Assembly: GCA_036323555.1 (NCBI GenBank)
Contig: AP028972.1
Span: 5,757,696 to 5,821,695 of the forward strand
Direction of reading: 5' to 3'
DNA from: Opitutales bacterium ASA1
GTDB taxonomy: Bacteria > Verrucomicrobiota > Verrucomicrobiia > Opitutales > Opitutaceae
DNA length: 64,000 bases
The notes beneath the pieces are model-generated. The model ran no database searches. It was not told the origin of the DNA and worked only from the letters and a program-made list of their open reading frames with translations. Shown piece by piece: positions 1 through 64,000 of the stretch. The position numbers and the translations under genes were made by a program. Position 1 is the stretch's first letter. Each line of letters begins with the position of its first letter.

Positions 1-1199
1 TAGCCCTCCAAGACCGGGATACCGATGTAGTTGAAGAATTCGTCCACGTGCGTCGGCAATGCGCCGCCGCCCGAAATCGTTCCGCGGAACTCGCCGCCGA
101 GGATGGCACGCAGCTTGCGCGTCACGAGCCCGTCCATGATCAGGTAAGGCGCAAGCAGCGCCAAATAGATGACGGCGTGCCCGATCGTCTCCGGCACCGC
201 TCGCCACCACGGTCTGCCTTCCAGATCCAAGCGCCGCCCCTCGACGTAAAACGCCGATCGGCGCAACCGCCACGAGAAGAAGTAGGCGATGCGAAACATC
301 GTCCGTTTCACCCGGCCCGACTGCGTGACGTTGTGGACGATCTTCTGGTAGAGGCTCTCCCACAAACGCGGCGCGGAGCCCATGAGGGTCGGCTTCACGC
401 GCTTGAGGTCCTCGCCGATGGTGCGGATGGAGGTGTAGTAGGTCGCCGAACCGGCATAGACCGCCAGCATGTGCACGATCCGCTCGTAACTGTGCCAGAT
501 GGGCAGGATGGAGAGGAGCCGGTCGCTTGTGCCGAGCTCGATCGGGCAATCCTGCACCTGAGACATCATGTTGGCGTGAGTGAGCTTCACGCCCTTTGGC
601 CGACCAGTCGTGCCGGAGGTGTAGATCAAGGTGAAGAGATCCTCGGGCCGCACATCCACCATCCGCGCTTCGAGACGGCGATCACCCGCGGCGCGCGCTT
701 GCCGCCCGGCATCGACCAAGTCCCAAAGCCGCAACGCACCGTGGCGTGGCTCGGCCACACGATCCATCAGCACGACGTGTTCGATCCCGGGCACGCGCGG
801 ACGGCACTTGTGGAACTTGTCCAGCATGGCGCCGTTCTCGACGAAGACGACCCGCACGTCCGCGTGGTTGAGGATGTAGTCGATCTCTGCCGGAGTGATG
901 TCCGTCCCCCGTGGCACATCGGCACCCCCCGCCAAGAGCACCGCGTAATCGGCCATGATCCACTCGAGGCGGTTGTCGGCGAGAATTGCGACGTGCTCGC
1001 GCGCCTGCACGCCCAGATCGAGCAAAGCCGTGCCGAGAGCGAGGCCGTGCTCGTAGACGTCGCGGAAACTGGTCGGTACGTAGCTGCCGTCGGATTGCCG
1101 CGCGCAAAACGCGGGACGATCGCCGTAAACCTCCGCCGCGAGGCGATACACGTCGACGAGGGTACGAGCCGCGCGCAAAGGACCAGAGACTTCCTTCAT
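1..1199 (-). CDS. AMP-dependent long-chain acyl-CoA synthetase, C-terminus cut by window edge
   Basis: This frame reads leftward from an ATG at 1199 and is still open at base 1, so about 399 N-terminal residues are present. The family activates fatty acids with ATP and loads them onto CoA at the membrane. The ATP/AMP signature YTSGTTGRPKGVKLTH lies near residues 192-207, followed by the LPIWHSYER segment typical of long-chain acyl-CoA synthetases and a hydrophobic stretch (AVIYLALLAPYLIMDG) before the GGGALP region. The gene is divergent from the Cys-cluster gene at 1355, with about 155 bp between them. Chain length cannot be read from sequence. The long plus-strand frame opposite (48-1493) is not a gene. 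Confidence 0.9.
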   Translation of the reverse strand, partial: MKEVSGPLRAARTLVDVYRLAAEVYGDRPAFCARQSDGSYVPTSFRDVYEHGLALGTALLDLGVQAREHVAILADNRLEWIMADYAVLLAGGADVPRGTDITPAEIDYILNHADVRVVFVENGAMLDKFHKCRPRVPGIEHVVLMDRVAEPRHGALRLWDLVDAGRQARAAGDRRLEARMVDVRPEDLFTLIYTSGTTGRPKGVKLTHANMMSQVQDCPIELGTSDRLLSILPIWHSYERIVHMLAVYAGSATYYTSIRTIGEDLKRVKPTLMGSAPRLWESLYQKIVHNVTQSGRVKRTMFRIAYFFSWRLRRSAFYVEGRRLDLEGRPWWRAVPETIGHAVIYLALLAPYLIMDGLVTRKLRAILGGEFRGTISGGGALPTHVDEFFNYIGIPVLEG

Positions 1200-1354
1200 A
1201 GGGGTTGGATCGAGTTGAAAAGCGAGGGACCTTGCCGGCCGGGTTTGGTCGGCGCAAGGCCGCTCTGGGGAGACGTTTTCGCCGAAGTCGCGACGACCCC
1301 GGCGGAGGTGGGGGCCACAGATAGAAGCTCGTCACACCACACGGAGCAAACAGG

Positions 1355-1681
1355 ATGTGCGCGCGAATCGTCCCTACCCGTCCGATGGAATGCCGCTCCG
1401 GTTGCGCCGCCTGCTGTATCGCCCCGTCTATCTCGACGGCGATCCCCGGAATGCCTCACGGCAAGCCGGCCGGGATCCCGTGCGTGCAGTTGACGCCGGA
1501 TCTTCGGTGCGCGCTCTTCGGTCGACCCGAGCGCCCCGCCGTGTGTGCGAGCCTCCGCCCGCATGAAGACATGTGCGGAACGGACAGCGCGGAGGCTCTG
1601 GCCTATCTGATCCGACTCGAAGCCGCGACTCGTCCGATGCGGGTGGATGGCCGCCGCAACACCATCGACGACGAGTGCTGA
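1355..1681 (+). CDS. YkgJ-type cysteine-cluster protein
   Basis: A 108-residue protein with the cysteine pattern of the YkgJ/UPF0153 family, which is thought to bind a metal or Fe-S centre. The segment CRSGCAACCIAP (near residues 13-24) is followed by IPCVQL, RCALFG, AVCASLRP and MCG, the usual spacing of this family. The ATG at 1355 has a GGAG about 9 bases upstream; a second in-frame ATG ten codons later would also keep all the cysteines. The exact cellular role is unknown. It stands alone between a divergent acyl-CoA synthetase and the VCBS gene. Confidence 0.8.
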   Translation: MCARIVPTRPMECRSGCAACCIAPSISTAIPGMPHGKPAGIPCVQLTPDLRCALFGRPERPAVCASLRPHEDMCGTDSAEALAYLIRLEAATRPMRVDGRRNTIDDEC

Positions 1682-1738
1682 GCCGGGCGCGCTTCGGCCT
1701 CGCGGCCCGCGAGGCATTTGCGCTGTAGTGATGCTTCC

Positions 1739-3049
1739 ATGACGGATTCGAAACCCCGCCGGGTCTGGCCACTCGTGTTCTTGGTCGCATGCGTCGTCGT
1801 TTGCTGCGCCGGGGCGATCACATGGCTCGGCCGCGTCGAAGGTCCGGAGCGCAAGACCAACCGCGCCGACCTCACCGCCGGCCCTGCACCGACTCCGACG
1901 ACCTTGCTCTTCTACGATCCCGTCCACATCGGCGATCCCATCGAAGGCCGTCCGTGGATCTCGCACGTGACCGTGGTCGATCTCGACGCCGATGGATTGC
2001 TCGACGTCGTCGCGTGCGACGCCTTGACCAACACCATTCGCTGGCTTCGCCAGTCTCCCGTCGGCGTCTACACCGAGAGCCGGATCGGTGACGCCGTGAG
2101 GGGGCCCGCCCGCATCGAGCCGTGCGATATCGATCGCGACGGCGATCTCGACCTTCTCGTCGCGAGCATGGGCGTAATCATGCCCTCCAACGATCCCATC
2201 GGTGCCGTCGTCGTGCTCGAAAACCTCGGCGACGGCACGTTTCGCAACCGCACGCTCGTGGAAGGTATCGCCCGCGTCAGCGACGTGCGCGGAGCCGATC
2301 TCGACGACGACGGCGACATCGACCTCGTCGTCGGCCAGTTCGGCTACGCACAAGGCGAGGTCCGCTGGATGCGCAACGACGGCGATTGGCGCTTCACCAG
2401 CCAGCGTCTGCTCGGCCTTTCCGGCACGATCCACACGCCCGTCGCCGACCTCGACGGCGACGGCCGGCCCGACGTCGTCGCCCTCGTCTCGCAAGAGTGG
2501 GAAGAGATCCACCTCTTCCGCAACCGCGGCGCGAGCGGTTTCCGCGGCTCCGTCGTCTGGGGCTCGACGAACGAAGACTACGGCAGCAGCGGCCTCGAAC
2601 TCGCCGACGTCGATCGCGACGGCGACCTCGACCTGATCTACACCAACGGCGACGCCTTCGACTACGCCCGACCCGGCCCGCGCCCTTGGCACGGCATCCA
2701 GTGGTTGGAGAACCGCAGCGGCGTGTTCACGTTTCATCGCGTCGGCCTCTTCCCCGGAGCCTACGCCCCGGTCTGCGCCGACTTCGACGGTGACGGCACG
2801 ATGGACCTCGCCGCCGTCTCCGGCTTCAACAACTGGGACGACCCCGGCGCCCACTCGCTCATGCTCTGGCTCAACGACGGCCGGCAACGCTTCACCGCCG
2901 TCCCCATCGCGAGCCGTCCCACGCACCTCATCACGCTCGCCGCCGCCGACATGGACGGCGACGGCACGGTAGAGTTGATCACCGGAGGTTTCCACGCCTA
3001 CCCACCGTGGGGCCACCTCAGTCGCATCACGCTCTGGAAACGTCGCTGA
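1739..3049 (+). CDS. Membrane-anchored VCBS/FG-GAP repeat protein
   Basis: The product (436 residues from ATG 1739) starts with a basic stretch and one hydrophobic segment (VWPLVFLVACVVVCCAGAITW), so it is probably exported and possibly membrane-anchored. At least seven calcium-loop-like repeats of the form DxDxDGxxDlv follow (for example DLDADGLLD, DIDRDGDLD, DLDGDGRPD, DFDGDGTMD, DMDGDGTVE), the hallmark of FG-GAP/VCBS beta-propellers. A TTG at 1718 could extend the protein by seven residues, but ATG 1739 starts directly before the signal-like region. Only 4 bp separate it from the TPR gene downstream, so the two are probably cotranscribed. The ligand is unknown. Confidence 0.85.
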   Translation: MTDSKPRRVWPLVFLVACVVVCCAGAITWLGRVEGPERKTNRADLTAGPAPTPTTLLFYDPVHIGDPIEGRPWISHVTVVDLDADGLLDVVACDALTNTIRWLRQSPVGVYTESRIGDAVRGPARIEPCDIDRDGDLDLLVASMGVIMPSNDPIGAVVVLENLGDGTFRNRTLVEGIARVSDVRGADLDDDGDIDLVVGQFGYAQGEVRWMRNDGDWRFTSQRLLGLSGTIHTPVADLDGDGRPDVVALVSQEWEEIHLFRNRGASGFRGSVVWGSTNEDYGSSGLELADVDRDGDLDLIYTNGDAFDYARPGPRPWHGIQWLENRSGVFTFHRVGLFPGAYAPVCADFDGDGTMDLAAVSGFNNWDDPGAHSLMLWLNDGRQRFTAVPIASRPTHLITLAAADMDGDGTVELITGGFHAYPPWGHLSRITLWKRR

Positions 3050-3053
3050 GGTC

Positions 3054-4841
3054 GTGCCCATCGCGCCATTGAAAAGCCGTGTCCCGGCCCTGTGTCTCGC
3101 AGGACTCGCGGTCGCCGTGTGCGTTGCCCTCGGCCTGTGGTGGCTCGGCGCGATGCGAGCGGGCACTCGGTCCGTGCCGATCACACTTCCCGCCCCGCCG
3201 GACACTTCCCGGCTACCCGAAGAACTCACCCGCCGCATCGCCACGACGCACGCGACCCTCACGCGTGCGGACGCCCCTCTCGCGTCCCTCGGCGAACTCG
3301 CCCGCCTCTACTACGCCAACGGCTTCCACGCCGAAGCCGCGCCGCTCGTCGACCACCTCATCACCGCCGCGCCCGACGACCCACGCTGGCCCTACTACGC
3401 CGCCGATCTCGCTCAACAGGAGGGAAACATCCCGGCCGCGCTTGCGCACCTCGAGACCACCCTCCGCCGCGCTCCCGACGACCCCGCCGCGCACCTGAAG
3501 CGCGCCGAACTCCTCCTCAAGATCGACCGCCCCGACGAAGCCGCTCCGCACTACCTCGCTCGTCTCCGCTCGATCCCTGCCGATCCCTACGCCGCCCTCG
3601 GACTCGCCCGCGTCGCCCTCGCACGCGGCGACTCCACTGAAGCCCGCACGCGCCTCGAACGACTCACCACCGACCATCCCGACTTCCCCGCTGCGTGGAA
3701 CCTCCTCGCCACACTCGTCGACGAAGCCGGCGACACTGCACGCGCCGACGCGCTCCGCCGACGCGGTCAGGACGCCGGGCGCTTCCGCGAAGCTCCCGAT
3801 CGCTGGTTCGACGAACTCCACCCGTGGTGCTTCGACCCCTACCGGCTCGAAGTCCTCGGAGCGATCCGCATGCAATCCGGCGATCCCGCCGCCGCGCTTC
3901 CCTTGCTCGAACGCGCGCTCCGCCTCGCCCCCAACGACGTCTCTATCCACGACTCCCTCGCCGACGTCTACACGCAACTCGACCGCTTCGACGACGCCCG
4001 CCGCACCCTCGAGACCGGCATCGCCGCCGCCCCCGCCGAACCTCGTCTCCCCATCCGACTCGCCGAACTCCTGCTGCGCCTCGGCCGTCGCGACGACGCC
4101 CTCCGCATCGTCGCCGACACGCTCGCTCGCATACCCGACTCGCCCGAACTCCACAACCAGCACGGCGTCGTCCTCGATGCGCTCGGCCGCTCCGACGAGG
4201 CCGTCCGCGCCTACCGCGAAGCCCTCCGCCTCCAACCCGGCCAACCCGAGGCCATGCTCAATCTCGGCAAATCCCTCCTCGCCACAGACGAGGCTGCCGG
4301 CTTCGCCCTCGTCTCCCGCGCCCTCGAACTGCGCCCCAACCGAATCGACGCCCTCGTCCTCCTCGCCGATCGGGAGACCACTGCCGGCCGCCTCGACGCC
4401 GCCCTACCCTACGTCGACGCCCTCGTCCGCCTCGCCCCGCACGATCCCGGCGTCCGCACGGTCGTCGCATCGTGGCACCTCCGCCGCGGCTCCGAAGCCG
4501 CCCGCGCCGGACGCGTGGACGAAGCCCTCACCGCCTTCCGCACCGGCCTCTCGTTCGACCCCGAGCTTCCCGAACTGCACGGCAACCTCGGCGTCGTCCT
4601 CGTCCAAGCCGACCGCTACGCCGAAGCCCTTCCCGCCTTCGAACGCCTCGTCGTCCTCGCGCCCGACAACGCCACCGGTCACCTCTACCTCGGCGGAGTC
4701 CTCGTCCGACTCGATCGCACGCCGGAGGCACGGCGGGTGTTCGAACGCGGACTCGCCACCGCGCGCAAAGCCGGCGACGCCACGCTCGAACGCAGACTCC
4801 GCGACGTCCTCGCACGCTTGCCCGCCGATTCGCCTCGATGA
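3054..4841 (+). CDS. TPR-repeat protein with N-terminal membrane segment
   Basis: This 595-residue protein starts at a GTG four bases after the VCBS stop. A single hydrophobic helix (ALCLAGLAVAVCVALGLWWLGAM) lies near residues 11-33. The remainder is a string of tetratricopeptide repeats with A-x-x-L-x-x-A-L-x-x-x-P-x-x-P periodicity, such as AAALPLLERALRLAPNDVS, EAVRAYREALRLQPGQPEA and EALPAFERLVVLAPDNATG. TPR arrays are protein-binding scaffolds, and the N-terminal anchor suggests it faces the periplasm. Its stop codon overlaps the thpR start as ATGA. VCBS plus TPR pairs recur in Verrucomicrobia and Planctomycetes, but their job is not established. Confidence 0.85.
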   Translation: MPIAPLKSRVPALCLAGLAVAVCVALGLWWLGAMRAGTRSVPITLPAPPDTSRLPEELTRRIATTHATLTRADAPLASLGELARLYYANGFHAEAAPLVDHLITAAPDDPRWPYYAADLAQQEGNIPAALAHLETTLRRAPDDPAAHLKRAELLLKIDRPDEAAPHYLARLRSIPADPYAALGLARVALARGDSTEARTRLERLTTDHPDFPAAWNLLATLVDEAGDTARADALRRRGQDAGRFREAPDRWFDELHPWCFDPYRLEVLGAIRMQSGDPAAALPLLERALRLAPNDVSIHDSLADVYTQLDRFDDARRTLETGIAAAPAEPRLPIRLAELLLRLGRRDDALRIVADTLARIPDSPELHNQHGVVLDALGRSDEAVRAYREALRLQPGQPEAMLNLGKSLLATDEAAGFALVSRALELRPNRIDALVLLADRETTAGRLDAALPYVDALVRLAPHDPGVRTVVASWHLRRGSEAARAGRVDEALTAFRTGLSFDPELPELHGNLGVVLVQADRYAEALPAFERLVVLAPDNATGHLYLGGVLVRLDRTPEARRVFERGLATARKAGDATLERRLRDVLARLPADSPR

Positions 4842-5410
4842 GCGCGCCCCATTGCGGACTGCCGCTTCGCCTCTTCGTCGCGATCGATCCTCCCGACGCC
4901 GTTCGCGACGCCCTCGCAGCACTCGCTCGCCCCATCCGCGGTGTCGCGTGGACCTCGCCGGAGCAGTTCCACCTCACCCTCCGCTTCATCGGCGACACCC
5001 CGGCCTCCCGTCTGCCCGACATCGAACGCGCCCTCTCCGCCGTGGAAGTCGAGAGCTTCACGCTCCCGGTCGAGTGCGCCGGCTCGTTTCCTCCCGATCG
5101 GCCGGCTCGCGTCCTTTGGATCGGCACCGGCGGCGGCCACCCACGCTTGTTTCAACTCCGCCAAAAGATCGACGACGGACTCCTCGCCCTCGGGCTGCCG
5201 CTCGACGTCCGCACGTTCCAGCCCCACTTCACGCTCGCCCGCTGCGGCCGAGAAACCCCGCCTGCCGAGAGCGCACGTTTCGTCCGCAATCACGCGCAGT
5301 TCCAAGCCCCCGTGTTTCGCGTCGACGTGTTCACGCTCTACCGCAGCGACCTGCGCGCACACGGCGCGGTCCACACACCGCTGCTGCGCGTCCCGCTGCG
5401 CCGTGCGTGA
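4838..5410 (+). CDS. thpR: RNA 2',3'-cyclic phosphodiesterase (LigT/ThpR family)
   Basis: A 190-residue 2H phosphoesterase. Both catalytic HxTx motifs are present: HLTLRFIGD near residue 46 and HFTLARCG near residue 130, separated by the usual distance. LFVAIDPP at the start and FTLYRSDLRAHGAVHTPL near the end are family hallmarks. The enzyme opens 2',3'-cyclic phosphates on RNA; it is cytosolic, and its physiological substrate in bacteria is unclear. The start overlaps the TPR stop by ATGA, which implies translational coupling and rules out the longer frame that begins at 3695. Confidence 0.93.
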   Translation: MSAPHCGLPLRLFVAIDPPDAVRDALAALARPIRGVAWTSPEQFHLTLRFIGDTPASRLPDIERALSAVEVESFTLPVECAGSFPPDRPARVLWIGTGGGHPRLFQLRQKIDDGLLALGLPLDVRTFQPHFTLARCGRETPPAESARFVRNHAQFQAPVFRVDVFTLYRSDLRAHGAVHTPLLRVPLRRA

Positions 5411-5422
5411 TCGTCTGGGCGC

Positions 5423-6082
5423 TCAGCCTGCGTCGCGCGCCGCCCGGCGCTGCACCATGCCGCGCACCAACCGGATCGCGACGAACGCCGCCACCAGCAT
5501 GCTCACGCCGAAGAAGATCAATCCCGAGCGCCCACTCATCAGACTCTCGCCGAACACCGTGAACGCCACCGCGAAGCACGAAGCGACTCCCATCGAGACG
5601 ACCATGTAGACACCGAACGGCACACCCGCCAGACCGAGCACGTAGTTCTGGATCGGATACGGAGGCCCCGGCGTGATCCGCACCAGCAGAGTCAGATTCC
5701 ACCGATCCTCGTGCCGCGCCAGCGGGATCTCGTACCCGAGCCGCTTCACGATCTTCACGATCAGCGGCCGCATCACCCACCGCGCCATCACGTAAGACAG
5801 CGCCAAGTTCACCGCCAACCCGCCGAGCACCACCGGCACCGCCACCTTCGTCCCGAACGACGCACCCGCCAAGAGGTAGAACGGAGTCGCCGGTGCGCCG
5901 ACGGCCGGCAGGATCGCCAAGCCGAGGAAGAACGGCACCGGTCCGAGCGCCGCGATCTCCCGGATCATCTCCGGTATCGAGATCAACTGGAGCAACAGAA
6001 ACGCCCCCACCGCCCCGGCCACCGCGCCGAGGAAAAGAAGCCCCCACTGCCATGTCTTGAGCTTGGGAAATCGCACCGCCAC
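5423..6082 (-). CDS. TVP38/TMEM64-family (VTT domain) inner membrane protein
   Basis: A 219-residue integral membrane protein with about five to six hydrophobic helices. The VTT/SNARE-associated core is recognisable: GLAILPAVGAPATPFYLLAGASFG (near residues 54-77), then VNLALSYVMARW, and ITPGPPYPIQNYVLGLAGV near residues 137-155. DedA/TVP38 relatives are implicated in lipid flipping and membrane homeostasis, but the substrate of this subgroup is not known. It is convergent with thpR and divergent from the O-antigen ligase gene, so it is probably a single-gene transcript. Confidence 0.88.
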   Translation of the reverse strand: MAVRFPKLKTWQWGLLFLGAVAGAVGAFLLLQLISIPEMIREIAALGPVPFFLGLAILPAVGAPATPFYLLAGASFGTKVAVPVVLGGLAVNLALSYVMARWVMRPLIVKIVKRLGYEIPLARHEDRWNLTLLVRITPGPPYPIQNYVLGLAGVPFGVYMVVSMGVASCFAVAFTVFGESLMSGRSGLIFFGVSMLVAAFVAIRLVRGMVQRRAARDAG

Positions 6083-6193
6083 GTCGCCGATTCATCACCG
6101 ATCGGCCCCGGAACCAAGGCTAAAGCCCGACGCCGCAAACTCGCGACGCCTCTCGCTTGCGCGCGTTCGTCCCCCCTCCCAATCTCCCGCGCC

Positions 6194-8686
6194 ATGTCGC
6201 CGACTCCTCCCGGAACGCGCTCCCCGGGATCGATGTTTCTCTTCGTCGTCACCGCGCTCGGACTCGTCCTCCTCGGCACGCTCTCCCTCGCCCCCAACGG
6301 TGCCACGCGCATGTTCGCGTGGCCGTGGTGGGCAGCGTGGCAAGTCTCGCTCGTGCTGCCCGCGGTCGCACTCGCCGCTTTCGCGGTCACCCCCACACGC
6401 CGCGAGAGACTCCGCTGGAATCCGTGGTTCGACGGCGCGTTGCTCGCATTCGTCGTGGTGACGCTCCTCGCCGCCGCGCTCGGCCCTCACCCCGGAGTGA
6501 GCCTGCCATCGACCGCGCCCACCATCGCACTCGCCGCCCTCGTCTGGGCTCTGCGTCTCCATCTCGCTTCGACCCATGCGCACGCGCACTCGCTCCCGTT
6601 CGTCGTCGGCCTCGCGGGGGCCCTGTTCGGCGCGGTTTCCCTCGCGCTTTGGCTCTTCGTTCAGCTCGCGCCCTACCTCGCACACCTCGACAGGCTGGCT
6701 GCACTCGGCGGTGGAGGTCGGTTCCCGATCCAATCCGAGGCCGTGCGCAACGAGCAACCCCTCGGCCATCCCAGCTACGTCGCCGGAGTCGTCCTTCTGC
6801 TCCTGCCTTGGTGCGCTGCCCTCGCTTGGCGCGATCGCGGTCGCCGGCGCGTCGTCGGAATCGCCGCTTGCACCGTGCTCGTCGCCGCGCTGCTCGCCAC
6901 TCAGTCCCGCGGAGTCGTCCTCGGATTCGCCGCCGGCGGGATCGTCGCGCTGCTCCTCCTCGCGCGTTCCGCCCGCTGGTCGTGGAAACGAACCACGACG
7001 TTCGCCCTCGTCGGACTCGTGATGTTGCTGCTCGCCGCCGCAGCCACCCCGCGTATCCGCAGACTCACGACAGACCTGGTCGCCACCGGTGAGGTCAACG
7101 TCGGTGACCAACAACGCCTCTCCATGCTCCGCGTCGGCGTCGATCTCGGCGCCGATCGCTGGTGGATCGGCCAAGGCCCGGGCCTCGTCCCGCGCCTGTA
7201 TCCGGAATTCCGACACACCGTCGACGGTGGCGTCGACTCCGCGCTGCAACTCCACTCCACCCCACTTCAACTCTGGGCCGACACCGGCGCGCCGGGCTTG
7301 GCGCTCGCCGGTCTTCTGCTCGCGCTCGCCCTCGTCGCTCCGTTCCGTCGCACTCTCCCGGACGGCACCCCACCTCCCCCGGCGATCTCGACCGCCGCCG
7401 CCGTCTCCCTCGCCACCTACGCCGGTTTCGCCCTCACCGACCATCAGCTCGACGTCCCGCTCGTCGCCGCTCTCGTCGCTCTCGATCTCGCCGTCCTCGC
7501 CGCCCTCCTGCCTACGCGCATCTTGGCTCCACGCGCTCGATACCCCCTCGCGATCTCCGCTCTCGTTCTGCTCGCGGTTTCCGCGCTCGTCGTCGCCCCC
7601 CCGTGGCGCGCCCGCGCCGCCTTCGCGCGAGCGATCGATGCGATCGAACAAGGCACCGACCTCGCAGTCTCCGACAACTGGATACGCCGGGCCACGCAGC
7701 ACGCGCCCGACGACCCGTGGTTGCCCGCCGGAGCAGCCGCCGCCCACCTACGCATGCTCGCTCGAGCCACCGATACCGAACCCGCCGCCCTGCATCGCAC
7801 CGCCGCCCGGGTGCACCTCCACCGTGCCGTCGAGATCGAGCCCTCGTTCGAATTCGCCCGCTTCAATCTCGGTTGGCTGCTCCTCGGCGAAAGCGCCACC
7901 CAAGCACGCGCACATTTCGCCGCCGCCGCGCGCCTCGTCCCCGACCGGAGCGGCGTCTACTTCGGCCTCGCCCTCGCCCACCTGGAGTTCGGGGACACCG
8001 ATCGCGCCCGTCATGCCCTCGCTCTAGAGGTCCTGAACGACCCCGCGGCGATCACCGCCCCGTTCTGGGATGCGCCTTTTCTCGCTCCGCATCGCGAACC
8101 CGCACTCGGACGCGCCCGCGCCATCGCCGCCGTGTACTTGCAGACGCCCGCAACTCGCCCCGCAGCCCTCACCTCCCGCTGGCGCACCGTCGACGACTTT
8201 CTCGGCTGGTGGCAGGGGGATCCCGCCGCCGTCGAACGCTTCTCCGCGCGCCTCGCCCACGCTGTGCAGAGCTCACTCGAGGTCTCTCCGAGAAACTGGA
8301 CCGGCCTCGCCGTGCTCGCTCGCTGCCTCGCGCACCCCGAAGACGTCGACCATCTCCTCGGTCTCCACTACCTCGCCCGCCGCCACCGCCTGCCGACGCC
8401 CGAAGAGTCCTCCACCGTGCTTCGACTCCTCGCCACCCACGGCGACGATTGGCGCGCATGGCTTCAAGACCCTGCGGGTCGCGAACCACCGTTCCTCCGC
8501 ACGATCCGAAACTCGCGTCCCGGCTTCCCCATCCTCGGCCGCAATCTGGACATCCCGGTGCCGATCGACGCCTACGTCGCCCAAGACAACGAAATCCTCG
8601 ATCTCTTCTTCCGCGAAGTGGTTCCGGCTCGCGGACACCTCCCGGATCCCGATTTGGTCAGCCATGTCGCTGTCGCCGGCCACTGA
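6194..8686 (+). CDS. O-antigen ligase/polymerase-like membrane protein with large soluble C-terminus
   Basis: This 830-residue protein begins at ATG 6194; the frame is open further upstream, but that part is a shadow of the minus-strand TVP38 gene. The first ~470 residues carry about ten hydrophobic helices and the Wzy/WaaL signature: ATQSRGVVLG near residue 235, IGQGPGLVPRLYPEF near 325, and LHSTPLQLWADTGAPGL near 352. The remaining ~330 residues are soluble and helical with TPR-like stretches (HLHRAVEIEPSFEFARFNLGWLLLGES). It either polymerises glycan repeats or transfers them to an acceptor; the sequence does not say which. The next gene starts 23 bp before its stop, and that gene encodes the sugar-transferase initiator. 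Confidence 0.88.
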   Translation: MSPTPPGTRSPGSMFLFVVTALGLVLLGTLSLAPNGATRMFAWPWWAAWQVSLVLPAVALAAFAVTPTRRERLRWNPWFDGALLAFVVVTLLAAALGPHPGVSLPSTAPTIALAALVWALRLHLASTHAHAHSLPFVVGLAGALFGAVSLALWLFVQLAPYLAHLDRLAALGGGGRFPIQSEAVRNEQPLGHPSYVAGVVLLLLPWCAALAWRDRGRRRVVGIAACTVLVAALLATQSRGVVLGFAAGGIVALLLLARSARWSWKRTTTFALVGLVMLLLAAAATPRIRRLTTDLVATGEVNVGDQQRLSMLRVGVDLGADRWWIGQGPGLVPRLYPEFRHTVDGGVDSALQLHSTPLQLWADTGAPGLALAGLLLALALVAPFRRTLPDGTPPPPAISTAAAVSLATYAGFALTDHQLDVPLVAALVALDLAVLAALLPTRILAPRARYPLAISALVLLAVSALVVAPPWRARAAFARAIDAIEQGTDLAVSDNWIRRATQHAPDDPWLPAGAAAAHLRMLARATDTEPAALHRTAARVHLHRAVEIEPSFEFARFNLGWLLLGESATQARAHFAAAARLVPDRSGVYFGLALAHLEFGDTDRARHALALEVLNDPAAITAPFWDAPFLAPHREPALGRARAIAAVYLQTPATRPAALTSRWRTVDDFLGWWQGDPAAVERFSARLAHAVQSSLEVSPRNWTGLAVLARCLAHPEDVDHLLGLHYLARRHRLPTPEESSTVLRLLATHGDDWRAWLQDPAGREPPFLRTIRNSRPGFPILGRNLDIPVPIDAYVAQDNEILDLFFREVVPARGHLPDPDLVSHVAVAGH

Positions 8687-10127
8687 AACACCCGCCTCCA
8701 CGTCCGCTTCCGGCGGGCGCAAGCGCCGCCTCCGCGAAGTGGTCCTCCCCGCGATCCTCTTCTTCGGCGACGCCTGCTCCGCCGTGCTCGGCCTCGTCGC
8801 GGGCTACGGCATGCGCTACCACACCCCCATCCGCGAATGGGGTCTGCCCGTACCCGGATCGTCACTACAACTCTATCTCCCGCTTCTCTTGCTCGGCGCC
8901 GGCATGCTCGTCGGTGCTTGGGTCTACCTCGGCCTCTACGATCCCCGCCTGCTCCTGCGTCGTGTCTACAGCCTCGGCCTCGTGATGAAAGGCCTCGCCT
9001 TCTGGCTGCTCGCCTACCTCGGCGTCTCGCTCGTCCTGAAGTTCGACCCGCCCATCTCCCGCCTCTTCGTCCTCGTCGCCTTCGGCACGACGCTCGTGGT
9101 CACGTACGCTTGGCGCAACGCCTTCTACTACGCCATCACCCGGCGCGGTCTTCTCGCTCACGTGAAACAACGCGTCGTGCTCCTCGGGACCGACGACCGC
9201 ATGCGCACGTTCGCACGCGAACTCGCCGGCCATCCCGCCCACCCGTTCGCCGTGGTCGGCTCCGTCGCCCTCGGCCCGACACGCGCCTCCGATGAAACCG
9301 AGACCCCCGCGCTCGGTGCGTTCGCCGACCTCGAATCGATTCTCCGCGACTACCGCGTCGATCTCGTCGTCGCCGATACCCTCGAACTCCCCCGCGACCA
9401 ACTCGCCGCCCTCATCGAATCCTGCGAACGCACCTACACCGACTGGAAGATCGTCCCCTCCGCCTTCGATCTCTTCGTCTCCAACCTCCAACTCGAAAGC
9501 CACGGCGGCGTCCCCCTCCTCGGCGTCGGTCCCCTCGCCGTCACCCGCCTCTTCCATCGCGCGGTCAAACGCTCTCTCGACCTCGCCGGCGCCGGCATCG
9601 GCCTAGTCCTCGCCGCCCCGGTCGTGCTCGTCTCCACTTTCTTGATACGCCGCGAATCGCCGGGCCCGGTCCTCTTCCGCCAGACCCGCGTCGGTGCGCA
9701 TCATCGTACGTTCACGATGCTCAAGCTGCGCACCATGCACCTCGGCGCCGAAGCCGAAGACGACGCCCGTCAGAGCACGACCGCCGACGACCCCCGCGTC
9801 CTGCGCATCGGCCGCGTCCTGCGCCGTTGGAACATCGACGAACTGCCCCAACTCTGGAACGTCCTGCGCGGCGACATGAGCCTCGTCGGTCCGCGCCCCG
9901 AACGCCCTTACCACGTCGACCAACTCAGCGACCGCATCCGCCACTACCTCCCCCGCCATCTCGTCAAACCCGGCATGACAGGCTGGGCCCAGATCAGCGG
10001 CTGCCGAGGCGAAGGCGACCTCGAACGCCGTATCCAGCACGACATCTACTACATCGAAAACTGGTCCCTCTGGCTCGACCTCCAGATCCTCGTCCTCACC
10101 TTTCTCCGTTGGCGCGCCCCGGAGTGA
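8664..10127 (+). CDS. Polyprenyl-phosphate sugar-1-phosphate transferase (glycan initiating enzyme)
   Basis: A 487-residue PHPT/WbaP-like enzyme. The N-terminal ~150 residues form four to five membrane helices, followed by a CoA-binding-like Rossmann region (VKQRVVLLGTDDRMR). The C-terminal catalytic domain has RRESPGPVLFRQTRVG, FTMLKLRTM, DDPRVLRIGRVLRRWNIDELPQLWNVLRGDMSLVGPRPE and KPGMTGWAQ, the standard bacterial sugar transferase motifs. It loads the first sugar-phosphate onto undecaprenyl phosphate at the inner membrane. The ATG at 8664 overlaps the preceding ligase gene by 23 bp; the longer frame from 8070 is a shadow. The sugar donor cannot be inferred. Confidence 0.93.
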   Translation: MSLSPATETPASTSASGGRKRRLREVVLPAILFFGDACSAVLGLVAGYGMRYHTPIREWGLPVPGSSLQLYLPLLLLGAGMLVGAWVYLGLYDPRLLLRRVYSLGLVMKGLAFWLLAYLGVSLVLKFDPPISRLFVLVAFGTTLVVTYAWRNAFYYAITRRGLLAHVKQRVVLLGTDDRMRTFARELAGHPAHPFAVVGSVALGPTRASDETETPALGAFADLESILRDYRVDLVVADTLELPRDQLAALIESCERTYTDWKIVPSAFDLFVSNLQLESHGGVPLLGVGPLAVTRLFHRAVKRSLDLAGAGIGLVLAAPVVLVSTFLIRRESPGPVLFRQTRVGAHHRTFTMLKLRTMHLGAEAEDDARQSTTADDPRVLRIGRVLRRWNIDELPQLWNVLRGDMSLVGPRPERPYHVDQLSDRIRHYLPRHLVKPGMTGWAQISGCRGEGDLERRIQHDIYYIENWSLWLDLQILVLTFLRWRAPE

Positions 10128-10161
10128 AAGGCGAACCCCAGCCGCCTGCCCCACCGATGCG

Positions 10162-10668
10162 ATGAAGCTGTCCAGTCTCGAAGCAATCTTCCGCGCCCTC
10201 AACGACGCTGGATCTCGGTATCTCGTCGTCGGCGGGCTCGCCGTCATCGCCCATGGCTACCTCCGCTTCACTCAGGATCTCGATCTGGTCGTATCGCTCG
10301 ACGACGCCAACATTCGCAACGCGTTGCGTGCGCTCGAAACGCTCGGCTACCGCCCCAAAGTTCCCGTGCGGATGTCCGAGTTTGCAGACCCGGCGACACG
10401 TGAGTCTTGGATACGCGAGAAGCAGATGCTCGTTTTTCAACTGGTCAGCGATCTGCATCCCACGGTCGCGATAGACCTCTTCGTCGAAGAACCTTTCCCC
10501 TTCGATGTGGAGTGGCACAAAGCCGCCACGCAACCCCTTGCTCCCGGTGCGAGCGCACGAGTTGTCTCGCTACCTACGCTTCTCGCCTTGAAACGCGCCG
10601 CCGATCGACCCAACGATCGGATCGACATAGACATGCTCTCCCGTCAGCACGGGCTCTCCCATGAATGA
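10162..10668 (+). CDS. AbiEii-like/minimal nucleotidyltransferase
   Basis: A 168-residue protein with the Pol-beta nucleotidyltransferase core. VVGGLAVIAHGYLRFTQDLDLVV near residues 21-43 gives the GG motif and the paired acidic D-x-D residues, and AIDLF near residue 108 could supply the third carboxylate. VVSLPTLLALKRAADRPND toward the C-terminus is typical of AbiEii/MNT-like proteins in toxin-antitoxin or defence modules. It begins 34 bp after the sugar transferase stop and overlaps the next small gene by 8 bp. Its place inside a glycan cluster is odd, so an inserted two-gene module is likely. Function not proven. Confidence 0.8.
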   Translation: MKLSSLEAIFRALNDAGSRYLVVGGLAVIAHGYLRFTQDLDLVVSLDDANIRNALRALETLGYRPKVPVRMSEFADPATRESWIREKQMLVFQLVSDLHPTVAIDLFVEEPFPFDVEWHKAATQPLAPGASARVVSLPTLLALKRAADRPNDRIDIDMLSRQHGLSHE

Positions 10669-10900
10669 TGATTCGGCAGACAAGGCTTCGGATTGGGCCT
10701 GCCACGGGTGGGACGACCACGTAAGCGGACAGCTCGAGCATGCCCGTTCTCTTTCCTTCCGCCAGCGGCTCGAATGGCTGGAAGAGATGAGCTCACTCGT
10801 CGCCCGGTTCGCGAGAAACCCAGATTGGCCCGGTCGTCATGAACTTCGCGCACGGGATTCATGGATACTGAACGATCCCTCGATCAGCGGGGACCCGTAA
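10661..10900 (+). CDS. Small protein paired with the nucleotidyltransferase
   Basis: A 79-residue hydrophilic protein whose ATG lies inside the last codons of the nucleotidyltransferase (8 bp overlap), so translation is probably coupled. It has a Trp-rich N-terminus and a charged helical core (LSFRQRLEWLEEMSSLVARF). Small proteins with an LSFRQRLEWLEEM-like segment are, from memory, often found beside this type of nucleotidyltransferase, which would fit a toxin-antitoxin or regulator-target pair. I do not recognise a named domain. About 144 bp without a gene follow before the convergent glycosyltransferase. Confidence 0.65.
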   Translation: MNDDSADKASDWACHGWDDHVSGQLEHARSLSFRQRLEWLEEMSSLVARFARNPDWPGRHELRARDSWILNDPSISGDP

Positions 10901-11044
10901 GAGCCTGCTCTTTGCCCCGAAACCTTCGAACGTCACCACGTCCACCGAACGTGCCCGCATAGAGACGCCTCCGAAGCGACCAGCATCACGCGGCCCGCCG
11001 CATCCTTGTCGACCGCGAGTCTCTCCGCAGCCCCCGACAGCTCC

Positions 11045-11959
11045 TCACACCGGCCGCACCCGCCGGTGCCCGCGCAGGCTCGCGCGCAACAACGCCACCC
11101 GCTTCCACAGCCCGAACATCACCCGATAGCGCCACGCCGTCAGTCGTGACCCGCGCGGATTGAAGTGCTTCAGATACACGTCGCGGTTCGCGTCGAAGAT
11201 CGCGCGCGACATCCGCTCGAAATCCCGCCCCACGCTCATCCCTTTCAGGTGCGTGATCTCCACCGTCCCGTCGTACACGATCCGTCCGCCTGCTTTGCGC
11301 ACGCGGATGCACAGATCGAGATCGTCCCCATACATGAAGAACCGTTCGTCGAAGACCGCATGCGGCCGCGGCTCCGCGACCGACTCCAGAAACGCACGCC
11401 GACCCAGCATGAACGCACCGTTGATCGCCCCTACGTCGTAACTCCCCCGTTCGGGTAAATGCGTGAGGTTGTATCCGGAAAACAACTTCGTGCGCGGAAA
11501 CGTCGCCGCGAGTCCCGCCGCACGGCAGAACCCGTCCCACGCCGTCGGTATCGAGCGCCGACACGCCAGATCCATCCGCTCGTCGGCCATCACCAACCGC
11601 GGCGAAATCAAACCGATCTCCGGCTCTCTCCGCACCCGGCGCACGCAATGCTCCAGCGCCGCCGCATCGCACACCGTGTCGGGATTGAGAAACAACACGC
11701 ACTCCCCGCTCGTAGCCGCGAACCCCAGATTGTTCCCCCGCCCAAACCCGAGATTCTCCTCCGGCACCAAACACCGCACGTGCGACGCCTCGCGCCGCAC
11801 CACCTCCGGCGTCCCGTCGCTCCCGAGACTGTTGTCCACCACCACCGCCTCCACCGCGCGCCCGTCGATCTCCCGCGGCAACGACCGCACACAAGCCCCG
11901 ATCTCTTCGCGAGAGCGGTAGGCCACGACCACGATCGAAAGCACGGGCGTCATGTCCAT
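11045..11959 (-). CDS. GT2 family glycosyltransferase (rhamnosyltransferase-like)
   Basis: About 304 residues. The GT-A fold is clear: LSIVVVAYRSREEIGACVRSL at the N-terminus, VVVDNSLGSDGT, NLGFGRGNNLGF near residues 71-82, LFLNPDTV (the DxD-like NPD motif) near 92, and later GAFMLGRR and DERFFMYGDDLDLCIRVRKAG, the pattern of rhamnosyl/galactofuranosyl-type GT2 enzymes. It adds a sugar to a lipid-linked glycan on the cytosolic side. ATG 11959 overlaps the upstream gene by 10 bp; ATG 11953 would give a classic ATGA overlap and is an equally good start. It is third in a minus-strand run of three glycosyltransferases. Confidence 0.9.
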   Translation of the reverse strand: MDMTPVLSIVVVAYRSREEIGACVRSLPREIDGRAVEAVVVDNSLGSDGTPEVVRREASHVRCLVPEENLGFGRGNNLGFAATSGECVLFLNPDTVCDAAALEHCVRRVRREPEIGLISPRLVMADERMDLACRRSIPTAWDGFCRAAGLAATFPRTKLFSGYNLTHLPERGSYDVGAINGAFMLGRRAFLESVAEPRPHAVFDERFFMYGDDLDLCIRVRKAGGRIVYDGTVEITHLKGMSVGRDFERMSRAIFDANRDVYLKHFNPRGSRLTAWRYRVMFGLWKRVALLRASLRGHRRVRPV

Positions 11960-13041
11960 CGTTCGAGCACTTCCCTCCATCGCCTCCGCAGCGCCTCAGG
12001 CTTGAATCGCGCCAACACCTCCTCGCGTCGGCCGGCAGCGGCGAGATGGCGTCCGAGACTCGTCCCGGAAACGATGCTCGCCACCTCTTCGCGGAGCGAG
12101 TTCGCGTCTTCCGGATCGATGTAGACGGCGGCCGCACCACACGTGTCGCGCAGAACCGGGATGTCCGCGCACAACACCGGACAACCCGCCACCATCGCTT
12201 CGAGCGGAGGCAGTCCCTGCCCTTCGTCGCGCGTCGGATAGAGCAGCCCCGAACACCGTTCCAGCAACAGATCCACGTCCCCTTCGCTCGTCTCCCCCGC
12301 CACGCTCACATCCCCTTCCCGCTCGAGATCGTCCAATTCCGGCCACAAGTCGCGCCGGCACCCGACTATCGTCAGCCGCGGCCGCCGCACTTCCGCCCTG
12401 GCGAGACCCCAGTCGCGCCACGCACGCAACACCAGCCCGAGATTCTTGTGTTCGTAACGCGCTCCGAGAAACAAGAACTCCGCGCGTGCCGCACGCTCCT
12501 TCAAGGTCTCCGTGTCCACCTTCACCACCGCTCGTTCGAGACGCCGCGAATACGCCGGCACGACTTCGATGGTCACATCGCTCGACCCCGCATCACCCAA
12601 CAGTCGCTTCACGTCTACGGCCACGGACTCCGAGATCGCGATCACGAGACTCGCCGACCGCAACACCCGCGGCAAAAGCCGCCGGTAGTAGACTCGTTGC
12701 GCCCACGACTGCCCGCCGTGCCGAAGCGCGATCAAGTCGTACACCACCACCGCATGCCTACTGGTCCGCCACAGCGGACCGTGATGCGACGAAAACAACA
12801 AGCGCCGGCTCGGAAAGCACAACGGCACCACCTGCATCAACGCCACGCGCAGCACCAAGCGCAACATGCGCAACGGCGCGTGCTCGTTGATCCATCCCAC
12901 GATCCTCTCGAGACCCGCGGAACGCTCCGCCAGCTCGGGAACCAGCAATTGGTTCAACCCCTCCGCCGCAGTCTCCATCCCCGTACGCAGCCGCGACCAC
13001 ATCGGATGCACCAGGATCGGACGCTCCTGCTCGGTGCTCAT
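11950..13041 (-). CDS. GT4-type (GT-B fold) glycosyltransferase
   Basis: A 363-residue glycosyltransferase beginning at ATG 13041, which overlaps the upstream gene's stop as ATGA; the frame continuing to 13935 is not coding. The acceptor half contains VVVYDLIALRHG and a helical stretch with ASLVIAISESVAVDVKRLLG. The donor half contains FLFLGARYEHKNLGLVLRAW, RPRLTIVGC and the nucleotide-sugar-binding run CSGLLYPTRDEGQGLPPLEAMVAGCPVLCADIPVLRDTCG, including the E-x7-E-like motif of GT4 enzymes. It most likely transfers a hexose or mannose onto the glycan repeat. It is coupled to GT2 genes on both sides. Confidence 0.9.
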   Translation of the reverse strand: MSTEQERPILVHPMWSRLRTGMETAAEGLNQLLVPELAERSAGLERIVGWINEHAPLRMLRLVLRVALMQVVPLCFPSRRLLFSSHHGPLWRTSRHAVVVYDLIALRHGGQSWAQRVYYRRLLPRVLRSASLVIAISESVAVDVKRLLGDAGSSDVTIEVVPAYSRRLERAVVKVDTETLKERAARAEFLFLGARYEHKNLGLVLRAWRDWGLARAEVRRPRLTIVGCRRDLWPELDDLEREGDVSVAGETSEGDVDLLLERCSGLLYPTRDEGQGLPPLEAMVAGCPVLCADIPVLRDTCGAAAVYIDPEDANSLREEVASIVSGTSLGRHLAAAGRREEVLARFKPEALRRRWREVLERWT

Positions 13042-13841
13042 GAACGTGCGCAGTACTTCGCGTACAAACCCTCGGAACTCCACGTCCCGGTGCGCAGAAG
13101 ACGCTCTGCGATACGCAGTACCGCACCGGCTCGAAACGCGAACAAACCCCCGCGCCGTGCAAACGCACGCAACCCCACACCGCACTCCCTGCGGATGTGC
13201 TCCATCTCCCTGTGCATCGAAACCCGATCGGCGCTCAACTGCCCGCGGTGAAGACGAAACGACGCCACGATTTCCGGAACTCGCAGACACGCGGAACCGT
13301 CGGCCGTCGCTCGACACCATAGGCCGTAGTCGGCAGCCAGGCTCCAACGTTCGTCGAATCCTCCCGACCGAACCCAGAGGTCCCGCGCGAAGAACGTGCC
13401 CTGTTGCGTGAACGGTGCCCGTCCGTTCGCGAGCACCGCCGCCACGTCGCGCGGCGACGCGATCGGCATCCGACAGATTCGCTTCGACTCGACGTCGATG
13501 TATTGAACATCTCCATACACGATCTCCCCGCGACCGCTCGCGACCTCGGCCGGCGCGCGGATCCCGGCCTCGAACCGATCGTCGTCGTTGAGCCAAGTCG
13601 CCCAACCCCAACTCCGCGAGTCCAGCACACCGCGCACCGCCGGGTAAAGACCACCACCGCCTTCCACGACCACCTCCACCCCGGCGTGCGCAGCCGCCAT
13701 TCGTTCCACCGCTTCCGCCGGACACACCAGAACGTGCGTCGCCCAAGGCGCGTGCGTCCGTACGCTCGCCACCGTCTCGCCCAGCCAACGCGAGCGACCC
13801 AAGGTCGGCGTCACCACAAGAGTCGAAGCGAGGTCGCTCAT
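13038..13841 (-). CDS. GT2 family glycosyltransferase
   Basis: About 267 residues. STLVVTPTLGRSRWLGETVASVR at the N-terminus and WATWLNDDDRFEAG near residue 79 (a DDD metal-binding motif) identify a GT-A enzyme. IVYGDVQYID and GTFFARDLWVRSGGFDERWSLAADYGLWCRA follow the usual GT2 order, as does the late arginine/histidine stretch VASFRLHRGQLSADR. ATG 13841 places the start just before the beta-strand; an ATG at 13886 would add 15 residues and cannot be excluded. First gene of the minus-strand glycosyltransferase trio, divergent from the gene at 13967. Confidence 0.87.
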   Translation of the reverse strand: MSDLASTLVVTPTLGRSRWLGETVASVRTHAPWATHVLVCPAEAVERMAAAHAGVEVVVEGGGGLYPAVRGVLDSRSWGWATWLNDDDRFEAGIRAPAEVASGRGEIVYGDVQYIDVESKRICRMPIASPRDVAAVLANGRAPFTQQGTFFARDLWVRSGGFDERWSLAADYGLWCRATADGSACLRVPEIVASFRLHRGQLSADRVSMHREMEHIRRECGVGLRAFARRGGLFAFRAGAVLRIAERLLRTGTWSSEGLYAKYCARS

Positions 13842-13966
13842 TCCCGGCGCGATATCGCGCCGGCGCGGACGACCGCGCAAGCTCATCGTGGATGGCTTTT
13901 CCCTTTTCTTCGCCCGGAGCGGACCTACCTTCCACACCTGCCGGTCGGCTCCGGGCGCCCTGCGAG

Positions 13967-15148
13967 ATGATCCACCAGAAGCTCTACGCCAAGTGTCTGC
14001 TTCGCACCCTGCGCCACGCGATCGCCGTCCGCCGACCCGCGCGCGGCACGGTCTTCGTCCCCGGCGTTCACCACCCCGACGCCACACGAAGGGCTCTGCT
14101 CGTCCACCTCGTCGAGCCGTTCCGTCGGGACGGCGTGGATACGCGACACCAAAACAGATTCCAAGCCAGCGAACTCGCACGAATCCTGGCCACGCACGAC
14201 TTTCGTGTGGACGTGCTCGCACCAAGAGGCGCGCTCCCGCCGGGCACTAAACCCTACGACGTCGTCGTCGACCTTCACCCCGGGCTCACGGCTTTCCCGA
14301 GACACTCCTCGACGCTCCACGTCGCCTACATCACCGGATCGAACCCCGCGTTCGCCAACGAAGCCGAGCGAGTCCGACTCTCCGACCTCGCCCGACGTCG
14401 TGGGCGGCACCTTCGCGCTCGACGCCAGACTCCCGAGTTCTCGGATGCGAATCTCGGAAGGTGCTCGGCCATGCTCTTCATCGGCAACGAACACAACCTC
14501 GGCACCTACGCGGGATTGAGACTCCCACCGGTCCATTTCGTGACCAACTTCGCCTACCGGACGACACCAGCAGCAGCCACCACCGGGCGACTTTCACGAC
14601 ACTTCCTCTTTCTCGCCAGCGGAGGTCAGGTGCACAAAGGTCTCGATCTGCTCCTCGAGGTCTTTGCGCAGCGACCCGAGTGGCACCTCCACGTCTGCAG
14701 CAACTTTCACGAAGAGTGGGACTTCGTTCGCGCCTACCGCCGCGAACTCTTCCACCTGTCCAACATCACGCCGCACGGCTTCCTGAAACTGGACTCGGCC
14801 GAGTTCGTTGCCGTCGCACGCCGGTGCGGCCACGTGGTCCTTCCATCCTGCTCCGAGGCTACGGCGGGAAGCGTGATCAGCGCGATGGCCGCCGGCTTGC
14901 GACCCGTCGTGAGCCGTGAATGCGGCTTCGACGAAGGCCTCGTCGACGTTCTCGAAACCTGCGAGCCCGACGCCATCGAGAGCCTTCTCGCACGCTGTGC
15001 ATCACGCTCTCCGCACGAACTGGAAGCGATGTCCTCGCGTGCGATCGAATCCGCCGCCGACCGCTTCTCGCCCGAAGCGTTCACCCGTTCCGTAGAGAGC
15101 GCGCTCTCGTCCGTGCTGTCGTCTCACCCAGCCGTCCCAAGCGCATGA
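13967..15148 (+). CDS. Glycosyltransferase (GT-B fold, GT4-like)
   Basis: A 393-residue protein. The C-terminal half carries the GT4 nucleotide-binding features: FLFLASGGQVHKGLDLLLEVF, WHLHVCSNFHEEWDF, and VVLPSCSEATAGSVISAMAAGLRPVVSRECGFDEGLV, in which the usual E-G-x-P is replaced by S-E-A-T. The N-terminal half (GTVFVPGVHHPDATRRALLVHL, DVVVDLHPG) resembles proteins that take glycans or rhamnan chains as acceptors. An upstream ATG at 13892 is in frame but falls in the divergent promoter region, so 13967 is preferred. The stop overlaps the methyltransferase start as ATGA. Confidence 0.8.
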   Translation: MIHQKLYAKCLLRTLRHAIAVRRPARGTVFVPGVHHPDATRRALLVHLVEPFRRDGVDTRHQNRFQASELARILATHDFRVDVLAPRGALPPGTKPYDVVVDLHPGLTAFPRHSSTLHVAYITGSNPAFANEAERVRLSDLARRRGRHLRARRQTPEFSDANLGRCSAMLFIGNEHNLGTYAGLRLPPVHFVTNFAYRTTPAAATTGRLSRHFLFLASGGQVHKGLDLLLEVFAQRPEWHLHVCSNFHEEWDFVRAYRRELFHLSNITPHGFLKLDSAEFVAVARRCGHVVLPSCSEATAGSVISAMAAGLRPVVSRECGFDEGLVDVLETCEPDAIESLLARCASRSPHELEAMSSRAIESAADRFSPEAFTRSVESALSSVLSSHPAVPSA

Positions 15149-15978
15149 ATCACGCCGACCAGTTCACCCCGGAAGACGCGGTGCGTACCTTACGCCGCGA
15201 TCCCGCGTTTGCCGATCTGATCCGCGACAGCTATTTGGACGAAGACGTCTTGGCCGCCGCCGCTCGCTTCGGAGCGTCCGGTGAATGGCGTGCCGTCCGC
15301 GATCTTCTCGATCCTTGGATACGCGACGCCTCGGTCGTCGACCTCGGTGCCGGGAACGGCATGGCATCCCTCGCTCTCCTCGAAGCCGGCGCGCGCAACG
15401 TCCATGCCGTCGAGCCGGACCCGAGCGCGGAAGTCGGTCGCGGCGCGCTCGCCCGAGTGTGCGAAGGCCGCGCCGTGCGGATCGTCGACGCGTTCGGAGA
15501 GTCGTTGCCGCTTCCCGACCACTGCGCCGACATCGTTTACGCGCGACAAGTCCTCCATCACACCACCGATCTCGAGCAAACCATCCGCGAGGTCGCTCGC
15601 GTCCTCCGCCCCGGTGGAGCCTTCCTCGCCTGTCGCGAACACGTCGCCGACACGCCCGAAGAACTCCGCGCGTTTCTCGCCGCTCACCCCGTCCATCGCT
15701 TCACCAAGGGTGAAAACGCCTTCCCCCTCGCACGCTACCGCGACGCGATCGCAGCAGCCGGCTTGCTCCTCCGACGCGAGATCGGTCCTTGGGATTCGGT
15801 GGTGAATCTTCACCCTGCCGTGAACGACGACGACGAGATCGCCGCACTCCCTGAGCGCATCCTCCGCGAAAAGTTCGGCCCGCTCGCTCCGCTCTTCGCC
15901 CGTATCCCAATGGTCGTGGCGCGCCTTCGACGCCCGCGCCCCGGACGCCTCTACTCGTTTCTCGCCGTCAAACCGTGA
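15145..15978 (+). CDS. Class I SAM-dependent methyltransferase
   Basis: A 277-residue methyltransferase. The SAM-binding motif I is VVDLGAGNGMASLALLEAGA near residues 65-84, with an acidic residue after strand 2 (HAVEPDPS), then DIVYARQVLHHTTDL and EVARVLRPGGAFLACRE, the UbiE/COQ5-like order. Start ATG 15145 overlaps the preceding glycosyltransferase stop. The next glycosyltransferase begins with a GTG overlapping its stop. Because it is locked inside the glycan operon, methylation of a sugar or a terminal residue is the most likely role. Confidence 0.88.
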   Translation: MNHADQFTPEDAVRTLRRDPAFADLIRDSYLDEDVLAAAARFGASGEWRAVRDLLDPWIRDASVVDLGAGNGMASLALLEAGARNVHAVEPDPSAEVGRGALARVCEGRAVRIVDAFGESLPLPDHCADIVYARQVLHHTTDLEQTIREVARVLRPGGAFLACREHVADTPEELRAFLAAHPVHRFTKGENAFPLARYRDAIAAAGLLLRREIGPWDSVVNLHPAVNDDDEIAALPERILREKFGPLAPLFARIPMVVARLRRPRPGRLYSFLAVKP

Positions 15979-17066
15979 AGCCGCGCGTCCTCTTCGACTT
16001 CGAGATCTTCAGTGATCAATCCCGCGGAGGGATCACGCGCTACGTCCTCGAGCTCGCGACCCGCCTCGCCGACGAGATCGAAGTCAGGATCCATGCCGGA
16101 TTTCACCGCAGCCGAGAGCTGCGCGCGCGCTCCGACGCATGGATCGTCGGACGCTACCTGCCTGTCGTTCCGAAGACAGGCGAACTCCGGCGTCGGCTCA
16201 ACGCCGCTCTCACCCGGCGCGCGATCGCGTCGTTTCAGCCGGACATCGTGCACCGCACCTACTATCGCCACGCGGCCGCCTACCCGGGGTCCCATGCCGA
16301 CGTCGTGACGCTCTACGACCTCGTCTACTTCCAAGACCCATGGAACGTACCGGGAGGTGACGTACTCAAACATCGAATACGCAACGCCACGCAGCGAGCG
16401 GATCGGGTGATCTGCATCTCCGACCACACCCGCCAAGACGCCCAGCACGAGCTCGGTCTACCGCGCGAGAAGACATCCGTCGTGCATCTCGGCACTCCCT
16501 TGCTGCCGAGACCCCACGGACACGCTCCCGTACCTTCCCCCTACCTGCTCCACGTCGGCCTCCGCGCCGGCTACAAGAACTTCCAGCTCACCCTGCGCGC
16601 ACTCGCCTCCGACCGGACGTTGGCACCCTACCACCTGCTCGCCTTCGGCGGACCGCCGTTCTCGGACTCCGAACGCGCCGACATCGCCTCCTTCGGCCTC
16701 ACTTCCCGCGTCGCTTGGCTGCCGGGAAACGACCTAGCGCTCGCCACCGCCTACACACACGCCTCCGCACTCGTGTATCCATCCGCCTACGAAGGCTTCG
16801 GCCTACCTCTGTTGGAAGCCATGAGCTTGCGCTGCCCCGTCGTCTGCAGCCGCTCGAGCAGCCTCCCGGAAGTGGGTGGCGAGGCAGCCGAGTACTTCGA
16901 TCCCTCCGATCCGACGGATCTGGCACGGGCATTGCACCGCGCGTTGGCCGAGCCGGAGCGCGCGCACGTCCTGCGCGATCTCGGCGCTCGACGTGCCGCC
17001 GGGTTCACGTGGGAGCGATGCGCCGCCGAAACACTCGCGCTCTACCGCACGCTGCGCGCGTCTTGA
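15975..17066 (+). CDS. GT4-type glycosyltransferase
   Basis: A 363-residue retaining GT-B glycosyltransferase. RVLFDFEIFSDQSRGGITRYVLELA at the N-terminus is a typical acceptor-side motif, DVVTLYDLVYFQDPW and VICISDHTRQDAQHELG follow, then SPYLLHVGLRAGYKNFQLTLRAL and YTHASALVYPSAYEGFGLPLLEAMSLRCPVVCSRSSSLPEVGGEAA with the E-G-F-G-L-P-x-x-E donor-binding signature of mannosyl/rhamnosyl GT4 enzymes. The start is a GTG overlapping the methyltransferase stop (GTGA). Last gene of the plus-strand operon 13967-17066, convergent with the flippase. Confidence 0.92.
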   Translation: MKPRVLFDFEIFSDQSRGGITRYVLELATRLADEIEVRIHAGFHRSRELRARSDAWIVGRYLPVVPKTGELRRRLNAALTRRAIASFQPDIVHRTYYRHAAAYPGSHADVVTLYDLVYFQDPWNVPGGDVLKHRIRNATQRADRVICISDHTRQDAQHELGLPREKTSVVHLGTPLLPRPHGHAPVPSPYLLHVGLRAGYKNFQLTLRALASDRTLAPYHLLAFGGPPFSDSERADIASFGLTSRVAWLPGNDLALATAYTHASALVYPSAYEGFGLPLLEAMSLRCPVVCSRSSSLPEVGGEAAEYFDPSDPTDLARALHRALAEPERAHVLRDLGARRAAGFTWERCAAETLALYRTLRAS

Positions 17067-17093
17067 TCACGGCGACCACGCCAACGGGTTGCT

Positions 17094-18416
17094 TCACTCT
17101 CGACGTCGCGAGGTCTTCGCGAGTCCAAACCCCGCCGACATCAACGCGAGATTCCTGCGCCCTCCGGGGTGCAGCACCTCCAAGGCGACGACGTTCAGGC
17201 CGAACGAGACCAAAGCCGCCACCGCGCCACCCGTGGCTCCCCACTTCGGAACGAGGACCAGACACAAACCGACGTTGGCGAATGCCGCGACCACCGCCGT
17301 GAGCGTGCCGTGCCGATTCAACCGCTCGTTGGTCAGAAACAGTCCGCGCACCGCACCCAGACTCGTGAACAACATCCGCGCCGCGGCTACGGCCAGCAAA
17401 CCCGCAGTCGCCTCGTACGACGCACCGAAAACGATGCTCACGATCTCTTCGGCGAACAGCACGAGGGGAAGCCAGATCACCACGAACGACAGCGCCGCCG
17501 CACGATACAAACGCACGAGCCGATTCTCGTAGAGCGTCGGAGCATCCACGTACGCGCGCGCCACCTCGGGAGCCGCTGCCACTCCCAACACGGTCGGCAC
17601 GAGGCCGAAGATCATCACCAGTCGCAACGCCGCCGCGTAGTACCCCAGTTCAGTCGTGTCGCGCACTTCGGCGAGCAGCACTTGATCGAAATACGACTGC
17701 ACCTGCACCGCGACCCCGGCCACCGCCACCAACCACCCCTCGCGCATCAACTCCCCGCACCGCCTCGCGGACACACACCAGCGCTGGAAGCCCGCCGACC
17801 GTCTCCACGCCGTGAACCATCCCGCTCCGCAAGCGACGAGTTCGAACCCCGCCGTCGCGGCAAACCAGATCAACGGCGCATCGAAGACGATCAACACCAC
17901 GCGAAGCGTGTTCACCACGAGCGACGCACTCGAGCGCACCCAAGCCGAAACCCGTGCCTGCCCCTGACTCTGAAACCAGAGATCGAACACGTCCACGAAC
18001 TGCAGCACTACACCCGCCATGGTGACGCCGACGAGCACCCGCACCGAAGGTTCGAGCCCCGAGTGCACGAACAGACTCGCCGCGCACACCACTACCGCCG
18101 CCAGACCAGCGCCTGCCTTCAAAGCCGACGCGGTGCCTAGAATTTCTCCTGCCGCCGCCGGCTCCCGGACGATGTCGCGCACCACGATCGCATTCAGCCC
18201 GAGCCCCACCACCGCACCGAACGGCGCGCAATAGGCCACGGCGAAACTCAACAACCCGAACTCGTCCGGACCGAGATGTCGCGCCACCCAGGCTCCGACG
18301 AAAAAGGAAACGACCAGCCGCAACACGTTGTCCGCCCCCACCCAAGCCGAATTGGCGAAGACCCGCTGCAGCGTAGTCCTGCGTGCCAGCCCCACCAGGT
18401 GCCGCCTGAGGCTCAT
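17094..18416 (-). CDS. Wzx-type oligosaccharide flippase
   Basis: A 440-residue protein with about twelve to fourteen hydrophobic segments. The N-terminus SAWVGADNVLRLVVSFFVGAWVARHLGPDEFGLLSFAVAY is the diagnostic start of Wzx/MOP-family polysaccharide flippases, and the C-terminal half shows the repeated helix pairs with FLTNERLNRHGTLTAVVAAFANVGLCLVLVPKWGATGGAVAALVSF. It moves the lipid-linked repeat unit across the inner membrane, after which the ligase/polymerase at 6194 could act. It lies 25 bp downstream of the bifunctional methyltransferase/GT2 gene and is probably cotranscribed with it. Confidence 0.93.
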   Translation of the reverse strand: MSLRRHLVGLARRTTLQRVFANSAWVGADNVLRLVVSFFVGAWVARHLGPDEFGLLSFAVAYCAPFGAVVGLGLNAIVVRDIVREPAAAGEILGTASALKAGAGLAAVVVCAASLFVHSGLEPSVRVLVGVTMAGVVLQFVDVFDLWFQSQGQARVSAWVRSSASLVVNTLRVVLIVFDAPLIWFAATAGFELVACGAGWFTAWRRSAGFQRWCVSARRCGELMREGWLVAVAGVAVQVQSYFDQVLLAEVRDTTELGYYAAALRLVMIFGLVPTVLGVAAAPEVARAYVDAPTLYENRLVRLYRAAALSFVVIWLPLVLFAEEIVSIVFGASYEATAGLLAVAAARMLFTSLGAVRGLFLTNERLNRHGTLTAVVAAFANVGLCLVLVPKWGATGGAVAALVSFGLNVVALEVLHPGGRRNLALMSAGFGLAKTSRRRE

Positions 18417-18441
18417 TGCGATCCCGCCGGAACTCGTCGGT

Positions 18442-19998
18442 TCACACCCACTTCAGTTTCCAAAGCCCGAACCACACCATCTTCAACAGCATCCAGCCGT
18501 GGCTGAAGCGTGAGATGTTCGTTTCCCCGTAGGTGCGATCCCGATACCGCACCGGAATGTCGCGGATGCGCAGATCGATCAGCGCCGAGCCGAAAAGCAA
18601 GTTGAAGTCCCCGAACGGATCGAAGTCGCCGAAACGTCGGATCCGCTCCATCGCCCGCAAGTAGTCGGTCCGCAGCATCATCTTCGTCCCGCATAGACTG
18701 TCCTTCACCGACTGCCCGATGACGTAGCTCAGCGCCCGCGCGAAGAAGTGGTTTCCCAGCAGGTTGAGGAAACGCATCGCCTTCGACTCCATCGGGTAGA
18801 CCAAGCGGCTCCCGTTCGCGAACTCCGCCGCGCCGCTCTCGATCGCGTCGTAGAACTTCACCAAATCCTCCGGCGGCGCCGTGAGATCGGCGTCCTGGAT
18901 CACGAGCACGTCGCCGCGCGCGATCGCAAATCCCGCCCGCACCGCATCCCACTTGCCTTTCCCCGGTTGCCGGATCGCCCGCACCTCGTGCGGACCCGCG
19001 TAGGCCGCCACCTCGCGCTGAATCACGTCCCACGTGTCGTCGGTGCTGTTGCCCTCCACGAACACGATCTCCGTCCGTGTACCCAGAACCGGGATACGCT
19101 CCAACGCCGCCCGGATGTTGCCCGCCTCGTTGCGCGCCGGCACCACCACCGTGCAAGAGATCGGCCCGTCGATACGCGGCGGCGTCTTCGGCCGCGCCAC
19201 GATCGCGACCGTCATCCCGAAGTCGCGCAAGATCGGCAGACGCACCATCACGCGATTCAGCAGGGGCGTGAGCAGAGGGACATCGAACGGCAGGAACTGC
19301 AACGTCTCCTTCCGCACGACCTCCCATCCGGCCAGTTCCAACAAATTCTGCAGGTCCTCGTGCGACAACCAGTTGCTCGGTGGCTGCGGGCGCACCACAC
19401 CGAGACCTTCCGCCCACCGCAAGAAGAGTCTCCACGGCGTGTTCAACGTGTGGATGTGCAGCCGCGTCCGCGCATGAGCCGATCGCTTGATTCGCTCCAG
19501 GGCGGGCTGGATATCCGGAAGATATCCGATGAGGTAATCCATTACGATATGGTCGAAACCCTCGGCCACTTCGGAGAACAGGACGTCTTGGTGGCGGTAC
19601 TCGCACTTGGGATCGCGCGAGCGCTCACGAGCCGCAGCGACCATCGCCGCACTGAAATCGATCCCCAAGCCACGCGTCGGGCCGAGCGACTCCAGCAGAC
19701 GCCCGGTACCGGATCCCAACTCCAACACCCGGCTCCCCGCCGGGACGTGGTGCGCGAGCCGCCGCTGGAGTTGCGTTCGAAACCCCTCTTGCAGGCCATC
19801 CCACCGACGCCGCGACGAGACCACCCGATCGAAGTGCTCCGACAATGCGCTCAAGCTACCGCTCGAGAGGCTCGCATCTCGATCCTCTTCGTTCGTCACA
19901 ACTCGCATGCAGAAGGAATGAGCGTCACCGCGGCATCTCGCAACAGTCGGCACGTCGAGATTCATGGACGGACCGATCGACACTCCTTCCGTCGACAT
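18442..19998 (-). CDS. Bifunctional SAM methyltransferase - GT2 glycosyltransferase fusion
   Basis: A 518-residue fusion. Residues ~60-265 form a class I methyltransferase (SRVLELGSGTGRLLESLGPTRGLGIDFSAAMVAAA, then DHIVMDYLIGYLPD). Residues ~280-518 form a DPM1-like GT2 (CTVVVPARNEAGNIRAALERIP, EIVFVEGNSTDDTWDVI, VLVIQDADLTAPPEDLVKFY, SLCGTKMMLR, GDFDPFGDFNLLFGSAL). The GT2 half probably transfers a sugar to a lipid phosphate. ATG 19998 is chosen because GAGGGA lies eight bases upstream; a TTG two codons earlier is in frame. The first ~30 residues have no clear domain, so a later start is possible. Confidence 0.88.
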   Translation of the reverse strand: MSTEGVSIGPSMNLDVPTVARCRGDAHSFCMRVVTNEEDRDASLSSGSLSALSEHFDRVVSSRRRWDGLQEGFRTQLQRRLAHHVPAGSRVLELGSGTGRLLESLGPTRGLGIDFSAAMVAAARERSRDPKCEYRHQDVLFSEVAEGFDHIVMDYLIGYLPDIQPALERIKRSAHARTRLHIHTLNTPWRLFLRWAEGLGVVRPQPPSNWLSHEDLQNLLELAGWEVVRKETLQFLPFDVPLLTPLLNRVMVRLPILRDFGMTVAIVARPKTPPRIDGPISCTVVVPARNEAGNIRAALERIPVLGTRTEIVFVEGNSTDDTWDVIQREVAAYAGPHEVRAIRQPGKGKWDAVRAGFAIARGDVLVIQDADLTAPPEDLVKFYDAIESGAAEFANGSRLVYPMESKAMRFLNLLGNHFFARALSYVIGQSVKDSLCGTKMMLRTDYLRAMERIRRFGDFDPFGDFNLLFGSALIDLRIRDIPVRYRDRTYGETNISRFSHGWMLLKMVWFGLWKLKWV

Positions 19999-20116
19999 GA
20001 GCAATTTCCCTCAATTTCGGTAATCCCGTCTCGATATTGAATCATCGACCTACCGCCGCCACGGACCAAGACGATCCCGTCCGACAAGACGCGAACATCG
20101 TCCCTCCCCGATACGA

Positions 20117-20980
20117 ATGCACCTCTCCACCAAACAAAAAATACGCTGCGCCAAACTTGCGCACCGAGTCGTGCGCATGACACGCACGGCGAGACGATTC
20201 CCCATGAGCGGTCGATTCGCACGAGGAGGTTTGCAGTGGAACCTCGATTTGGACGAAGGCATCGACTTCGCCATCTGGCTCCTCGGCTCGTTCGAACGGG
20301 ATCTGGTTCGCTACTACACGCAGGCGATTCGACCGGCGAGTGTCGCCTTGGACATAGGCGCAAACATCGGTGCACACACGCTTCACCTCGCTCGAGCCGT
20401 CGGACCGGAAGGACAAGTCGTAGCCGTGGAGCCCACGCGGTTCGCCGTGGGAAAGCTCTTGTCGAATCTCGCGCTCAATTCGGACCTGCAGCGCCGTGTG
20501 CACGTGGTACACGGCTTCCTCGCGGCCACGGCGGACGCGACCGCCTCACCGATGATTCCCTCGAGTTGGCCCCTCACGCACGAACCCGACGATCCCGTTC
20601 TCGGGGGAACCTTCAAGGAGGTCGGCGAAGCTCGTGTCACGACAGTCGACGAACTCGTCTCGAACGACTTGGCGCTCGCGAGCGTCGACTGGATCAAGCT
20701 CGACGTGGACGGCAACGAACTTCCCGTACTGGAAGGTGCGATGAACACGCTTCGATGCTTTAGGCCGTCGATCATCCTCGAACTCGCTCCGTATTGTTAC
20801 GCGTCCGATGCGTCGCGTTTCGATGTCTTGGTCGAATTGCTCGTCTCGAACGGATATGCGCTCTATTCCCTGCCGGACGAACGTCCGCTTCCCTCGTGTC
20901 CCCTCGAACTGCGCAAGCGCCACATTCCCGAAAACGGCAGCATCAACGTCGTGGCGAAGATCGCACCGGGCGGATCCTGA
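20117..20980 (+). CDS. FkbM-family methyltransferase
   Basis: A 287-residue methyltransferase of the FkbM type, which usually O-methylates sugars or polyketide alcohols. ASVALDIGANIGAHTLHLARAVGPEGQVVAVEP near residues 75-107 is the SAM-binding core, VTTVDELVS and SVDWIKLDVDGNELPVLEGAMNTLRCFRPSIILEL near 175-225 complete the family signature. It is divergent from the bifunctional gene, with 118 bp between the starts, and convergent with the GT-C gene. A role in methylating the surface glycan is the simplest reading. Confidence 0.9.
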   Translation: MHLSTKQKIRCAKLAHRVVRMTRTARRFPMSGRFARGGLQWNLDLDEGIDFAIWLLGSFERDLVRYYTQAIRPASVALDIGANIGAHTLHLARAVGPEGQVVAVEPTRFAVGKLLSNLALNSDLQRRVHVVHGFLAATADATASPMIPSSWPLTHEPDDPVLGGTFKEVGEARVTTVDELVSNDLALASVDWIKLDVDGNELPVLEGAMNTLRCFRPSIILELAPYCYASDASRFDVLVELLVSNGYALYSLPDERPLPSCPLELRKRHIPENGSINVVAKIAPGGS

Positions 20981-21016
20981 GTAGCCCGCCTCCTGCAGCC
21001 GCGCTGTCGTTGTCGA

Positions 21017-22870
21017 TCAAGGCAACAAACTGTAGAGGTAGGAAATCTGTTCGTCACCTGAAGAGAACTCCGTCCTCGGAGGCGTCACCTCGGACAGGGC
21101 GATCACTTCGCCGGATTCGCCTCGCACGCCTGTGAGGCGCACGATGCGCGAGATCGCGTCGGGCAGAAACTTCTCTTGCTCCAATACCTCGTAGGTGAAT
21201 CCCTCCTCTATGGAATCTCCAACTCCAGGATGCAGTCGCCCGGTCACTGGATCCACCCACAGAAACTGGTGGACCACGATTTCGTCGTAGATGCCTGCCT
21301 GTAGGCATTGCGCAGCCTGAATCCTGCGCTGATTCAGACTCTTTATTGATACGGCCGGTAGCTTGTTGATGACTATCGGCATGTTGCTCTGCGCGGCATA
21401 AAGTGTGCGACCCGCATCTCGCTCCTTCGCGTATTCGACGAACCACTGCATGCTTTGCCCCGCCACCATCATGTCCGTCGACGTATGCTTCGAATTCGCC
21501 GGCACCGCGGCCAAGAGGATGTAGGCGACGCTCACCCACAGCATTCCGCAGGGAACTGCTCGGCTCGGCCTGAAGTCCGCGAACGCCCAACACGTCGCCA
21601 ATGCAAACGTCGCCTGCAACGGTAGAGTGAAACGCGCCGCAAGGATATCGAGCGGGCTACCCCAGAAGTTCGCGAGAGTGAGCGCGTACAATCCCAAGGT
21701 CAGAAGCGCCAAACCTGCGAGCAAGCCCCCTTCAGTCGAGATTGACGCGCTCCTCTTCGGCAAACGCGTCGCCACCGCCACCATCAAGCCGAAAAGAGAA
21801 GCTGCACCCATGACCGAAAGCAGCACCGAGTTCGTGCCGTCGTTGTCGACGGAGAACAAGTACACGACGAGATCCTGCACGTGCGGAAGAACGTTCGCCG
21901 TATCGAAGAACTCCTGCCCCTCTTCGCGGATTTGTGCCAAGAGAAACGTGTCGGTGTTCAAGAGAATCACGTTCGCGGCAAAGCTCGGCAGCGTCAGCAA
22001 GGGCGACAACGCGGCACTCCAAGAAAGGTTGATCCGTCGCTCCTTCGCCCAGCGGTACGCGGCGGCTACGACCGGAACGAGCAGGTAGGCTATGGACTCG
22101 TACCGCGTGAGGGCCAACACCACGCCCACGGAAACCATCAAGTCCAGATTCTCCTTGGTCGACTCATGCAAAAACTTACGCGTCGCCAAGAAGAGCCCGA
22201 TCACGAGCGCCAAATTGAGAACGTCGTATCCGCCCGAAGTGGCGTTCTGAGCCAACAGCGGCAGACCAGCGAGCAAGAGGACCGCCAACAAACCGCCACG
22301 CTGCCCCGCGAAGCGGTTTCCCGCAAGGTAGAGCAACCCCATCAGAACGATCGTGATCGCGCCGTTCAGGAAAAACACGTTTTCCGGTCTGTATCCGGTC
22401 AAGTCGTGAACCACGGACAGGACCACCTGAAACGAATAGAGACGGAACGACGGATAGTTCTCCTTGTAGACGAGACCTCCGTAGAAGCGATGAGCACTTC
22501 CCGGCGCTACGGCCATGCGCTCCTCGTGCATCATCAACGAACCCGCTACATGGCTCGGCTCGTCGAACAGCACCTTGAACATGTGAGGTTCGTGAACGTG
22601 CAAGAACGCGGCGGCTGCGAGCACGACCAATGCTTGTCTCCAGTGGCGCCCGGATACTTCCCTCCATTCTGGGCCGCCCTTGCGCCGCAAGACACGCACG
22701 ATGCAGTAGACCATCCAAGAGACGGCTGCGAGCACCAGATAATAGCCGGCGTGGGATTGGATCCATATCGCTCCTTGTTTCGTGAGCAGCGAGAAACGCG
22801 CGAGGATCACGCCGAGCGCGAGCACCACGGCAACGGTCAGGGGAAGAGCGGATCTCCACGTGAAACGCAT
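21017..22870 (-). CDS. GT-C-type multi-pass membrane protein, pilin-linked
   Basis: A 617-residue protein with about eleven hydrophobic helices in the first ~440 residues and a soluble C-terminal part. The first large loop has an acidic DEPSHVAGSLMMHE segment near residue 103, where GT-C enzymes carry their catalytic carboxylates; ENYPSFRLYSFQVVLSVVHDLTGYRPENVFFLNG follows, as in PMT/ArnT-like proteins. It would use a polyprenyl-linked sugar in the periplasm. It lies 78 bp downstream of a type IV pilin gene on the same strand with a perfect hairpin between them, so pilin glycosylation is possible but unproven. No Shine-Dalgarno is visible before ATG 22870. Confidence 0.6.
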   Translation of the reverse strand: MRFTWRSALPLTVAVVLALGVILARFSLLTKQGAIWIQSHAGYYLVLAAVSWMVYCIVRVLRRKGGPEWREVSGRHWRQALVVLAAAAFLHVHEPHMFKVLFDEPSHVAGSLMMHEERMAVAPGSAHRFYGGLVYKENYPSFRLYSFQVVLSVVHDLTGYRPENVFFLNGAITIVLMGLLYLAGNRFAGQRGGLLAVLLLAGLPLLAQNATSGGYDVLNLALVIGLFLATRKFLHESTKENLDLMVSVGVVLALTRYESIAYLLVPVVAAAYRWAKERRINLSWSAALSPLLTLPSFAANVILLNTDTFLLAQIREEGQEFFDTANVLPHVQDLVVYLFSVDNDGTNSVLLSVMGAASLFGLMVAVATRLPKRSASISTEGGLLAGLALLTLGLYALTLANFWGSPLDILAARFTLPLQATFALATCWAFADFRPSRAVPCGMLWVSVAYILLAAVPANSKHTSTDMMVAGQSMQWFVEYAKERDAGRTLYAAQSNMPIVINKLPAVSIKSLNQRRIQAAQCLQAGIYDEIVVHQFLWVDPVTGRLHPGVGDSIEEGFTYEVLEQEKFLPDAISRIVRLTGVRGESGEVIALSEVTPPRTEFSSGDEQISYLYSLLP

Positions 22871-22881
22871 CGGTACAAGAA

Positions 22882-22912
22882 GCGGGCCACATCAGAGACT
22901 GATGTGGCCCGC
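22882..22912 (-). terminator. Perfect 14-bp hairpin between pilin and GT-C gene
   Basis: Bases 22882-22895 and 22899-22912 are exact reverse complements with a 3-base loop. On the minus strand the stem is followed by TTCTTGT, a poor U-tract. It sits 35 bp after the pilin stop and 11 bp before the GT-C start, so it could terminate most pilin transcripts, protect their 3' ends, or occlude the downstream start. Confidence 0.6.
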
Positions 22913-22947
22913 AAAAGAGACAGTATTCGCTGAACTCTGGAAGCAGA

Positions 22948-23346
<399 letters not shown>

Positions 23347-23598
23347 ATGATGAATGATGTCCGATGTTGATGAAATGACGGCTTGCACCGCTTGGTCTGG
23401 CTAACGACCCGCTCCACCTCCCGCTTGAGTCCGCGCCGTGCCAAAATCCTGCGAAAACCGCTGGCTTGCCGCACCTTACGCAATCCCCCGGACCTTTTTC
23501 CGGGAATTCCGCCCCGCAACCTTGCCAAACTCCTCTCCGTCTTCTTGGGGTAAACTGCTCAACTTCCTCGCCGACCGCTCGATTTCGTCTCCTCGGAC

Positions 23599-24654
23599 AT
23601 GCCAAGACTTCTCCTTTCGCTTCTTTTCATCGGGTCATCCCTTGCGGCTCCGCTCCTCGCTTCGCCTGTGGCGTCCATCCTGATCCTGGAGAACGGCGAC
23701 CGCATCAGCGGACACGAGATCAAGCGAGAGGATGGCCGGATTCACTTTCAGTCCGACCTCCTCGGTCTCCTCATGGTGTCCGAAGACAAGGCCGAGGTGA
23801 CAGCGGCCGAGGTCACGGACCTCGAGTTGCAACTAGCCACCGCCGAAGCACCGACTGCCGGATTTCCGGAGACCGCCACCGCCACCGCCGCAACGCCTGC
23901 GCCGGAAGAGAAATCCGAACCGACACCGGCGCCGCTCCCCGCTCCGGTCCCCTCTTTGCCTCCCGTCGTCGCCGCTGCCCAAAAGGACGACAAGCCCGCC
24001 GCCAAACCCGCCACGGTGAAGCGTCTCGTGGAATTCGGCTACACGTCGCAGAGCGGTCGACGCGACCGCACCGACATCTCCGTGCGCGGGAGCATCGAGC
24101 GCAAAACCAAGACCACCGAGTTGCGTTGGCAGGGCCGTTATCTCTACGGCGAATCCGACGACCAACGCGTGGCCGACAACCTCAACTCCAGCATCCGCTT
24201 TCGGCGCGATCTCTCGCCCAAGATGTTCGCTCAAACCGAAGCGAAGTACGAGCGAGACTCGATCAAGAACCTCGAGAACGACTTCACTCAGACTCTCGGC
24301 ATGGGCCGCAACCTTTTCGAGCGCGAAGGCTTCAAGCTCGCTATCGGCGGCGGTGCCGCGGCGCGCTATCGCGACGTCGTCAACCAAGACGACGAATGGG
24401 TCTACCAACTCGACGCCTTTCAAGACTTGGTCTACGCCTTCAACAGCCGCCTCCGGGTCACGCAGGACATGTCCGTCCAAGTCTCTCCGTCCGACTCCGA
24501 GGAATTCCTTCTCAAGCTCAACGCCGCGCTCACGAGCAAGATCACCAACGCGCTCAACATGAGCATGCGCTACGAGTTCGAGTACGATCGCTCGCTGATC
24601 CCCGCCTCGCGCGAGAACCAACGCATCGTCACGTCGATCGGCTACGCGTTCTGA
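23599..24654 (+). CDS. DUF481-type outer membrane protein
   Basis: A 351-residue exported protein. Residues 1-22 form a signal peptide ending LLAS. SILILENGDRISGHEIKREDGRIHFQSDLLG (near 26-56) is a small beta-domain often found before DUF481 domains. A Pro/Ala-rich linker spans ~75-135. The C-terminal ~210 residues match the DUF481/YdiY beta-barrel pattern of alternating strands (VEFGYTSQSGRRDRTDISVRG, RYLYGES, SSIRFRRDLSPKMFAQTEAKYERD, FKLAIGGGAAARY), ending in YAF, a terminal aromatic as in outer membrane proteins. Function of the family is unknown. Divergent from the pilin gene. Confidence 0.85.
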   Translation: MPRLLLSLLFIGSSLAAPLLASPVASILILENGDRISGHEIKREDGRIHFQSDLLGLLMVSEDKAEVTAAEVTDLELQLATAEAPTAGFPETATATAATPAPEEKSEPTPAPLPAPVPSLPPVVAAAQKDDKPAAKPATVKRLVEFGYTSQSGRRDRTDISVRGSIERKTKTTELRWQGRYLYGESDDQRVADNLNSSIRFRRDLSPKMFAQTEAKYERDSIKNLENDFTQTLGMGRNLFEREGFKLAIGGGAAARYRDVVNQDDEWVYQLDAFQDLVYAFNSRLRVTQDMSVQVSPSDSEEFLLKLNAALTSKITNALNMSMRYEFEYDRSLIPASRENQRIVTSIGYAF

Positions 24655-24853
24655 TCCGCGGAAGGCGCGCCCGTGGCGCGAGTGGTCACGCCGGTCGCGG
24701 ACGCTCCGCAAAGTCGTCAAGCGTCCTTCCGCGCGTCCGATGGCAGGGATTCGACCTACGCCACGATCGGGGCGACGTGCCACGTCCGCCGTCCTGATGC
24801 GACTTGTAACCACTTCCGATGCCTGACAATCCCGGTTTTCCCTCCCGCAGGAC

Positions 24854-25972
24854 ATGAACGACGCCACTCAGATCGTAACCGAAGACCTCGACACCATTTG
24901 CCACGCGCTCGCCGCCGAACTCACGCACATGGCCGGTAAGAGCGTGATGATCACCGGCGGCGCCGGGTTCCTCGGCTACTACCTCGTCCAGAGCTTGCTG
25001 CACTTCAACACCCGCAGTCCGTCGACGCCGATCTCGGTCTCCGTCTACGACAATTTCTCCCGCGGCCTCCCGGACTGGTTGAACAACCTTTCCGGCAATC
25101 CACACCTGAAGCTCGTCAAGCACGACATCACGCACCCGCTTCCGGCCGATTTTCCGGACTTCGACTTCATCATCCACGCAGCCTCCATCGCGTCGCCGAT
25201 CTACTACCGCAAGCACCCGATCGAGACGATGGACGCCAACGTCAATGGTCTCCGCCAGCTCCTCGACCATTGCCTCGAGCGCGTCCGCACCGGCCGCAAG
25301 CCCATCGAGGGTTTCCTCTTCTACTCCACGAGCGAGATCTACGGCGATCCGACTCCCGAAAACATCCCCACCCCCGAGACCTACCGCGGCAACGTCTCCT
25401 GCACCGGACCGCGCGCGTGCTACGACGAGTCCAAGCGCTACGGCGAGACCCTTTGCGTGAACTTCGCCCAAGTGCACGGCCTGCCGATCAAGACGGCGCG
25501 TCCGTTCAACAACTACGGCCCCGGCCTCAAGATCACCGACGGCCGCGTGCTGCCCGACATGGCGCGCGATATCCTCGCCGGACGCGACATCGTGATGCTC
25601 TCCGACGGGTCGCCGACACGCACGTTCTGCTACATCACCGACGCGATTGTCGGTTACCTCAAGATCCTCGTGCGCGGTCGTCCCGGTGAAGCCTACAACG
25701 TAGGCGTCGAGACCCCCGAGATTTCGATGGCCGACCTGGCCGAGACGCTCGTCCGCCTCGCCGCCGAACTCTTCGGCTACAAAGGGCACGTCGTCCGCGG
25801 CGTGAGCGCCGACAAGAATTACCTCGTGGACAACCCCAATCGTCGTTGCCCCGACATTCGCAAAGCACGCAGCGAACTCGATTTCGCGCCCGCCACCCGA
25901 CTCGAAGACGGCCTGCGCCGCATGCTCGTGTGGTACGCCGCCAATCAGTCCTCCGGAGGAGAAGAGAAATGA
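24854..25972 (+). CDS. NAD-dependent epimerase/dehydratase, UDP-xylose synthase-like
   Basis: A 372-residue extended SDR enzyme. VMITGGAGFLGYYLVQSL near residues 31-48 binds NAD, SVYDNFSRG follows strand 2, YSTSEIYGDP holds the catalytic Ser/Thr, and CYDESKRYGE holds Tyr-x-x-x-Lys. FNNYGPGLKITDGRVLPDMARDIL and SDGSPTRTFCYITDAI fit the UDP-glucuronate decarboxylase (UXS) subgroup, though the substrate loop (ASIASPIYYRKHPIET) differs from standard UXS. The next gene is UDP-glucose dehydrogenase, which makes UDP-glucuronate, the expected substrate. The stop overlaps that gene's start. Confidence 0.85.
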   Translation: MNDATQIVTEDLDTICHALAAELTHMAGKSVMITGGAGFLGYYLVQSLLHFNTRSPSTPISVSVYDNFSRGLPDWLNNLSGNPHLKLVKHDITHPLPADFPDFDFIIHAASIASPIYYRKHPIETMDANVNGLRQLLDHCLERVRTGRKPIEGFLFYSTSEIYGDPTPENIPTPETYRGNVSCTGPRACYDESKRYGETLCVNFAQVHGLPIKTARPFNNYGPGLKITDGRVLPDMARDILAGRDIVMLSDGSPTRTFCYITDAIVGYLKILVRGRPGEAYNVGVETPEISMADLAETLVRLAAELFGYKGHVVRGVSADKNYLVDNPNRRCPDIRKARSELDFAPATRLEDGLRRMLVWYAANQSSGGEEK

Positions 25973-27318
25973 AGGTATCGGTCATCGGAACCGGCTACGT
26001 GGGCCTCGTCTCGGGCGTTTGCCTCGCCGACAAGGGTCACGAGGTCGTCTGCGTGGACATCGACCCGAAGAAGGTCGATCGCATCAACCGCGCCGACCCG
26101 CCCATCCACGAGCGCGGCCTCGACGAGCTGCTGGAGAAGAACATCGGCACGCACCTGCGCGCCACGACCGACCTCGCCACCGCGGTGCGCGAGAGCGATC
26201 TCTCCCTCATCGCCGTCGGAACGCCCTTCAAGGGCGACGAGATCGACCTGCGCTACATCCGCCAGGCCGCCGCCGACATCGGCAATGCTTTGCGCGGAAA
26301 GAACGGCTACCACGTCGTGATCGTGAAGAGCACGGTGGTTCCGGGCACGACCGAGAACGTCGTGCTCCCCGAGCTCGAGCGCGCCTCCGGCAAGAAGGCC
26401 GGCGTCGACTTCGGCGTAGGCATGAACCCCGAGTTTCTCCGCGAAGGCGAAGCGATCGAGGACTTCATGTCGCCCGACCGCATCGTGCTCGGCGGTATCG
26501 ACGAACGCACCACCGACGTGCTCGCCGAATTGTATTCGGTTTTCCAGGACGTACCCAAGATCCGCACGTCTCCGCGCACGGCCGAGATGATCAAATACAC
26601 GGCCAACTCGCTCCTCGCGACGATGATTTCCTTCTCCAACGAGATCGGCAACCTCGCCGCCTCGCTCGGCGGGATCGACGTGGTCGAGGTCATGCGCGGC
26701 GTGCATCTCGACAAACGCCTCACGCCCATCCTCGCCGACGGCCGACGCGTCGTCCCGGGTTTCACCACCTACCTCGAGGCCGGCTGCGGCTTCGGCGGCA
26801 GTTGCTTCCCCAAGGACGTGAAGGCGCTCATCGCGCACGGCGAGAAGGCCGGTAGCCCGATGCGCCTGCTCGCTCAAGTGGTGCAGGTCAACGAGCGCCA
26901 GCCCGCCCGCGTGATCGAGCTGATCAAGAAGCACCACGCCTCCCTCGACGGACTCTCCGTCGCCGTGCTCGGCGTCGCCTTCAAACCCGGCACCGACGAC
27001 ATCCGCGAGTCGCCTGCGCTACCCGTGCTCGAAACGCTCCTCGCCGAAGGCGCAAAGGTCACGGTCTTCGATCCGATCGCCGTGGAGCCGCTGCAGGCCG
27101 CCTACCCTTCGCAACCGATCCGTTACGCGGAAAAGTTGACCGATGCCACCACGTCGGCCGACGTGATCGTCCTCATGACGCGCTGGCCCGAGTTCAAGGA
27201 ACTGCCGTCGCTGCTCTCCGGTCGCGATCCGCAGCCCCTCGTGGTGGACGGACGCCGCATGCTCGATAAGGCGAGCGTCGCCCGCTACGAAGGCATCGGA
27301 CTCACGCCCGTCGCCTGA
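25969..27318 (+). CDS. ugd: UDP-glucose 6-dehydrogenase
   Basis: A 449-residue UDP-glucose/GDP-mannose dehydrogenase. KVSVIGTGYVGLVSGVCLADKGHEVVCVDID is the N-terminal NAD-binding fold, GTPFKGDEIDL and KSTVVPGTTENVV follow, and the catalytic Cys lies in EAGCGFGGSCFPKDVKAL near residues 262-279. The C-terminal domain starts with VAVLGVAFKPGTDDIRESPALPVLE. It oxidises UDP-glucose to UDP-glucuronate in the cytosol. ATG 25969 overlaps the UXS-like stop and has GGAGGAG about 8-14 bases upstream, so the pair is an operon feeding UDP-glucuronate or UDP-xylose to the glycan pathway. Confidence 0.95.
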   Translation: MKVSVIGTGYVGLVSGVCLADKGHEVVCVDIDPKKVDRINRADPPIHERGLDELLEKNIGTHLRATTDLATAVRESDLSLIAVGTPFKGDEIDLRYIRQAAADIGNALRGKNGYHVVIVKSTVVPGTTENVVLPELERASGKKAGVDFGVGMNPEFLREGEAIEDFMSPDRIVLGGIDERTTDVLAELYSVFQDVPKIRTSPRTAEMIKYTANSLLATMISFSNEIGNLAASLGGIDVVEVMRGVHLDKRLTPILADGRRVVPGFTTYLEAGCGFGGSCFPKDVKALIAHGEKAGSPMRLLAQVVQVNERQPARVIELIKKHHASLDGLSVAVLGVAFKPGTDDIRESPALPVLETLLAEGAKVTVFDPIAVEPLQAAYPSQPIRYAEKLTDATTSADVIVLMTRWPEFKELPSLLSGRDPQPLVVDGRRMLDKASVARYEGIGLTPVA

Positions 27319-27364
27319 CCCGTCCGTTTCTTCAGTTCGCCGTCGTCCTCAGTCCCCTCGCCTC

Positions 27365-28648
27365 ATGGTCATCGTCGATACCGCTCTCGCCAAACGCGCC
27401 GCCGAAGGAAATCCGGTCCGAGTCGCCCTCATCGGCGCTGGTTACATGGGTCGTGGAGTCGCACTCCAGATCATCAGTTCGTTTCCGGGCATGCGCCTGG
27501 TCGCCGTGTCCAACCGCACGGTCTCGGAAGCCGAGCGCGCCTACCGCGAGGCCGGCGTGACCGATGCTCGCGAGGTGACGACGCTGGCGCAGCTCGACGA
27601 GTCCATCGCGGCCGGCATCCCCGCATTCACCTCCGACGCGCACCTGCTCTGTCAGGCGCAGGGAGTCGAAGCGGTGATCGAGGCGACCGGCGAGATCGAG
27701 TTCGGGGCGCACGTTGTCCTGCGCGCGATCGAACACCGCAAACACATCGTCTTGATGAATGCGGAACTCGACGCCACCGTCGGCCCCATCCTGAAGGTCT
27801 ACGCCGACCGCGCCGGCATCATCCTCACCAACGCCGACGGGGACCAGCCCGGCGTGGTCATGAACCTCCTGCGCTTCGTCAAGAGCATCGGCTGCAAGCC
27901 CCTGCTCGCGGGCAACATCAAGGGCCTGCAGGACCGTTTCCGCAACCCGACCACGCAGGCCGGCTTCGCCGCGAAGTACAACCAGAAGCCGAAGCTCATC
28001 ACCGCCTTCGCCGACGGCACGAAGATCTCCATGGAGATGGCGATCACGGCCAACGCCACGGGCTTCCGCGTCAACACCCGCGGCATGCACGGCTACAAGT
28101 GCGCGCACGTGACCGAGGCTCTGAAGCTCTTCACGATGGACCATTTCGCCGGCGGCGGGATCGTCGACTACGTGCTCGGGGCCGAACCGGGGCCCGGCGT
28201 ATTCGTTCTTGGATACGACGACAACCCGATCAAACGGCAGTACATGAACTACTTCAAGATGGGCGACGGGCCGCTCTACGTGTTTTACGTGCCCTACCAT
28301 CTGCCGCACCTCGAGACGCCGCTCACGGTCGCCCGCGCCGTGCTCTTCGGCGACGCCGCCGTCGCTCCGCTCGGCGGTCCGGTGTGCGACGTGATTACGA
28401 TGGCCAAGCGCGAGCTCAAAGCGGGCGAGACGCTCGACGGCATCGGCGCCTACATGACCTACGGCACGATCGAAAATTCCGACGTCTGTCAGCGCGACCG
28501 CCTGCTCCCGATGGGCCTCTCCGAAGGCTGCGTGCTCAAGCGCGACATCGCCGTCGACGAAGCGATCGGCTACGACGACATCGTCCTACCCGAGGGTCGA
28601 CTCGCCGACCGTCTACGCGCCGAGCAGACGAAGTTCTTCGCGCCCTGA
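27365..28648 (+). CDS. COG4091-type oxidoreductase with C-terminal SAF-like domain
   Basis: A 427-residue NAD(P)-dependent enzyme related to homoserine dehydrogenase. The Rossmann motif VRVALIGAGYMGRGVALQI lies near residues 18-36; VIEATGEIEFGAHVVLRAIEHRKHIVLMNAELDATVGPILK and ITNADGDQPGVVMNLLRFV follow. The C-terminal ~80 residues (AKRELKAGETLDGIGAYMTYGTI, LPMGLSEGCVLKRDIAVDEAIGYDDI) form an SAF-like domain. It is 46 bp downstream of ugd. Relatives occur in sugar and branched-chain metabolism, and the reaction here is not known; it could make an unusual sugar-nucleotide or a decoration. Confidence 0.8.
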   Translation: MVIVDTALAKRAAEGNPVRVALIGAGYMGRGVALQIISSFPGMRLVAVSNRTVSEAERAYREAGVTDAREVTTLAQLDESIAAGIPAFTSDAHLLCQAQGVEAVIEATGEIEFGAHVVLRAIEHRKHIVLMNAELDATVGPILKVYADRAGIILTNADGDQPGVVMNLLRFVKSIGCKPLLAGNIKGLQDRFRNPTTQAGFAAKYNQKPKLITAFADGTKISMEMAITANATGFRVNTRGMHGYKCAHVTEALKLFTMDHFAGGGIVDYVLGAEPGPGVFVLGYDDNPIKRQYMNYFKMGDGPLYVFYVPYHLPHLETPLTVARAVLFGDAAVAPLGGPVCDVITMAKRELKAGETLDGIGAYMTYGTIENSDVCQRDRLLPMGLSEGCVLKRDIAVDEAIGYDDIVLPEGRLADRLRAEQTKFFAP

Positions 28649-28783
28649 GCCGACGACTACCGTCACGACGAGGACTCGCACTCCCGCGCATCGCTCGGAC
28701 TGGAGAAGGGCTCGACCTCGGTCGCGGCACTCCGAGTACTCTCGCATCCACCGCGACGACCAAGGTCGCGCCCTAGGCGCTGC

Positions 28784-29617
28784 CTACTCCTTCAACAAGT
28801 ACGGCTCCCAGAAGGCACGGTCATAGCGCGCGAAGGCATGGCAACCGAACGGGAGTTTGTTTCCGTTCATCTCGAAGAGACGCTGCGGCACCAACTCGAA
28901 AGCGAAGCGCAGGCCCGCCTCGAACGGTGCCATCCGGAAGTCCGGGTTGAACTTCACCGCGTTGTTCGCCCAGAACAGATCCTCGTTCTGGTTGCGCTCG
29001 AGATAGGAGCGGATCTCGGTGTGCACGCCGTTGAACGGCCAGTAGCGCCGCAACACCCGCCGCGGACGGCCGACCATCCGCCGCCACCCCGTGCGCGGAG
29101 CGACGTAGTTGTGCCAATCCGCGTCGGGATCGACCGCGAGACGCCGCGATTGAAAAACCGCCAGAAACGCGTCGATGCGGCGCAGGGAGAACCCGCCGTT
29201 GCCGACGAAGGGTTCGCCCACCCACTCCGCGTCTTTGCACTTCACCCACGGCGGCGCGATGTAGTCCCACCCTTCGTCGCACCACTGCAGCAACTCGTCG
29301 GCGAAGACGAGCGCATCGAGGTGGTAGTGCAGCATGAACTCGTAGTCCTCGAACGCGCGGTAGAAACCGCGCGAGAGCATCAGGCTGTTGTACGCACCGA
29401 CGCTTCCGAAGCAGCGATCCGAGAAGCGACGGATGCGAAAGTCCGGAAACAGGCTCTCGTCGAGCCGCAGCGATTCAGGCACGACGAGCACCTTGTCGTA
29501 CGCACCGAGGTGGCGCCGCAAATGCCGGAGCGAGATCTTCTCGTCGGGCTTCAGGGCGGCGTTCTTCGAGAGCGGGACGGTGATGACGACCCGTTTTCGT
29601 GTGGCTTGCTGGCTCAT
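28784..29617 (-). CDS. DUF5672 family protein
   Basis: A 277-residue protein matching the DUF5672 pattern: KRVVITVPLSKNAALKPDEKISLRHLRRHLGAYDKVLVVPES at the N-terminus, FMLHYHLDALVFADEL near residue 94 with the H-x-D pair, WDYIAPPWV and GNGGFSLRRIDAFL near 139-152, and ENEDLFW-like NQNEDLFWANN near 211. The layout (N-terminal nucleotide-fold, D-x-D-like motif, GNGGFSLR acceptor motif) is that of GT-A glycosyltransferases, and the domain is usually found in glycan loci. It lies 39 bp after the glycosyltransferase at 29657. Activity is inferred, not demonstrated. Confidence 0.85.
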   Translation of the reverse strand: MSQQATRKRVVITVPLSKNAALKPDEKISLRHLRRHLGAYDKVLVVPESLRLDESLFPDFRIRRFSDRCFGSVGAYNSLMLSRGFYRAFEDYEFMLHYHLDALVFADELLQWCDEGWDYIAPPWVKCKDAEWVGEPFVGNGGFSLRRIDAFLAVFQSRRLAVDPDADWHNYVAPRTGWRRMVGRPRRVLRRYWPFNGVHTEIRSYLERNQNEDLFWANNAVKFNPDFRMAPFEAGLRFAFELVPQRLFEMNGNKLPFGCHAFARYDRAFWEPYLLKE

Positions 29618-29656
29618 GGGCAGATGGGTCGCGCTGGAGACGGCGCGCGGACACGC

Positions 29657-30640
29657 TCAGGACTTGCCGCCCGCGCCTCCGCGTCGCGAGCGTTCGAACC
29701 ACCAACGCTTCAGATCGAGGGGTACGCGTTCCGACAGCGCGTCTCGCACACGCGCGAGCTTGCGGCGGTTGTCGGAGCCGGGGCGCGAGAAGACGGTGTT
29801 GAACACCAGTTCGTCGTAAGCCTGATCGTACTCCACCGCCGTGGGATGCCGGAGAGGAAACTCCATCTCACGCGCCGGCAGCGCCGCGAGATCGCTCGTG
29901 CCGGTGGTGTGCGTGGCGTCCGCTCCCCAACCGATGTTGGACACGAGGTTGCAGCTCGGCGCGATGCCGAGCCCGCCGCGTTCCATGACCGAGTAGGCGA
30001 ATTGGTAGTCCCAGATGTCCCGCAGACTGATGTGCGTGTAGACGGAGTCGTAGATCTTGCTCCAGAACCTCTGGATGCGCGGATCGGGCGAGAGCGCGCG
30101 GACCCATCCCGCACGGCGGCGCGACGGCCAGCTCTTCATCTCGAAATCGTAGCCCTGCCACGCACGACGCCACGTGGCCCATCCCCAGAGATTGAGGAAA
30201 CGAAAGAAGGTGTAGCTGTGCGGCATCGCACCTCCGTCTGGCAGGAAGTTGTTGCCGCTCACCATCATCACCCGCTCGTCGTCCGCGTAGCGTTCGAGCA
30301 GCTCGTCGCAGTAGCGAAAGAAGCTCGGATGCGGCACACAGTCGTCTTCGAGGATGATCGCGCGATCGACGTGCTCGAAGACCCAACTCAGACCCGTCGC
30401 CGGCCGCTGGCCGCAGCCGAGATTGTGTTCCGCGAAGTTGCGGTGCACCTCGCACTCCCAGTCCACGCGGTCGATGATCGCGCGCGCAGCCGCGCACTTC
30501 GCCACGTCGTCCGGTCGTCCCGGACGCGGACCGTCCGCGATGACGAAGAGCTTTCGAGGCTTCGCAGCGCGCAAAGCCGCGAAGACGCGCTCGGTCGTGT
30601 CCGGGCGATTGAAGATGATGAAGGCGACAGGCGTGTGCAT
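29657..30640 (-). CDS. GT-A-fold glycosyltransferase (GNT-I/HlpA-like)
   Basis: A 327-residue protein. FIIFNRPDTTERVFAALRAAKPRKLFVIADGPR begins the fold; HNLGCGQRPATGLSWVFEHVDRAIILEDDCVPHPSFFRYCDELLERY (near residues 71-117) contains the EDDC metal-binding motif of the GNT-I-like group, and RFLNLWGWATWRRAW and DIWDYQFAYSVMERGGLGIAPSCNLVSNIGWG follow. Relatives have been labelled hemolytic protein HlpA-like, a misleading name. It probably adds a sugar to the surface glycan. It heads a two-gene minus-strand unit with the DUF5672 gene; 167 bp without a gene separate it from rsfS. Confidence 0.85.
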   Translation of the reverse strand: MHTPVAFIIFNRPDTTERVFAALRAAKPRKLFVIADGPRPGRPDDVAKCAAARAIIDRVDWECEVHRNFAEHNLGCGQRPATGLSWVFEHVDRAIILEDDCVPHPSFFRYCDELLERYADDERVMMVSGNNFLPDGGAMPHSYTFFRFLNLWGWATWRRAWQGYDFEMKSWPSRRRAGWVRALSPDPRIQRFWSKIYDSVYTHISLRDIWDYQFAYSVMERGGLGIAPSCNLVSNIGWGADATHTTGTSDLAALPAREMEFPLRHPTAVEYDQAYDELVFNTVFSRPGSDNRRKLARVRDALSERVPLDLKRWWFERSRRGGAGGKS

Positions 30641-30807
30641 GGCGGAAGCTGCAGCTGTGGCGGCCGAAGAGACCGACTATTGGATAACGGCAATCGCACC
30701 CGTACGGCTAAGGTAATCTTCCCTGAACAGATACCCGGGGGAACCCCCAAACGTACCGGCCGAGGACCGTGTCGGTCAGAGGCGAAGTGAAGCGTAAATC
30801 GGGCCGG

Positions 30808-31350
30808 TCAGGCTCGAGCCTTCTTCTTTGATACCGTCTTGCTGGCCGCCTTGCGTGCGACCTTCTTCGTCGCCGCTTTTTTCGCTGTCGCCTTCTTCGC
30901 AGCGGCTTTGCGCGCAGCGCGCTTCTTCGGAGCGGCCTGCACGCCGGGCGCCCCCGCCGGGGTCTCCGGCTGAAGCAGCGAAGCGAGCGAGACGCGTTCG
31001 GCGTCACCCCACAGACTCTCGAGACGATAGCGTTCGCGGTTTTCCGGGGTGAGCACGTGCACCATCACGTCGAACGCGTCCACGACCGACCACCCGCTGC
31101 CGTCGCCGGCGTCGATGCCCACGACTTTTGTCCCCGTCGCATCGATCACTTGATCGAGCGCTCCACGCAGGGCGCGCAAGTGGGGCTCGGACGTGCCGGT
31201 GGCGACGACGAGGAAGTTCGTGATCGAGGACTGTCGCGCGACGTCGAGCACGACGATTTCCTCGGCCTTCTTGTCGTCGAGCGCGCGGCAAAGCTGCACG
31301 AGCAGTTCGCGCGTGGACGTGGTCTGATGCGTGTTGGATTCGGTAGGCAT
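30808..31350 (-). CDS. rsfS: Ribosome silencing factor RsfS with histone H1-like tail
   Basis: A 180-residue protein. Residues ~13-125 are the RsfS/DUF143 domain (LCRALDDKKAEEIVVLDVARQSSITNFLVVATGTSEPHLRAL, then GWSVVDAFDVMVHVLTPENRERYRLESLWGDA), which binds ribosomal protein uL14 and blocks 30S-50S joining. Residues ~141-180 are a lysine/alanine-rich tail (KKRAARKAAAKKATAKKAATKK and on) resembling histone H1 and other nucleic-acid-binding tails; typical RsfS proteins stop near 105-125 residues. It lies 3 bp after nadD, the common rsfS-nadD pairing. Confidence 0.95.
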   Translation of the reverse strand: MPTESNTHQTTSTRELLVQLCRALDDKKAEEIVVLDVARQSSITNFLVVATGTSEPHLRALRGALDQVIDATGTKVVGIDAGDGSGWSVVDAFDVMVHVLTPENRERYRLESLWGDAERVSLASLLQPETPAGAPGVQAAPKKRAARKAAAKKATAKKAATKKVARKAASKTVSKKKARA

Positions 31351-31353
31351 GCG

Positions 31354-31953
31354 CTAGCGGTAGAGACTCTCGCGCTCGATTCGGTCGGCGACCGGCGCGG
31401 GGAGAAAGACCCGCACCGATCGGCGATTGGAAAGCCGCGCGCGAATCTCGCTCGAACTGATGTCAAAGACGTGAGCGCGGACAAAGTGAAGCCGCAAAAA
31501 CTCCGGGAGGCCGCCGCGCGTTCCCTCGTAACCCGGTCGAGCGAGCACGATGAACTCCAGCAATCCCGCCAGTTCCTCGATCCGATGCCACGCACGCAGG
31601 CGCTCCGCTTGGTCGGCACCGATGATCCAAAACAACTGCGCCTCGGGGTGCAGTCGCCGCAGCTCGCGAGCCGTGTCGACGGTGTAACTCACGCCGCCGC
31701 GTTCGATCTCCAGCGTCGAGAGCCCGAAACGCTCGTCGCCTTCGATCGCCGCCTGCAGGAGTGCGACTCGCACCGCATCACTCGCGCCCGGCTCCCGGTC
31801 CTTGAGCGGTGCGCGAAAAGCAGGCATGAACAGCACGCGATCGAGTTCCAGTGCTTCCGCGGCGTCCTGGGCCGCGACGAGATGCCCGAGGTGCACGGGA
31901 TCGAACGTGCCGCCGAAGACGCCGAGGCGAAACGAGGCTTCGGTTTCGCTCAT
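31354..31953 (-). CDS. nadD: Nicotinate-nucleotide adenylyltransferase
   Basis: A 199-residue NadD. FRLGVFGGTFDPVHLGHLVAAQDA at the N-terminus carries the nucleotidyltransferase H-x-G-H motif, FMPAFRAPLKD is the adenylyltransferase acceptor loop, LFWIIGADQAERLRAWHRIEEL follows, and FDISSSEIRARL near the end is the ISSTxIR motif. It converts nicotinate mononucleotide and ATP to deamido-NAD. ATG 31953 is preferred because family proteins begin just before the beta-strand; ATG 31995 would add 14 residues. It sits between the sigma factor and rsfS and is probably cotranscribed. Confidence 0.93.
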   Translation of the reverse strand: MSETEASFRLGVFGGTFDPVHLGHLVAAQDAAEALELDRVLFMPAFRAPLKDREPGASDAVRVALLQAAIEGDERFGLSTLEIERGGVSYTVDTARELRRLHPEAQLFWIIGADQAERLRAWHRIEELAGLLEFIVLARPGYEGTRGGLPEFLRLHFVRAHVFDISSSEIRARLSNRRSVRVFLPAPVADRIERESLYR

Positions 31954-32004
31954 CGATCCGTCGGTGTCTCCACGCTTTCGAGTCCGCGAACCCATCCGCG
32001 ATGA

Positions 32005-33129
32005 TCACCCATGGCCGGCCTCCTCGGCGAAAAGCGGAGCGAGCGCCGACTCCAGACGCCGCAACGCTCGCTTCTCGCGCATGCTCGCTTGCTGGCGCGA
32101 GATGCCCTCGTCGTGCGCGATCTGATCGAGCGTCGCGATCGAGCCGCCACCAAGACCGAAACGTCGCTCCACGACCTCCCGTTGTTTTGCCGTGAGCCCG
32201 TCCAACTCCCGGCGCAAAACGCCGTGCCAGTCGGTCCGAGACGCGTGCTCGGCCGGAGAGTCTTCGGTCGGGTCGTCCATCCGGTCCCGCCAAGTCGGTT
32301 CGCCCGCGGCGGGAGGACAGTCGATGGACAACGCCGGCTGCGCGAGACACTCCCTCACCCGGGCGAGCAGTCGGCCTTCCGGCGCCGCAGCGACATCCCC
32401 GGCCTGCTCGGCGGCACGAGCGGACAGGCTCGCCTCGGAGATGAGGTTCACCGGAGCATACACCGGCAGGCGTTGCCTCATGAGGTGATTCTTCACCGCT
32501 CGCCGCACCGCCGAAGCCGCTTGGACCGCGAGATCGCGGCCGTCCGCCTGCACGCGGTCGATCGCCTGCAACAACGCGAGCGCACCCTCCTGCATGCAAT
32601 CCGGCCGCGCCGAAGCGCGAAAAGCGATCCGCACCACGATGCGCGCCACGACCGGCTCGTGTGCTTCGAACAGGAGGCGTTGCGCCTCCTTGTAGGCGCG
32701 ATGATCGCTCGAGAGACGGGCGCGCACCTCGTCCCGCAGCCGCTGCCATTGCCTTGTCGTCAGGTGCGCGTCGAGCTCCCGCTGGTCGAAACGCTCCAAC
32801 CCCGTGACACGACGGACGCCGACCGCCACCGCACTCGGCAGCATGCGCCGAAAGCCCTCCAACACCCGGCGTACCACTTCGAACTTGTGCTCGATCGCCA
32901 GCGCCCGGACGGCCGCGCGGCGTGCGATGCCTTGACGTTGACCAAGCAGCTCCAAGGCCGCCATTGCTTCGTCGATCTGGGCCTCCCACTCGGGCACCTG
33001 CAAGAGCCACTCCAAACAGGCACGGTGTCGGGCGATCACGTTCGCGGCTCGAGCCGGTGCTCCCGACGGCGCCGCTCCGCCGCGCAACGCGGCCTCATCA
33101 GGGCGACTCGTAGGATCGGAACAGTTCAT
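32005..33129 (-). CDS. Divergent sigma-70 family RNA polymerase sigma factor
   Basis: A 374-residue protein. A sigma region 2-like helix set lies near residues 150-215 (LFEAHEPVVARIVVRIAFRASARPDCMQEGALALLQAIDRV), with weak -10-binding residues. The C-terminus (near 300-350) has a convincing region 4 helix-turn-helix: LTAKQREVVERRFGLGGGSIATLDQIAHDEGISRQQASMREKRALRRLESAL. The N-terminal ~145 residues match no region 1.1/1.2 that I can see. It lies upstream of nadD and rsfS on the same strand. It may be an alternative sigma factor; its regulon and any anti-sigma partner are not visible. A non-sigma regulator is less likely. Confidence 0.75.
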   Translation of the reverse strand: MNCSDPTSRPDEAALRGGAAPSGAPARAANVIARHRACLEWLLQVPEWEAQIDEAMAALELLGQRQGIARRAAVRALAIEHKFEVVRRVLEGFRRMLPSAVAVGVRRVTGLERFDQRELDAHLTTRQWQRLRDEVRARLSSDHRAYKEAQRLLFEAHEPVVARIVVRIAFRASARPDCMQEGALALLQAIDRVQADGRDLAVQAASAVRRAVKNHLMRQRLPVYAPVNLISEASLSARAAEQAGDVAAAPEGRLLARVRECLAQPALSIDCPPAAGEPTWRDRMDDPTEDSPAEHASRTDWHGVLRRELDGLTAKQREVVERRFGLGGGSIATLDQIAHDEGISRQQASMREKRALRRLESALAPLFAEEAGHG

Positions 33130-33469
33130 GAAAGCACACGTCTCGTGCGAACGCGGAGGACGCTAAACGTCGCCCTGAGACGCGCAAGCTCCCGCACGGG
33201 TTCCCCGCATCCGCCATGCCCGCACGCCGAACGACACTTCCGTTCACGCACATTGGTATTGTGACGAACCCATGGCGACCTAGCCTAGGAAGCATGACCC
33301 CAACGGACATCCGTTTGCCCGGTGCACACCCCGCATCGGCCCGGCCCTGTGTCTGCGACGGGTATTCGCCAACCCGCCGCCGGCCCCCGACGACGGCGAG
33401 ACTTCACAGAACCGAACCCATCGGCGCCCGCGGCGCGGTGGGTTTTTTCATCCCTGGAGAACTCGCCCC
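33130..33469 (+). other. Intergenic leader upstream of the EF-G-like gene
   Basis: This 340-bp gap separates the divergent sigma factor from the EF-G-like gene. No small gene is convincing. The sequence GAACCCATnGGCG occurs twice, at 33266 and 33414; the second copy forms the 5' arm of the terminator-like hairpin at 33415. A weak promoter-like pair (TTGTGA at 33259, TAGCCT at 33281, 16-bp spacer) could drive a leader RNA of about 130 bases. A GGAGA ribosome binding site is at 33454. Confidence 0.4.
33415..33448 (+). terminator. Terminator-like hairpin 21 bp before the EF-G-like start
   Basis: AACCCA (33415-33420) pairs with TGGGTT (33439-33444); the inner arm adds GCGC/GCGC pairing with one bulged G, and the stem is followed by TTTT (six Ts in a row from 33443). 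This is a good intrinsic terminator pointing along the plus strand. As no plus-strand gene ends here, it more likely acts as an attenuator in the 5' leader of the GTPase gene. Confidence 0.65.
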
Positions 33470-35566
33470 ATGAAAGAATACGACTCTGCCGACATCCGAA
33501 ACTTCGCCATCGTCGGCCACGCCTCTTCCGGCAAGACGATGCTGGCCGAGGCCATGCTCGCGTGCAGCGGCGTCATCGGCCGAATGGGCTCGATCGCCGC
33601 CGGCACGACCGCCTCCGACTACCACACGAGCGAAAAGGAGCACCGCATCTCGGTCCACGCCTCGCTCCTCCACACCGAGTGGAACGGCCGGAAGTTCAAC
33701 ATCATCGATACCCCCGGCTACCAGGACTTCATCAGCGAAGGCCTCGCCGCGCTGCGCGTCGGAGACTTCGCCCTCGTCGTCGTCCACGCTTCGCACGGTG
33801 TCCACGTCGGCACCGACAAGGTCTGGGATTACGCGACGCACTACGGGCTGCCCAAGGTCGTCGTCGTCAACGCCCTCGACAAGGAGCACGTCGACTTCGA
33901 CGCCACGCTCGCCCAAGTGCGCGAGCACTTCGGACGCAACGTCTTTCCCATGACCGTGCCCCTCGACGCCGGCCCCGGTTTCCACCGTACGCTCGACGTC
34001 ATGCGCAGTGCCGTCATGACCTACAAGACCGACGGCTCCGGCAAGTTCGAGCAGAGCCCCGCCGAAGGTGAATTCGCCGAGCGCGTGAAGGAGATGCACC
34101 GCGCCTTGATCGAATACGTCGCGGAGTCGGATCCGGAGTTGATGGAAAAGTTCTTCGAACAGGACGGCCTGTCCGAGGAAGAACTCCGTGCCGGCATTCA
34201 CAAGGCCATCCAGGAACAAGTCTTCATCCCGCTCTACGCCGTCTCCGCCGAGACCAACGTCGGTATCGCTCGGCTCATGGACCTCATCGCCAAGTTCGGC
34301 TCGTCGCCGCTCGACCGCCTCGTCGTCCACGCCCACGACGCCGAAGGCCGCGATGTCGAGGTCTCCCTCGAGAGCAACGAACCCGTCTGTTACGTGTTCA
34401 AGACGATGAACGAGCCCGGCGTCGGCGAGTTGTCTTTCTTTCGCGTCTACGCCGGTACGGTCCGCAGTGGCAGCGAACTCCACAATGCCTCGCGCAAGAA
34501 CACCGAACGCGTCGGCCAGATTTACGTGCTCAACGGCCACGACCGCACACCCGTGCCCATGCTCCATGCCGGAGACCTCGGGGCCGTCGTGAAGCTGCGC
34601 GACACGCACACCGGCGATACGCTCTGCAGTCCCAAGTTCGTCGTCTCCCTGCCTCGCGTCGTGTACCCGAAGCCCAACATCCACGGCGCGCTCAAGCTCC
34701 GCAGCAAGGGCGACGAGGACAAGATCGCCATGGGTCTCTCCACCCTCCACGAGGAGGACCCCACCTTTCTCTGGCGCGTCGACGGCGAGATCCACCAAAC
34801 GATCATCTCCGGCCAAGGCGAGCTGCACATGCAGATCATCGTCGAGCGCCTGAAACGACGCTTCAACGTCGAGGTCGAACTCGAGGAACCGCGCGTCCCC
34901 TTCCGCGAGACCATCCGCGCCCACGCGGACTCGCGCTACCGCCACAAAAAGCAAACCGGCGGCGCTGGCCAGTTCGCCGAAGTCTGGCTGCGCATCGAGC
35001 CCGGCCCGCGCGACAGCGGCGTCGACTTCCACCAGTCGCTCGTCGGCACCAACGTCGACCGCGTGTTCGTTCCTTCCGTGGAGAAAGGCGTCAATACCGC
35101 CTGCACCGAAGGCATCGTCGCAGGCTGCCGGGTGGTCGACGTGAAGATCGACTTCTACGACGGGAAGATGCACCCCGTCGACTCCAAGGACATCGCCTTC
35201 CAGATCGCCGGCTATTTCGCCTTCAAGGAAGCCTTCGTGCAGGCCAGCCCCTGCCTGCTCGAGCCCATCTGCACGATCCACGTCACCGTGCCCGACGAGC
35301 ACCTCGGCGATATCATGGGCGACATCTCCGCCCGGCGCGGACGTATCCTCGGAGTGGAGACGGAAGGCCGCTTCCAGACGGTGAAAGCAAACGTCCCGCA
35401 GAAAGAGCTCTATCGCTACAGCACCCACGTTCGCTCGCTCACCGGCGGTCGCGGCACCCATTCCGAAGAATTCAGCCACTACGAGCAGATGCCGGCCGAA
35501 CTCGAACAAAAGGTCGTCGCCGAAGCGCGCGCCCGCAAGGAAGCCGCCGACGCCCATCACCGCTGA
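33470..35566 (+). CDS. Elongation factor G-like GTPase (EF-G paralogue)
   Basis: A 698-residue translational GTPase with the full EF-G domain order: G domain (1-~265), domain II (~280-360), III (~380-455), IV and V to the end (DIMGDISARRGRILGVETEGRFQTVKANVPQKELYRYSTHVRSLTGGRG). P-loop GHASSGKT (16-23) is intact. Two nucleotide-binding motifs are altered: DTPGYQDF (80-87) has Tyr84 instead of the catalytic His, and NALD (134-137) has Ala instead of Lys in N-K-x-D. These changes mark a paralogue, not the essential fusA product. Its ribosome role is unknown; slow or no GTP hydrolysis is possible. Confidence 0.9.
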   Translation: MKEYDSADIRNFAIVGHASSGKTMLAEAMLACSGVIGRMGSIAAGTTASDYHTSEKEHRISVHASLLHTEWNGRKFNIIDTPGYQDFISEGLAALRVGDFALVVVHASHGVHVGTDKVWDYATHYGLPKVVVVNALDKEHVDFDATLAQVREHFGRNVFPMTVPLDAGPGFHRTLDVMRSAVMTYKTDGSGKFEQSPAEGEFAERVKEMHRALIEYVAESDPELMEKFFEQDGLSEEELRAGIHKAIQEQVFIPLYAVSAETNVGIARLMDLIAKFGSSPLDRLVVHAHDAEGRDVEVSLESNEPVCYVFKTMNEPGVGELSFFRVYAGTVRSGSELHNASRKNTERVGQIYVLNGHDRTPVPMLHAGDLGAVVKLRDTHTGDTLCSPKFVVSLPRVVYPKPNIHGALKLRSKGDEDKIAMGLSTLHEEDPTFLWRVDGEIHQTIISGQGELHMQIIVERLKRRFNVEVELEEPRVPFRETIRAHADSRYRHKKQTGGAGQFAEVWLRIEPGPRDSGVDFHQSLVGTNVDRVFVPSVEKGVNTACTEGIVAGCRVVDVKIDFYDGKMHPVDSKDIAFQIAGYFAFKEAFVQASPCLLEPICTIHVTVPDEHLGDIMGDISARRGRILGVETEGRFQTVKANVPQKELYRYSTHVRSLTGGRGTHSEEFSHYEQMPAELEQKVVAEARARKEAADAHHR

Positions 35567-35763
35567 GCCCGACTGCGTTGCTCACCAGATAGCTCGAGTT
35601 CGCCGAAACCACCACGACGCCGCCTGCTCGTTCGGGCGGCGTCGCTTCGTGTACGGCCGATTCCTTCCGCACGTCGATCAAAACGGCGTCAAACGCCACT
35701 CCCACTCGCCACGCACCTCCGCCCCTACGGTCGAAACCGATAAACGCTCATCCCCCGGCTCCG

Positions 35764-37137
35764 ATGAAGGAACTCCACAGAGCCGGAATGAGCACCAACC
35801 ACCCAGCGACACCCTCGGAACACCCAAGGGCGATCGCCCCCGAATCCGTCCGCGCCGCGATCGAACACTTCGCCGCCTGCCGACCGGACGCGGAGGCCGT
35901 CGTCATGGACGGCCGCACCCTCACGTACTCCGAACTCTGCGCGCGTTCCAACCGACTCGCCGACCAACTCCTGCTTCAAGGCGTCGGCCCCGAGGTCCCC
36001 GTCGGTCTCCTCTGCGAACGCGGCCTGGAAGCAATGGTCGGCATGTTGGCCATCCTCGCCGCCGACGGCGTCTGCGTCCCCTTCGACCCTTCGCTGCCGA
36101 CCGAACGTCTCCGCACGATGATCGCTCTCGCCGGACTTCGACTCGTGGTCACCACCGAGTCGATGCAACGCGCTCGGACCGCCGTCGATGGCCCCGTCGC
36201 GCTCGTCCGCGTCGACGGCCCGCCCCCGCGCGCACCCAATCTCCAATCGCGACTTCGACCCGAAAACACCGCGTGCATCCACTTCACCGCCGGTCCCGGC
36301 GGTCGACCACGCGCGGTGCCCGTCTCGCACGCTGCATCCGAAAACCTGATACGTTGGCAAAGGACGGCTCTTCCGCTCGAGCCCGGAGCACGGGTGCTGC
36401 AATTCTCTCCACCCGGTCTCGATTCCGCATGGCAGGAAATCGCGAGCACGCTCTCGTCCGGCGGCACGCTGGTGCTTCCGCCCCCGGATCGCCTCGCAAC
36501 GCCGACGGCCCTGCTCGAGCTCATGATCGACGCGCACATCTCTCGCGCGCACCTGCCCGCCGCGACGCTCGCCCACCTCGCCGATGCGTCGAACACCGCC
36601 GCACGGACATTGCCGCACCTGCGCGACGTCGTCGCGATCTGCGGACCCGTGCTCGTCTCCCACGAGATCCGCGCGTTCTTCACCTCCCACCCGCAGTGCA
36701 GGCTTCACGCTCACTACGGCCACGCCGAGACGCTCGTCGCGTTTTCCCACACGGTCTCCGGCTCCCCAGCGACTTGGCCTTCGATCCTTCCGCTTGGTCG
36801 CCCCATCCGCTCGGTCGCACCCGTCCTGCTCGACCCCGTCGACCAACAACCCGCGCGCGGCGACGCGGGCGAACTCTGGATCGGCGGTCCGTATCAAGCC
36901 CGCAACTACCACCGCGATCCCGTCGCCACCCGCGAACGCTTCCGTCCGGATCCCTTCGCCCCCGAAGGCAGCACGGCACGCATCTTTCGCACGGGTGACC
37001 ACGTACGCCTCGACGAGGACGGTGTGTTCGAGTTGTCCCGTCCCGGCGTCCCCTCGAACCGAGCTCCGACGAAAGGCGGCCGCAAGACCGTCCTGCCGTC
37101 GCGCCTTCACGATCAGAGCACCCGGCAACCCGCCTGA
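35764..37137 (+). CDS. Degenerate stand-alone adenylation-like protein
   Basis: A 457-residue protein with an NRPS adenylation fold through core motif A8. TYSELCARSNRLADQL (A1), LAADGVCVPFDPSLPTERL (A2) and GELWIGGPYQARNYH (A7) are clear. Motif A3 is HFTAGPGGRPRAVPVSH (near 173-189) where active domains have YTSGSTGxPKGV, so Ser, Thr and Lys are lost; A5 is HYGHAETLV (near 317) instead of NxYGPTE. The protein stops soon after A8 (RIFRTGDHVRLDEDG) and lacks A9, A10 and the C-terminal subdomain with the catalytic lysine. It is therefore probably inactive as an adenylase. It lies 10 bp before the A-PCP gene. An in-frame ATG at 35788 is an alternative start. Confidence 0.7.
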   Translation: MKELHRAGMSTNHPATPSEHPRAIAPESVRAAIEHFAACRPDAEAVVMDGRTLTYSELCARSNRLADQLLLQGVGPEVPVGLLCERGLEAMVGMLAILAADGVCVPFDPSLPTERLRTMIALAGLRLVVTTESMQRARTAVDGPVALVRVDGPPPRAPNLQSRLRPENTACIHFTAGPGGRPRAVPVSHAASENLIRWQRTALPLEPGARVLQFSPPGLDSAWQEIASTLSSGGTLVLPPPDRLATPTALLELMIDAHISRAHLPAATLAHLADASNTAARTLPHLRDVVAICGPVLVSHEIRAFFTSHPQCRLHAHYGHAETLVAFSHTVSGSPATWPSILPLGRPIRSVAPVLLDPVDQQPARGDAGELWIGGPYQARNYHRDPVATRERFRPDPFAPEGSTARIFRTGDHVRLDEDGVFELSRPGVPSNRAPTKGGRKTVLPSRLHDQSTRQPA

Positions 37138-37147
37138 GGTCGTCGCC

Positions 37148-39046
37148 ATGGACGGATCCGACTTCACGTTCACACCGGTCCACGAATCGTTTCGCTCGGT
37201 TGCGGCTCGGATCCCCGGGGTCGTAGCCGTCTCTCACGAAGGCAAGACGCTGACCTACGGCGCGCTCGACGCCGCCTCCGTGCGCCTCGCACGCCGATTG
37301 CGCGCCGTCGGTGCCCGGCCGGAAGCGCGCATCGCCCTCCACCTCGATCGATCGCCGGACTTCGCAGTCGCCCTGCTCGGCACGTTACGATCCGGCGCCG
37401 CGTTCGTGCCCTTGGATCCGGCATGGCCTGCCGACCGCGTCGCACGCATCCTCCGAGACAGCGGCGCGATCGCATGCGTCGTCTCGCCGGAGTCGCCGCT
37501 TCCGTTCGCGACCTCGCTCCCGGTGCTCGATTCGACTTCGCACAACGACCTCGACGGCCCGGAATGGCCCGGCGCCGAGGAGGCCCCCGCATCCACGCTG
37601 TCCGTACACCTCGCCTACGTCCTCTACACGTCGGGCTCCACCGGTGAACCCAAGGGCGTACAGATCGAACACGGTGCCCTCGCCGCGCACCTCGCGAGCA
37701 TCGGTACCGTGCATCGCATCGCCCCCGACGACCGCTGCCTCCTCTTCCACGGCATCGCGTTCGACCCCGTGATCGAACAGCTCTTCGCCCCGCTGCTCTG
37801 TGGCGCGCGCGTCGTGATGCGCGGTGAACGTCTCTGGAACTCCGAAGAGTGCGCCGCTTTCGTCGAGCGCCACGCCCTCACCGTCGCGACCTTTCCCGCG
37901 GCCTACTGGCTGCACTTGCTGCGCGGCTGGCAGGCGTCCGGCGTGCCGGCCGGACTGCGCACGCTGCGCCAAGTCGTGGTCGGCGGCGAAGCCCTGGCAC
38001 CGGCCGCCGTCGAACTCTGGCGCACGCTCGGCCTCACGCGCATCCGTCTGCTCAACGACTACGGGCCGACCGAGGCCACCATCACGGCCACGGTGCACGA
38101 ACTGCCGACCGCACCCGCGACGAACGAGTCCGTCGGCCGCATCCCCATCGGCCGACCGCACCCGTGCATGCGTCTCCATCTCCTGGATACGCACGGCGTC
38201 GAAGTCGCCGTGGGAGAAACCGGCGAGATCCATCTCGCCGGCCCGACGCTCGCCCGCGGCTACCTCGATGCCGAGGAACACACCCGAGCGCGCTTCTTCA
38301 TGCACGCCGCCGCCGACGACCTGCGGCTCTACCGCACCGGAGACCTCGCCCGTTTCCACACCGACGGCACGCTCGACTTCCTCGGACGCGTCGACGACCA
38401 AGTGAAGATCCGCGGCCACCGCGTCGAACTCGGCGAGGTCGAGACGTGCTTGCGCCGTCTTCCGCACGTGGTCGACGCCGCGGTGGTCGTCGTCGACAAG
38501 GGCGATTCCGACAAGCACCTCGCGGCGTTCCTCGTCTGCGAGAGCCCTGGAGGCCACGACCCCGTCGAGTTTCGCTCGCGGCTCGCGCAGGCACTTCCGC
38601 AAGCCGCCATCCCGGCGGAGTTCCACTTTCGTATCCGTCTTCCGGCTACGACCAACGGAAAAATCGATCGTGCCGCACTCGCCGACTCGCTCCGAGGGGC
38701 TCCGCTCGACTCGTCGCCCGGAGAACCATCCGACATCGCCTCCTCGACCGAACTCCTCGTCGCCGACGCGTGGGCTCGCGCGCTCGGCCGCGAGGCTCTG
38801 GGCGCGGACGAAGACCCGTTCCAGCTCGGCGCGACTTCGCTCACCGTCACCCGCGTGCACGAAGCTCTCCAGCTCGCCCTGCAACGGCGCTTCTCGGTCG
38901 CCGGTCTCTACGAACTCCGCACTCCCCGCGCACTCGCCGCACGCCTCGACCAGCGCCAAGGCGAGGCCATGACGAGCGCCATCGCGCGCGCCCGACAACA
39001 ACGTCAGGCCATCGCACGACGTCGTCCCACACCCAACTCCCGATGA
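37148..39046 (+). CDS. NRPS loading protein: adenylation - peptidyl carrier (A-PCP)
   Basis: A 632-residue two-domain protein. The A domain (~10-520) has all core motifs intact: YTSGSTGEPKGVQIEH (A3, near 160), DYGPTEATI (A5), GEIHLAGPTLARGYLD (A7), YRTGDLARFHTDGTLDFLGRVDDQVKIRGHRVELGEVE (A8) and NGKIDR (A10). The ten specificity residues, aligned by eye to GrsA, read D P E T V G D I T K; Asp at the first position fits an alpha-amino acid. The PCP (~535-605) has FQLGATSLTVTRV with Ser564 as the 4'-phosphopantetheine site. It has no condensation domain, so it should load the starter. Its stop overlaps the megasynthase start as ATGA. Confidence 0.92.
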   Translation: MDGSDFTFTPVHESFRSVAARIPGVVAVSHEGKTLTYGALDAASVRLARRLRAVGARPEARIALHLDRSPDFAVALLGTLRSGAAFVPLDPAWPADRVARILRDSGAIACVVSPESPLPFATSLPVLDSTSHNDLDGPEWPGAEEAPASTLSVHLAYVLYTSGSTGEPKGVQIEHGALAAHLASIGTVHRIAPDDRCLLFHGIAFDPVIEQLFAPLLCGARVVMRGERLWNSEECAAFVERHALTVATFPAAYWLHLLRGWQASGVPAGLRTLRQVVVGGEALAPAAVELWRTLGLTRIRLLNDYGPTEATITATVHELPTAPATNESVGRIPIGRPHPCMRLHLLDTHGVEVAVGETGEIHLAGPTLARGYLDAEEHTRARFFMHAAADDLRLYRTGDLARFHTDGTLDFLGRVDDQVKIRGHRVELGEVETCLRRLPHVVDAAVVVVDKGDSDKHLAAFLVCESPGGHDPVEFRSRLAQALPQAAIPAEFHFRIRLPATTNGKIDRAALADSLRGAPLDSSPGEPSDIASSTELLVADAWARALGREALGADEDPFQLGATSLTVTRVHEALQLALQRRFSVAGLYELRTPRALAARLDQRQGEAMTSAIARARQQRQAIARRRPTPNSR

Positions 39047-42000
39047 ACGAAGCCACACGCAACACGCCGACCGCTCTTCCCGAAAACGCCGTCGCCATCG
39101 TCGGCATGGCCGGACGTTTCCCGGGCGCACCGGACATCCGCGCGTTCTGGAAGAACCTCTGCGGCGGCATCGAATCCCTCCGTCGTTTCGACGACGCCGC
39201 ACTCGCGGCCGTCCCTCCCGCTGCTCGCACACACGAGAGCTACGTGCCCGTCCGCGGCGTGCTCGACGACGTCGACCGTTTCGATGCGGCCTTCTTCGGA
39301 ATCGGTCCGCGCGAGGCGGAGGCCATGGATCCGCAACATCGACTCTTTCTCGAGTGCTGTTGGCACGCCTTGGAAGATGCCGGACGCGTCGCCGATCGAC
39401 GCTCGTTGGTCACCGGCGTGTTCGCAGGCCAGAGCCTCGCCACTTACCTCCTGCAAAACCTCTGCCACGATCGCGCGTTCATCGAGCGCATCACCGCCGC
39501 CTACCAGACCGGCGAGTTCCCCGTCCTGTTCGGCAACGACCCCGCCTTTCTCGCGACGCGTGTCGCTCACAAGCTCGACCTCCGCGGCCCCGCCGTGACG
39601 GTGCAGACGGCATGCTCTACCTCGCTCGTCGCCGTCGCGCAAGCCGTGCAGAGCCTGCTCACGCATCAGTGCGACCTCTGTCTCGCCGGCGGTGTATCCA
39701 TTTCTTTCCCACAAGAACGCGGCCACGTGCACCAAGAGGGATCGATGGTCTCGCCCGACGGACACTGCCGCCCGTTCGACGCGGAAGCCGCCGGCACGGT
39801 CTTCGGCAGCGGAGTCGGTGTGGTCGTCCTACGAAGACTCGAGGACGCCGTCGCCGCCGGAGACCGCATCCACGCCGTCATCCGCGGAGTCGCGATCAAC
39901 AACGACGGAGCCGACAAGTCCAGCTACTCCGCCCCCAGCGTCGCCGGCCAACGCGAGGCGATCGTCACCGCCCTCACGCTCGCCGACGTCGCGCCCTCCA
40001 CGATCGGCTACGTGGAGGCGCACGGCACCGGCACCCCGCTCGGCGATCCCATCGAGTTCGAAGCCTTGTCCCAAGCGTTCCGCGATTGCGGAGCCGAAGG
40101 AAACGCCTTCTGCACACTCGGCTCGCTCAAGAGCAACATCGGGCACCTCGAAGCGGCCGCCGGCGTCGCCGGCCTGATCAAAGCCGCTCTCGTCGTGCGC
40201 GACGGCTACTTGCCGCCCACGCTTCACTTCAACACACCCAATCCACACATCCATTTCGCCACCAGCCCGTTTCGTGTCGAATCCGTGGGACGCGTCTGGC
40301 CGGAAAACACCGGGCCGCGCCGCGCCGGTGTCAGCTCGTTCGGCGTCGGCGGGACGAACGCACACGTCGTTCTCGAAGAACCGCCCGCCTCCCTCCCGGT
40401 GCCACCGCTCGCCACCGCCGGTGCGCCCACCCGCCCCGCCGTTCTCCTGCTCTCGGCCAAGACGGACGCCTCCCTGAGTACGGCTGCCGCCACACTCGCC
40501 TCCCACCTCGAAGCAAGCGGCGACCTCGCCCTCGAGAACGTCGCGCACACCTTGGCTCACGGCCGACAAACGTTCACCCGTCGCGCCGGCATCGCGGCGT
40601 ATTCGCGCGAGCAGGCCACCGCGGCTCTTCGTTCTTCGAGCGACCGCGCACTCGTCACCGAACTCTTCGCAAGTCCCCCGCGCATTGTATTCATGTTTCC
40701 AGGACAGGGTGCGCAACGAGCCGGCATGTTGCGCGATCTCCACCGCACCGAACCGCTCGTTCGCGACTTGGTCGACCGCTGCGCCCTGATTGCCTCCAAA
40801 CACGTCGGCAGCGATCTGCGCGAACTGCTCCTCGCCGACCCCGACGACGCGAGCGCCGCGGAAGAACTCCGACAGACGCGCATCACCCAGCCGGCACTCT
40901 TCGTCACCGAACTCGTCCTCGCTCGCCTCTGGCAGTCGTGGGGCGTGCAACCCGATCTCCTCGTCGGCCATTCGGTCGGCGAGTACGTCGCCGCGTGCCT
41001 CGCCGACGTCGCCAGCCTCGAGGACACACTCGCGATCGTCGCGCGCCGTGGCGCCCTCGTCCACGAGCAACCCCGAGGATCGATGCTCGCCGTGAGGCTC
41101 GACGAACGGGAGCTGGAAACGCTCGTCCCCGCCGACTGCGCGATCGCAGCCGTCAACGCGCCCGGACTCTGCGTCGTCGCCGGTCCGGACGCTTCGATCA
41201 CGAAACTCGAAGTCGCGCTGGAGAAGGACGGCCGACCCGGCCGCCGCCTCGTCACGTCGCACGCGTTTCATTCGCCCATGATGGACTCCGTCGTCCCGGC
41301 CCTCGCGGAAACGATCGCCGGCACGCCTCTGCGTCGCCCGAAGATACCGATCGTATCCACGGTTTCAGGACGACTCCTCTCCGAGGACGAAGCACGCGAT
41401 CCGCACTACTGGGCGCGGCACGCCCGACGCACCGTCCGCTTCGCCGACGCGCTCGCAGGGGCGATCGACACCACGCCCACCGTCCTGATCGAAGTCGGCC
41501 CCGGAACCACGCTCTCGCAGCTCGCACGCCTCAACCCCGCCGTCGGCCCCGCCACCGCCGTGATCACTTCGTTGCCTTTTCGCGGTGATGCGCCCGATGG
41601 TGCCCTCGAACTCGCCCAAGCAGCGGTCGACCTCTGGTGCCGCGGCGTTCCGGTCGATTGGCGTCGCCGCGACGAACACTCGGCTCGCCGGATCGTGTCT
41701 CTCCCCGGCTACTCCTTCGCCGACACCCGCTACTGGATCGCTCCGCCGACGCCGGTCCCCGAGATCGCTTTCGCTCCAGCACCTGAAGTCGAACCCCGGC
41801 CCACTGCCGAGTCCACGCCCGAGGAGATCGCGACCGCCCCGGACGAACCCCGACTCGCGCGCCTGCGACGCGAAACGCTCGCGATGCTCGAAGACGTCTC
41901 GGGCGGATCGCTCGGGCACGATTCGCTCGACCGCAACCTCCTCGATCTCGGTTTCGATTCACTTCTGCTCGCGCAAGTTTCCTCCCGCCTGCGCGAGCGC

Positions 42001-45000
42001 TTCGGCGTCACGGTCTCGTTTCGACAACTCATGGAGCGCTTCGGCACCCCCGATGCGCTCGCCCGCCACCTCGACGAGACGCTGCCGCCCGACCCCGTCG
42101 TACCGCGCTCGCTCACCGTTGCCGCCGCGCACGCTGCACCACCGGCATCCACCGTCGAGCAGCTCGTCCGACAACAACTCGAACTCATGCGCAACCAGCT
42201 CGCTTTGCTGGAAAGCGCCGGCGCCTCGGGCGCGATGGCCACGACGCTCCGTACTGCCATCGAGTCCGCCGGAAAGACACCGCTCGCTCCGCCCGCGAAC
42301 ACGAGCAAGTCGGAACCCACGCCCGAATCGGCCGCTCCTGCGCGCCACGGGCCGTTCCGTCCGGTCGAGAAGAAGCGCGACGAATCGCTCAGCGAGCGCC
42401 AACGCGCGCACCTCGCCGAGTTGATCGCCACCTACTGCGCCCGCACCGGCACGAGCAAGCGTCACGCCGCCGAACATCGCACGGAGTTTTGCGATCCGCG
42501 TTCCATCAGTGGTTTCAACCCGCTCTGGAAGGAAATGGTCTACCCGCTCGTCTGCGAGCGCTCGAAAGGTCCACGCCTCTGGGACGTCGACGGCAACGAG
42601 TACATCGACATCACCATGGGTTTCGGGGTGAACTATCTCGGACACTCGCCGGACTTCGTTTCGCAGGCGTTGCGCAAACAGATCGCCGCCGGCTACGAGA
42701 TCGGGCCGCAGACGCCGCTCGCGGGCGAGACCGCGCGCATGCTCTGCCGTATGACCGGCATGGAACGCGCCACGTTCTGCAACACCGGCTCCGAAGCCGT
42801 CATGGCCGCCATGCGCGTCGCACGCACCGTGACGGGTCGCGATCGCATCGTCGTTTTCTCCGGCGACTACCACGGCATGTTCGACAGCGTGCTCGTCCGC
42901 GGCGTCCTGCGTAATGGAAAACCACATACGCTTCCCATCGCACCCGGCATCCCACGAGGACTGATCGACGACGTCACCGTACTCGAATACGGCGCCGACG
43001 CCTCGCTGGAGTGGATCGCCGCCCACGCGCACGAACTCGCGGCGGTGATCGTCGAACCCGTGCAGTCGCGCAACCCGGGCCTGCAACCACGAGCGTTTCT
43101 CCACCGCGTGCGCGAGATCACCGCGGCCGCGGACACCGCGCTCGTCTTCGACGAAGTCATCACCGGTTTCCGTTGCCACCAAGGCGGCGCTCAGGCGTGG
43201 TTCGACGTCCGCGCCGACATGGCCACCTACGGCAAGGTCATCGGCGGAGGCATGCCCATCGGCGCGCTCGCCGGATCGCGCAAGTGGCTGGACGCGCTCG
43301 ACGGTGGCCACTGGAACTACGGAGACGACTCGATCCCCGAAGTCGGCGTCACCTTCTTCGCCGGCACGTTCGTCCGTCACCCGCTGGCCGTAGCGGCGGC
43401 ACACGCCGCCCTGACGCATCTCGAAGCCGAAGGTCCGGAGCTGCAGGAGCGGGTGAACCGAAACGCCGCTCGCCTCGTCGCCGAACTCGAGACCGTGTTC
43501 ACCGAACGCGGCGTCGACGCCACGGTCGAGCGCTTCGCCTCCGTACTTCGACTCGAACTCTCGCACGACTACAAGCACGCCGGCCTCTTCTTCTTCCACC
43601 TCCGGCTGCGCGGCATCCACTTCTGGGAGGGACGCGTGGCGTTTCTCTCCACCACGCACACGGACGCCGACATCGACCGCATCGTCGTGGTCGTCCGCGA
43701 GGCGATCGAAGCGATGCAGGAAGGCGGCTTTCTCCCGCAACCCGACGGCACGACCGCCGGTGCACCCGAAGCACGACCACGACCCTACCGCATCGTCGAG
43801 AAGCCCGACGGTCGCCAAGTACCGTTGACCGAAGAACAGCACGAGATCTGGACCGCGTGCCAACTCGGCGATGCGGCTTCGGCGAACTTCAACGAGTCCG
43901 GCACCCTCCACCTCGCCGGCGCGGTGGACGAAAAGGCCCTCCGACTCGCGGTCCAAGACGTGGTCGTCCGCCACGAGGCCTTGCGCACCGTGTTCCTCCC
44001 GGACGGCAGTGCGCAGTCCATCCGCCCGCGCATCGAAGTGCCGATCGAAACCTTCGCCCTTCCGACCGATCCCATCGCCCGCGAAGCGGTGTTGCGTGCC
44101 GAGGCCTCGCGTCCCTTCGACCTCGTACGCGGGCCCCTCGTGCGTTTTCTCCTCGATGCCTCCTCGCCGGGAGGCGCGACGCTCGTCTTCACCGCACACC
44201 ATCTCGCCTGCGACGGTTGGTCCTACGACATCGTCGTGCGGGAACTCGCGCGCTGCTACTCCGCCCGCGTCGCCGGCACCGAGCCGCTGTTGCCCACGCC
44301 CGTGCAGATATCGGCCTTCGCCGCCGAAGCTCCGCTGCGTCGGCACTCGGTCGAAGGCCGCGCCGCGCAGGAATACTGGAAACGCGCGCTCGCGGAACTC
44401 CCCGAGCCGCCCGCACTGCCGGAAGACTTCGCGCGGCCCGAAACCGCTCGTTTCAACGGCGACCGCACGTCGATCACGATCGCACCCGAGACGCTCGCGG
44501 CGGTGGAGCAATTCGCCCGCGGTCGCCGCGCCACGCTCTTCGCCACGCTCTACGCCACGTTCGGTTCACTCGTACATCGGCTCTCCGGCACGTCGGACTT
44601 CCTCGTCGGCGTGCCCATGGCGGGCCAAAACATCCACGACGTCGGCACGCTCGTGGGCCACTGTGTCCACTTTCTCCCTACACGCCATCGGGTGGTTCCC
44701 ACGGCGAGTTTCGGGGAGCACGTCGACGCCACCAGCGCGGTGCTCTTGGAGGCGTTCGAGCACGCGCATGTTTCCTTCGGCACCCTCTTGCGCGAGTTGC
44801 ATTGGCGTCGCGATCCGTCGCGACCGTCGCCGCTCGGGATCACGTTCAACCTCGATCCGTCCGGCGAACCCGTACGCTTCCAAGGCCTCGAACTCGCGCT
44901 CGAACTCAATCCCCGCAGCACCATCAACGCGGAACTGTGCTTCAATCTGTTGAAGCGCCCCGAAGGTCTCGTGGTGCAGTGCGACTACTGCACCGACCTG

Positions 45001-47967
45001 TTCGCCCAGTCCACGATCGTTCGGTGGCTGCGTCACTTCGAAACACTGCTGCGCGCCGCCGTCGCCAGCCCCGCCACGACCGTGGGTGAACTCCCGCTGC
45101 TCGAGTCCGACGCTTCAGCCGCACTCGCGGACGGAACGCCGGCTCACGAGAGCACGATTCGCCCCGGCCCCGCCCTCTTGCACGGCATCTTCGAGGCCGC
45201 CGCGGAGCGCTCGCTCGATGCGGTCGCGGTGATCGATGCGCGAGGTTCCGTGACCTACGGCGAACTCGACCGGCGCGCCAACCAGCTCGCGCGCCACCTT
45301 CTCGACCGCGGCCTTCCACCGGGCGGACTCGTCGCCCTGCTCTTCGATCGCTCCGTCGAATTCGTCGTCGCGGTCCTCGCCGTGCTGAAGACCGGCAACG
45401 CCTTCGCCCCGCTCGACACCTCGTGGCCGGAAGAACGCTCGGCCGACGTGCTCCGCTCCTGTGGCGCACGACTGCTGCTGGTCGCGGGCAGTCCGCTGCC
45501 GACGGGCTCGCCGCGCGATATCCACTTGGTGGATACGCTCGCCGATGCGTCCACGATCGCGGCCTTGCCGTTCTCGAAATCACACGTCGAGGTTCGTCCC
45601 GAACAGCTCGCCTACGTGATCCACACCTCGGGTTCCACCGGCACGCCGAAGGGCGTCATGGTCGAACACCGCGCCATCTCCGCTCACATCGCGAGCATCT
45701 GCGGCTTCTACGGTTTGCGCCCGGAAGACCGGAGCCTGCTGTTCCATTCGACCGCGTTCGATCCCACGGTGGAGCAGTTGTTCTGCGCGTTTCACGCCGG
45801 TGCTTCGATCCATCTACGCGGCTCGGACCTCTGGTCGGGTGCCGAATTCGCCGCGCGTGTGAAGAGTGCCGACTTGTCGGTGGTCGACGTGCCTCCGCGC
45901 TACCTGCACGAGGTCCTCCATGAGTTGCAGGCGACCGCCGCCCGACCCGATCTCGGCCGGCTCCGGCTCGTCGTCGTCGGAGGCGAAGCGCTCTCGCCGT
46001 GGACGACGCGCCTCTGGCGCGACTGCGGTCTCGGACACATCCGTCTCGTCAACTGCTACGGTCCCACGGAATGCTCCGTCACCGCGACGTGTCACACGAT
46101 CCCGGCGCAACCGTGCGCGCGCGAACTCGCCGGTCGCGTCCCGATCGGGCGACCGCACGGCCCGGTCCGCGCGCTCGTGCTCGACGCACGGCTACAGCCG
46201 CTTCCCGTCGGTCTCGTGGGCGAGCTCTTTCTCGGAGGACCGACCCTCGCCCGTGGTTACCTCGGTGCCGAATCTCTCACGCAAGAGCGCTTCCTCCCCG
46301 ATCCTCGCCGAACCGGCGAGAGGCTCTACCGCACCGGCGATCTCGCGCGACTGCTCGCGGACGGCACGCTCGAGTTTCTCGGTCGCATCGACCGCCAAGT
46401 GCAAATTCGAGGCTACCGCGTGGAAATGGCGGAAGTGGAGAATCACCTCTCCCGTCACCCGTGCGTCGAGCACGCCGTCGTCCTCGACGATGCCGACACC
46501 AACGGATCCGCGATGCTCGTGGCGTTCGTCGTCCCCGTCGACGGAACGACTCTCACGCCGGAAAGCCTGCGCGACCATCTCGCCGCACGCCTGCCCGACT
46601 ACATGCTGCCCGCACGCTACGTAGTGGTGGCGCGGATACCGACCGACCCCAACGGCAAGGTCGACGCTCATGCCTTGCGCCGGCTCGACGCGGGCGAGGG
46701 CGCGGTCGCCGCACGCGACTCCATCCCTCCGCGCAACGCCGACGAGGAGGCGATCGCCGAGATTTGGCGCAAGCTGCTCGGCACTGCACGCGTGGGCGTG
46801 CACGACGACTTCTTCGAACTCGGCGGCCACTCGTTGCTCGCCATGCAGATGCTGCGCCAGCTCAACGCCGCGTTCGGAATCTCGGTGCCGCTCGCGAGTC
46901 TGCTCTCGACGCCCACGATCGAGGGACTGGCGCGACACCTCCCGCTTCGTGCCGAGCCGGAAGGAAACTCGGCTGCGACCACTCGATCCGACGGCTCGAA
47001 AACGGCGGGGACCACAAACACCGCCGTCGTCGAGTCGGCCCCGGCCCTTCTGGGTTCCGGACCCGGCACACCGTTGTTCAACATCCCGGGCGTCCTCGGC
47101 TACGGCATGTTGCCACCGGAACTGATCGCCCAGATACAGCGAGACCGTCCTTACTTCGACGGCCTCCAGCTCCCCGGTGCGGACGGTCGCGAGCCGCCCT
47201 TGGATTCGATCGACGCCATCGCCGACCACCTCGTGAGCCGCATCCGCGCCGTCCGTCCGCACGGCCCGTATGCCCTCACTGGGTACTGCTTCGGCGGTGT
47301 CGTCGCCTACGAAGTCGCCAACCGCCTCGCGGACGAAGGCGAGACGGTACAGGCGCTCGTGCTGTGGCACGCGTTTCCCTGGCACACGTGGCGACTTCGG
47401 ACCCTCCGCGAGCGTTTGCGCGATCTCCCCGATCGTCTCCGCAGCATGACGCCACGGGATCGCTGGCTCACGCTCAAGGGCCGTATCGCCGGTCCCGTTC
47501 GTCACCTCGCACGCCGGGCCGGTATCGAGAGAGACACCGCGCCGGGCGAGTCGCTCTCGCCCGTGCTGGAGGCGAACAACCGAGCCGACGAGGCGCACCG
47601 CATCGCACGTCCCTACCACGGTCGCCTCTACGTGGCCCGAGCCGCGATCCTTCCGCCGGAGTTGGAGTCGCCTCCGCTCGGCGGCTGGGAAGCGTTCGCG
47701 CGCGGTCCGCTGAAGATCCACGATTTGCCGTGCGAACACCTCGACCTGATCAAGCAGCCTTGGCTGACGGAGATCTCGAAGCTCACCGCGCAGTGGTTGC
47801 GCATGGCCGACTCGGAGCCGATCGAAGGTCGTCCGCGTTCCGCCGTCCCCGACGACGTCGTCGGGGAGTCGGCGCGGCCGTTCGAGCGCACGCCTGGTCT
47901 GCGTGTCTCGACGAACACCTCGCGGACAGGGGCCGGCCCACGTACGACCCCCGCCCCGCGACCGTGA
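39043..47967 (+). CDS. Hybrid PKS-NRPS megasynthase KS-AT-ACP-AMT-C-A-PCP-TE
   Basis: A 2974-residue protein starting at ATG 39043. KS (~15-440): TACSTS with Cys191, EAHGTGTPLGDP, KSNIGH. AT (~545-870): GHSVGEY with Ser644, and HAFH at 740-743, the malonyl-CoA type. ACP: LGFDSLL with Ser973. Class III PLP aminotransferase (~1140-1570): GSEAVMAA, FDEVITGFR and Lys1398 in TYGKVIGGG. Condensation: HHLACDG at 1719-1725. Adenylation: HTSGSTGTPKG near 2194, code by eye D P E D V G C V T K. PCP: FFELGGHSL with Ser2597. TE (~2680-2930): GYCFGG with Cys2749 in place of Ser, and CEHLD with His2899; no Asp where expected (LWHAF, 2774-2778). No reductive domains. Predicted order: extend, transaminate, condense, release. 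It is the last gene of the three-gene set. Confidence 0.95.
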   Translation: MNEATRNTPTALPENAVAIVGMAGRFPGAPDIRAFWKNLCGGIESLRRFDDAALAAVPPAARTHESYVPVRGVLDDVDRFDAAFFGIGPREAEAMDPQHRLFLECCWHALEDAGRVADRRSLVTGVFAGQSLATYLLQNLCHDRAFIERITAAYQTGEFPVLFGNDPAFLATRVAHKLDLRGPAVTVQTACSTSLVAVAQAVQSLLTHQCDLCLAGGVSISFPQERGHVHQEGSMVSPDGHCRPFDAEAAGTVFGSGVGVVVLRRLEDAVAAGDRIHAVIRGVAINNDGADKSSYSAPSVAGQREAIVTALTLADVAPSTIGYVEAHGTGTPLGDPIEFEALSQAFRDCGAEGNAFCTLGSLKSNIGHLEAAAGVAGLIKAALVVRDGYLPPTLHFNTPNPHIHFATSPFRVESVGRVWPENTGPRRAGVSSFGVGGTNAHVVLEEPPASLPVPPLATAGAPTRPAVLLLSAKTDASLSTAAATLASHLEASGDLALENVAHTLAHGRQTFTRRAGIAAYSREQATAALRSSSDRALVTELFASPPRIVFMFPGQGAQRAGMLRDLHRTEPLVRDLVDRCALIASKHVGSDLRELLLADPDDASAAEELRQTRITQPALFVTELVLARLWQSWGVQPDLLVGHSVGEYVAACLADVASLEDTLAIVARRGALVHEQPRGSMLAVRLDERELETLVPADCAIAAVNAPGLCVVAGPDASITKLEVALEKDGRPGRRLVTSHAFHSPMMDSVVPALAETIAGTPLRRPKIPIVSTVSGRLLSEDEARDPHYWARHARRTVRFADALAGAIDTTPTVLIEVGPGTTLSQLARLNPAVGPATAVITSLPFRGDAPDGALELAQAAVDLWCRGVPVDWRRRDEHSARRIVSLPGYSFADTRYWIAPPTPVPEIAFAPAPEVEPRPTAESTPEEIATAPDEPRLARLRRETLAMLEDVSGGSLGHDSLDRNLLDLGFDSLLLAQVSSRLRERFGVTVSFRQLMERFGTPDALARHLDETLPPDPVVPRSLTVAAAHAAPPASTVEQLVRQQLELMRNQLALLESAGASGAMATTLRTAIESAGKTPLAPPANTSKSEPTPESAAPARHGPFRPVEKKRDESLSERQRAHLAELIATYCARTGTSKRHAAEHRTEFCDPRSISGFNPLWKEMVYPLVCERSKGPRLWDVDGNEYIDITMGFGVNYLGHSPDFVSQALRKQIAAGYEIGPQTPLAGETARMLCRMTGMERATFCNTGSEAVMAAMRVARTVTGRDRIVVFSGDYHGMFDSVLVRGVLRNGKPHTLPIAPGIPRGLIDDVTVLEYGADASLEWIAAHAHELAAVIVEPVQSRNPGLQPRAFLHRVREITAAADTALVFDEVITGFRCHQGGAQAWFDVRADMATYGKVIGGGMPIGALAGSRKWLDALDGGHWNYGDDSIPEVGVTFFAGTFVRHPLAVAAAHAALTHLEAEGPELQERVNRNAARLVAELETVFTERGVDATVERFASVLRLELSHDYKHAGLFFFHLRLRGIHFWEGRVAFLSTTHTDADIDRIVVVVREAIEAMQEGGFLPQPDGTTAGAPEARPRPYRIVEKPDGRQVPLTEEQHEIWTACQLGDAASANFNESGTLHLAGAVDEKALRLAVQDVVVRHEALRTVFLPDGSAQSIRPRIEVPIETFALPTDPIAREAVLRAEASRPFDLVRGPLVRFLLDASSPGGATLVFTAHHLACDGWSYDIVVRELARCYSARVAGTEPLLPTPVQISAFAAEAPLRRHSVEGRAAQEYWKRALAELPEPPALPEDFARPETARFNGDRTSITIAPETLAAVEQFARGRRATLFATLYATFGSLVHRLSGTSDFLVGVPMAGQNIHDVGTLVGHCVHFLPTRHRVVPTASFGEHVDATSAVLLEAFEHAHVSFGTLLRELHWRRDPSRPSPLGITFNLDPSGEPVRFQGLELALELNPRSTINAELCFNLLKRPEGLVVQCDYCTDLFAQSTIVRWLRHFETLLRAAVASPATTVGELPLLESDASAALADGTPAHESTIRPGPALLHGIFEAAAERSLDAVAVIDARGSVTYGELDRRANQLARHLLDRGLPPGGLVALLFDRSVEFVVAVLAVLKTGNAFAPLDTSWPEERSADVLRSCGARLLLVAGSPLPTGSPRDIHLVDTLADASTIAALPFSKSHVEVRPEQLAYVIHTSGSTGTPKGVMVEHRAISAHIASICGFYGLRPEDRSLLFHSTAFDPTVEQLFCAFHAGASIHLRGSDLWSGAEFAARVKSADLSVVDVPPRYLHEVLHELQATAARPDLGRLRLVVVGGEALSPWTTRLWRDCGLGHIRLVNCYGPTECSVTATCHTIPAQPCARELAGRVPIGRPHGPVRALVLDARLQPLPVGLVGELFLGGPTLARGYLGAESLTQERFLPDPRRTGERLYRTGDLARLLADGTLEFLGRIDRQVQIRGYRVEMAEVENHLSRHPCVEHAVVLDDADTNGSAMLVAFVVPVDGTTLTPESLRDHLAARLPDYMLPARYVVVARIPTDPNGKVDAHALRRLDAGEGAVAARDSIPPRNADEEAIAEIWRKLLGTARVGVHDDFFELGGHSLLAMQMLRQLNAAFGISVPLASLLSTPTIEGLARHLPLRAEPEGNSAATTRSDGSKTAGTTNTAVVESAPALLGSGPGTPLFNIPGVLGYGMLPPELIAQIQRDRPYFDGLQLPGADGREPPLDSIDAIADHLVSRIRAVRPHGPYALTGYCFGGVVAYEVANRLADEGETVQALVLWHAFPWHTWRLRTLRERLRDLPDRLRSMTPRDRWLTLKGRIAGPVRHLARRAGIERDTAPGESLSPVLEANNRADEAHRIARPYHGRLYVARAAILPPELESPPLGGWEAFARGPLKIHDLPCEHLDLIKQPWLTEISKLTAQWLRMADSEPIEGRPRSAVPDDVVGESARPFERTPGLRVSTNTSRTGAGPRTTPAPRP

Positions 47968-47972
47968 CCCGC

Positions 47973-48006
47973 GGCGGGCACGCTTCGCCCTCAGCGCGTG
48001 CCCGCC
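47973..48006. terminator. Hairpin between convergent megasynthase and LptF/G-type genes
   Basis: GGCGGGCACGC (47973-47983) pairs exactly with GCGTGCCCGCC (47996-48006) across a 12-base loop. It lies 5 bp after the megasynthase stop and overlaps the last codons of the convergent permease gene. There is no T-tract on either strand, so it may be a Rho-assisted or bidirectional stop, or an mRNA 3' stabiliser. Confidence 0.4.
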
Positions 48007-49109
48007 ATCAACCACGCGGCGAATGCCGCCATGAAGCCGTTGGGCAACCATGCCGCCACCCACGCCGGCACGGCACCTTGGTCGCCGAGCATGGTGCCGA
48101 TCGTCGCGAGCAGGTAGTAGAGGAAGAACAACGCGAGCGACTTCGAGACGCCGACCGCGGGGTTGACGCGCACGCCCGACACGGCGAACGGCACCGCGAG
48201 GCCCGCGACGATGAGGCAACTGAACGCTCCCGCCATCAGACTGTGCCAACGCACCGCGTAGGCGGCGATCCGCGGATGCTCCGCCGCTTCGGGCGACGCG
48301 AGGATCTCGGAGAGCTCGAAAAACGACAGATCCTTCGGGCGCTTGTCGAAGAGCAACATCCAGTGCGGATCGTCGTCCACCTCGGGCAAGTCGCGTCGCT
48401 CGAACGCGACGGTGCGCAGGATTTCGCCGTCCTCCGGCGAGAACCACGACTCGCGACCGTCGACCAACGTCCAACCTCGCGCGACCTCGTCCCAGAAGCC
48501 CTCGCTCGCGAGCAACCGACGCTCTTCGCGTCCGTTCGCCCCGAGAAAAGAGAGCTGCACCCCGAATCCACGATTTGAATACGGACTGAAGCGCGCCAAC
48601 ATCCACGCGCGCCCCGCGACGCGGTTGTGGTATCCCACGCCCGATACCAGACCGACGTCGGCACCGTCTCCCGCCTGCTCGGCTTGATGCGAAAACTTCA
48701 GGTTCTCGAAGATCAGGCGCGATTGCTCGACCGACCATGGGATGACGCTGCCGTTGAGTTGAAACATCAGGGCGGACAAACCCGCCGCGCACACCCAGAT
48801 CCAGCGAGTCATGCGGAAGAGCCCCACACCCGCCGCGCGCATGGCCACGATCTCGTTGTGTCGGTGCAAAAGCCCCATCGCGTAAAGCAACGACACGAGC
48901 ACCGCGATCGGGACCACTAGCGAGAGGTTGCTCGGTGCGCGCACCGCGTAGTAGAGCGCCATCTCCCCGGCCGTCGCGCCGAAATCGCGCAGGTCTTTGT
49001 AGGTGTCGTAGAGGCTGAAGATCATCTGCAGGCCGAAGGTCGCGCCGACCACCAGCCCCAGGATCTTCAGCCATTCGAACAAGACGTGGCGGTCCAGGAT
49101 GCGAAACAC
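47991..49109 (-). CDS. LptF/LptG-type LPS export permease
   Basis: A ~372-residue YjgP/YjgQ permease: three hydrophobic helices in the first ~115 residues (ILDRHVLFEWLKILGLVVGATFGLQMIFSLYDTYKDL at the start), a periplasmic beta-jellyroll domain, then three C-terminal helices. LLHRHNEIVAMRAAGVGLFRM near 80-100 is the coupling helix that contacts LptB. RIAAYAVRWHSLMAGAFSCLIVAGLAVPFAV follows in the C-terminal half. It moves LPS out of the inner membrane with LptB and LptC. Start is unresolved: GTG 49109 is used, but TTG 49145 is in frame. A second LptF/G gene is not in the window. Confidence 0.88.
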   Translation of the reverse strand: MFRILDRHVLFEWLKILGLVVGATFGLQMIFSLYDTYKDLRDFGATAGEMALYYAVRAPSNLSLVVPIAVLVSLLYAMGLLHRHNEIVAMRAAGVGLFRMTRWIWVCAAGLSALMFQLNGSVIPWSVEQSRLIFENLKFSHQAEQAGDGADVGLVSGVGYHNRVAGRAWMLARFSPYSNRGFGVQLSFLGANGREERRLLASEGFWDEVARGWTLVDGRESWFSPEDGEILRTVAFERRDLPEVDDDPHWMLLFDKRPKDLSFFELSEILASPEAAEHPRIAAYAVRWHSLMAGAFSCLIVAGLAVPFAVSGVRVNPAVGVSKSLALFFLYYLLATIGTMLGDQGAVPAWVAAWLPNGFMAAFAAWLMAGTR

Positions 49110-49177
49110 GGCGCGGGAGTATCGAAACGGTTTTTGATCTGGCAACGTTGCACGGCGATTGCTTTACCGCCCGGAAC

Positions 49178-50794
49178 ATGTCCGGACAGAAAGCGGTGGA
49201 AAACTGGGGATCTCGCCTCGGCGTGATCATGGCCGTGGCGGGAAGCGCGGTGGGTCTGGGCAACTTCCTGAGGTTTCCGGGACTCGCCGCCCAATACGGC
49301 GGAGGGGCGTTCATGATCGCCTACTTCATCTCCCTGCTGCTCATCGGCATCCCGATCTGCTGGACCGAATGGACGCTCGGACGCCATGGCGGGCGCATCG
49401 GGTTTCACTCCACCGCGGGCATCTTCCACGCCCTTCTCCGCCATCCGTGGGCGAAGTATCTCGGCGTGATCGGCTTCGTCGTCCCGGTGGTGATCTACAT
49501 GTATTACGTCTACATCGAGGCGTGGTGCTTGGGTTACGCGGTCAATGCTCTGTCCGGACGATTGAGCGTGGAGGGGACCGACTACGGCGCGTTTTTCGGC
49601 GCGTTCACCGGAGCCGCCGAGGACGGCGTCGCCCTGCACTTCGGCCTCGGAGACGTGGGGTTGTTCGTGGTGATCGTCTACTTCCTGAACTTCTTCTTCA
49701 TCTACCGCGGCATCACCAAGGGCATCGAAACGGTGTGCAAGTTCGCCATGCCCGCCCTGATCGTGATCGCGATCGTCATCCTCGTCCGCGTGATGACGCT
49801 CGGCACGCCCGATCCCGCCAAACCCGAGCAGAGCGTGATCGGCGGCCTCGGCTACCTGTGGAATCCCGGCGACGTCGGCGAAGGCCTGCTCAACCCGCAA
49901 CTATGGTTGGCGGCGGCCGGGCAGATCTTCTTCTCCCTTTCGGTCGGCTTCGGCGTGATCATCACTTACGCGAGTTACTTGCGCAAAGACGACGACGTCG
50001 TCCTCTCCGGCCTCACCGCGACCGCCGCCAACGAGTTTTGCGAGGTCGGCCTCGGCGGACTCATCACCGTACCCGCCGCGTTCATGTTTCTCGGCGCGGC
50101 CGGCATCGTCGGGCAAGGCACGTTCGGACTCGGGTTCAACGTCCTGCCCGAGGTGTTCGCGCGGATGCCGGCGGGGCATTTGTTCGCCTCGATCTTCTTC
50201 ATCCTGCTCTTCCTCGCCGCGATCACGAGTTCGCTCTCGATGCTCCAACCCGGGATCGCGTTTCTAGAGGAGGCACTCGGCATCGGCCGCAAGGCCTCGG
50301 TGGCGCTGCTCGGACTGATGACCGCGACCGGCACGCTCTTCATCTGGTACTTTTCGAAGGACTTGAAGGCCCTCGACACGCTCGATTTCTGGGTCGGCAC
50401 GGTGATGCTCTTCGTGCAAGCGACGATCCTCGTTTTGATCTTCGGCTGGGGACTCGGCATCGAGCGCGGTTGGCAGATCGCCCACGTCGGATCGGAGATG
50501 CGTATTCCGAACATCTACAAGTTCGTCATCCGCTGGGTGACGCCCTCGTTCCTCGTCGGCATCTTCGTGCTCTTCGTGCTCAAGAACGTCTTCGGCTGGA
50601 ACTTCTCGTTCACCGAGGCCGCGTTCGAACCCACCGGCTACATGAAAGACCTCGTGGGAGATTCGCCCAACTTCGTCGCCCGGCTCTCCGTGGCGTTCAT
50701 CTGCATCATCACCGTGTCCGGCGTCGTGATCGCGAACCTCGCCGGCAAACCCTGGGAGCGCCGCGCACCCCTCGACGCAAAGGATACCCCATGA
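49178..50794 (+). CDS. Sodium-dependent NSS-family transporter, large subunit
   Basis: A 538-residue SNF-family symporter with eleven to twelve helices. WGSRLGVIMAVAGSAVGLGNFLRFPGLAAQYGGGAFMIAYF at the N-terminus is the NSS signature with the unwound TM1 Na+ site (GSAVGLGN), and IFFSLSVGFGVIITYASYL is the TM6 substrate region. The closest described arrangement is the MetP/MetS methionine-alanine uptake system, because a small membrane gene overlaps its stop. ATG 49178 starts right before the signature; the TTG at 49148 is less likely. Substrate is inferred to be an amino acid. Confidence 0.9.
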   Translation: MSGQKAVENWGSRLGVIMAVAGSAVGLGNFLRFPGLAAQYGGGAFMIAYFISLLLIGIPICWTEWTLGRHGGRIGFHSTAGIFHALLRHPWAKYLGVIGFVVPVVIYMYYVYIEAWCLGYAVNALSGRLSVEGTDYGAFFGAFTGAAEDGVALHFGLGDVGLFVVIVYFLNFFFIYRGITKGIETVCKFAMPALIVIAIVILVRVMTLGTPDPAKPEQSVIGGLGYLWNPGDVGEGLLNPQLWLAAAGQIFFSLSVGFGVIITYASYLRKDDDVVLSGLTATAANEFCEVGLGGLITVPAAFMFLGAAGIVGQGTFGLGFNVLPEVFARMPAGHLFASIFFILLFLAAITSSLSMLQPGIAFLEEALGIGRKASVALLGLMTATGTLFIWYFSKDLKALDTLDFWVGTVMLFVQATILVLIFGWGLGIERGWQIAHVGSEMRIPNIYKFVIRWVTPSFLVGIFVLFVLKNVFGWNFSFTEAAFEPTGYMKDLVGDSPNFVARLSVAFICIITVSGVVIANLAGKPWERRAPLDAKDTP

Positions 50795-50952
50795 CGACCG
50801 GCGGCTGGATCAACATGCTCCTCTCGGTCGGTTTCGTGACCGTCCTCTTCGCCTACTGCATCGTGCGCGTGATCAAGGGCCCCGGTGCCCGCAAGGAACA
50901 CGGTCTCGCGCGCGTCGAGCCGATCGAGAAGGACATCGCCGACGAACGCTGA
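50791..50952 (+). CDS. MetS-like NSS transporter small subunit
   Basis: A 53-residue protein with one hydrophobic helix (WINMLLSVGFVTVLFAYCIVRVI) and a charged C-terminal tail (HGLARVEPIEKDIADER). ATG 50791 overlaps the stop of the NSS transporter (ATGA), so it is translationally coupled. Small single-helix subunits of this type (MetS) accompany some NSS transporters and are needed for transport activity in the described methionine system. It is easily missed because of its size. Confidence 0.8.
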   Translation: MTTGGWINMLLSVGFVTVLFAYCIVRVIKGPGARKEHGLARVEPIEKDIADER

Positions 50953-50996
50953 GCGCTGATCGTCGCTCGCGACGGCCGAGCCGGCCCGACGCACCG

Positions 50997-51359
50997 TCAA
51001 GCGTCGCGATGCACGGTGTCCGGAGCAAACGCCGGCAGACACACGGCGATGTACTCCGCGCCTTCCGGTCCGGGCGTTCCGTAACGCACCCACTCGCCCG
51101 GTCGTGTCACGATCGCCTGCCCCGGCCATACGTCGAACGCCCCGTCGCGCGTCTCCACGCGCAGCGTCCCGGCGAGCACGATGGTGTATTCGGTGAACTC
51201 CGGCGTCTGCCCCGGCTCCGACCAACCGCTCGGGCTGCGCATGCGTGCGATGCTCACGCCGGGAGTCCCCGTGTTCACCCGCCCCACGAACTCCTCGATG
51301 ATCTTCGGTGGCCGACCGGCCGCGGGGATGACGGTGGGAGCGGAAATGAGGGTAGGCAT
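50997..51359 (-). CDS. Small cupin-domain protein
   Basis: A 120-residue single-domain cupin. FTEYTIVLAGTLRVETRDGAFDVWPGQAIVTRPGEWVRYGTPGPEGAEYIAVCLPAF follows the conserved cupin order, but the first metal motif lacks the usual paired histidines (GQTPEFTEY at that position), so metal binding is uncertain. Such proteins are often sugar isomerases, dioxygenases or regulators; no substrate can be inferred. It is convergent with the NSS transporter operon and divergent from rph. Confidence 0.8.
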   Translation of the reverse strand: MPTLISAPTVIPAAGRPPKIIEEFVGRVNTGTPGVSIARMRSPSGWSEPGQTPEFTEYTIVLAGTLRVETRDGAFDVWPGQAIVTRPGEWVRYGTPGPEGAEYIAVCLPAFAPDTVHRDA

Positions 51360-51497
51360 GCCGCGAGAAACGACACCCGAGCTTCCATCGGAGTCAACCG
51401 CAGCCCGATACCGTACCCGAGTCCGCGATCACGCGGGGCGGCGCGCCGCGACCCGATCGGCCTTGCCCGCCCGGACGCCGTGCCGTTGCGTGCCTGA

Positions 51498-52265
51498 ATG
51501 GATTCCCTTCTCCGGCCCGACGGTCGCCGCCACGACGAAGCTCGCCCGATCTCCTTCGAGCCCGACATCGCACCGCACGCGCACGGCTCGGTGCTCGTCT
51601 CGTGCGGTCAAACCCGCGTGATTTGCGCCGCGATGCTCGAACCCCGCGTACCGGCTTGGATGCGCCAGCAAGGCGTGAAGGGCGGGTGGCTCACGGCCGA
51701 GTATTCACTTCTTCCCTACTCCACCCACGAGCGGAAGGCGCGCGACATCTCCCGCGGCAAGCTCGACGGCCGCACGGTCGAGATCCAACGGCTCATCGGT
51801 CGCTCGATTCGCGCCGTCCTCGATCTGAAGAAGCTCGGCGAGAACACGCTCTGGATCGACTGCGACGTCCTGCAAGCCGACGGCGGCACGCGCACCGCCT
51901 CGATCACCGGTGCCTACCTCGCGGCCCGCATGGCCGTGCAGCGTCTCCTCGACGCCAAGTCGATCCCGGACAATCCGTTCAGCGACTCCGTCGCCGCGAT
52001 CAGCGTCGGCGTCTGGGCCGACATGGAACTCGTCGATCTCGCCTACGTGGAAGACAAGGACGCGGAAGTGGACTTCAACATCGTCATGACCGGCTCGGGA
52101 CGCTTCGTCGAGGTGCAGGGCACCGGCGAGGAAGCGACCTTTTCCGGCGAGCAACTCCAGAACCTCATCGCTCTCGGCGCACAGTCGATCCGCCGCATCA
52201 CGTCGCTCCAGGACGCGTTTCTCGCGAAGCAACTCGGCTCGATGCGCCCGCTCGCGAAGGCGTGA
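51498..52265 (+). CDS. rph: Ribonuclease PH
   Basis: A 255-residue phosphorolytic exoribonuclease that trims tRNA 3' ends. HGSVLVSCGQTRVICAAMLEPRVPAWMRQQGVKGGWLTAEYSLLPYSTHER spans the N-terminal phosphate/RNA binding region, RGKLDGRTVEIQRLIGRSIRAVLDL and IDCDVLQADGGTRTASITGAYLAARMA (with the catalytic-site Asp) follow, and NIVMTGSGRFVEVQGTGEEATF closes the core. Length matches the family (about 240-260 residues). It is transcribed toward sucC with 108 bp between them; whether they share a transcript is unclear. Confidence 0.96.
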   Translation: MDSLLRPDGRRHDEARPISFEPDIAPHAHGSVLVSCGQTRVICAAMLEPRVPAWMRQQGVKGGWLTAEYSLLPYSTHERKARDISRGKLDGRTVEIQRLIGRSIRAVLDLKKLGENTLWIDCDVLQADGGTRTASITGAYLAARMAVQRLLDAKSIPDNPFSDSVAAISVGVWADMELVDLAYVEDKDAEVDFNIVMTGSGRFVEVQGTGEEATFSGEQLQNLIALGAQSIRRITSLQDAFLAKQLGSMRPLAKA

Positions 52266-52373
52266 CGGCCCGCTGCTCTGCGGATCGATTCTGACCGACC
52301 ACACCTTTTCCGTCTCATACGGCTGGCTTATCATTTGCTCAGGCGCGGCCCGCTGGTAGACCCATTTCCAATC

Positions 52374-53552
52374 ATGAACATCCACGAGTATCAGGCCAAA
52401 GCGCTGTTCGAGAAGTACGGCGTCCCCTGTCCCAAAGGCATCGCGGCGCAGCGCCCCGAAGAATTCGAGCAGGCGCTCGGCACGATCGGTCTGCCCTGCG
52501 TCGTGAAGTCGCAAATCCACGCCGGTGGTCGCGGAAAGGGCACGTTCACCGACGGCTTCAAGGGCGGCGTGAAGTTCTCCCGCACCCGCGAAGAGGCGCT
52601 CGCGAACGCGCAAGCCATGCTCGGCAACACGCTCGTGACCAAGCAGACCGGCCCCGCCGGCCGCAAGGTGCAGACGCTCTACTTCAGCGAGGGCTGCGAC
52701 ATCGAGAAGGAGTACTACCTCGCCATCCTCCTCGATCGCGCCAGCTCGCGTCCCGTGATCATCGCCTCGACCGAAGGCGGCGTCGACATCGAGACCGTCG
52801 CCGAGGAGACGCCCGAGAAGATCACCAAGGTGTTCGTCGATCCCGCCGTCGGTCTACAAGGCTTCCAAGCGCGGCAGATCGCGTTCGGCCTCGGCTTCAC
52901 CGGCGATCTCTTCAAGCAGGCCGTGAAACTCCTCGATCGCCTCTACGCGATGTTCTGGGAACTCGACGCCTCGATGGTCGAAGTGAATCCCCTCATCACG
53001 ACCAAGGACGGCAAGCTCCTCGCCCTCGACGCCAAGGTCGGTTTCGACGACAACGCCCTCTTCCGCCACCCCGAGATCGTCGCCCTGCGCGACCTCAACG
53101 AAGAGGACTCGAAGGAGATCGAGGCCTCGAAGTACTCGCTCAGCTACATCGCGCTCGACGGCAACATCGCCTGCCTCGTGAACGGTGCCGGTCTCGCCAT
53201 GGCGACGATGGACATCATCAAGCACTTCGGTGGCGAACCCGCCAACTTCCTCGACGTCGGCGGAGGCGCCTCGAAGGACCAAGTGGAAGCCGCATTCAAG
53301 ATCATCCTCACCGACCCCAACGTGAAGGGAATCCTGGTGAACATCTTCGGTGGCATCATGGACTGCAACGTGATCGCCCAAGGCGTCGTCGCGGCCGTGC
53401 GCGAGATCGGGTTGAACATCCCCCTCGTCGTCCGCCTCGAGGGCAACAACGTCGAAGCCGGCAAGAAGACGCTCGCCGAGTCCGGCCTCGCCATCACCAG
53501 CGGCGACACCATGGCCGACGCCGCGAAAAAGATCGTCGCGCTCGTCGCCTGA
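52374..53552 (+). CDS. sucC: Succinyl-CoA synthetase, beta subunit (ADP-forming)
   Basis: A 392-residue beta subunit. [22 protein letters not shown] is the ATP-grasp start, [12 protein letters not shown] and [28 protein letters not shown] follow, and [32 protein letters not shown] plus [20 protein letters not shown] are the phosphate and CoA-ligase regions. It makes succinate and ATP from succinyl-CoA in the TCA cycle, working with SucD. ATG 52374 is chosen by family alignment; an in-frame start 13 codons upstream is not used. sucD follows after 59 bp. Confidence 0.97.
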
Positions 53553-53611
53553 CACCTCCGGCGACCTCCACCCGCAACCACGCAGCAGCAGTCCTCGCTC
53601 ACACTTTCGCC

Positions 53612-54523
53612 ATGGCCATCTTCGTCAAAGAAGACACCCGCATCGTCATCCAAGGCATCACCGGCAGCTTCGGTGCCCGTCACACGCAACTCTCCATCGA
53701 CTACGGCTCGCAGGTCGTCGCCGGCGTCACGCCCGGAAAGGGCGGCCAATTCTTCGAGCACGCCGGCAAGAAGGTGCCGATCTTCGACACCGTGGCCGAC
53801 GCCGTGAAACAGACCGGCGCGCAGGCCGCCGCGGTGTTCGTCCCGCCGCCGTTCGCCGCGGACGCCATCCTCGAGGGCGTCGACGCCGATCTCGATCTCG
53901 TGGTCGCGATCACCGAAGGCATTCCGGTCCGCGACATGGTCCGCGTGAAGCGCGCCATGGGCGGTCGCCGCACGCGTCTCATCGGTCCCAACTGCCCTGG
54001 AGTCGTCACACCTGGCACCGGCCCGAAGTCCACCGGCGGCTGCCGCATCGGCATCGCACCCGGCTACATCCACCGCAAGGGTTCGGTCGGCATCGTCTCG
54101 CGCTCCGGCACGCTCACCTACGAAGCCGTCTGGCAGATCACGTCTCGCGGCTACGGCCAGTCGACCTGCGTCGGCATCGGCGGCGACCCGGTCAACGGCA
54201 CGTCGCACCTCGACGTGATCAAGGCCTTCAACGACGACCCCGAGACCGAAGCGATCATCATGATCGGCGAGATCGGTGGAACCGCCGAGGTGGAGGCCGC
54301 TCGCTGGATCAAGGCCAACGTGAAGAAGCCCGTTGCCGGTTTCATCGCCGGTGCGACCGCTCCCACCGGTCGCCGCATGGGCCACGCCGGCGCGATCGTC
54401 GGCGGCGCCGAAGACACGGCCGCCGCCAAGATCAAGGTGTTCCAAGAATGTGGCATCTCCGTCGCCGCCACGCCTTCCGACATGGCCGACGCGCTTCTGC
54501 GCGTGTGGAAGCCGTCGAAATAA
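53612..54523 (+). CDS. sucD: Succinyl-CoA synthetase, alpha subunit
   Basis: A 303-residue alpha subunit. [37 protein letters not shown] binds Co[39 protein letters not shown] and [14 protein letters not shown] follow, and the phosphorylated histidine is in [14 protein letters not shown] near residue 255. It forms the alpha-beta complex with SucC. An intrinsic terminator lies 42 bp after its stop, closing the sucCD operon. Confidence 0.97.
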
Positions 54524-54565
54524 CCCGCATCAGCGAGCAAGCGCTCGCTTGACCATCTGCCGAAC

Positions 54566-54594
54566 AAAGCCGCGCACACCGCGCGGCTTTTTTT
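54566..54594 (+). terminator. Intrinsic terminator after sucCD
   Basis: AAAGCCGCGC (54566-54575) and GCGCGGCTTT (54581-54590) form a perfect 10-bp stem with a 5-base loop, followed by more Ts to 54594. It lies 42 bp past the sucD stop. It could also end the convergent BLUF gene on the other strand, since the stem begins with AAA there. Confidence 0.9.
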
Positions 54595-54627
54595 CGTCGC
54601 CGATCCTCTGACCGCAGGCGGTCCCGT

Positions 54628-55053
54628 TCAGCGCACGACCTGCCGAAACGCTTCCAACAAGCGCCAACACAGCGCCGAGTCGCCTGCGAGGCGCGCCGGC
54701 GTGAGCGGTCGATTGAGCCAGTCGGAGTATCCCGGCATCGACCGCACTTCCTCCGAACCGAGGTCGCGAAACGCCATTGCCCACCCTTCGAACTGCCGGC
54801 TTTCTCGACGGCCTTCGTGCAGGACGAGCACGCCCGCGTGTCGCGGATCGAGCGCGATCCGATCGAAGAGGGCGCGCACCTTTGCTTCGTCGCCCTCGAG
54901 CACTTGGATGAAGTTGCCGTCTTGATACAGCAACATGCCGGAGATCCCTGCCCGCGAGTTGTTCGCCCGGCTCTTCTCCAGCAACGCCAGCAAGTCCGTA
55001 CGCCCGAACCGAACAGTCGCCGAACTCGCGTAGACGATGAAGAAGACCGACAT
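54628..55053 (-). CDS. Short BLUF-domain blue-light photoreceptor
   Basis: A 141-residue protein consisting almost only of a BLUF flavin domain. The photocycle residues all align: Tyr8 (FFIVYASS), Asn32 (ANNSRAG), Gln50 (GNFIQVLEG) and Trp91 (FEGWAMAF), with the same spacing as AppA. The C-terminal ~45 residues are a helical cap (PLTPARLAGDSALCWRLLEAFRQVV). BLUF proteins bind FAD and sense blue light; short forms signal through partner proteins. ATG 55053 is set by the domain start; an in-frame ATG at 55155 is not used. It is divergent from the Hsp20 gene across a 321-bp gap. Confidence 0.93.
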   Translation of the reverse strand: MSVFFIVYASSATVRFGRTDLLALLEKSRANNSRAGISGMLLYQDGNFIQVLEGDEAKVRALFDRIALDPRHAGVLVLHEGRRESRQFEGWAMAFRDLGSEEVRSMPGYSDWLNRPLTPARLAGDSALCWRLLEAFRQVVR

Positions 55054-55374
55054 CGCGGACGTTTGTCTTTCGAGCCGCGCATCTCGGTCAACCAAATGCC
55101 GCATTGCATCGCGCCGACTTGCCAAGTTCGCGGACACTGCTTTCCTCGTTGGCACGGAAGACGCTCAAGCCCCCTCGTAGTCTTCCGATTTCTTCCCCAT
55201 CATGATTCGCGCGAATTCCCTTTCGTCCTGTGACCGTCACTCCCGCGTGGAGGGCGTACAGGCGCGCGCGAACCGAAAACGACAGTAACCCCATCCGATG
55301 TCTCTTCGGTCTCCGTCGCCCGTGACACGCGGCGGAAACGAGAGTCTTCCGGGCTTTCTCTTGGAGCCAACAGC
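55054..55374. other. Divergent intergenic region, BLUF / Hsp20
   Basis: This 321-bp gap lies between the BLUF start (minus) and the Hsp20 start (plus). I find no small gene that I can support. It contains one sigma-54-like site at 55150 and a TTGGAG ribosome binding site just before the Hsp20 start. No CIRCE-type inverted repeat was seen. Confidence 0.5.
55150..55165 (+). promoter_or_regulatory. Possible sigma-54 (-24/-12) element
   Basis: TGGCACG at 55150-55156 is followed, with GG-N10-GC spacing, by GC at 55163-55164 (ACGCT in place of TTGCA/T). The -24 half is perfect, the -12 half is partial. It points toward Hsp20, about 210 bp away, which is a long leader. Single weak match; treat as a candidate only. 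Confidence 0.2.
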
Positions 55375-55758
55375 ATGAGTCATTTGCACACCCGTATTCG
55401 TCCCCGTTTCGACAAGTCCGAACCCGCCGCCGACGGTTTCTCGCGCCCGCGCTTCGAGTGGCACGATCACGGACAATCGGTCGAGATCGAGGTGTTCGTC
55501 CCGGGTGTCGACGCAAACGGCATCGAGATGGTGGTCGAAGGTTCCGATCTGCAAATCGTCGCCCGTCGGCACATGCCCGTCCTGACCAATTGGCAACCCG
55601 CCAACCTCGGTGCCGCCCGCATGGACTACCGTCTGCGCGTGCCGTTGCCCTACGACCTCAGCCCACGACAGATTCGCGCCACGCTGGAGCACGGCGTGCT
55701 GCGCATCCATCTCTCGAAGTCCAACGGACGCCTTTCGAATCGCTTCGACGCCGCCTGA
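55375..55758 (+). CDS. Small heat-shock protein (Hsp20/alpha-crystallin)
   Basis: A 127-residue protein with a short alpha-crystallin domain: EWHDHGQSVEIEVFVPGVDANGIEMVVEGSDLQIVARRH covers strands 2-5 and the loop, and YRLRVPLPYDLSPRQIRATLEHGVLRIHLSK ends with the GVLRIHL motif (usually A-x-x-x-n-G-v-L). The domain lacks a long N-terminal arm and has no C-terminal I-x-I tail, so large-oligomer formation may be reduced. Small HSPs hold unfolded proteins in the cytosol. A TTGGAG lies about 9 bases before the ATG. Confidence 0.9.
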   Translation: MSHLHTRIRPRFDKSEPAADGFSRPRFEWHDHGQSVEIEVFVPGVDANGIEMVVEGSDLQIVARRHMPVLTNWQPANLGAARMDYRLRVPLPYDLSPRQIRATLEHGVLRIHLSKSNGRLSNRFDAA

Positions 55759-55848
55759 GCGGTCGACTCGAGGGCGTGCGTGCCACAGCCGTGGGGCGGG
55801 CTCGCGTGCCTACGTTCACCTAGGAGATTGTCACTCGCTTCCGGCGCG

Positions 55849-56814
55849 GTGCATCCTGCGCCGATCGTGGGCGTCGTCTCCTCCCTGCTTCCCATTTTCC
55901 TGCTCGTCGGTTTGGGCGCGGCCCTGACTGCGGGCGGGTTTCTCACGCCTTCGTTTCTACGCAGCCTCAACCGGCTCGCCTACTACGTCGGTATGCCGGG
56001 TTTGCTCTTCGTCAGCGTGAGTCGCGCCACCGCGCTCGATGCACGCCCACTGCTGTTGTCGGCGGTCGTGCTCGGCTCCTCGCTGTTCGCGCTCGTCCTC
56101 GCCTACCCGATCGCCCGACTCGTGCGCCTGCCGCGCACGTCCGTCGGCACGTTCGTCCAATCGGCGTTCCGGGGAAACCTCGCGTTCGTCGGCCTGCCGA
56201 TCGTGTTGCACGTGTTCGCCCGACCGGGCGCGCCCGCTTCTCTCGAAGAGATCGTTCCCGTCGTGGCCATGGCGATCGCACCCGTGATGATCGCCTACAA
56301 CGTGCTCGCGGTGGTCGTGCTGGTGACCAGTCACCAGAGGATCAATACTGAGAGTCTCCGTTTCATGGCACGGCAAGTGGCCACGAATCCCCTCGTGCTC
56401 GCGGTCGCAGCGGGACTCGTCGCCGCCGTCGCGGGTTTGCGCTTGCCCGGTCCGTTGGAAACAACCCTTCAGTCGCTGGGTGGTCTCGCCATCCCCGCCG
56501 CGCTCTTCGGCGTAGGCGGCACGATCGTCCTCGCGCCGCTGCGCGAACGCCTCGCCCCGGCCGCGGTCGCCGCCGCGATCAAGATCGTCGCCACACCGCT
56601 GTTCGCCCTCGGCCTCGCCGTCTTGTTCGGGCTCTCGCACTTGGACGCAGTCCTGGCCGTGATGCTCTGCACGACGCCGACGGCGGCCGCGTCGTTCATC
56701 ATGTCGACGCAGATGCGCGGCGATCCCGCACTCGCCTCCAGCGCCATCGCCCTGAGCACGCTCGCCTCGGTCGGGAGCCTCGCGCTCGCACTCTCTTTCT
56801 TGCCCGGTTCCTGA
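55849..56814 (+). CDS. AEC-family permease (auxin efflux carrier type)
   Basis: A ~321-residue membrane protein with about ten helices. LLPIFLLVGLGAALTAGGFLTPSFLRSLNRLAYYVGMPGLLFVSVS at the start, SAFRGNLAFVGLPIV near the middle of the first half, and GGLAIPAALFGVGGTIVL in the second half are the inverted-repeat hallmarks of the AEC family, which exports small organic acids in bacteria. The start is unresolved; GTG 55849 and GTG 55867 are both plausible, and ATG 55780 would add an unlikely hydrophilic leader. It follows Hsp20 by about 90 bp. Substrate unknown. Confidence 0.85.
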   Translation: MHPAPIVGVVSSLLPIFLLVGLGAALTAGGFLTPSFLRSLNRLAYYVGMPGLLFVSVSRATALDARPLLLSAVVLGSSLFALVLAYPIARLVRLPRTSVGTFVQSAFRGNLAFVGLPIVLHVFARPGAPASLEEIVPVVAMAIAPVMIAYNVLAVVVLVTSHQRINTESLRFMARQVATNPLVLAVAAGLVAAVAGLRLPGPLETTLQSLGGLAIPAALFGVGGTIVLAPLRERLAPAAVAAAIKIVATPLFALGLAVLFGLSHLDAVLAVMLCTTPTAAASFIMSTQMRGDPALASSAIALSTLASVGSLALALSFLPGS

Positions 56815-56932
56815 GCGCCTGTCCAAACACTCGCGAGGCGGGAAACCGACGCCTGAGCGGTCGCGCCAAGTAATCGATTTACAGCATCCGACGGCGACGC
56901 CAGCGTGACGGATCCTCACTCGCATTTCCTCC

Positions 56933-57376
56933 ATGGACGCTCTGCCCACCGTCGCCATCGCTTCCGACCACGCTGGTTTCGCCTACAAGACCGCGATCAT
57001 CGAGCACCTGCGCAAGCAGGGCCGAGTCGTGCAGGATTTCGGCACGCACAGCGCCGAATCGTGCGATTATCCGGTCTTTATTCGTCCATGCGCGGAAGCC
57101 GTGGCGCGGGGGGAATACACGTACGGCATCGTGCTCGGCGGCTCCGGCAACGGCGAGGCTATCGTCGCCAACAAGGTCCGCGGCATCCGCTGCGCGCTCG
57201 TGTTCAGCGAAGACACTGCCCGCTGGGGTCGTGGCCACAACAACGCCAACTGCATGGCGATCGGCGAACGCACGGTCTCGGTCGAGCAGGCTCTCGCCTA
57301 CGTCGACGTGTTTCTCGCCACTCCGTTCGACGGCGGTCGCCACCAGCGCCGCGTCCTCCAAATCGAGCCGGCCTGA
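56933..57376 (+). CDS. rpiB: Ribose-5-phosphate isomerase B (RpiB/LacAB family)
   Basis: A 147-residue isomerase. VAIASDHAGFAYKTAIIEHLRKQGRVVQDFGTHSAESCDYP at the N-terminus, YGIVLGGSGNGEAIVANKVRGIRCALVFSEDTARWGRGHNNANCMAIGERTV in the second half are the RpiB active-site runs. The base position that is usually Cys in GGSGxG-C enzymes reads GGSGNGEA here, as in some RpiB. It interconverts ribose-5-phosphate and ribulose-5-phosphate. Allose-6-phosphate or another pentose isomerase activity cannot be excluded. Confidence 0.92.
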   Translation: MDALPTVAIASDHAGFAYKTAIIEHLRKQGRVVQDFGTHSAESCDYPVFIRPCAEAVARGEYTYGIVLGGSGNGEAIVANKVRGIRCALVFSEDTARWGRGHNNANCMAIGERTVSVEQALAYVDVFLATPFDGGRHQRRVLQIEPA

Positions 57377-57508
57377 TCCGGACCTTGCGAACCGTGCGGC
57401 GTTGAAAACCGCACCGCGGTGTGGAATATGCGTGAGCGGTTGGCCGACCGCTCGTCCGTCGATCGCGGCTGTACCCGCGGATCGACACACAGTCACCTCC
57501 TCACGCCC

Positions 57509-58195
57509 ATGAAGATCACCTACCTTTCCCACTCCTGCATCCACATCGAGACCGGCGAGCACAAGATCTTGATCGATCCCTTCCTCACCGGGAACTCCCG
57601 CGCACCGATCGCGGCGCACGAGGTCGCGTGCGACCACATTCTCGTCACTCACGGGCACGACGACCACGTCGGGGACACCGCCGACATCGCCCGCCGCACC
57701 GGCGCGACGATCGTCGCCAACTACGAGATCGCGACCCACTTCGAACGCCAAGGGCTCACGACCCACGGCATGTACCACGGCGGCAAGTGGGACTTTCCCT
57801 TCGGTCGCGTGAAGATGGTCGTCGCACACCACGGCTCGGGTTTCTCCGGCGGAGACGGACCGTTCGTCTACATGGGCAATCCCGCCGGCTTCGTCCTCAC
57901 GATCGAGGGCAAGAACATCTACCACGCGGGGGACACGTGCGCGTTTCTCGACATGCAGTTGATCGCCCGCCTTTCGCCGCTCGATCTCGCGTTCCTGCCC
58001 ATCGGCGACAACTTCACCATGGGCCTCGAAGAAGCCTCGATTGCGCTCGAATTCCTGCGTCCCAAGAAGGCAGTCCCGATCCACTACGACACTTGGGACG
58101 TGATCAAGTCCGACCCCGGCGAGTTCGTGCTGCGCTGTGCCGACGCGAACGTCGAAGGCATCGCCTTGGCCCCTGGCCAATCGATCGAACTGTAG
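57509..58195 (+). CDS. UPF0173-type metallo-beta-lactamase-fold hydrolase
   Basis: A 228-residue metal-dependent hydrolase. KITYLSHSCIHIETGEHKILIDPFLTGN begins the fold, DHILVTHGHDDHVGDTADIA holds the H-x-H-x-D-H zinc motif, YHAGDTCAFLDMQLIARLSPLDLAFLPIGDNFTMGLEEA continues it, and PKKAVPIHYDTWDVI supplies the final His. The family (YtkL/UPF0173) has no agreed substrate. ATG 57509 is used; the frame is open for 30 codons upstream without a likely start. The next gene encodes a fused 2-oxoacid dehydrogenase E1. Confidence 0.92.
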   Translation: MKITYLSHSCIHIETGEHKILIDPFLTGNSRAPIAAHEVACDHILVTHGHDDHVGDTADIARRTGATIVANYEIATHFERQGLTTHGMYHGGKWDFPFGRVKMVVAHHGSGFSGGDGPFVYMGNPAGFVLTIEGKNIYHAGDTCAFLDMQLIARLSPLDLAFLPIGDNFTMGLEEASIALEFLRPKKAVPIHYDTWDVIKSDPGEFVLRCADANVEGIALAPGQSIEL

Positions 58196-58296
58196 TCCGC
58201 TTCGACGACCCGCCCGGCCCGGTTCGGACGCACGCGAGGCGGCGCTTTTTTTCTCGTGCCGCCACTCGCGCGACCGTTTCCTCGCAGGGCCGTTTC

Positions 58297-60321
58297 ATGA
58301 CGTTTCCCGAACCTCCCGAGCACCTGCGCCGCCGCCGTCTGGCACCTGCCGATCTTGCCGCCATCGAGGAGGCCCTTCTCGCCACCTACGGCTGGATGCA
58401 CCTCTCGCGCTCCGCCGACAACCGCATCCTCGAACTCTTCCGCCAAGGCCGCATCAAGGGCACCGTGACCGGCGGGCAAGGCAACGAAACGCTCGCCGCC
58501 GCCCTCGGGCTCCTGCTCGACAAGTCCGTCGACGTGGTTTCGTGGACGCACCGCGATCTTTGCGGCCACCTGCTCTGGAGCGGTCACCTCGGCGACCACC
58601 TCTGCCAGTACCTCGCCAACTCCCGCAGCCCGACCAAGGGCCGAGAAGGCAACGTCCATCACGGCGACCCGGCCGCACGCAGTTACCCGATGATCAGCCA
58701 TCTCGGAGCGATGCTCTCCAACGTCCTCGGCGGCACCGACTCGCAACGCCGCCTCGGCCACCCTGCGGTCGGCGTCGCTCTCTTCGGTGACGGCGGCAGC
58801 AGCACCGGCGACGTCCACGAATCACTCAATCTCGCCAGTGTGCTCGGCCTGCCCGTCCTCTTCGTGGTCGAGCACAACCACTACGCCTATTCCACGCCCA
58901 TCCGGGAGCAGTTTCACGGCGACTCGCTGGTCACTCGCGCCGCCGGTTACGGCATCGAGGGCATACGGGTGAACGCCTGCGACACCGAAGAATCGCTCCG
59001 CGCGCTCGCCACCGCGATCGAAAAGGTCCGCACCACCTCCCGTCCGATGTTGGTCGAAGCTCGCACGTTGCGCCTGCGTGGCCACGCCGCCTACGACACG
59101 TGCGACTACCTGCCCGAAGGCCTCCAAGCCTCGTGGAACGCAGCCGACGGGCTTCCAGCCCTGCGCATGCGCCTCGTCGCCGCCGGAGCGGGCTCGCGTG
59201 TCGAGGCGATCGAGCAGGCCAATCTTCGTTTCCTCGAAGACACGCTCGCCCTCGCCTTGCGCGTGCCGGGGATCACGCCCGACGACTTCACCGCCGACGT
59301 CTGCGCCCCCACCCGCCTCGAACCCACGTGGCTCCCGGGCGGTGCGCCCGAGAAACTCACGATGGCGCAGGCGCTCCAGCGCGCCCACCTCAAGATCCTC
59401 ACCGAGCGCCCCGAATCGCTCGTCCTCGGCCAAGACATCGCCGACTACGGTGGGCCGTTCAAAGTCACCGAGCACCTCCTCGAGAAGTTCGGTCGGTCCC
59501 GCGTGATCAACACCCCGCTCGCCGAGTCCTCCACGGTCGGGTACGCCACCGGGCTCGCCCTCAACGGCCACCGCCCGATCGTCGAATTCCAGTTCGCCGA
59601 TTTCGCCACCGAAGCCTCCACTCAGATCCTCCTCAACGCCGGCACCTACCATTTCCGATCCGGTGCCAAGGTGCCGCTCGTGCTGCGCTTCCCATGCGGC
59701 GGCGGCCTCACCTTCGGCTCGTTCCACTCCCAAGATCTCGAGGCGATCTACCTCCACATGCCGGGGCTGAAGCTCCTCTACCCGAGCACCCCGCAAGACG
59801 CCTACAACGCGCTCCTCGCCGCCTACGAGGACGACAACCCCGTCCTCCTCTTCGAGCACAAGCGCCTCTACCGCATGCTCAAGGAGGACGTCGCCTTCGA
59901 TCCCGATTACCGTTCGGTCTGGAAACCGCGCTTGGTACGCCAAGGCACCCACGGCACGATCGTCACCTACGGCGAGATGGTCCACCTCGTCGCCGAGGCG
60001 GTCGACTACCTCGCCGCGGAGTACGAATACTCGTTCGACGTGATCGACCTCCGCGCCCTCGCTCCGCTCGACCTCGATCCGGTCCGCGCGTCGCTCGCGC
60101 GCACGCACCGGCTCGCGGTGGTCCACGAGGGACGCCTCACCGGCGGCTTCGGTGCCGAGATCGTCGCCCGCCTCACCGGCGAACTCTTCCACGAACTCGA
60201 CGCCGCACCCCTGCGCATCGCCTCCCTCGATTCGCCCGTCCCCTTCGCCCCCGAGTTGGAAGCCGTCTACCGGCCGACGCGCGACCGCATCGTCGACAAC
60301 CTCGTCCGTTGGCTCGAATGA
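58297..60321 (+). CDS. Fused alpha-beta E1 of a 2-oxoacid dehydrogenase complex
   Basis: A 674-residue thiamine-diphosphate enzyme. Residues ~25-330 are the alpha half, with GGQGNETLAAALG, GREGNVHHGD and GDGGSSTGDVHESLNLASVLGLPVLFVVEHNHYAYST (the GDG...NN ThDP motif). Residues ~352-674 are the beta half: LTMAQALQRAHLKILTERPESLVLGQDIADYGGPFKVT, STVGYATGLALNGHRPIVEFQFADF, and GGLTFGSFHSQDLEAIYLHMPGLKLLYPSTPQDAY. The layout is closest to branched-chain 2-oxoacid dehydrogenase E1. No E2 or E3 is nearby. The substrate is therefore inferred. Its stop overlaps the kdsC start as ATGA. Confidence 0.92.
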   Translation: MTFPEPPEHLRRRRLAPADLAAIEEALLATYGWMHLSRSADNRILELFRQGRIKGTVTGGQGNETLAAALGLLLDKSVDVVSWTHRDLCGHLLWSGHLGDHLCQYLANSRSPTKGREGNVHHGDPAARSYPMISHLGAMLSNVLGGTDSQRRLGHPAVGVALFGDGGSSTGDVHESLNLASVLGLPVLFVVEHNHYAYSTPIREQFHGDSLVTRAAGYGIEGIRVNACDTEESLRALATAIEKVRTTSRPMLVEARTLRLRGHAAYDTCDYLPEGLQASWNAADGLPALRMRLVAAGAGSRVEAIEQANLRFLEDTLALALRVPGITPDDFTADVCAPTRLEPTWLPGGAPEKLTMAQALQRAHLKILTERPESLVLGQDIADYGGPFKVTEHLLEKFGRSRVINTPLAESSTVGYATGLALNGHRPIVEFQFADFATEASTQILLNAGTYHFRSGAKVPLVLRFPCGGGLTFGSFHSQDLEAIYLHMPGLKLLYPSTPQDAYNALLAAYEDDNPVLLFEHKRLYRMLKEDVAFDPDYRSVWKPRLVRQGTHGTIVTYGEMVHLVAEAVDYLAAEYEYSFDVIDLRALAPLDLDPVRASLARTHRLAVVHEGRLTGGFGAEIVARLTGELFHELDAAPLRIASLDSPVPFAPELEAVYRPTRDRIVDNLVRWLE

Positions 60322-60845
60322 ACCCGCACACGTCCAAACCTCCCCTCGACCCCGCTCGCTGGGCGCACATCCGGCTCTTCGCCATGGACGTCGACGGCAT
60401 CCTCACCGACGGCACCGTCTACATTTCCTCCGACGGCACGGAATCGAAGGCCTTCTCCGTCCTCGATGGCCTCGGTATCGCCCGCGTCCGCGACGCCGGT
60501 ATCGCGCTCGCGTGGATCTCCGGCCGTTACTCCGGAGCAACCACGCGCCGCGCCGAAGAGCTCGCCATCCGCCACCTCGTCCAAGGCCGCAAGGACAAGG
60601 AAAACGCCCTCCGCGACCTCGCCACACACCTCGGTCTCTCCGCAGACCAAGTCTGTTACATGGGCGACGACGACATCGACGCACCCGCCCTCCGCTGGGC
60701 CGCCATCGGCGTGAGCGTTCCGACCGCCATGCCCGAGGCGCTCGAAGCCGCCGACTACGTCACCACGCTGCCGGCCGGCCGCGGTGCAGTCCGGGAAATT
60801 TGCAACCACCTCCTGCGCACCCGATCCGCTTCGGCCGTGTCGTAG
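60318..60845 (+). CDS. kdsC: KDO-8-phosphate phosphatase-like HAD enzyme
   Basis: A 175-residue C0-type HAD phosphatase. LFAMDVDGILTDGTVYISSDGTESKAFSVLDGLGIARVRDAGIALAWISGR carries the DxD nucleophile (Asp24, Asp26) and the G-x-S/T motif, and VCYMGDDDIDAPALRWAAIGVSVPTAMPEALEAADYVT holds the acidic metal-binding motif. It hydrolyses 3-deoxy-manno-octulosonate-8-phosphate for LPS inner core synthesis. Position directly before lptCAB matches the Gram-negative order, which supports the KdsC call. Confidence 0.93.
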   Translation: MNPHTSKPPLDPARWAHIRLFAMDVDGILTDGTVYISSDGTESKAFSVLDGLGIARVRDAGIALAWISGRYSGATTRRAEELAIRHLVQGRKDKENALRDLATHLGLSADQVCYMGDDDIDAPALRWAAIGVSVPTAMPEALEAADYVTTLPAGRGAVREICNHLLRTRSASAVS

Positions 60846-60851
60846 ACGTCC

Positions 60852-61286
60852 ATGAAGGTCCGCTCCCTCGCCTCGCTTCTCGGTCTCGGACTCGTCGGCG
60901 CATCCGCCGCCGCGCAGTTCTTCTCCACCGAACCCATCGTCGATTTCCGCCTCCCCATGTTCAACGACGAGGGCTGGCGCACGTGGGAAGTCCGCGGGAG
61001 CGAAGGCCGCTACATCGACGAAAACCGCGTCGAGATCACGTCCCTCGACCTCCGTCTCCTCTCCGGCGACGCCTCCGCCACTGTCGAGACCGCCATCACG
61101 AGCCCGCTCGCCGTCGTCCATCCCAAGGACCGCACCGTCACGGGTCCCGGCGCACTCCGCGCCACCGGCCAAGGCTTCCGCCTCTACGGTGAAGACTGGC
61201 TCTACGAACACGACTCCAAGACCGTCACCGTCCGCAAAGCCGTCGTCCTCACGCTCGACGGCACCGTCGGAGACATCCTCAAATGA
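60852..61286 (+). CDS. lptC: LptC-like LPS transport periplasmic protein
   Basis: A 144-residue protein. A signal/anchor helix (SLASLLGLGLVGASAAAQF) is followed by a beta-rich domain: FRLPMFNDEGWRTWEVRGSEGRYIDENRVEITSLDLRLLSGD and PLAVVHPKDRTVTGPGALRATGQGFRLYGEDWLYEHDSKTVTVRKAVVLTL show the repeated strand pattern of LptC/LptA jellyrolls. It carries LPS from the LptBFG exporter to LptA. It is 6 bp downstream of kdsC, and its stop overlaps the lptA start. It is a little shorter than the usual ~190 residues. Confidence 0.82.
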   Translation: MKVRSLASLLGLGLVGASAAAQFFSTEPIVDFRLPMFNDEGWRTWEVRGSEGRYIDENRVEITSLDLRLLSGDASATVETAITSPLAVVHPKDRTVTGPGALRATGQGFRLYGEDWLYEHDSKTVTVRKAVVLTLDGTVGDILK

Positions 61287-61918
61287 GCCCACTCACCCGC
61301 GCTCTCGCGCTGCTCGGACTGTTCGCCTACGTCTCACCGGCCGTTCGTGTCGTTCACGCCCAAGTCGGCGTCACCACGCCCTCCGAGACGATCATCACCA
61401 GTGAAGGCCCGCTCCAGATGCGCAACGACGGCGTCGAGGCCTACTTCGTCATGACCGACAAGGTCCGCCTCGTCGGCACGAACCTCGAGGTCACCTGCGA
61501 CAAACTCGAGGTGTTCGCCGAAACCAAGAAGGACGAAGGCGCCTCCGCCGACGCGAAAGGCTTCGGCGGCATCGGCGGCATCCGCCGCATCCTAGCCACC
61601 GGCAACGTCGTCATCGTCCAAGAAGGCCGTCGCGCCACCGCCGGTCGCGCCGAGGTCCTCCCCCTCGAGGACAAGATCGAACTCACCGAAAACCCCGCCG
61701 TCACCGATCCGCAAGGCACGATGGAAGGCTCCCGCATCGAGATCTTCCGCGGCGAACAAAACGCCGTCGTCCACGACCCGAAGGTCCTCCTCCGCGCGCT
61801 CCCCAATCTCGGTTTCCCGCGGCAGCCGGGCGACCCCGCACCTTCGTCCACGCCTTCGACCGACACCTCCGCCGACACACCGCCCGCCCAGCAACCGCCT
61901 CCTCCCTCCGCGCCGTGA
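61283..61918 (+). CDS. lptA: LptA-like LPS transport periplasmic bridge protein
   Basis: A 211-residue OstA-family protein. A signal peptide ends near VHAQ, TTPSETIITSEGPLQMRNDGVEAYFVMTDKVRLVGTNLEVTCDKLEVFAE is the first jellyroll layer, RRILATGNVVIVQEGRRATAGRAEVLPLEDKIELTENPAVTDPQGTMEGSRIEIFRGE repeats the pattern. The C-terminal ~35 residues are Pro/Thr-rich and unlikely to fold. It bridges the periplasm to the outer membrane LptD. Start overlaps lptC; its stop overlaps the lptB GTG start. Confidence 0.88.
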   Translation: MSPLTRALALLGLFAYVSPAVRVVHAQVGVTTPSETIITSEGPLQMRNDGVEAYFVMTDKVRLVGTNLEVTCDKLEVFAETKKDEGASADAKGFGGIGGIRRILATGNVVIVQEGRRATAGRAEVLPLEDKIELTENPAVTDPQGTMEGSRIEIFRGEQNAVVHDPKVLLRALPNLGFPRQPGDPAPSSTPSTDTSADTPPAQQPPPPSAP

Positions 61919-62694
61919 ACGCGCCCGCCGCAGACACTCCCCCGACCGCCTCCGCGGAAGGCGCGCGCCCTGCGCTCACGATTCAGACGCGCGATCTCGC
62001 CAAGACCTACGCCAAACGCCCCGTCGTCAAAGGCGTCAACCTTCGCGTCGCCTCCGGAGAAGTGGTCGGCCTGTTGGGCCCCAACGGCGCCGGCAAGACG
62101 ACCACGTTCTACATGATCGTCGGCCTCGTCCCCGCCACCGCGGGCGACGTCCTTCTCGACGACCAGCCCATCACCCGCCTGCGCATGCACCAACGCGCGC
62201 GCATGGGCCTCGGCTACCTCCCGCAAGAAGCCAGCATCTTCCGCAAACTCTCCGTCGAAGAAAACGTCCGCGCCATCGCCGAAACGCTCCCGCTCGCCAA
62301 GACGCAGCGCAACGAACTCGTGGCCCGGCAGCTCGAGGAACTCGGCCTCACCCACCTCGCGAAGCAAAAGGCCTACACACTCTCCGGCGGCGAGCGTCGA
62401 CGCCTCGAGATCGCCCGCGCCCTCGTCACCGACCCTGCGTTCCTGCTCATGGACGAGCCCTTCAGCGGCGTCGACCCCATCTCCGTCGCCGAAGTCCAGC
62501 GCATCGTCCTCTCGCTCAAGGCCCGCGGTATCGGGATTCTCATTACGGATCACAACGTCCGCGAGACGCTCCGCATCGTCGACCGCGCCTACCTCATCCA
62601 CGACGGGCGCGTCCTCTCCGAAGGCACCAGCGACTTCCTCATCAACGATCCCCAGAGCCGCAAGTTCTACCTCGGCGAAAACTTCAACCTCTGA
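61915..62694 (+). CDS. lptB: LPS export ABC transporter ATPase LptB
   Basis: A 259-residue ATPase starting at GTG 61915. VVGLLGPNGAGKTTTFYMIVGLVPATAGDVLLDDQPITRLRMHQRARMGLGYLPQEASIFRKLSVEENVRAI contains Walker A and the LptB-specific Q-loop run; TLSGGERRRLEIARALVTDPAFLLMDEPFSGVDPISV holds the signature motif and Walker B; ITDHNVRETLRIVDRAYLIHDGRV the switch His. It powers LPS extraction with LptF/G. About 20 extra N-terminal residues precede the ATPase core. hprK follows after 34 bp. Confidence 0.97.
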   Translation: MNAPAADTPPTASAEGARPALTIQTRDLAKTYAKRPVVKGVNLRVASGEVVGLLGPNGAGKTTTFYMIVGLVPATAGDVLLDDQPITRLRMHQRARMGLGYLPQEASIFRKLSVEENVRAIAETLPLAKTQRNELVARQLEELGLTHLAKQKAYTLSGGERRRLEIARALVTDPAFLLMDEPFSGVDPISVAEVQRIVLSLKARGIGILITDHNVRETLRIVDRAYLIHDGRVLSEGTSDFLINDPQSRKFYLGENFNL

Positions 62695-62728
62695 TCCACC
62701 CTCGGCCACCCCACGCCGCACCGCCGCC

Positions 62729-63691
62729 ATGCCCACCCCGAAACGTCGCCAGACCGCCGGCATCACCGTCGAACACTTCTTCGAGGCTCATCGCGACAAG
62801 CTCCGGCTCGAACTCATCGCCGGCGCCAAAGGCATGCGCCGCATCATCCGCGAAGGCAGCGTCAACCGCCTCGCCCTCGCCCTCAGCGGCTTCTTCCGTT
62901 ACTTCGCCTACAAGCGCCTCCAAGTCATGGGCGCGGCGGAGATGAACTACCTCAAGACGCTCACCGCCAGCCGCCAAGAATACATCTTCACCGAACTCGC
63001 CCGCCGTCGCATCCCCTGCCTCGTCCTCTCGCGCAACTACCAAGGCACACCCGCCATGCTCCGCGTCGCCGAGCGTGCGAACCTCCCCGTGTTCCGCACG
63101 CCGCTCATCACGATGAACTTCATCAACGTGGCGACCCTCAGCATCGACAACGAGTTCGCCCCCTCCACCACCGAGCACGGCACGATGCTCGACATCAAAG
63201 GCATCGGCGTGCTCATCCGCGGCGACAGCGGCGTCGGCAAGAGCGAGTGCGCCCTCGCCCTCATCGAGCGCGGACACAGCCTCGTCGCCGACGATCTCAC
63301 CCGCATCCGCCTCCTCGACGAACGCGAACTCATCGCCTCCAGCCCCGACCTCAACCGCGGCCACATGGAGTGCCGCGGCATCGGCATCATCAACGTCGGC
63401 GAGATGTTCGGCATCCGCTCCGTCCGCCGCGAGAAACGCATCGACATGGTCGTCACCCTCCGGGAGTTCGGTGCCGACGCCGTGGAGGAGCGCACCGGCC
63501 TCGACGAAGGCACTTTCGACATCCTCGGCCAGCGTCTCCCCCACGTGGAACTCTTCGTCCGACCCGGCCGCGACATCGCTCGCCTCGTCGAGGTCGCCTC
63601 CCTCGTCCAAGCCCTCAAGAAGATGGGCCACGACCCCGCCAAGGAGTTCAACGACCGCCTCATCGCCTACATGGCCGAACAGGAAAAATGA
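62729..63691 (+). CDS. hprK: HPr kinase/phosphorylase
   Basis: A 320-residue HprK. The N-terminal ~130 residues form the usual regulatory domain; the kinase has GDSGVGKSECALALIERGH (Walker A, residues 165-172), LVADDLTRI, HMECRGIGIINVGEMFGI (HprK signature) and RREKRIDMVVTLREFGADAVEERTGLDEGTFDILGQRLPHVELFVRPGRDIARLVEVASLVQAL. It phosphorylates HPr or an HPr-like protein on a serine. In Gram-negatives it often sits with rpoN, hpf and ptsN; those are absent here between lptB and hprK. No PTS gene is in the window. Confidence 0.95.
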   Translation: MPTPKRRQTAGITVEHFFEAHRDKLRLELIAGAKGMRRIIREGSVNRLALALSGFFRYFAYKRLQVMGAAEMNYLKTLTASRQEYIFTELARRRIPCLVLSRNYQGTPAMLRVAERANLPVFRTPLITMNFINVATLSIDNEFAPSTTEHGTMLDIKGIGVLIRGDSGVGKSECALALIERGHSLVADDLTRIRLLDERELIASSPDLNRGHMECRGIGIINVGEMFGIRSVRREKRIDMVVTLREFGADAVEERTGLDEGTFDILGQRLPHVELFVRPGRDIARLVEVASLVQALKKMGHDPAKEFNDRLIAYMAEQEK

Positions 63692-64000
63692 CCCCTCCGC
63701 GACCGTGCCTTCTGCATCTCGACAGCCGCTCGGCACCTCCTTCATGCAACCAAAAAACACGCCGAGTTTTCCGCACGGGCGTGTGAACAAGTTGTCCAAA
63801 AGTTCGCCTTGAAAACCCCTGTTGCATGATCGTTACTCGCCGCTCCTTTCGCGCTGCTTCCTCCGTCCTGAAAGGCGTTCTTTCTCCTCTCACGGTCACA
63901 CGAGCCCACCCGTTCCGAATCCCACCCCAACCACCTCTCCACCAACGGCTTCCGTTCAATCCTTCGTGATGAACTCCTCCGCCGTCGGTGTAGTATCCAT
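63692..64000. other. Right-edge intergenic region
   Basis: No gene is supported in this 309-bp stretch. It contains a minus-strand terminator-like hairpin (63752-63784). An ATG at 63969 (reading MNSSAVGVVS) is in an open frame to the window edge and might begin the next gene, but 10 codons are too few to judge. A short frame at 63827 ends after 47 codons and has no recognisable features. Confidence 0.4.
63752..63784 (-). terminator. Minus-strand intrinsic terminator-like hairpin
   Basis: ACACGCC (63757-63763) pairs with GGCGTGT (63778-63784) over a 14-base loop; on the minus strand the stem runs into six Ts (63752-63757). Oriented leftward, it would stop transcripts coming from the right, although no minus-strand gene ending here is recognised in the window. 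Confidence 0.45.

Follow-up and report, generated by a model that had tools for sequence, protein, structure and literature searches.

The mycosubtilin line starts from a fatty acid, and in the iturin and mycosubtilin lines an acyl ligase loads this starter. Statine- and detoxin-type lines extend an aminoacyl starter with malonyl, as the line described here would do, but their KR leaves a beta-hydroxyl where a beta-amine is predicted here. Microcystin, according to the available part of its source, begins with a phenylpropanoid loaded by an A-PCP didomain, and McyE both makes the beta-amine with its AMT domain and adds the next amino acid (PMC2885083); an earlier note on this DNA had taken all described systems to be started by fatty acids, which the microcystin line contradicts. 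The amine donor of MycA is glutamine, as given in the accessible part of PMC3870968. Compared with mycosubtilin synthase MycA (6kfm, 6kfr, 6kfu), the line studied here is alike over the whole length of the AMT and in the place of the AMT at a PKS-NRPS junction, whereas in place of an acyl ligase it has P0002, an amino-acid-type A-PCP loader with an Asp235 code, and it adds a single residue after the AMT module. Set side by side with McyG/McyE from that partial description, it shares A-PCP loading, an AMT and an amino acid added by the same protein. The microcystin line differs in its several extensions with methylation and reduction and in its long peptide; the present line has a single unmodified extension, then one residue and a TE, and the phenylpropanoid loader and long peptide typical of microcystin and nodularin were not found, A1 having Asp235 and one residue preceding the TE. 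Judged by its sequence, the line looks complete and belongs to an established mechanistic type, MycA/McyE-type beta-amination, apparently with an aminoacyl starter and as one of many in its group.

The window, meaning the whole stretch of DNA analysed, is the terminal 64 kb of a genome of 5.82 Mb in one contig (G000:C1:5757696-5821695). Three genes on the plus strand, P0001, P0002 and P0003, occupy positions 35764-47967 and fill the interval between the genes for EF-G and LptF/LptG (Table 1). The earlier note had described a two-gene system, a loader and a megasynthase; its domain order stands, as does the ATGA junction between loader and KS protein, a 4-base overlap of P0002 and P0003, while the gene count has to be raised to three because P0001 is separate. 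The weakest E-value among the named Pfam domains was 1.2e-7, for the loader's C-subdomain, and the strongest 4.9e-74, so that chance is of no concern for the domain calls. The insertion site was compared in four fetched loci, in two of which EF-G lies next to LptF: relatives G032 and G031 have 226 and 12 bases, respectively, between the tblastn hits, and RNase PH is collinear at the site in both. Given this bare site, the insertion consists of just P0001-P0003. The contig of the third locus (L121) stops about 150 bases past LptF, and in the fourth (L122, 11767-20000, G028) EF-G was not found in the 8.2 kb after LptF; the G028 site possibly holds a different insertion at the same place. No transporter, regulator or tailoring gene was detected by Pfam between EF-G and LptF. 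Two PPTase-family genes are present in the genome, both elsewhere, and could activate the carrier domains.

Table 1. Features of the biosynthetic locus, its borders and the same-genome protein P0005 (positions in the window unless a locus is named).
Feature	Position	Strand	Evidence
EF-G gene, left border, outside the system	33470..35566	+	Pfam; adjoins LptF in G031 and G032
P0001, truncated degenerate A domain, 457 aa	35764..37137	+	PF00501 only, 1.5e-55
P0002, A-PCP loading protein, 632 aa	37148..39046	+	PF00501 4.9e-74, PF13193 1.2e-7, PF00550 6e-8
A1 domain of P0002, core and C-subdomain	37193..38662	+	Pfam
PCP of P0002 (GATSLTVTRVHEAL)	38759..38947	+	Pfam
Basic C-terminal tail of P0002 (RARQQRQAIARRRP...), candidate KS docking element	38987..39043	+	motif count
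P0003, KS-AT-ACP-AMT-C-A-PCP-TE, 2974 aa	39043..47967	+	Pfam and translation
KS, QTACSTSL	39085..40230	+	PF00109 7.1e-73, PF02801 1.2e-41
AT, malonyl-type, GHSVGE/HAFHS	40687..41520	+	PF00698 3.2e-52
ACP, LGFDSLLL	41848..42072	+	one of two PF00550 stretches; position from sequence
AMT, class-III PLP aminotransferase, MycA type, Lys in YGKVIGGGMP	42400..43740	+	PF00202 1.8e-50; 6kfm
C domain, HHLACDG, in post-AMT C clade	43816..45126	+	PF00668; tree
A2 domain, code DPEDVGCVTK	45190..46659	+	PF00501 5.9e-74, PF13193 1.3e-12
PCP2	46750..46941	+	PF00550
TE, GYCFG, Cys at nucleophile position	47071..47757	+	PF00975 5.3e-22
LptF/LptG permease gene, right border, outside the system	47991..49145	-	PF03739
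P0005, C-A-PCP-TE, same-genome protein with MFS gene alongside	L088:4183-8364	-	domain scan

P0003 carries in one protein the KS-AT-ACP-AMT-C-A-PCP order of a MycA/McyE-type module. This order up to the TE, the malonyl-type HAFH motif of the AT (HAFHS) and the lack of reductive domains had all been proposed earlier and were found again. None of the 13 Pfam hits of P0003 belonged to a KR, DH or ER family, and consequently a beta-ketone should reach the AMT. In the PDB search the AMT matched 6kfm (MycA of mycosubtilin synthase) at 1.7e-135 and 455.8 bits over the full query length, versus 180.9 bits for the best stand-alone aminomutase; the PLP-lysine motif is present as YGK. The TE gave no PDB match at E<=0.001. 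Cys occupies the nucleophile position in 11 of the 19 TE segments scanned, P0003 included, and release by cyclisation appears as possible as release by hydrolysis.

The A-PCP loader reported previously exists, as P0002. Its start had been placed at 35764, and a loader starting there was rejected, as that frame stops at 37137 without a PCP. P0002 thus puts an amino-acid-type A loader directly before KS-AT-ACP-AMT, and Asp235 is kept in both working A domains; a fatty-acyl starter for the P0002/P0003 line is ruled out by the A-domain type and Asp235. The PCP of P0002 was closest to rhizobial loader PCPs (37%), and a search of genome contigs with P0002, by exact peptide patterns that reach only close relatives, returned just two loci, at 23-26% identity, which were left aside. 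The A-PCP and the KS are fused in a single chain in five related lines (G338, G579, L042, L044 and L047). Among separate-chain loaders, a shared tail was described by the motif RAxx[QA][RQ]xx[MLIF]x[RKQ], looked for in the last 45 residues of six-frame ORFs longer than 300 aa. Its strict form occurred in 9 of 497 such ORFs, all nine being separate-chain loaders, P0002 among them (9 of 14 loaders of this kind), and in 96 of 28000 shuffled tails; these counts are purely descriptive, since the motif was built from those same sequences. Looser versions were seen by eye in three of the five misses (G546, G461 and G582), and no tail, even in loose form, was seen in G244 and G135. The five fusions and the common tail lend support to the earlier proposal that the KS is fed by the A-PCP protein, with the P0002 tail probably acting as its docking element. 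Such a tail could serve as a portable docking element for engineering.

The ten code positions of the A domains were set by motif anchors on P0002, giving DPETVGDITK for A1, DPEDVGCVTK for A2 and DPEDIGSVTK for the A domain of P0005. Where Pro, Val or Ala is named below, the reading follows codes taken as background (Pro DVQxIAHV, Val DAFWxGGTFK). The same columns in sister domains yield DILQLGMIWK, listed as a Gly code in the available part of PMC12283262, and DFWNVGMVHK, one letter from the Thr code DFWNIGMV in the available part of PMC3207962, and the anchors can therefore be taken as checked. In ornithine-activating PosA (DMEHNGTVSK), the Glu at the third code position binds the amine of the side chain, and mutation of this Glu left no observed activity (PMC10522769). 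PMC12283262 lists two Orn codes: DMEDVGSVDK, with some ability to take Lys, and DGEDHGTVTK. Glu239 together with Asp278 in A2 and in the P0005 A domain matches the Orn/Lys pattern of these codes. A1, on the other hand, agrees with DMEDVGSVDK at only 5 of 10 positions. Because the codes resemble Orn/Lys codes and have Glu at position 3, a cationic amino acid (Orn-, Lys- or Arg-like) is the favoured prediction for both A domains, firmer for A2 than for A1.

The same line might instead take uncharged or unusual amino acids and make a neutral 3,4-diamino pseudo-dipeptide. Neither the A1 nor the A2 code has an exact match among those compared from the available parts of PMC3207962, PMC12283262 and PMC10522769. 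Among the eight plasmid A domains listed as closest to A2, six were read, and three of them had other kinds of code (DPRSLCQMSK, DVWHISLVDK and DANNVGEVGK), which also fits this alternative; the others had DGEDHGTVTK (two of six), a listed Orn code that speaks for the cationic reading, and DVEDVGAVNK (one of six). We nevertheless consider neutral substrates rather unlikely, as Glu239 and Asp278 in A2 and in the P0005 A domain fit the Orn/Lys pattern. All plasmid matches of A1 and A2 were below 60% identity, and the top PDB match of both was linear gramicidin synthase. NCBIfam matched P0002 and P0003 with the models for MxcG (lysine, myxochelin) and SolG (solanimycin), but far below the cut-offs of these models, and the matches were set aside; in the accessible parts of their sources no usable A code was found for SolG (PMC10204066) or MxcG (PMC8400222), nor any A code for polylysine synthetase in that of PMC8117764. 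A near A domain also occurs in Eleftheria terrae.

P0001 was not recognised as a gene of its own in the earlier reading, which accordingly lacked the apparent replacement of A domains. Pfam detected neither an AMP-binding_C subdomain nor a PCP in P0001. It has TAGPGGRPR where relatives have TSGSTGxPKG, so the A3 residues are lost, and the protein stops around motif A8, leaving it without A8-A10. Traits of Pro-type loaders are kept, namely SGSPATWPSILPLG, Asp235, Gln239 and His322. In the A-domain tree P0001 falls in a clade with the Pro-type loaders of G338, G012, G141 and G248 (fork 100/95), nearest to G338 (97/71); its end branch of 1.53 is the third longest of the tree, and its placement is consequently less certain than its support. 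P0001 is a probable relic of an ancestral Pro-type loader, displaced, as we propose, when the A domains were replaced. On the other hand, P0001 could be a working non-catalytic partner that, for instance, chaperones or gates P0002, or it could serve in trans as an A domain that lacks a PCP. Its reading frame of 457 aa is intact, with GC3 of 0.78 vs 0.81 in its neighbours, and it ends 10 bases ahead of P0002; with an intact frame and coding-like GC3 it may not be dead. A working role is nonetheless improbable considering the loss of the A3 residues, A8-A10 and the PCP, and the other scanned lines were without a separate A domain beside the loader, a comparison in which the probes could miss a very decayed one.

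In the A-domain tree, A1, A2 and the A domain of P0005 form one group (100/99), and the Pro-type clade contains, from this line, only the truncated P0001 and no working loader. The C domain of P0003 lies inside a post-AMT C clade of 27 rows (100/99), where the C domain of P0005 is its sister (100/100) and those of the Pro-primed lines G141 and G338 come next (94/86). The TE of P0003 pairs with the TE of a same-genome NRPS at 3.59 Mb (100/99), with 42% identity vs at most 31% to others. The P0003 KS groups weakly with the plasmid lines L043, L044 and L046 (85/73), not with G012, G141 and G248, and its AMT lies outside the 22 other rows. As neither KS nor AMT is nested in Pro/Gly lines, the case for a Pro/Gly ancestor comes from P0001 and the C domain. 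From these positions we infer that a Pro-loader line may have been re-equipped with A domains, perhaps also a TE, related to others of the same genome, P0001 being left over; because the KS and AMT trees place the line outside the Pro/Gly lines, this history, with the direction and order of its events, is put forward conditionally. A Gly-type former A2 is a guess drawn from the sister lines.

The earlier outline, in which an aminoacyl starter is extended by one malonyl unit, transaminated at the beta position, joined to one more amino acid and released by the TE, agrees with the sequence data. We propose that P0002 would adenylate an amino acid, keep it on its PCP and dock on the KS of P0003, probably through its C-terminal tail. 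The KS would condense the aminoacyl starter with one malonyl to a gamma-amino-beta-keto thioester, whose ketone the MycA-type AMT would turn into an amine to give a 3,4-diaminoacyl thioester; the C-A-PCP of P0003 would then attach one more amino acid, and the Cys-type TE would free the product as a free acid or lactam. Since both A domains would by their codes take cationic amino acids, a small polyamino pseudo-dipeptide is expected: Orn used twice would give 3,4,7-triaminoheptanoyl-ornithine (C12H27N5O3), and Lys twice C14H31N5O3. The calculated [M+H]+ values are 290.2187 for the Orn/Orn product (272.2081 with water lost) and 318.2500 for Lys/Lys (300.2394 with water lost). For the whole reading, a line for a cationic 3,4-diamino pseudo-dipeptide with P0001 as a relic, we estimate odds a little better than even (roughly 0.55).

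It is also conceivable that the locus is a remnant that makes no product, being either silent or broken, as one of the three genes is degraded and the insertion has no dedicated transporter or regulator. We regard this as doubtful given that P0002 and P0003 are full length, have the checked catalytic motifs and show coding-like GC3. That P0005 acts in trans with the line to give a longer or branched product exported by the MFS protein might be read from its C and A domains, sisters of the post-AMT C (100/100) and of A2 (100/99) of P0003, and from the adjoining MFS gene, but is quite improbable with a locus about 2.5 Mb distant, a TE in P0003 itself and a P0005 TE unlike it (23% identity). The neighbours of P0005 scanned contained no aminotransferase, despite its post-AMT-type C domain.

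If the proposed cationic 3,4-diamino line is real, it would be a very small, two-protein system for vicinal diamino acids. The closest lines in layout are those of G012, G141, G248 and G338, which share the A-PCP followed by KS-AT-ACP-AMT-C-A-PCP-TE and the order of one extension, one residue and TE. They differ in their Pro-type loader codes and in A2 codes that are Gly-type in G012, G141 and G248 and Val-like in G338; KS-AT and ACP-to-TE are split between ORFs in G012, G141 and G248, while G338 has everything on one chain, and the A2 of G141 has an internal methyltransferase. For a Pro/Gly product of these sister lines, an [M+H]+ of 216.1343 is predicted. Compared with these relatives, the line in the window apparently stands out by a fossil loader and swapped selectors.

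The AMT stretch was searched in 57 relatives. It was found in 10 of 250 genomes of the family sample (E<=1e-70, own genome included), in 17 of 387 of the phylum sample (E<=1e-100, own genome and G012 included) and in 54 plasmid records (E<=1e-40), so AMT lines occur in a few percent of the sampled genomes. We read 31 lines: our own, 9 others from the family, 15 others from the phylum and 6 taken from the 54 plasmid records. The loader before the KS is an Asp235 A domain in 18 of them (G000, G012, G141, G248, G244, G135, G338, G426, G546, G496, G499, G461, G579, L042, L043, L044, L046 and L047), the G244 loader having a weak C-domain match at its start. An amino-acid starter feeding a KS-AMT had been called unusual; with 18 of 31 lines, this starter type is frequent within the group. 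An FkbH-domain loader is present in G482 (298.9 bits) and G582 (299.4 bits), whose layout recurs in G485, G488, G519 and G557; five lines are longer (G086, G232, G109, G345 and G495), which leaves L045, with an ambiguous layout, and G254, whose contig is cut. Literature searches of partial coverage returned no description of diamino-acid or aminoacyl-starter AMT lines, and aminoacyl-primed KS-AMT lines are a grouping that we propose here.

A broader view, which we offer tentatively and hold to be somewhat less likely than not, is that minimal lines for 3,4-diamino or, with FkbH, dihydroxy-beta-amino pseudo-dipeptides are widespread and apparently undescribed, with swappable and often tailed loaders, and that here a Pro and perhaps a Gly selector gave way to A domains for cationic amino acids, akin to another of this genome, while the former loader stayed behind, leading to a new polyamino metabolite. 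Related KS-AMT modules with Pro-, Thr- and Val-type, glyceryl and putative Orn/Lys starters would then be natural experiments with a changed starter selector and constant KS, AT and AMT, and natural A-domain exchange, including which parts tolerate it, would become directly testable if the reading is right. At L079:1367-3568 (299.4 bits) and L080:3421-5220 (298.9 bits), FkbH stands ahead of a PCP and KS-AT-ACP-AMT-C, so that the predicted starter is glyceryl and the expected unit a dihydroxy-beta-amino acid.

Several other loci showed layouts of their own. L042, L043 and L044 are AMT lines carried by plasmids of Variovorax, Rhizobium and Rhodobacter, where genes for polysaccharide export, a tyrosine autokinase and a pyruvyl transferase adjoin them; such neighbours were seen in three of the five annotated plasmid loci read and were absent from L045 and L047. 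The last proteins of these three lines are C-PCP, and in L043 and L044 a thioesterase is matched in part. In the three sister lines L018, L028 and L030, KS-AT and ACP-AMT-C-A-PCP-TE lie on separate ORFs without N runs, either a natural break inside the PKS module or frameshifts. L034, L036 and L040 have a KS-AT-ACP-AMT-C-A-PCP protein followed by many NRPS modules, a McyG/McyE-like layout, the ACP being unmatched in the corresponding protein of L036. The five loci L073-L077 have a common loader code, DLKN[VI]G[TS]DIK, and in L073 the A domain that follows the AMT contains a methyltransferase, with the same gap in L074-L077.
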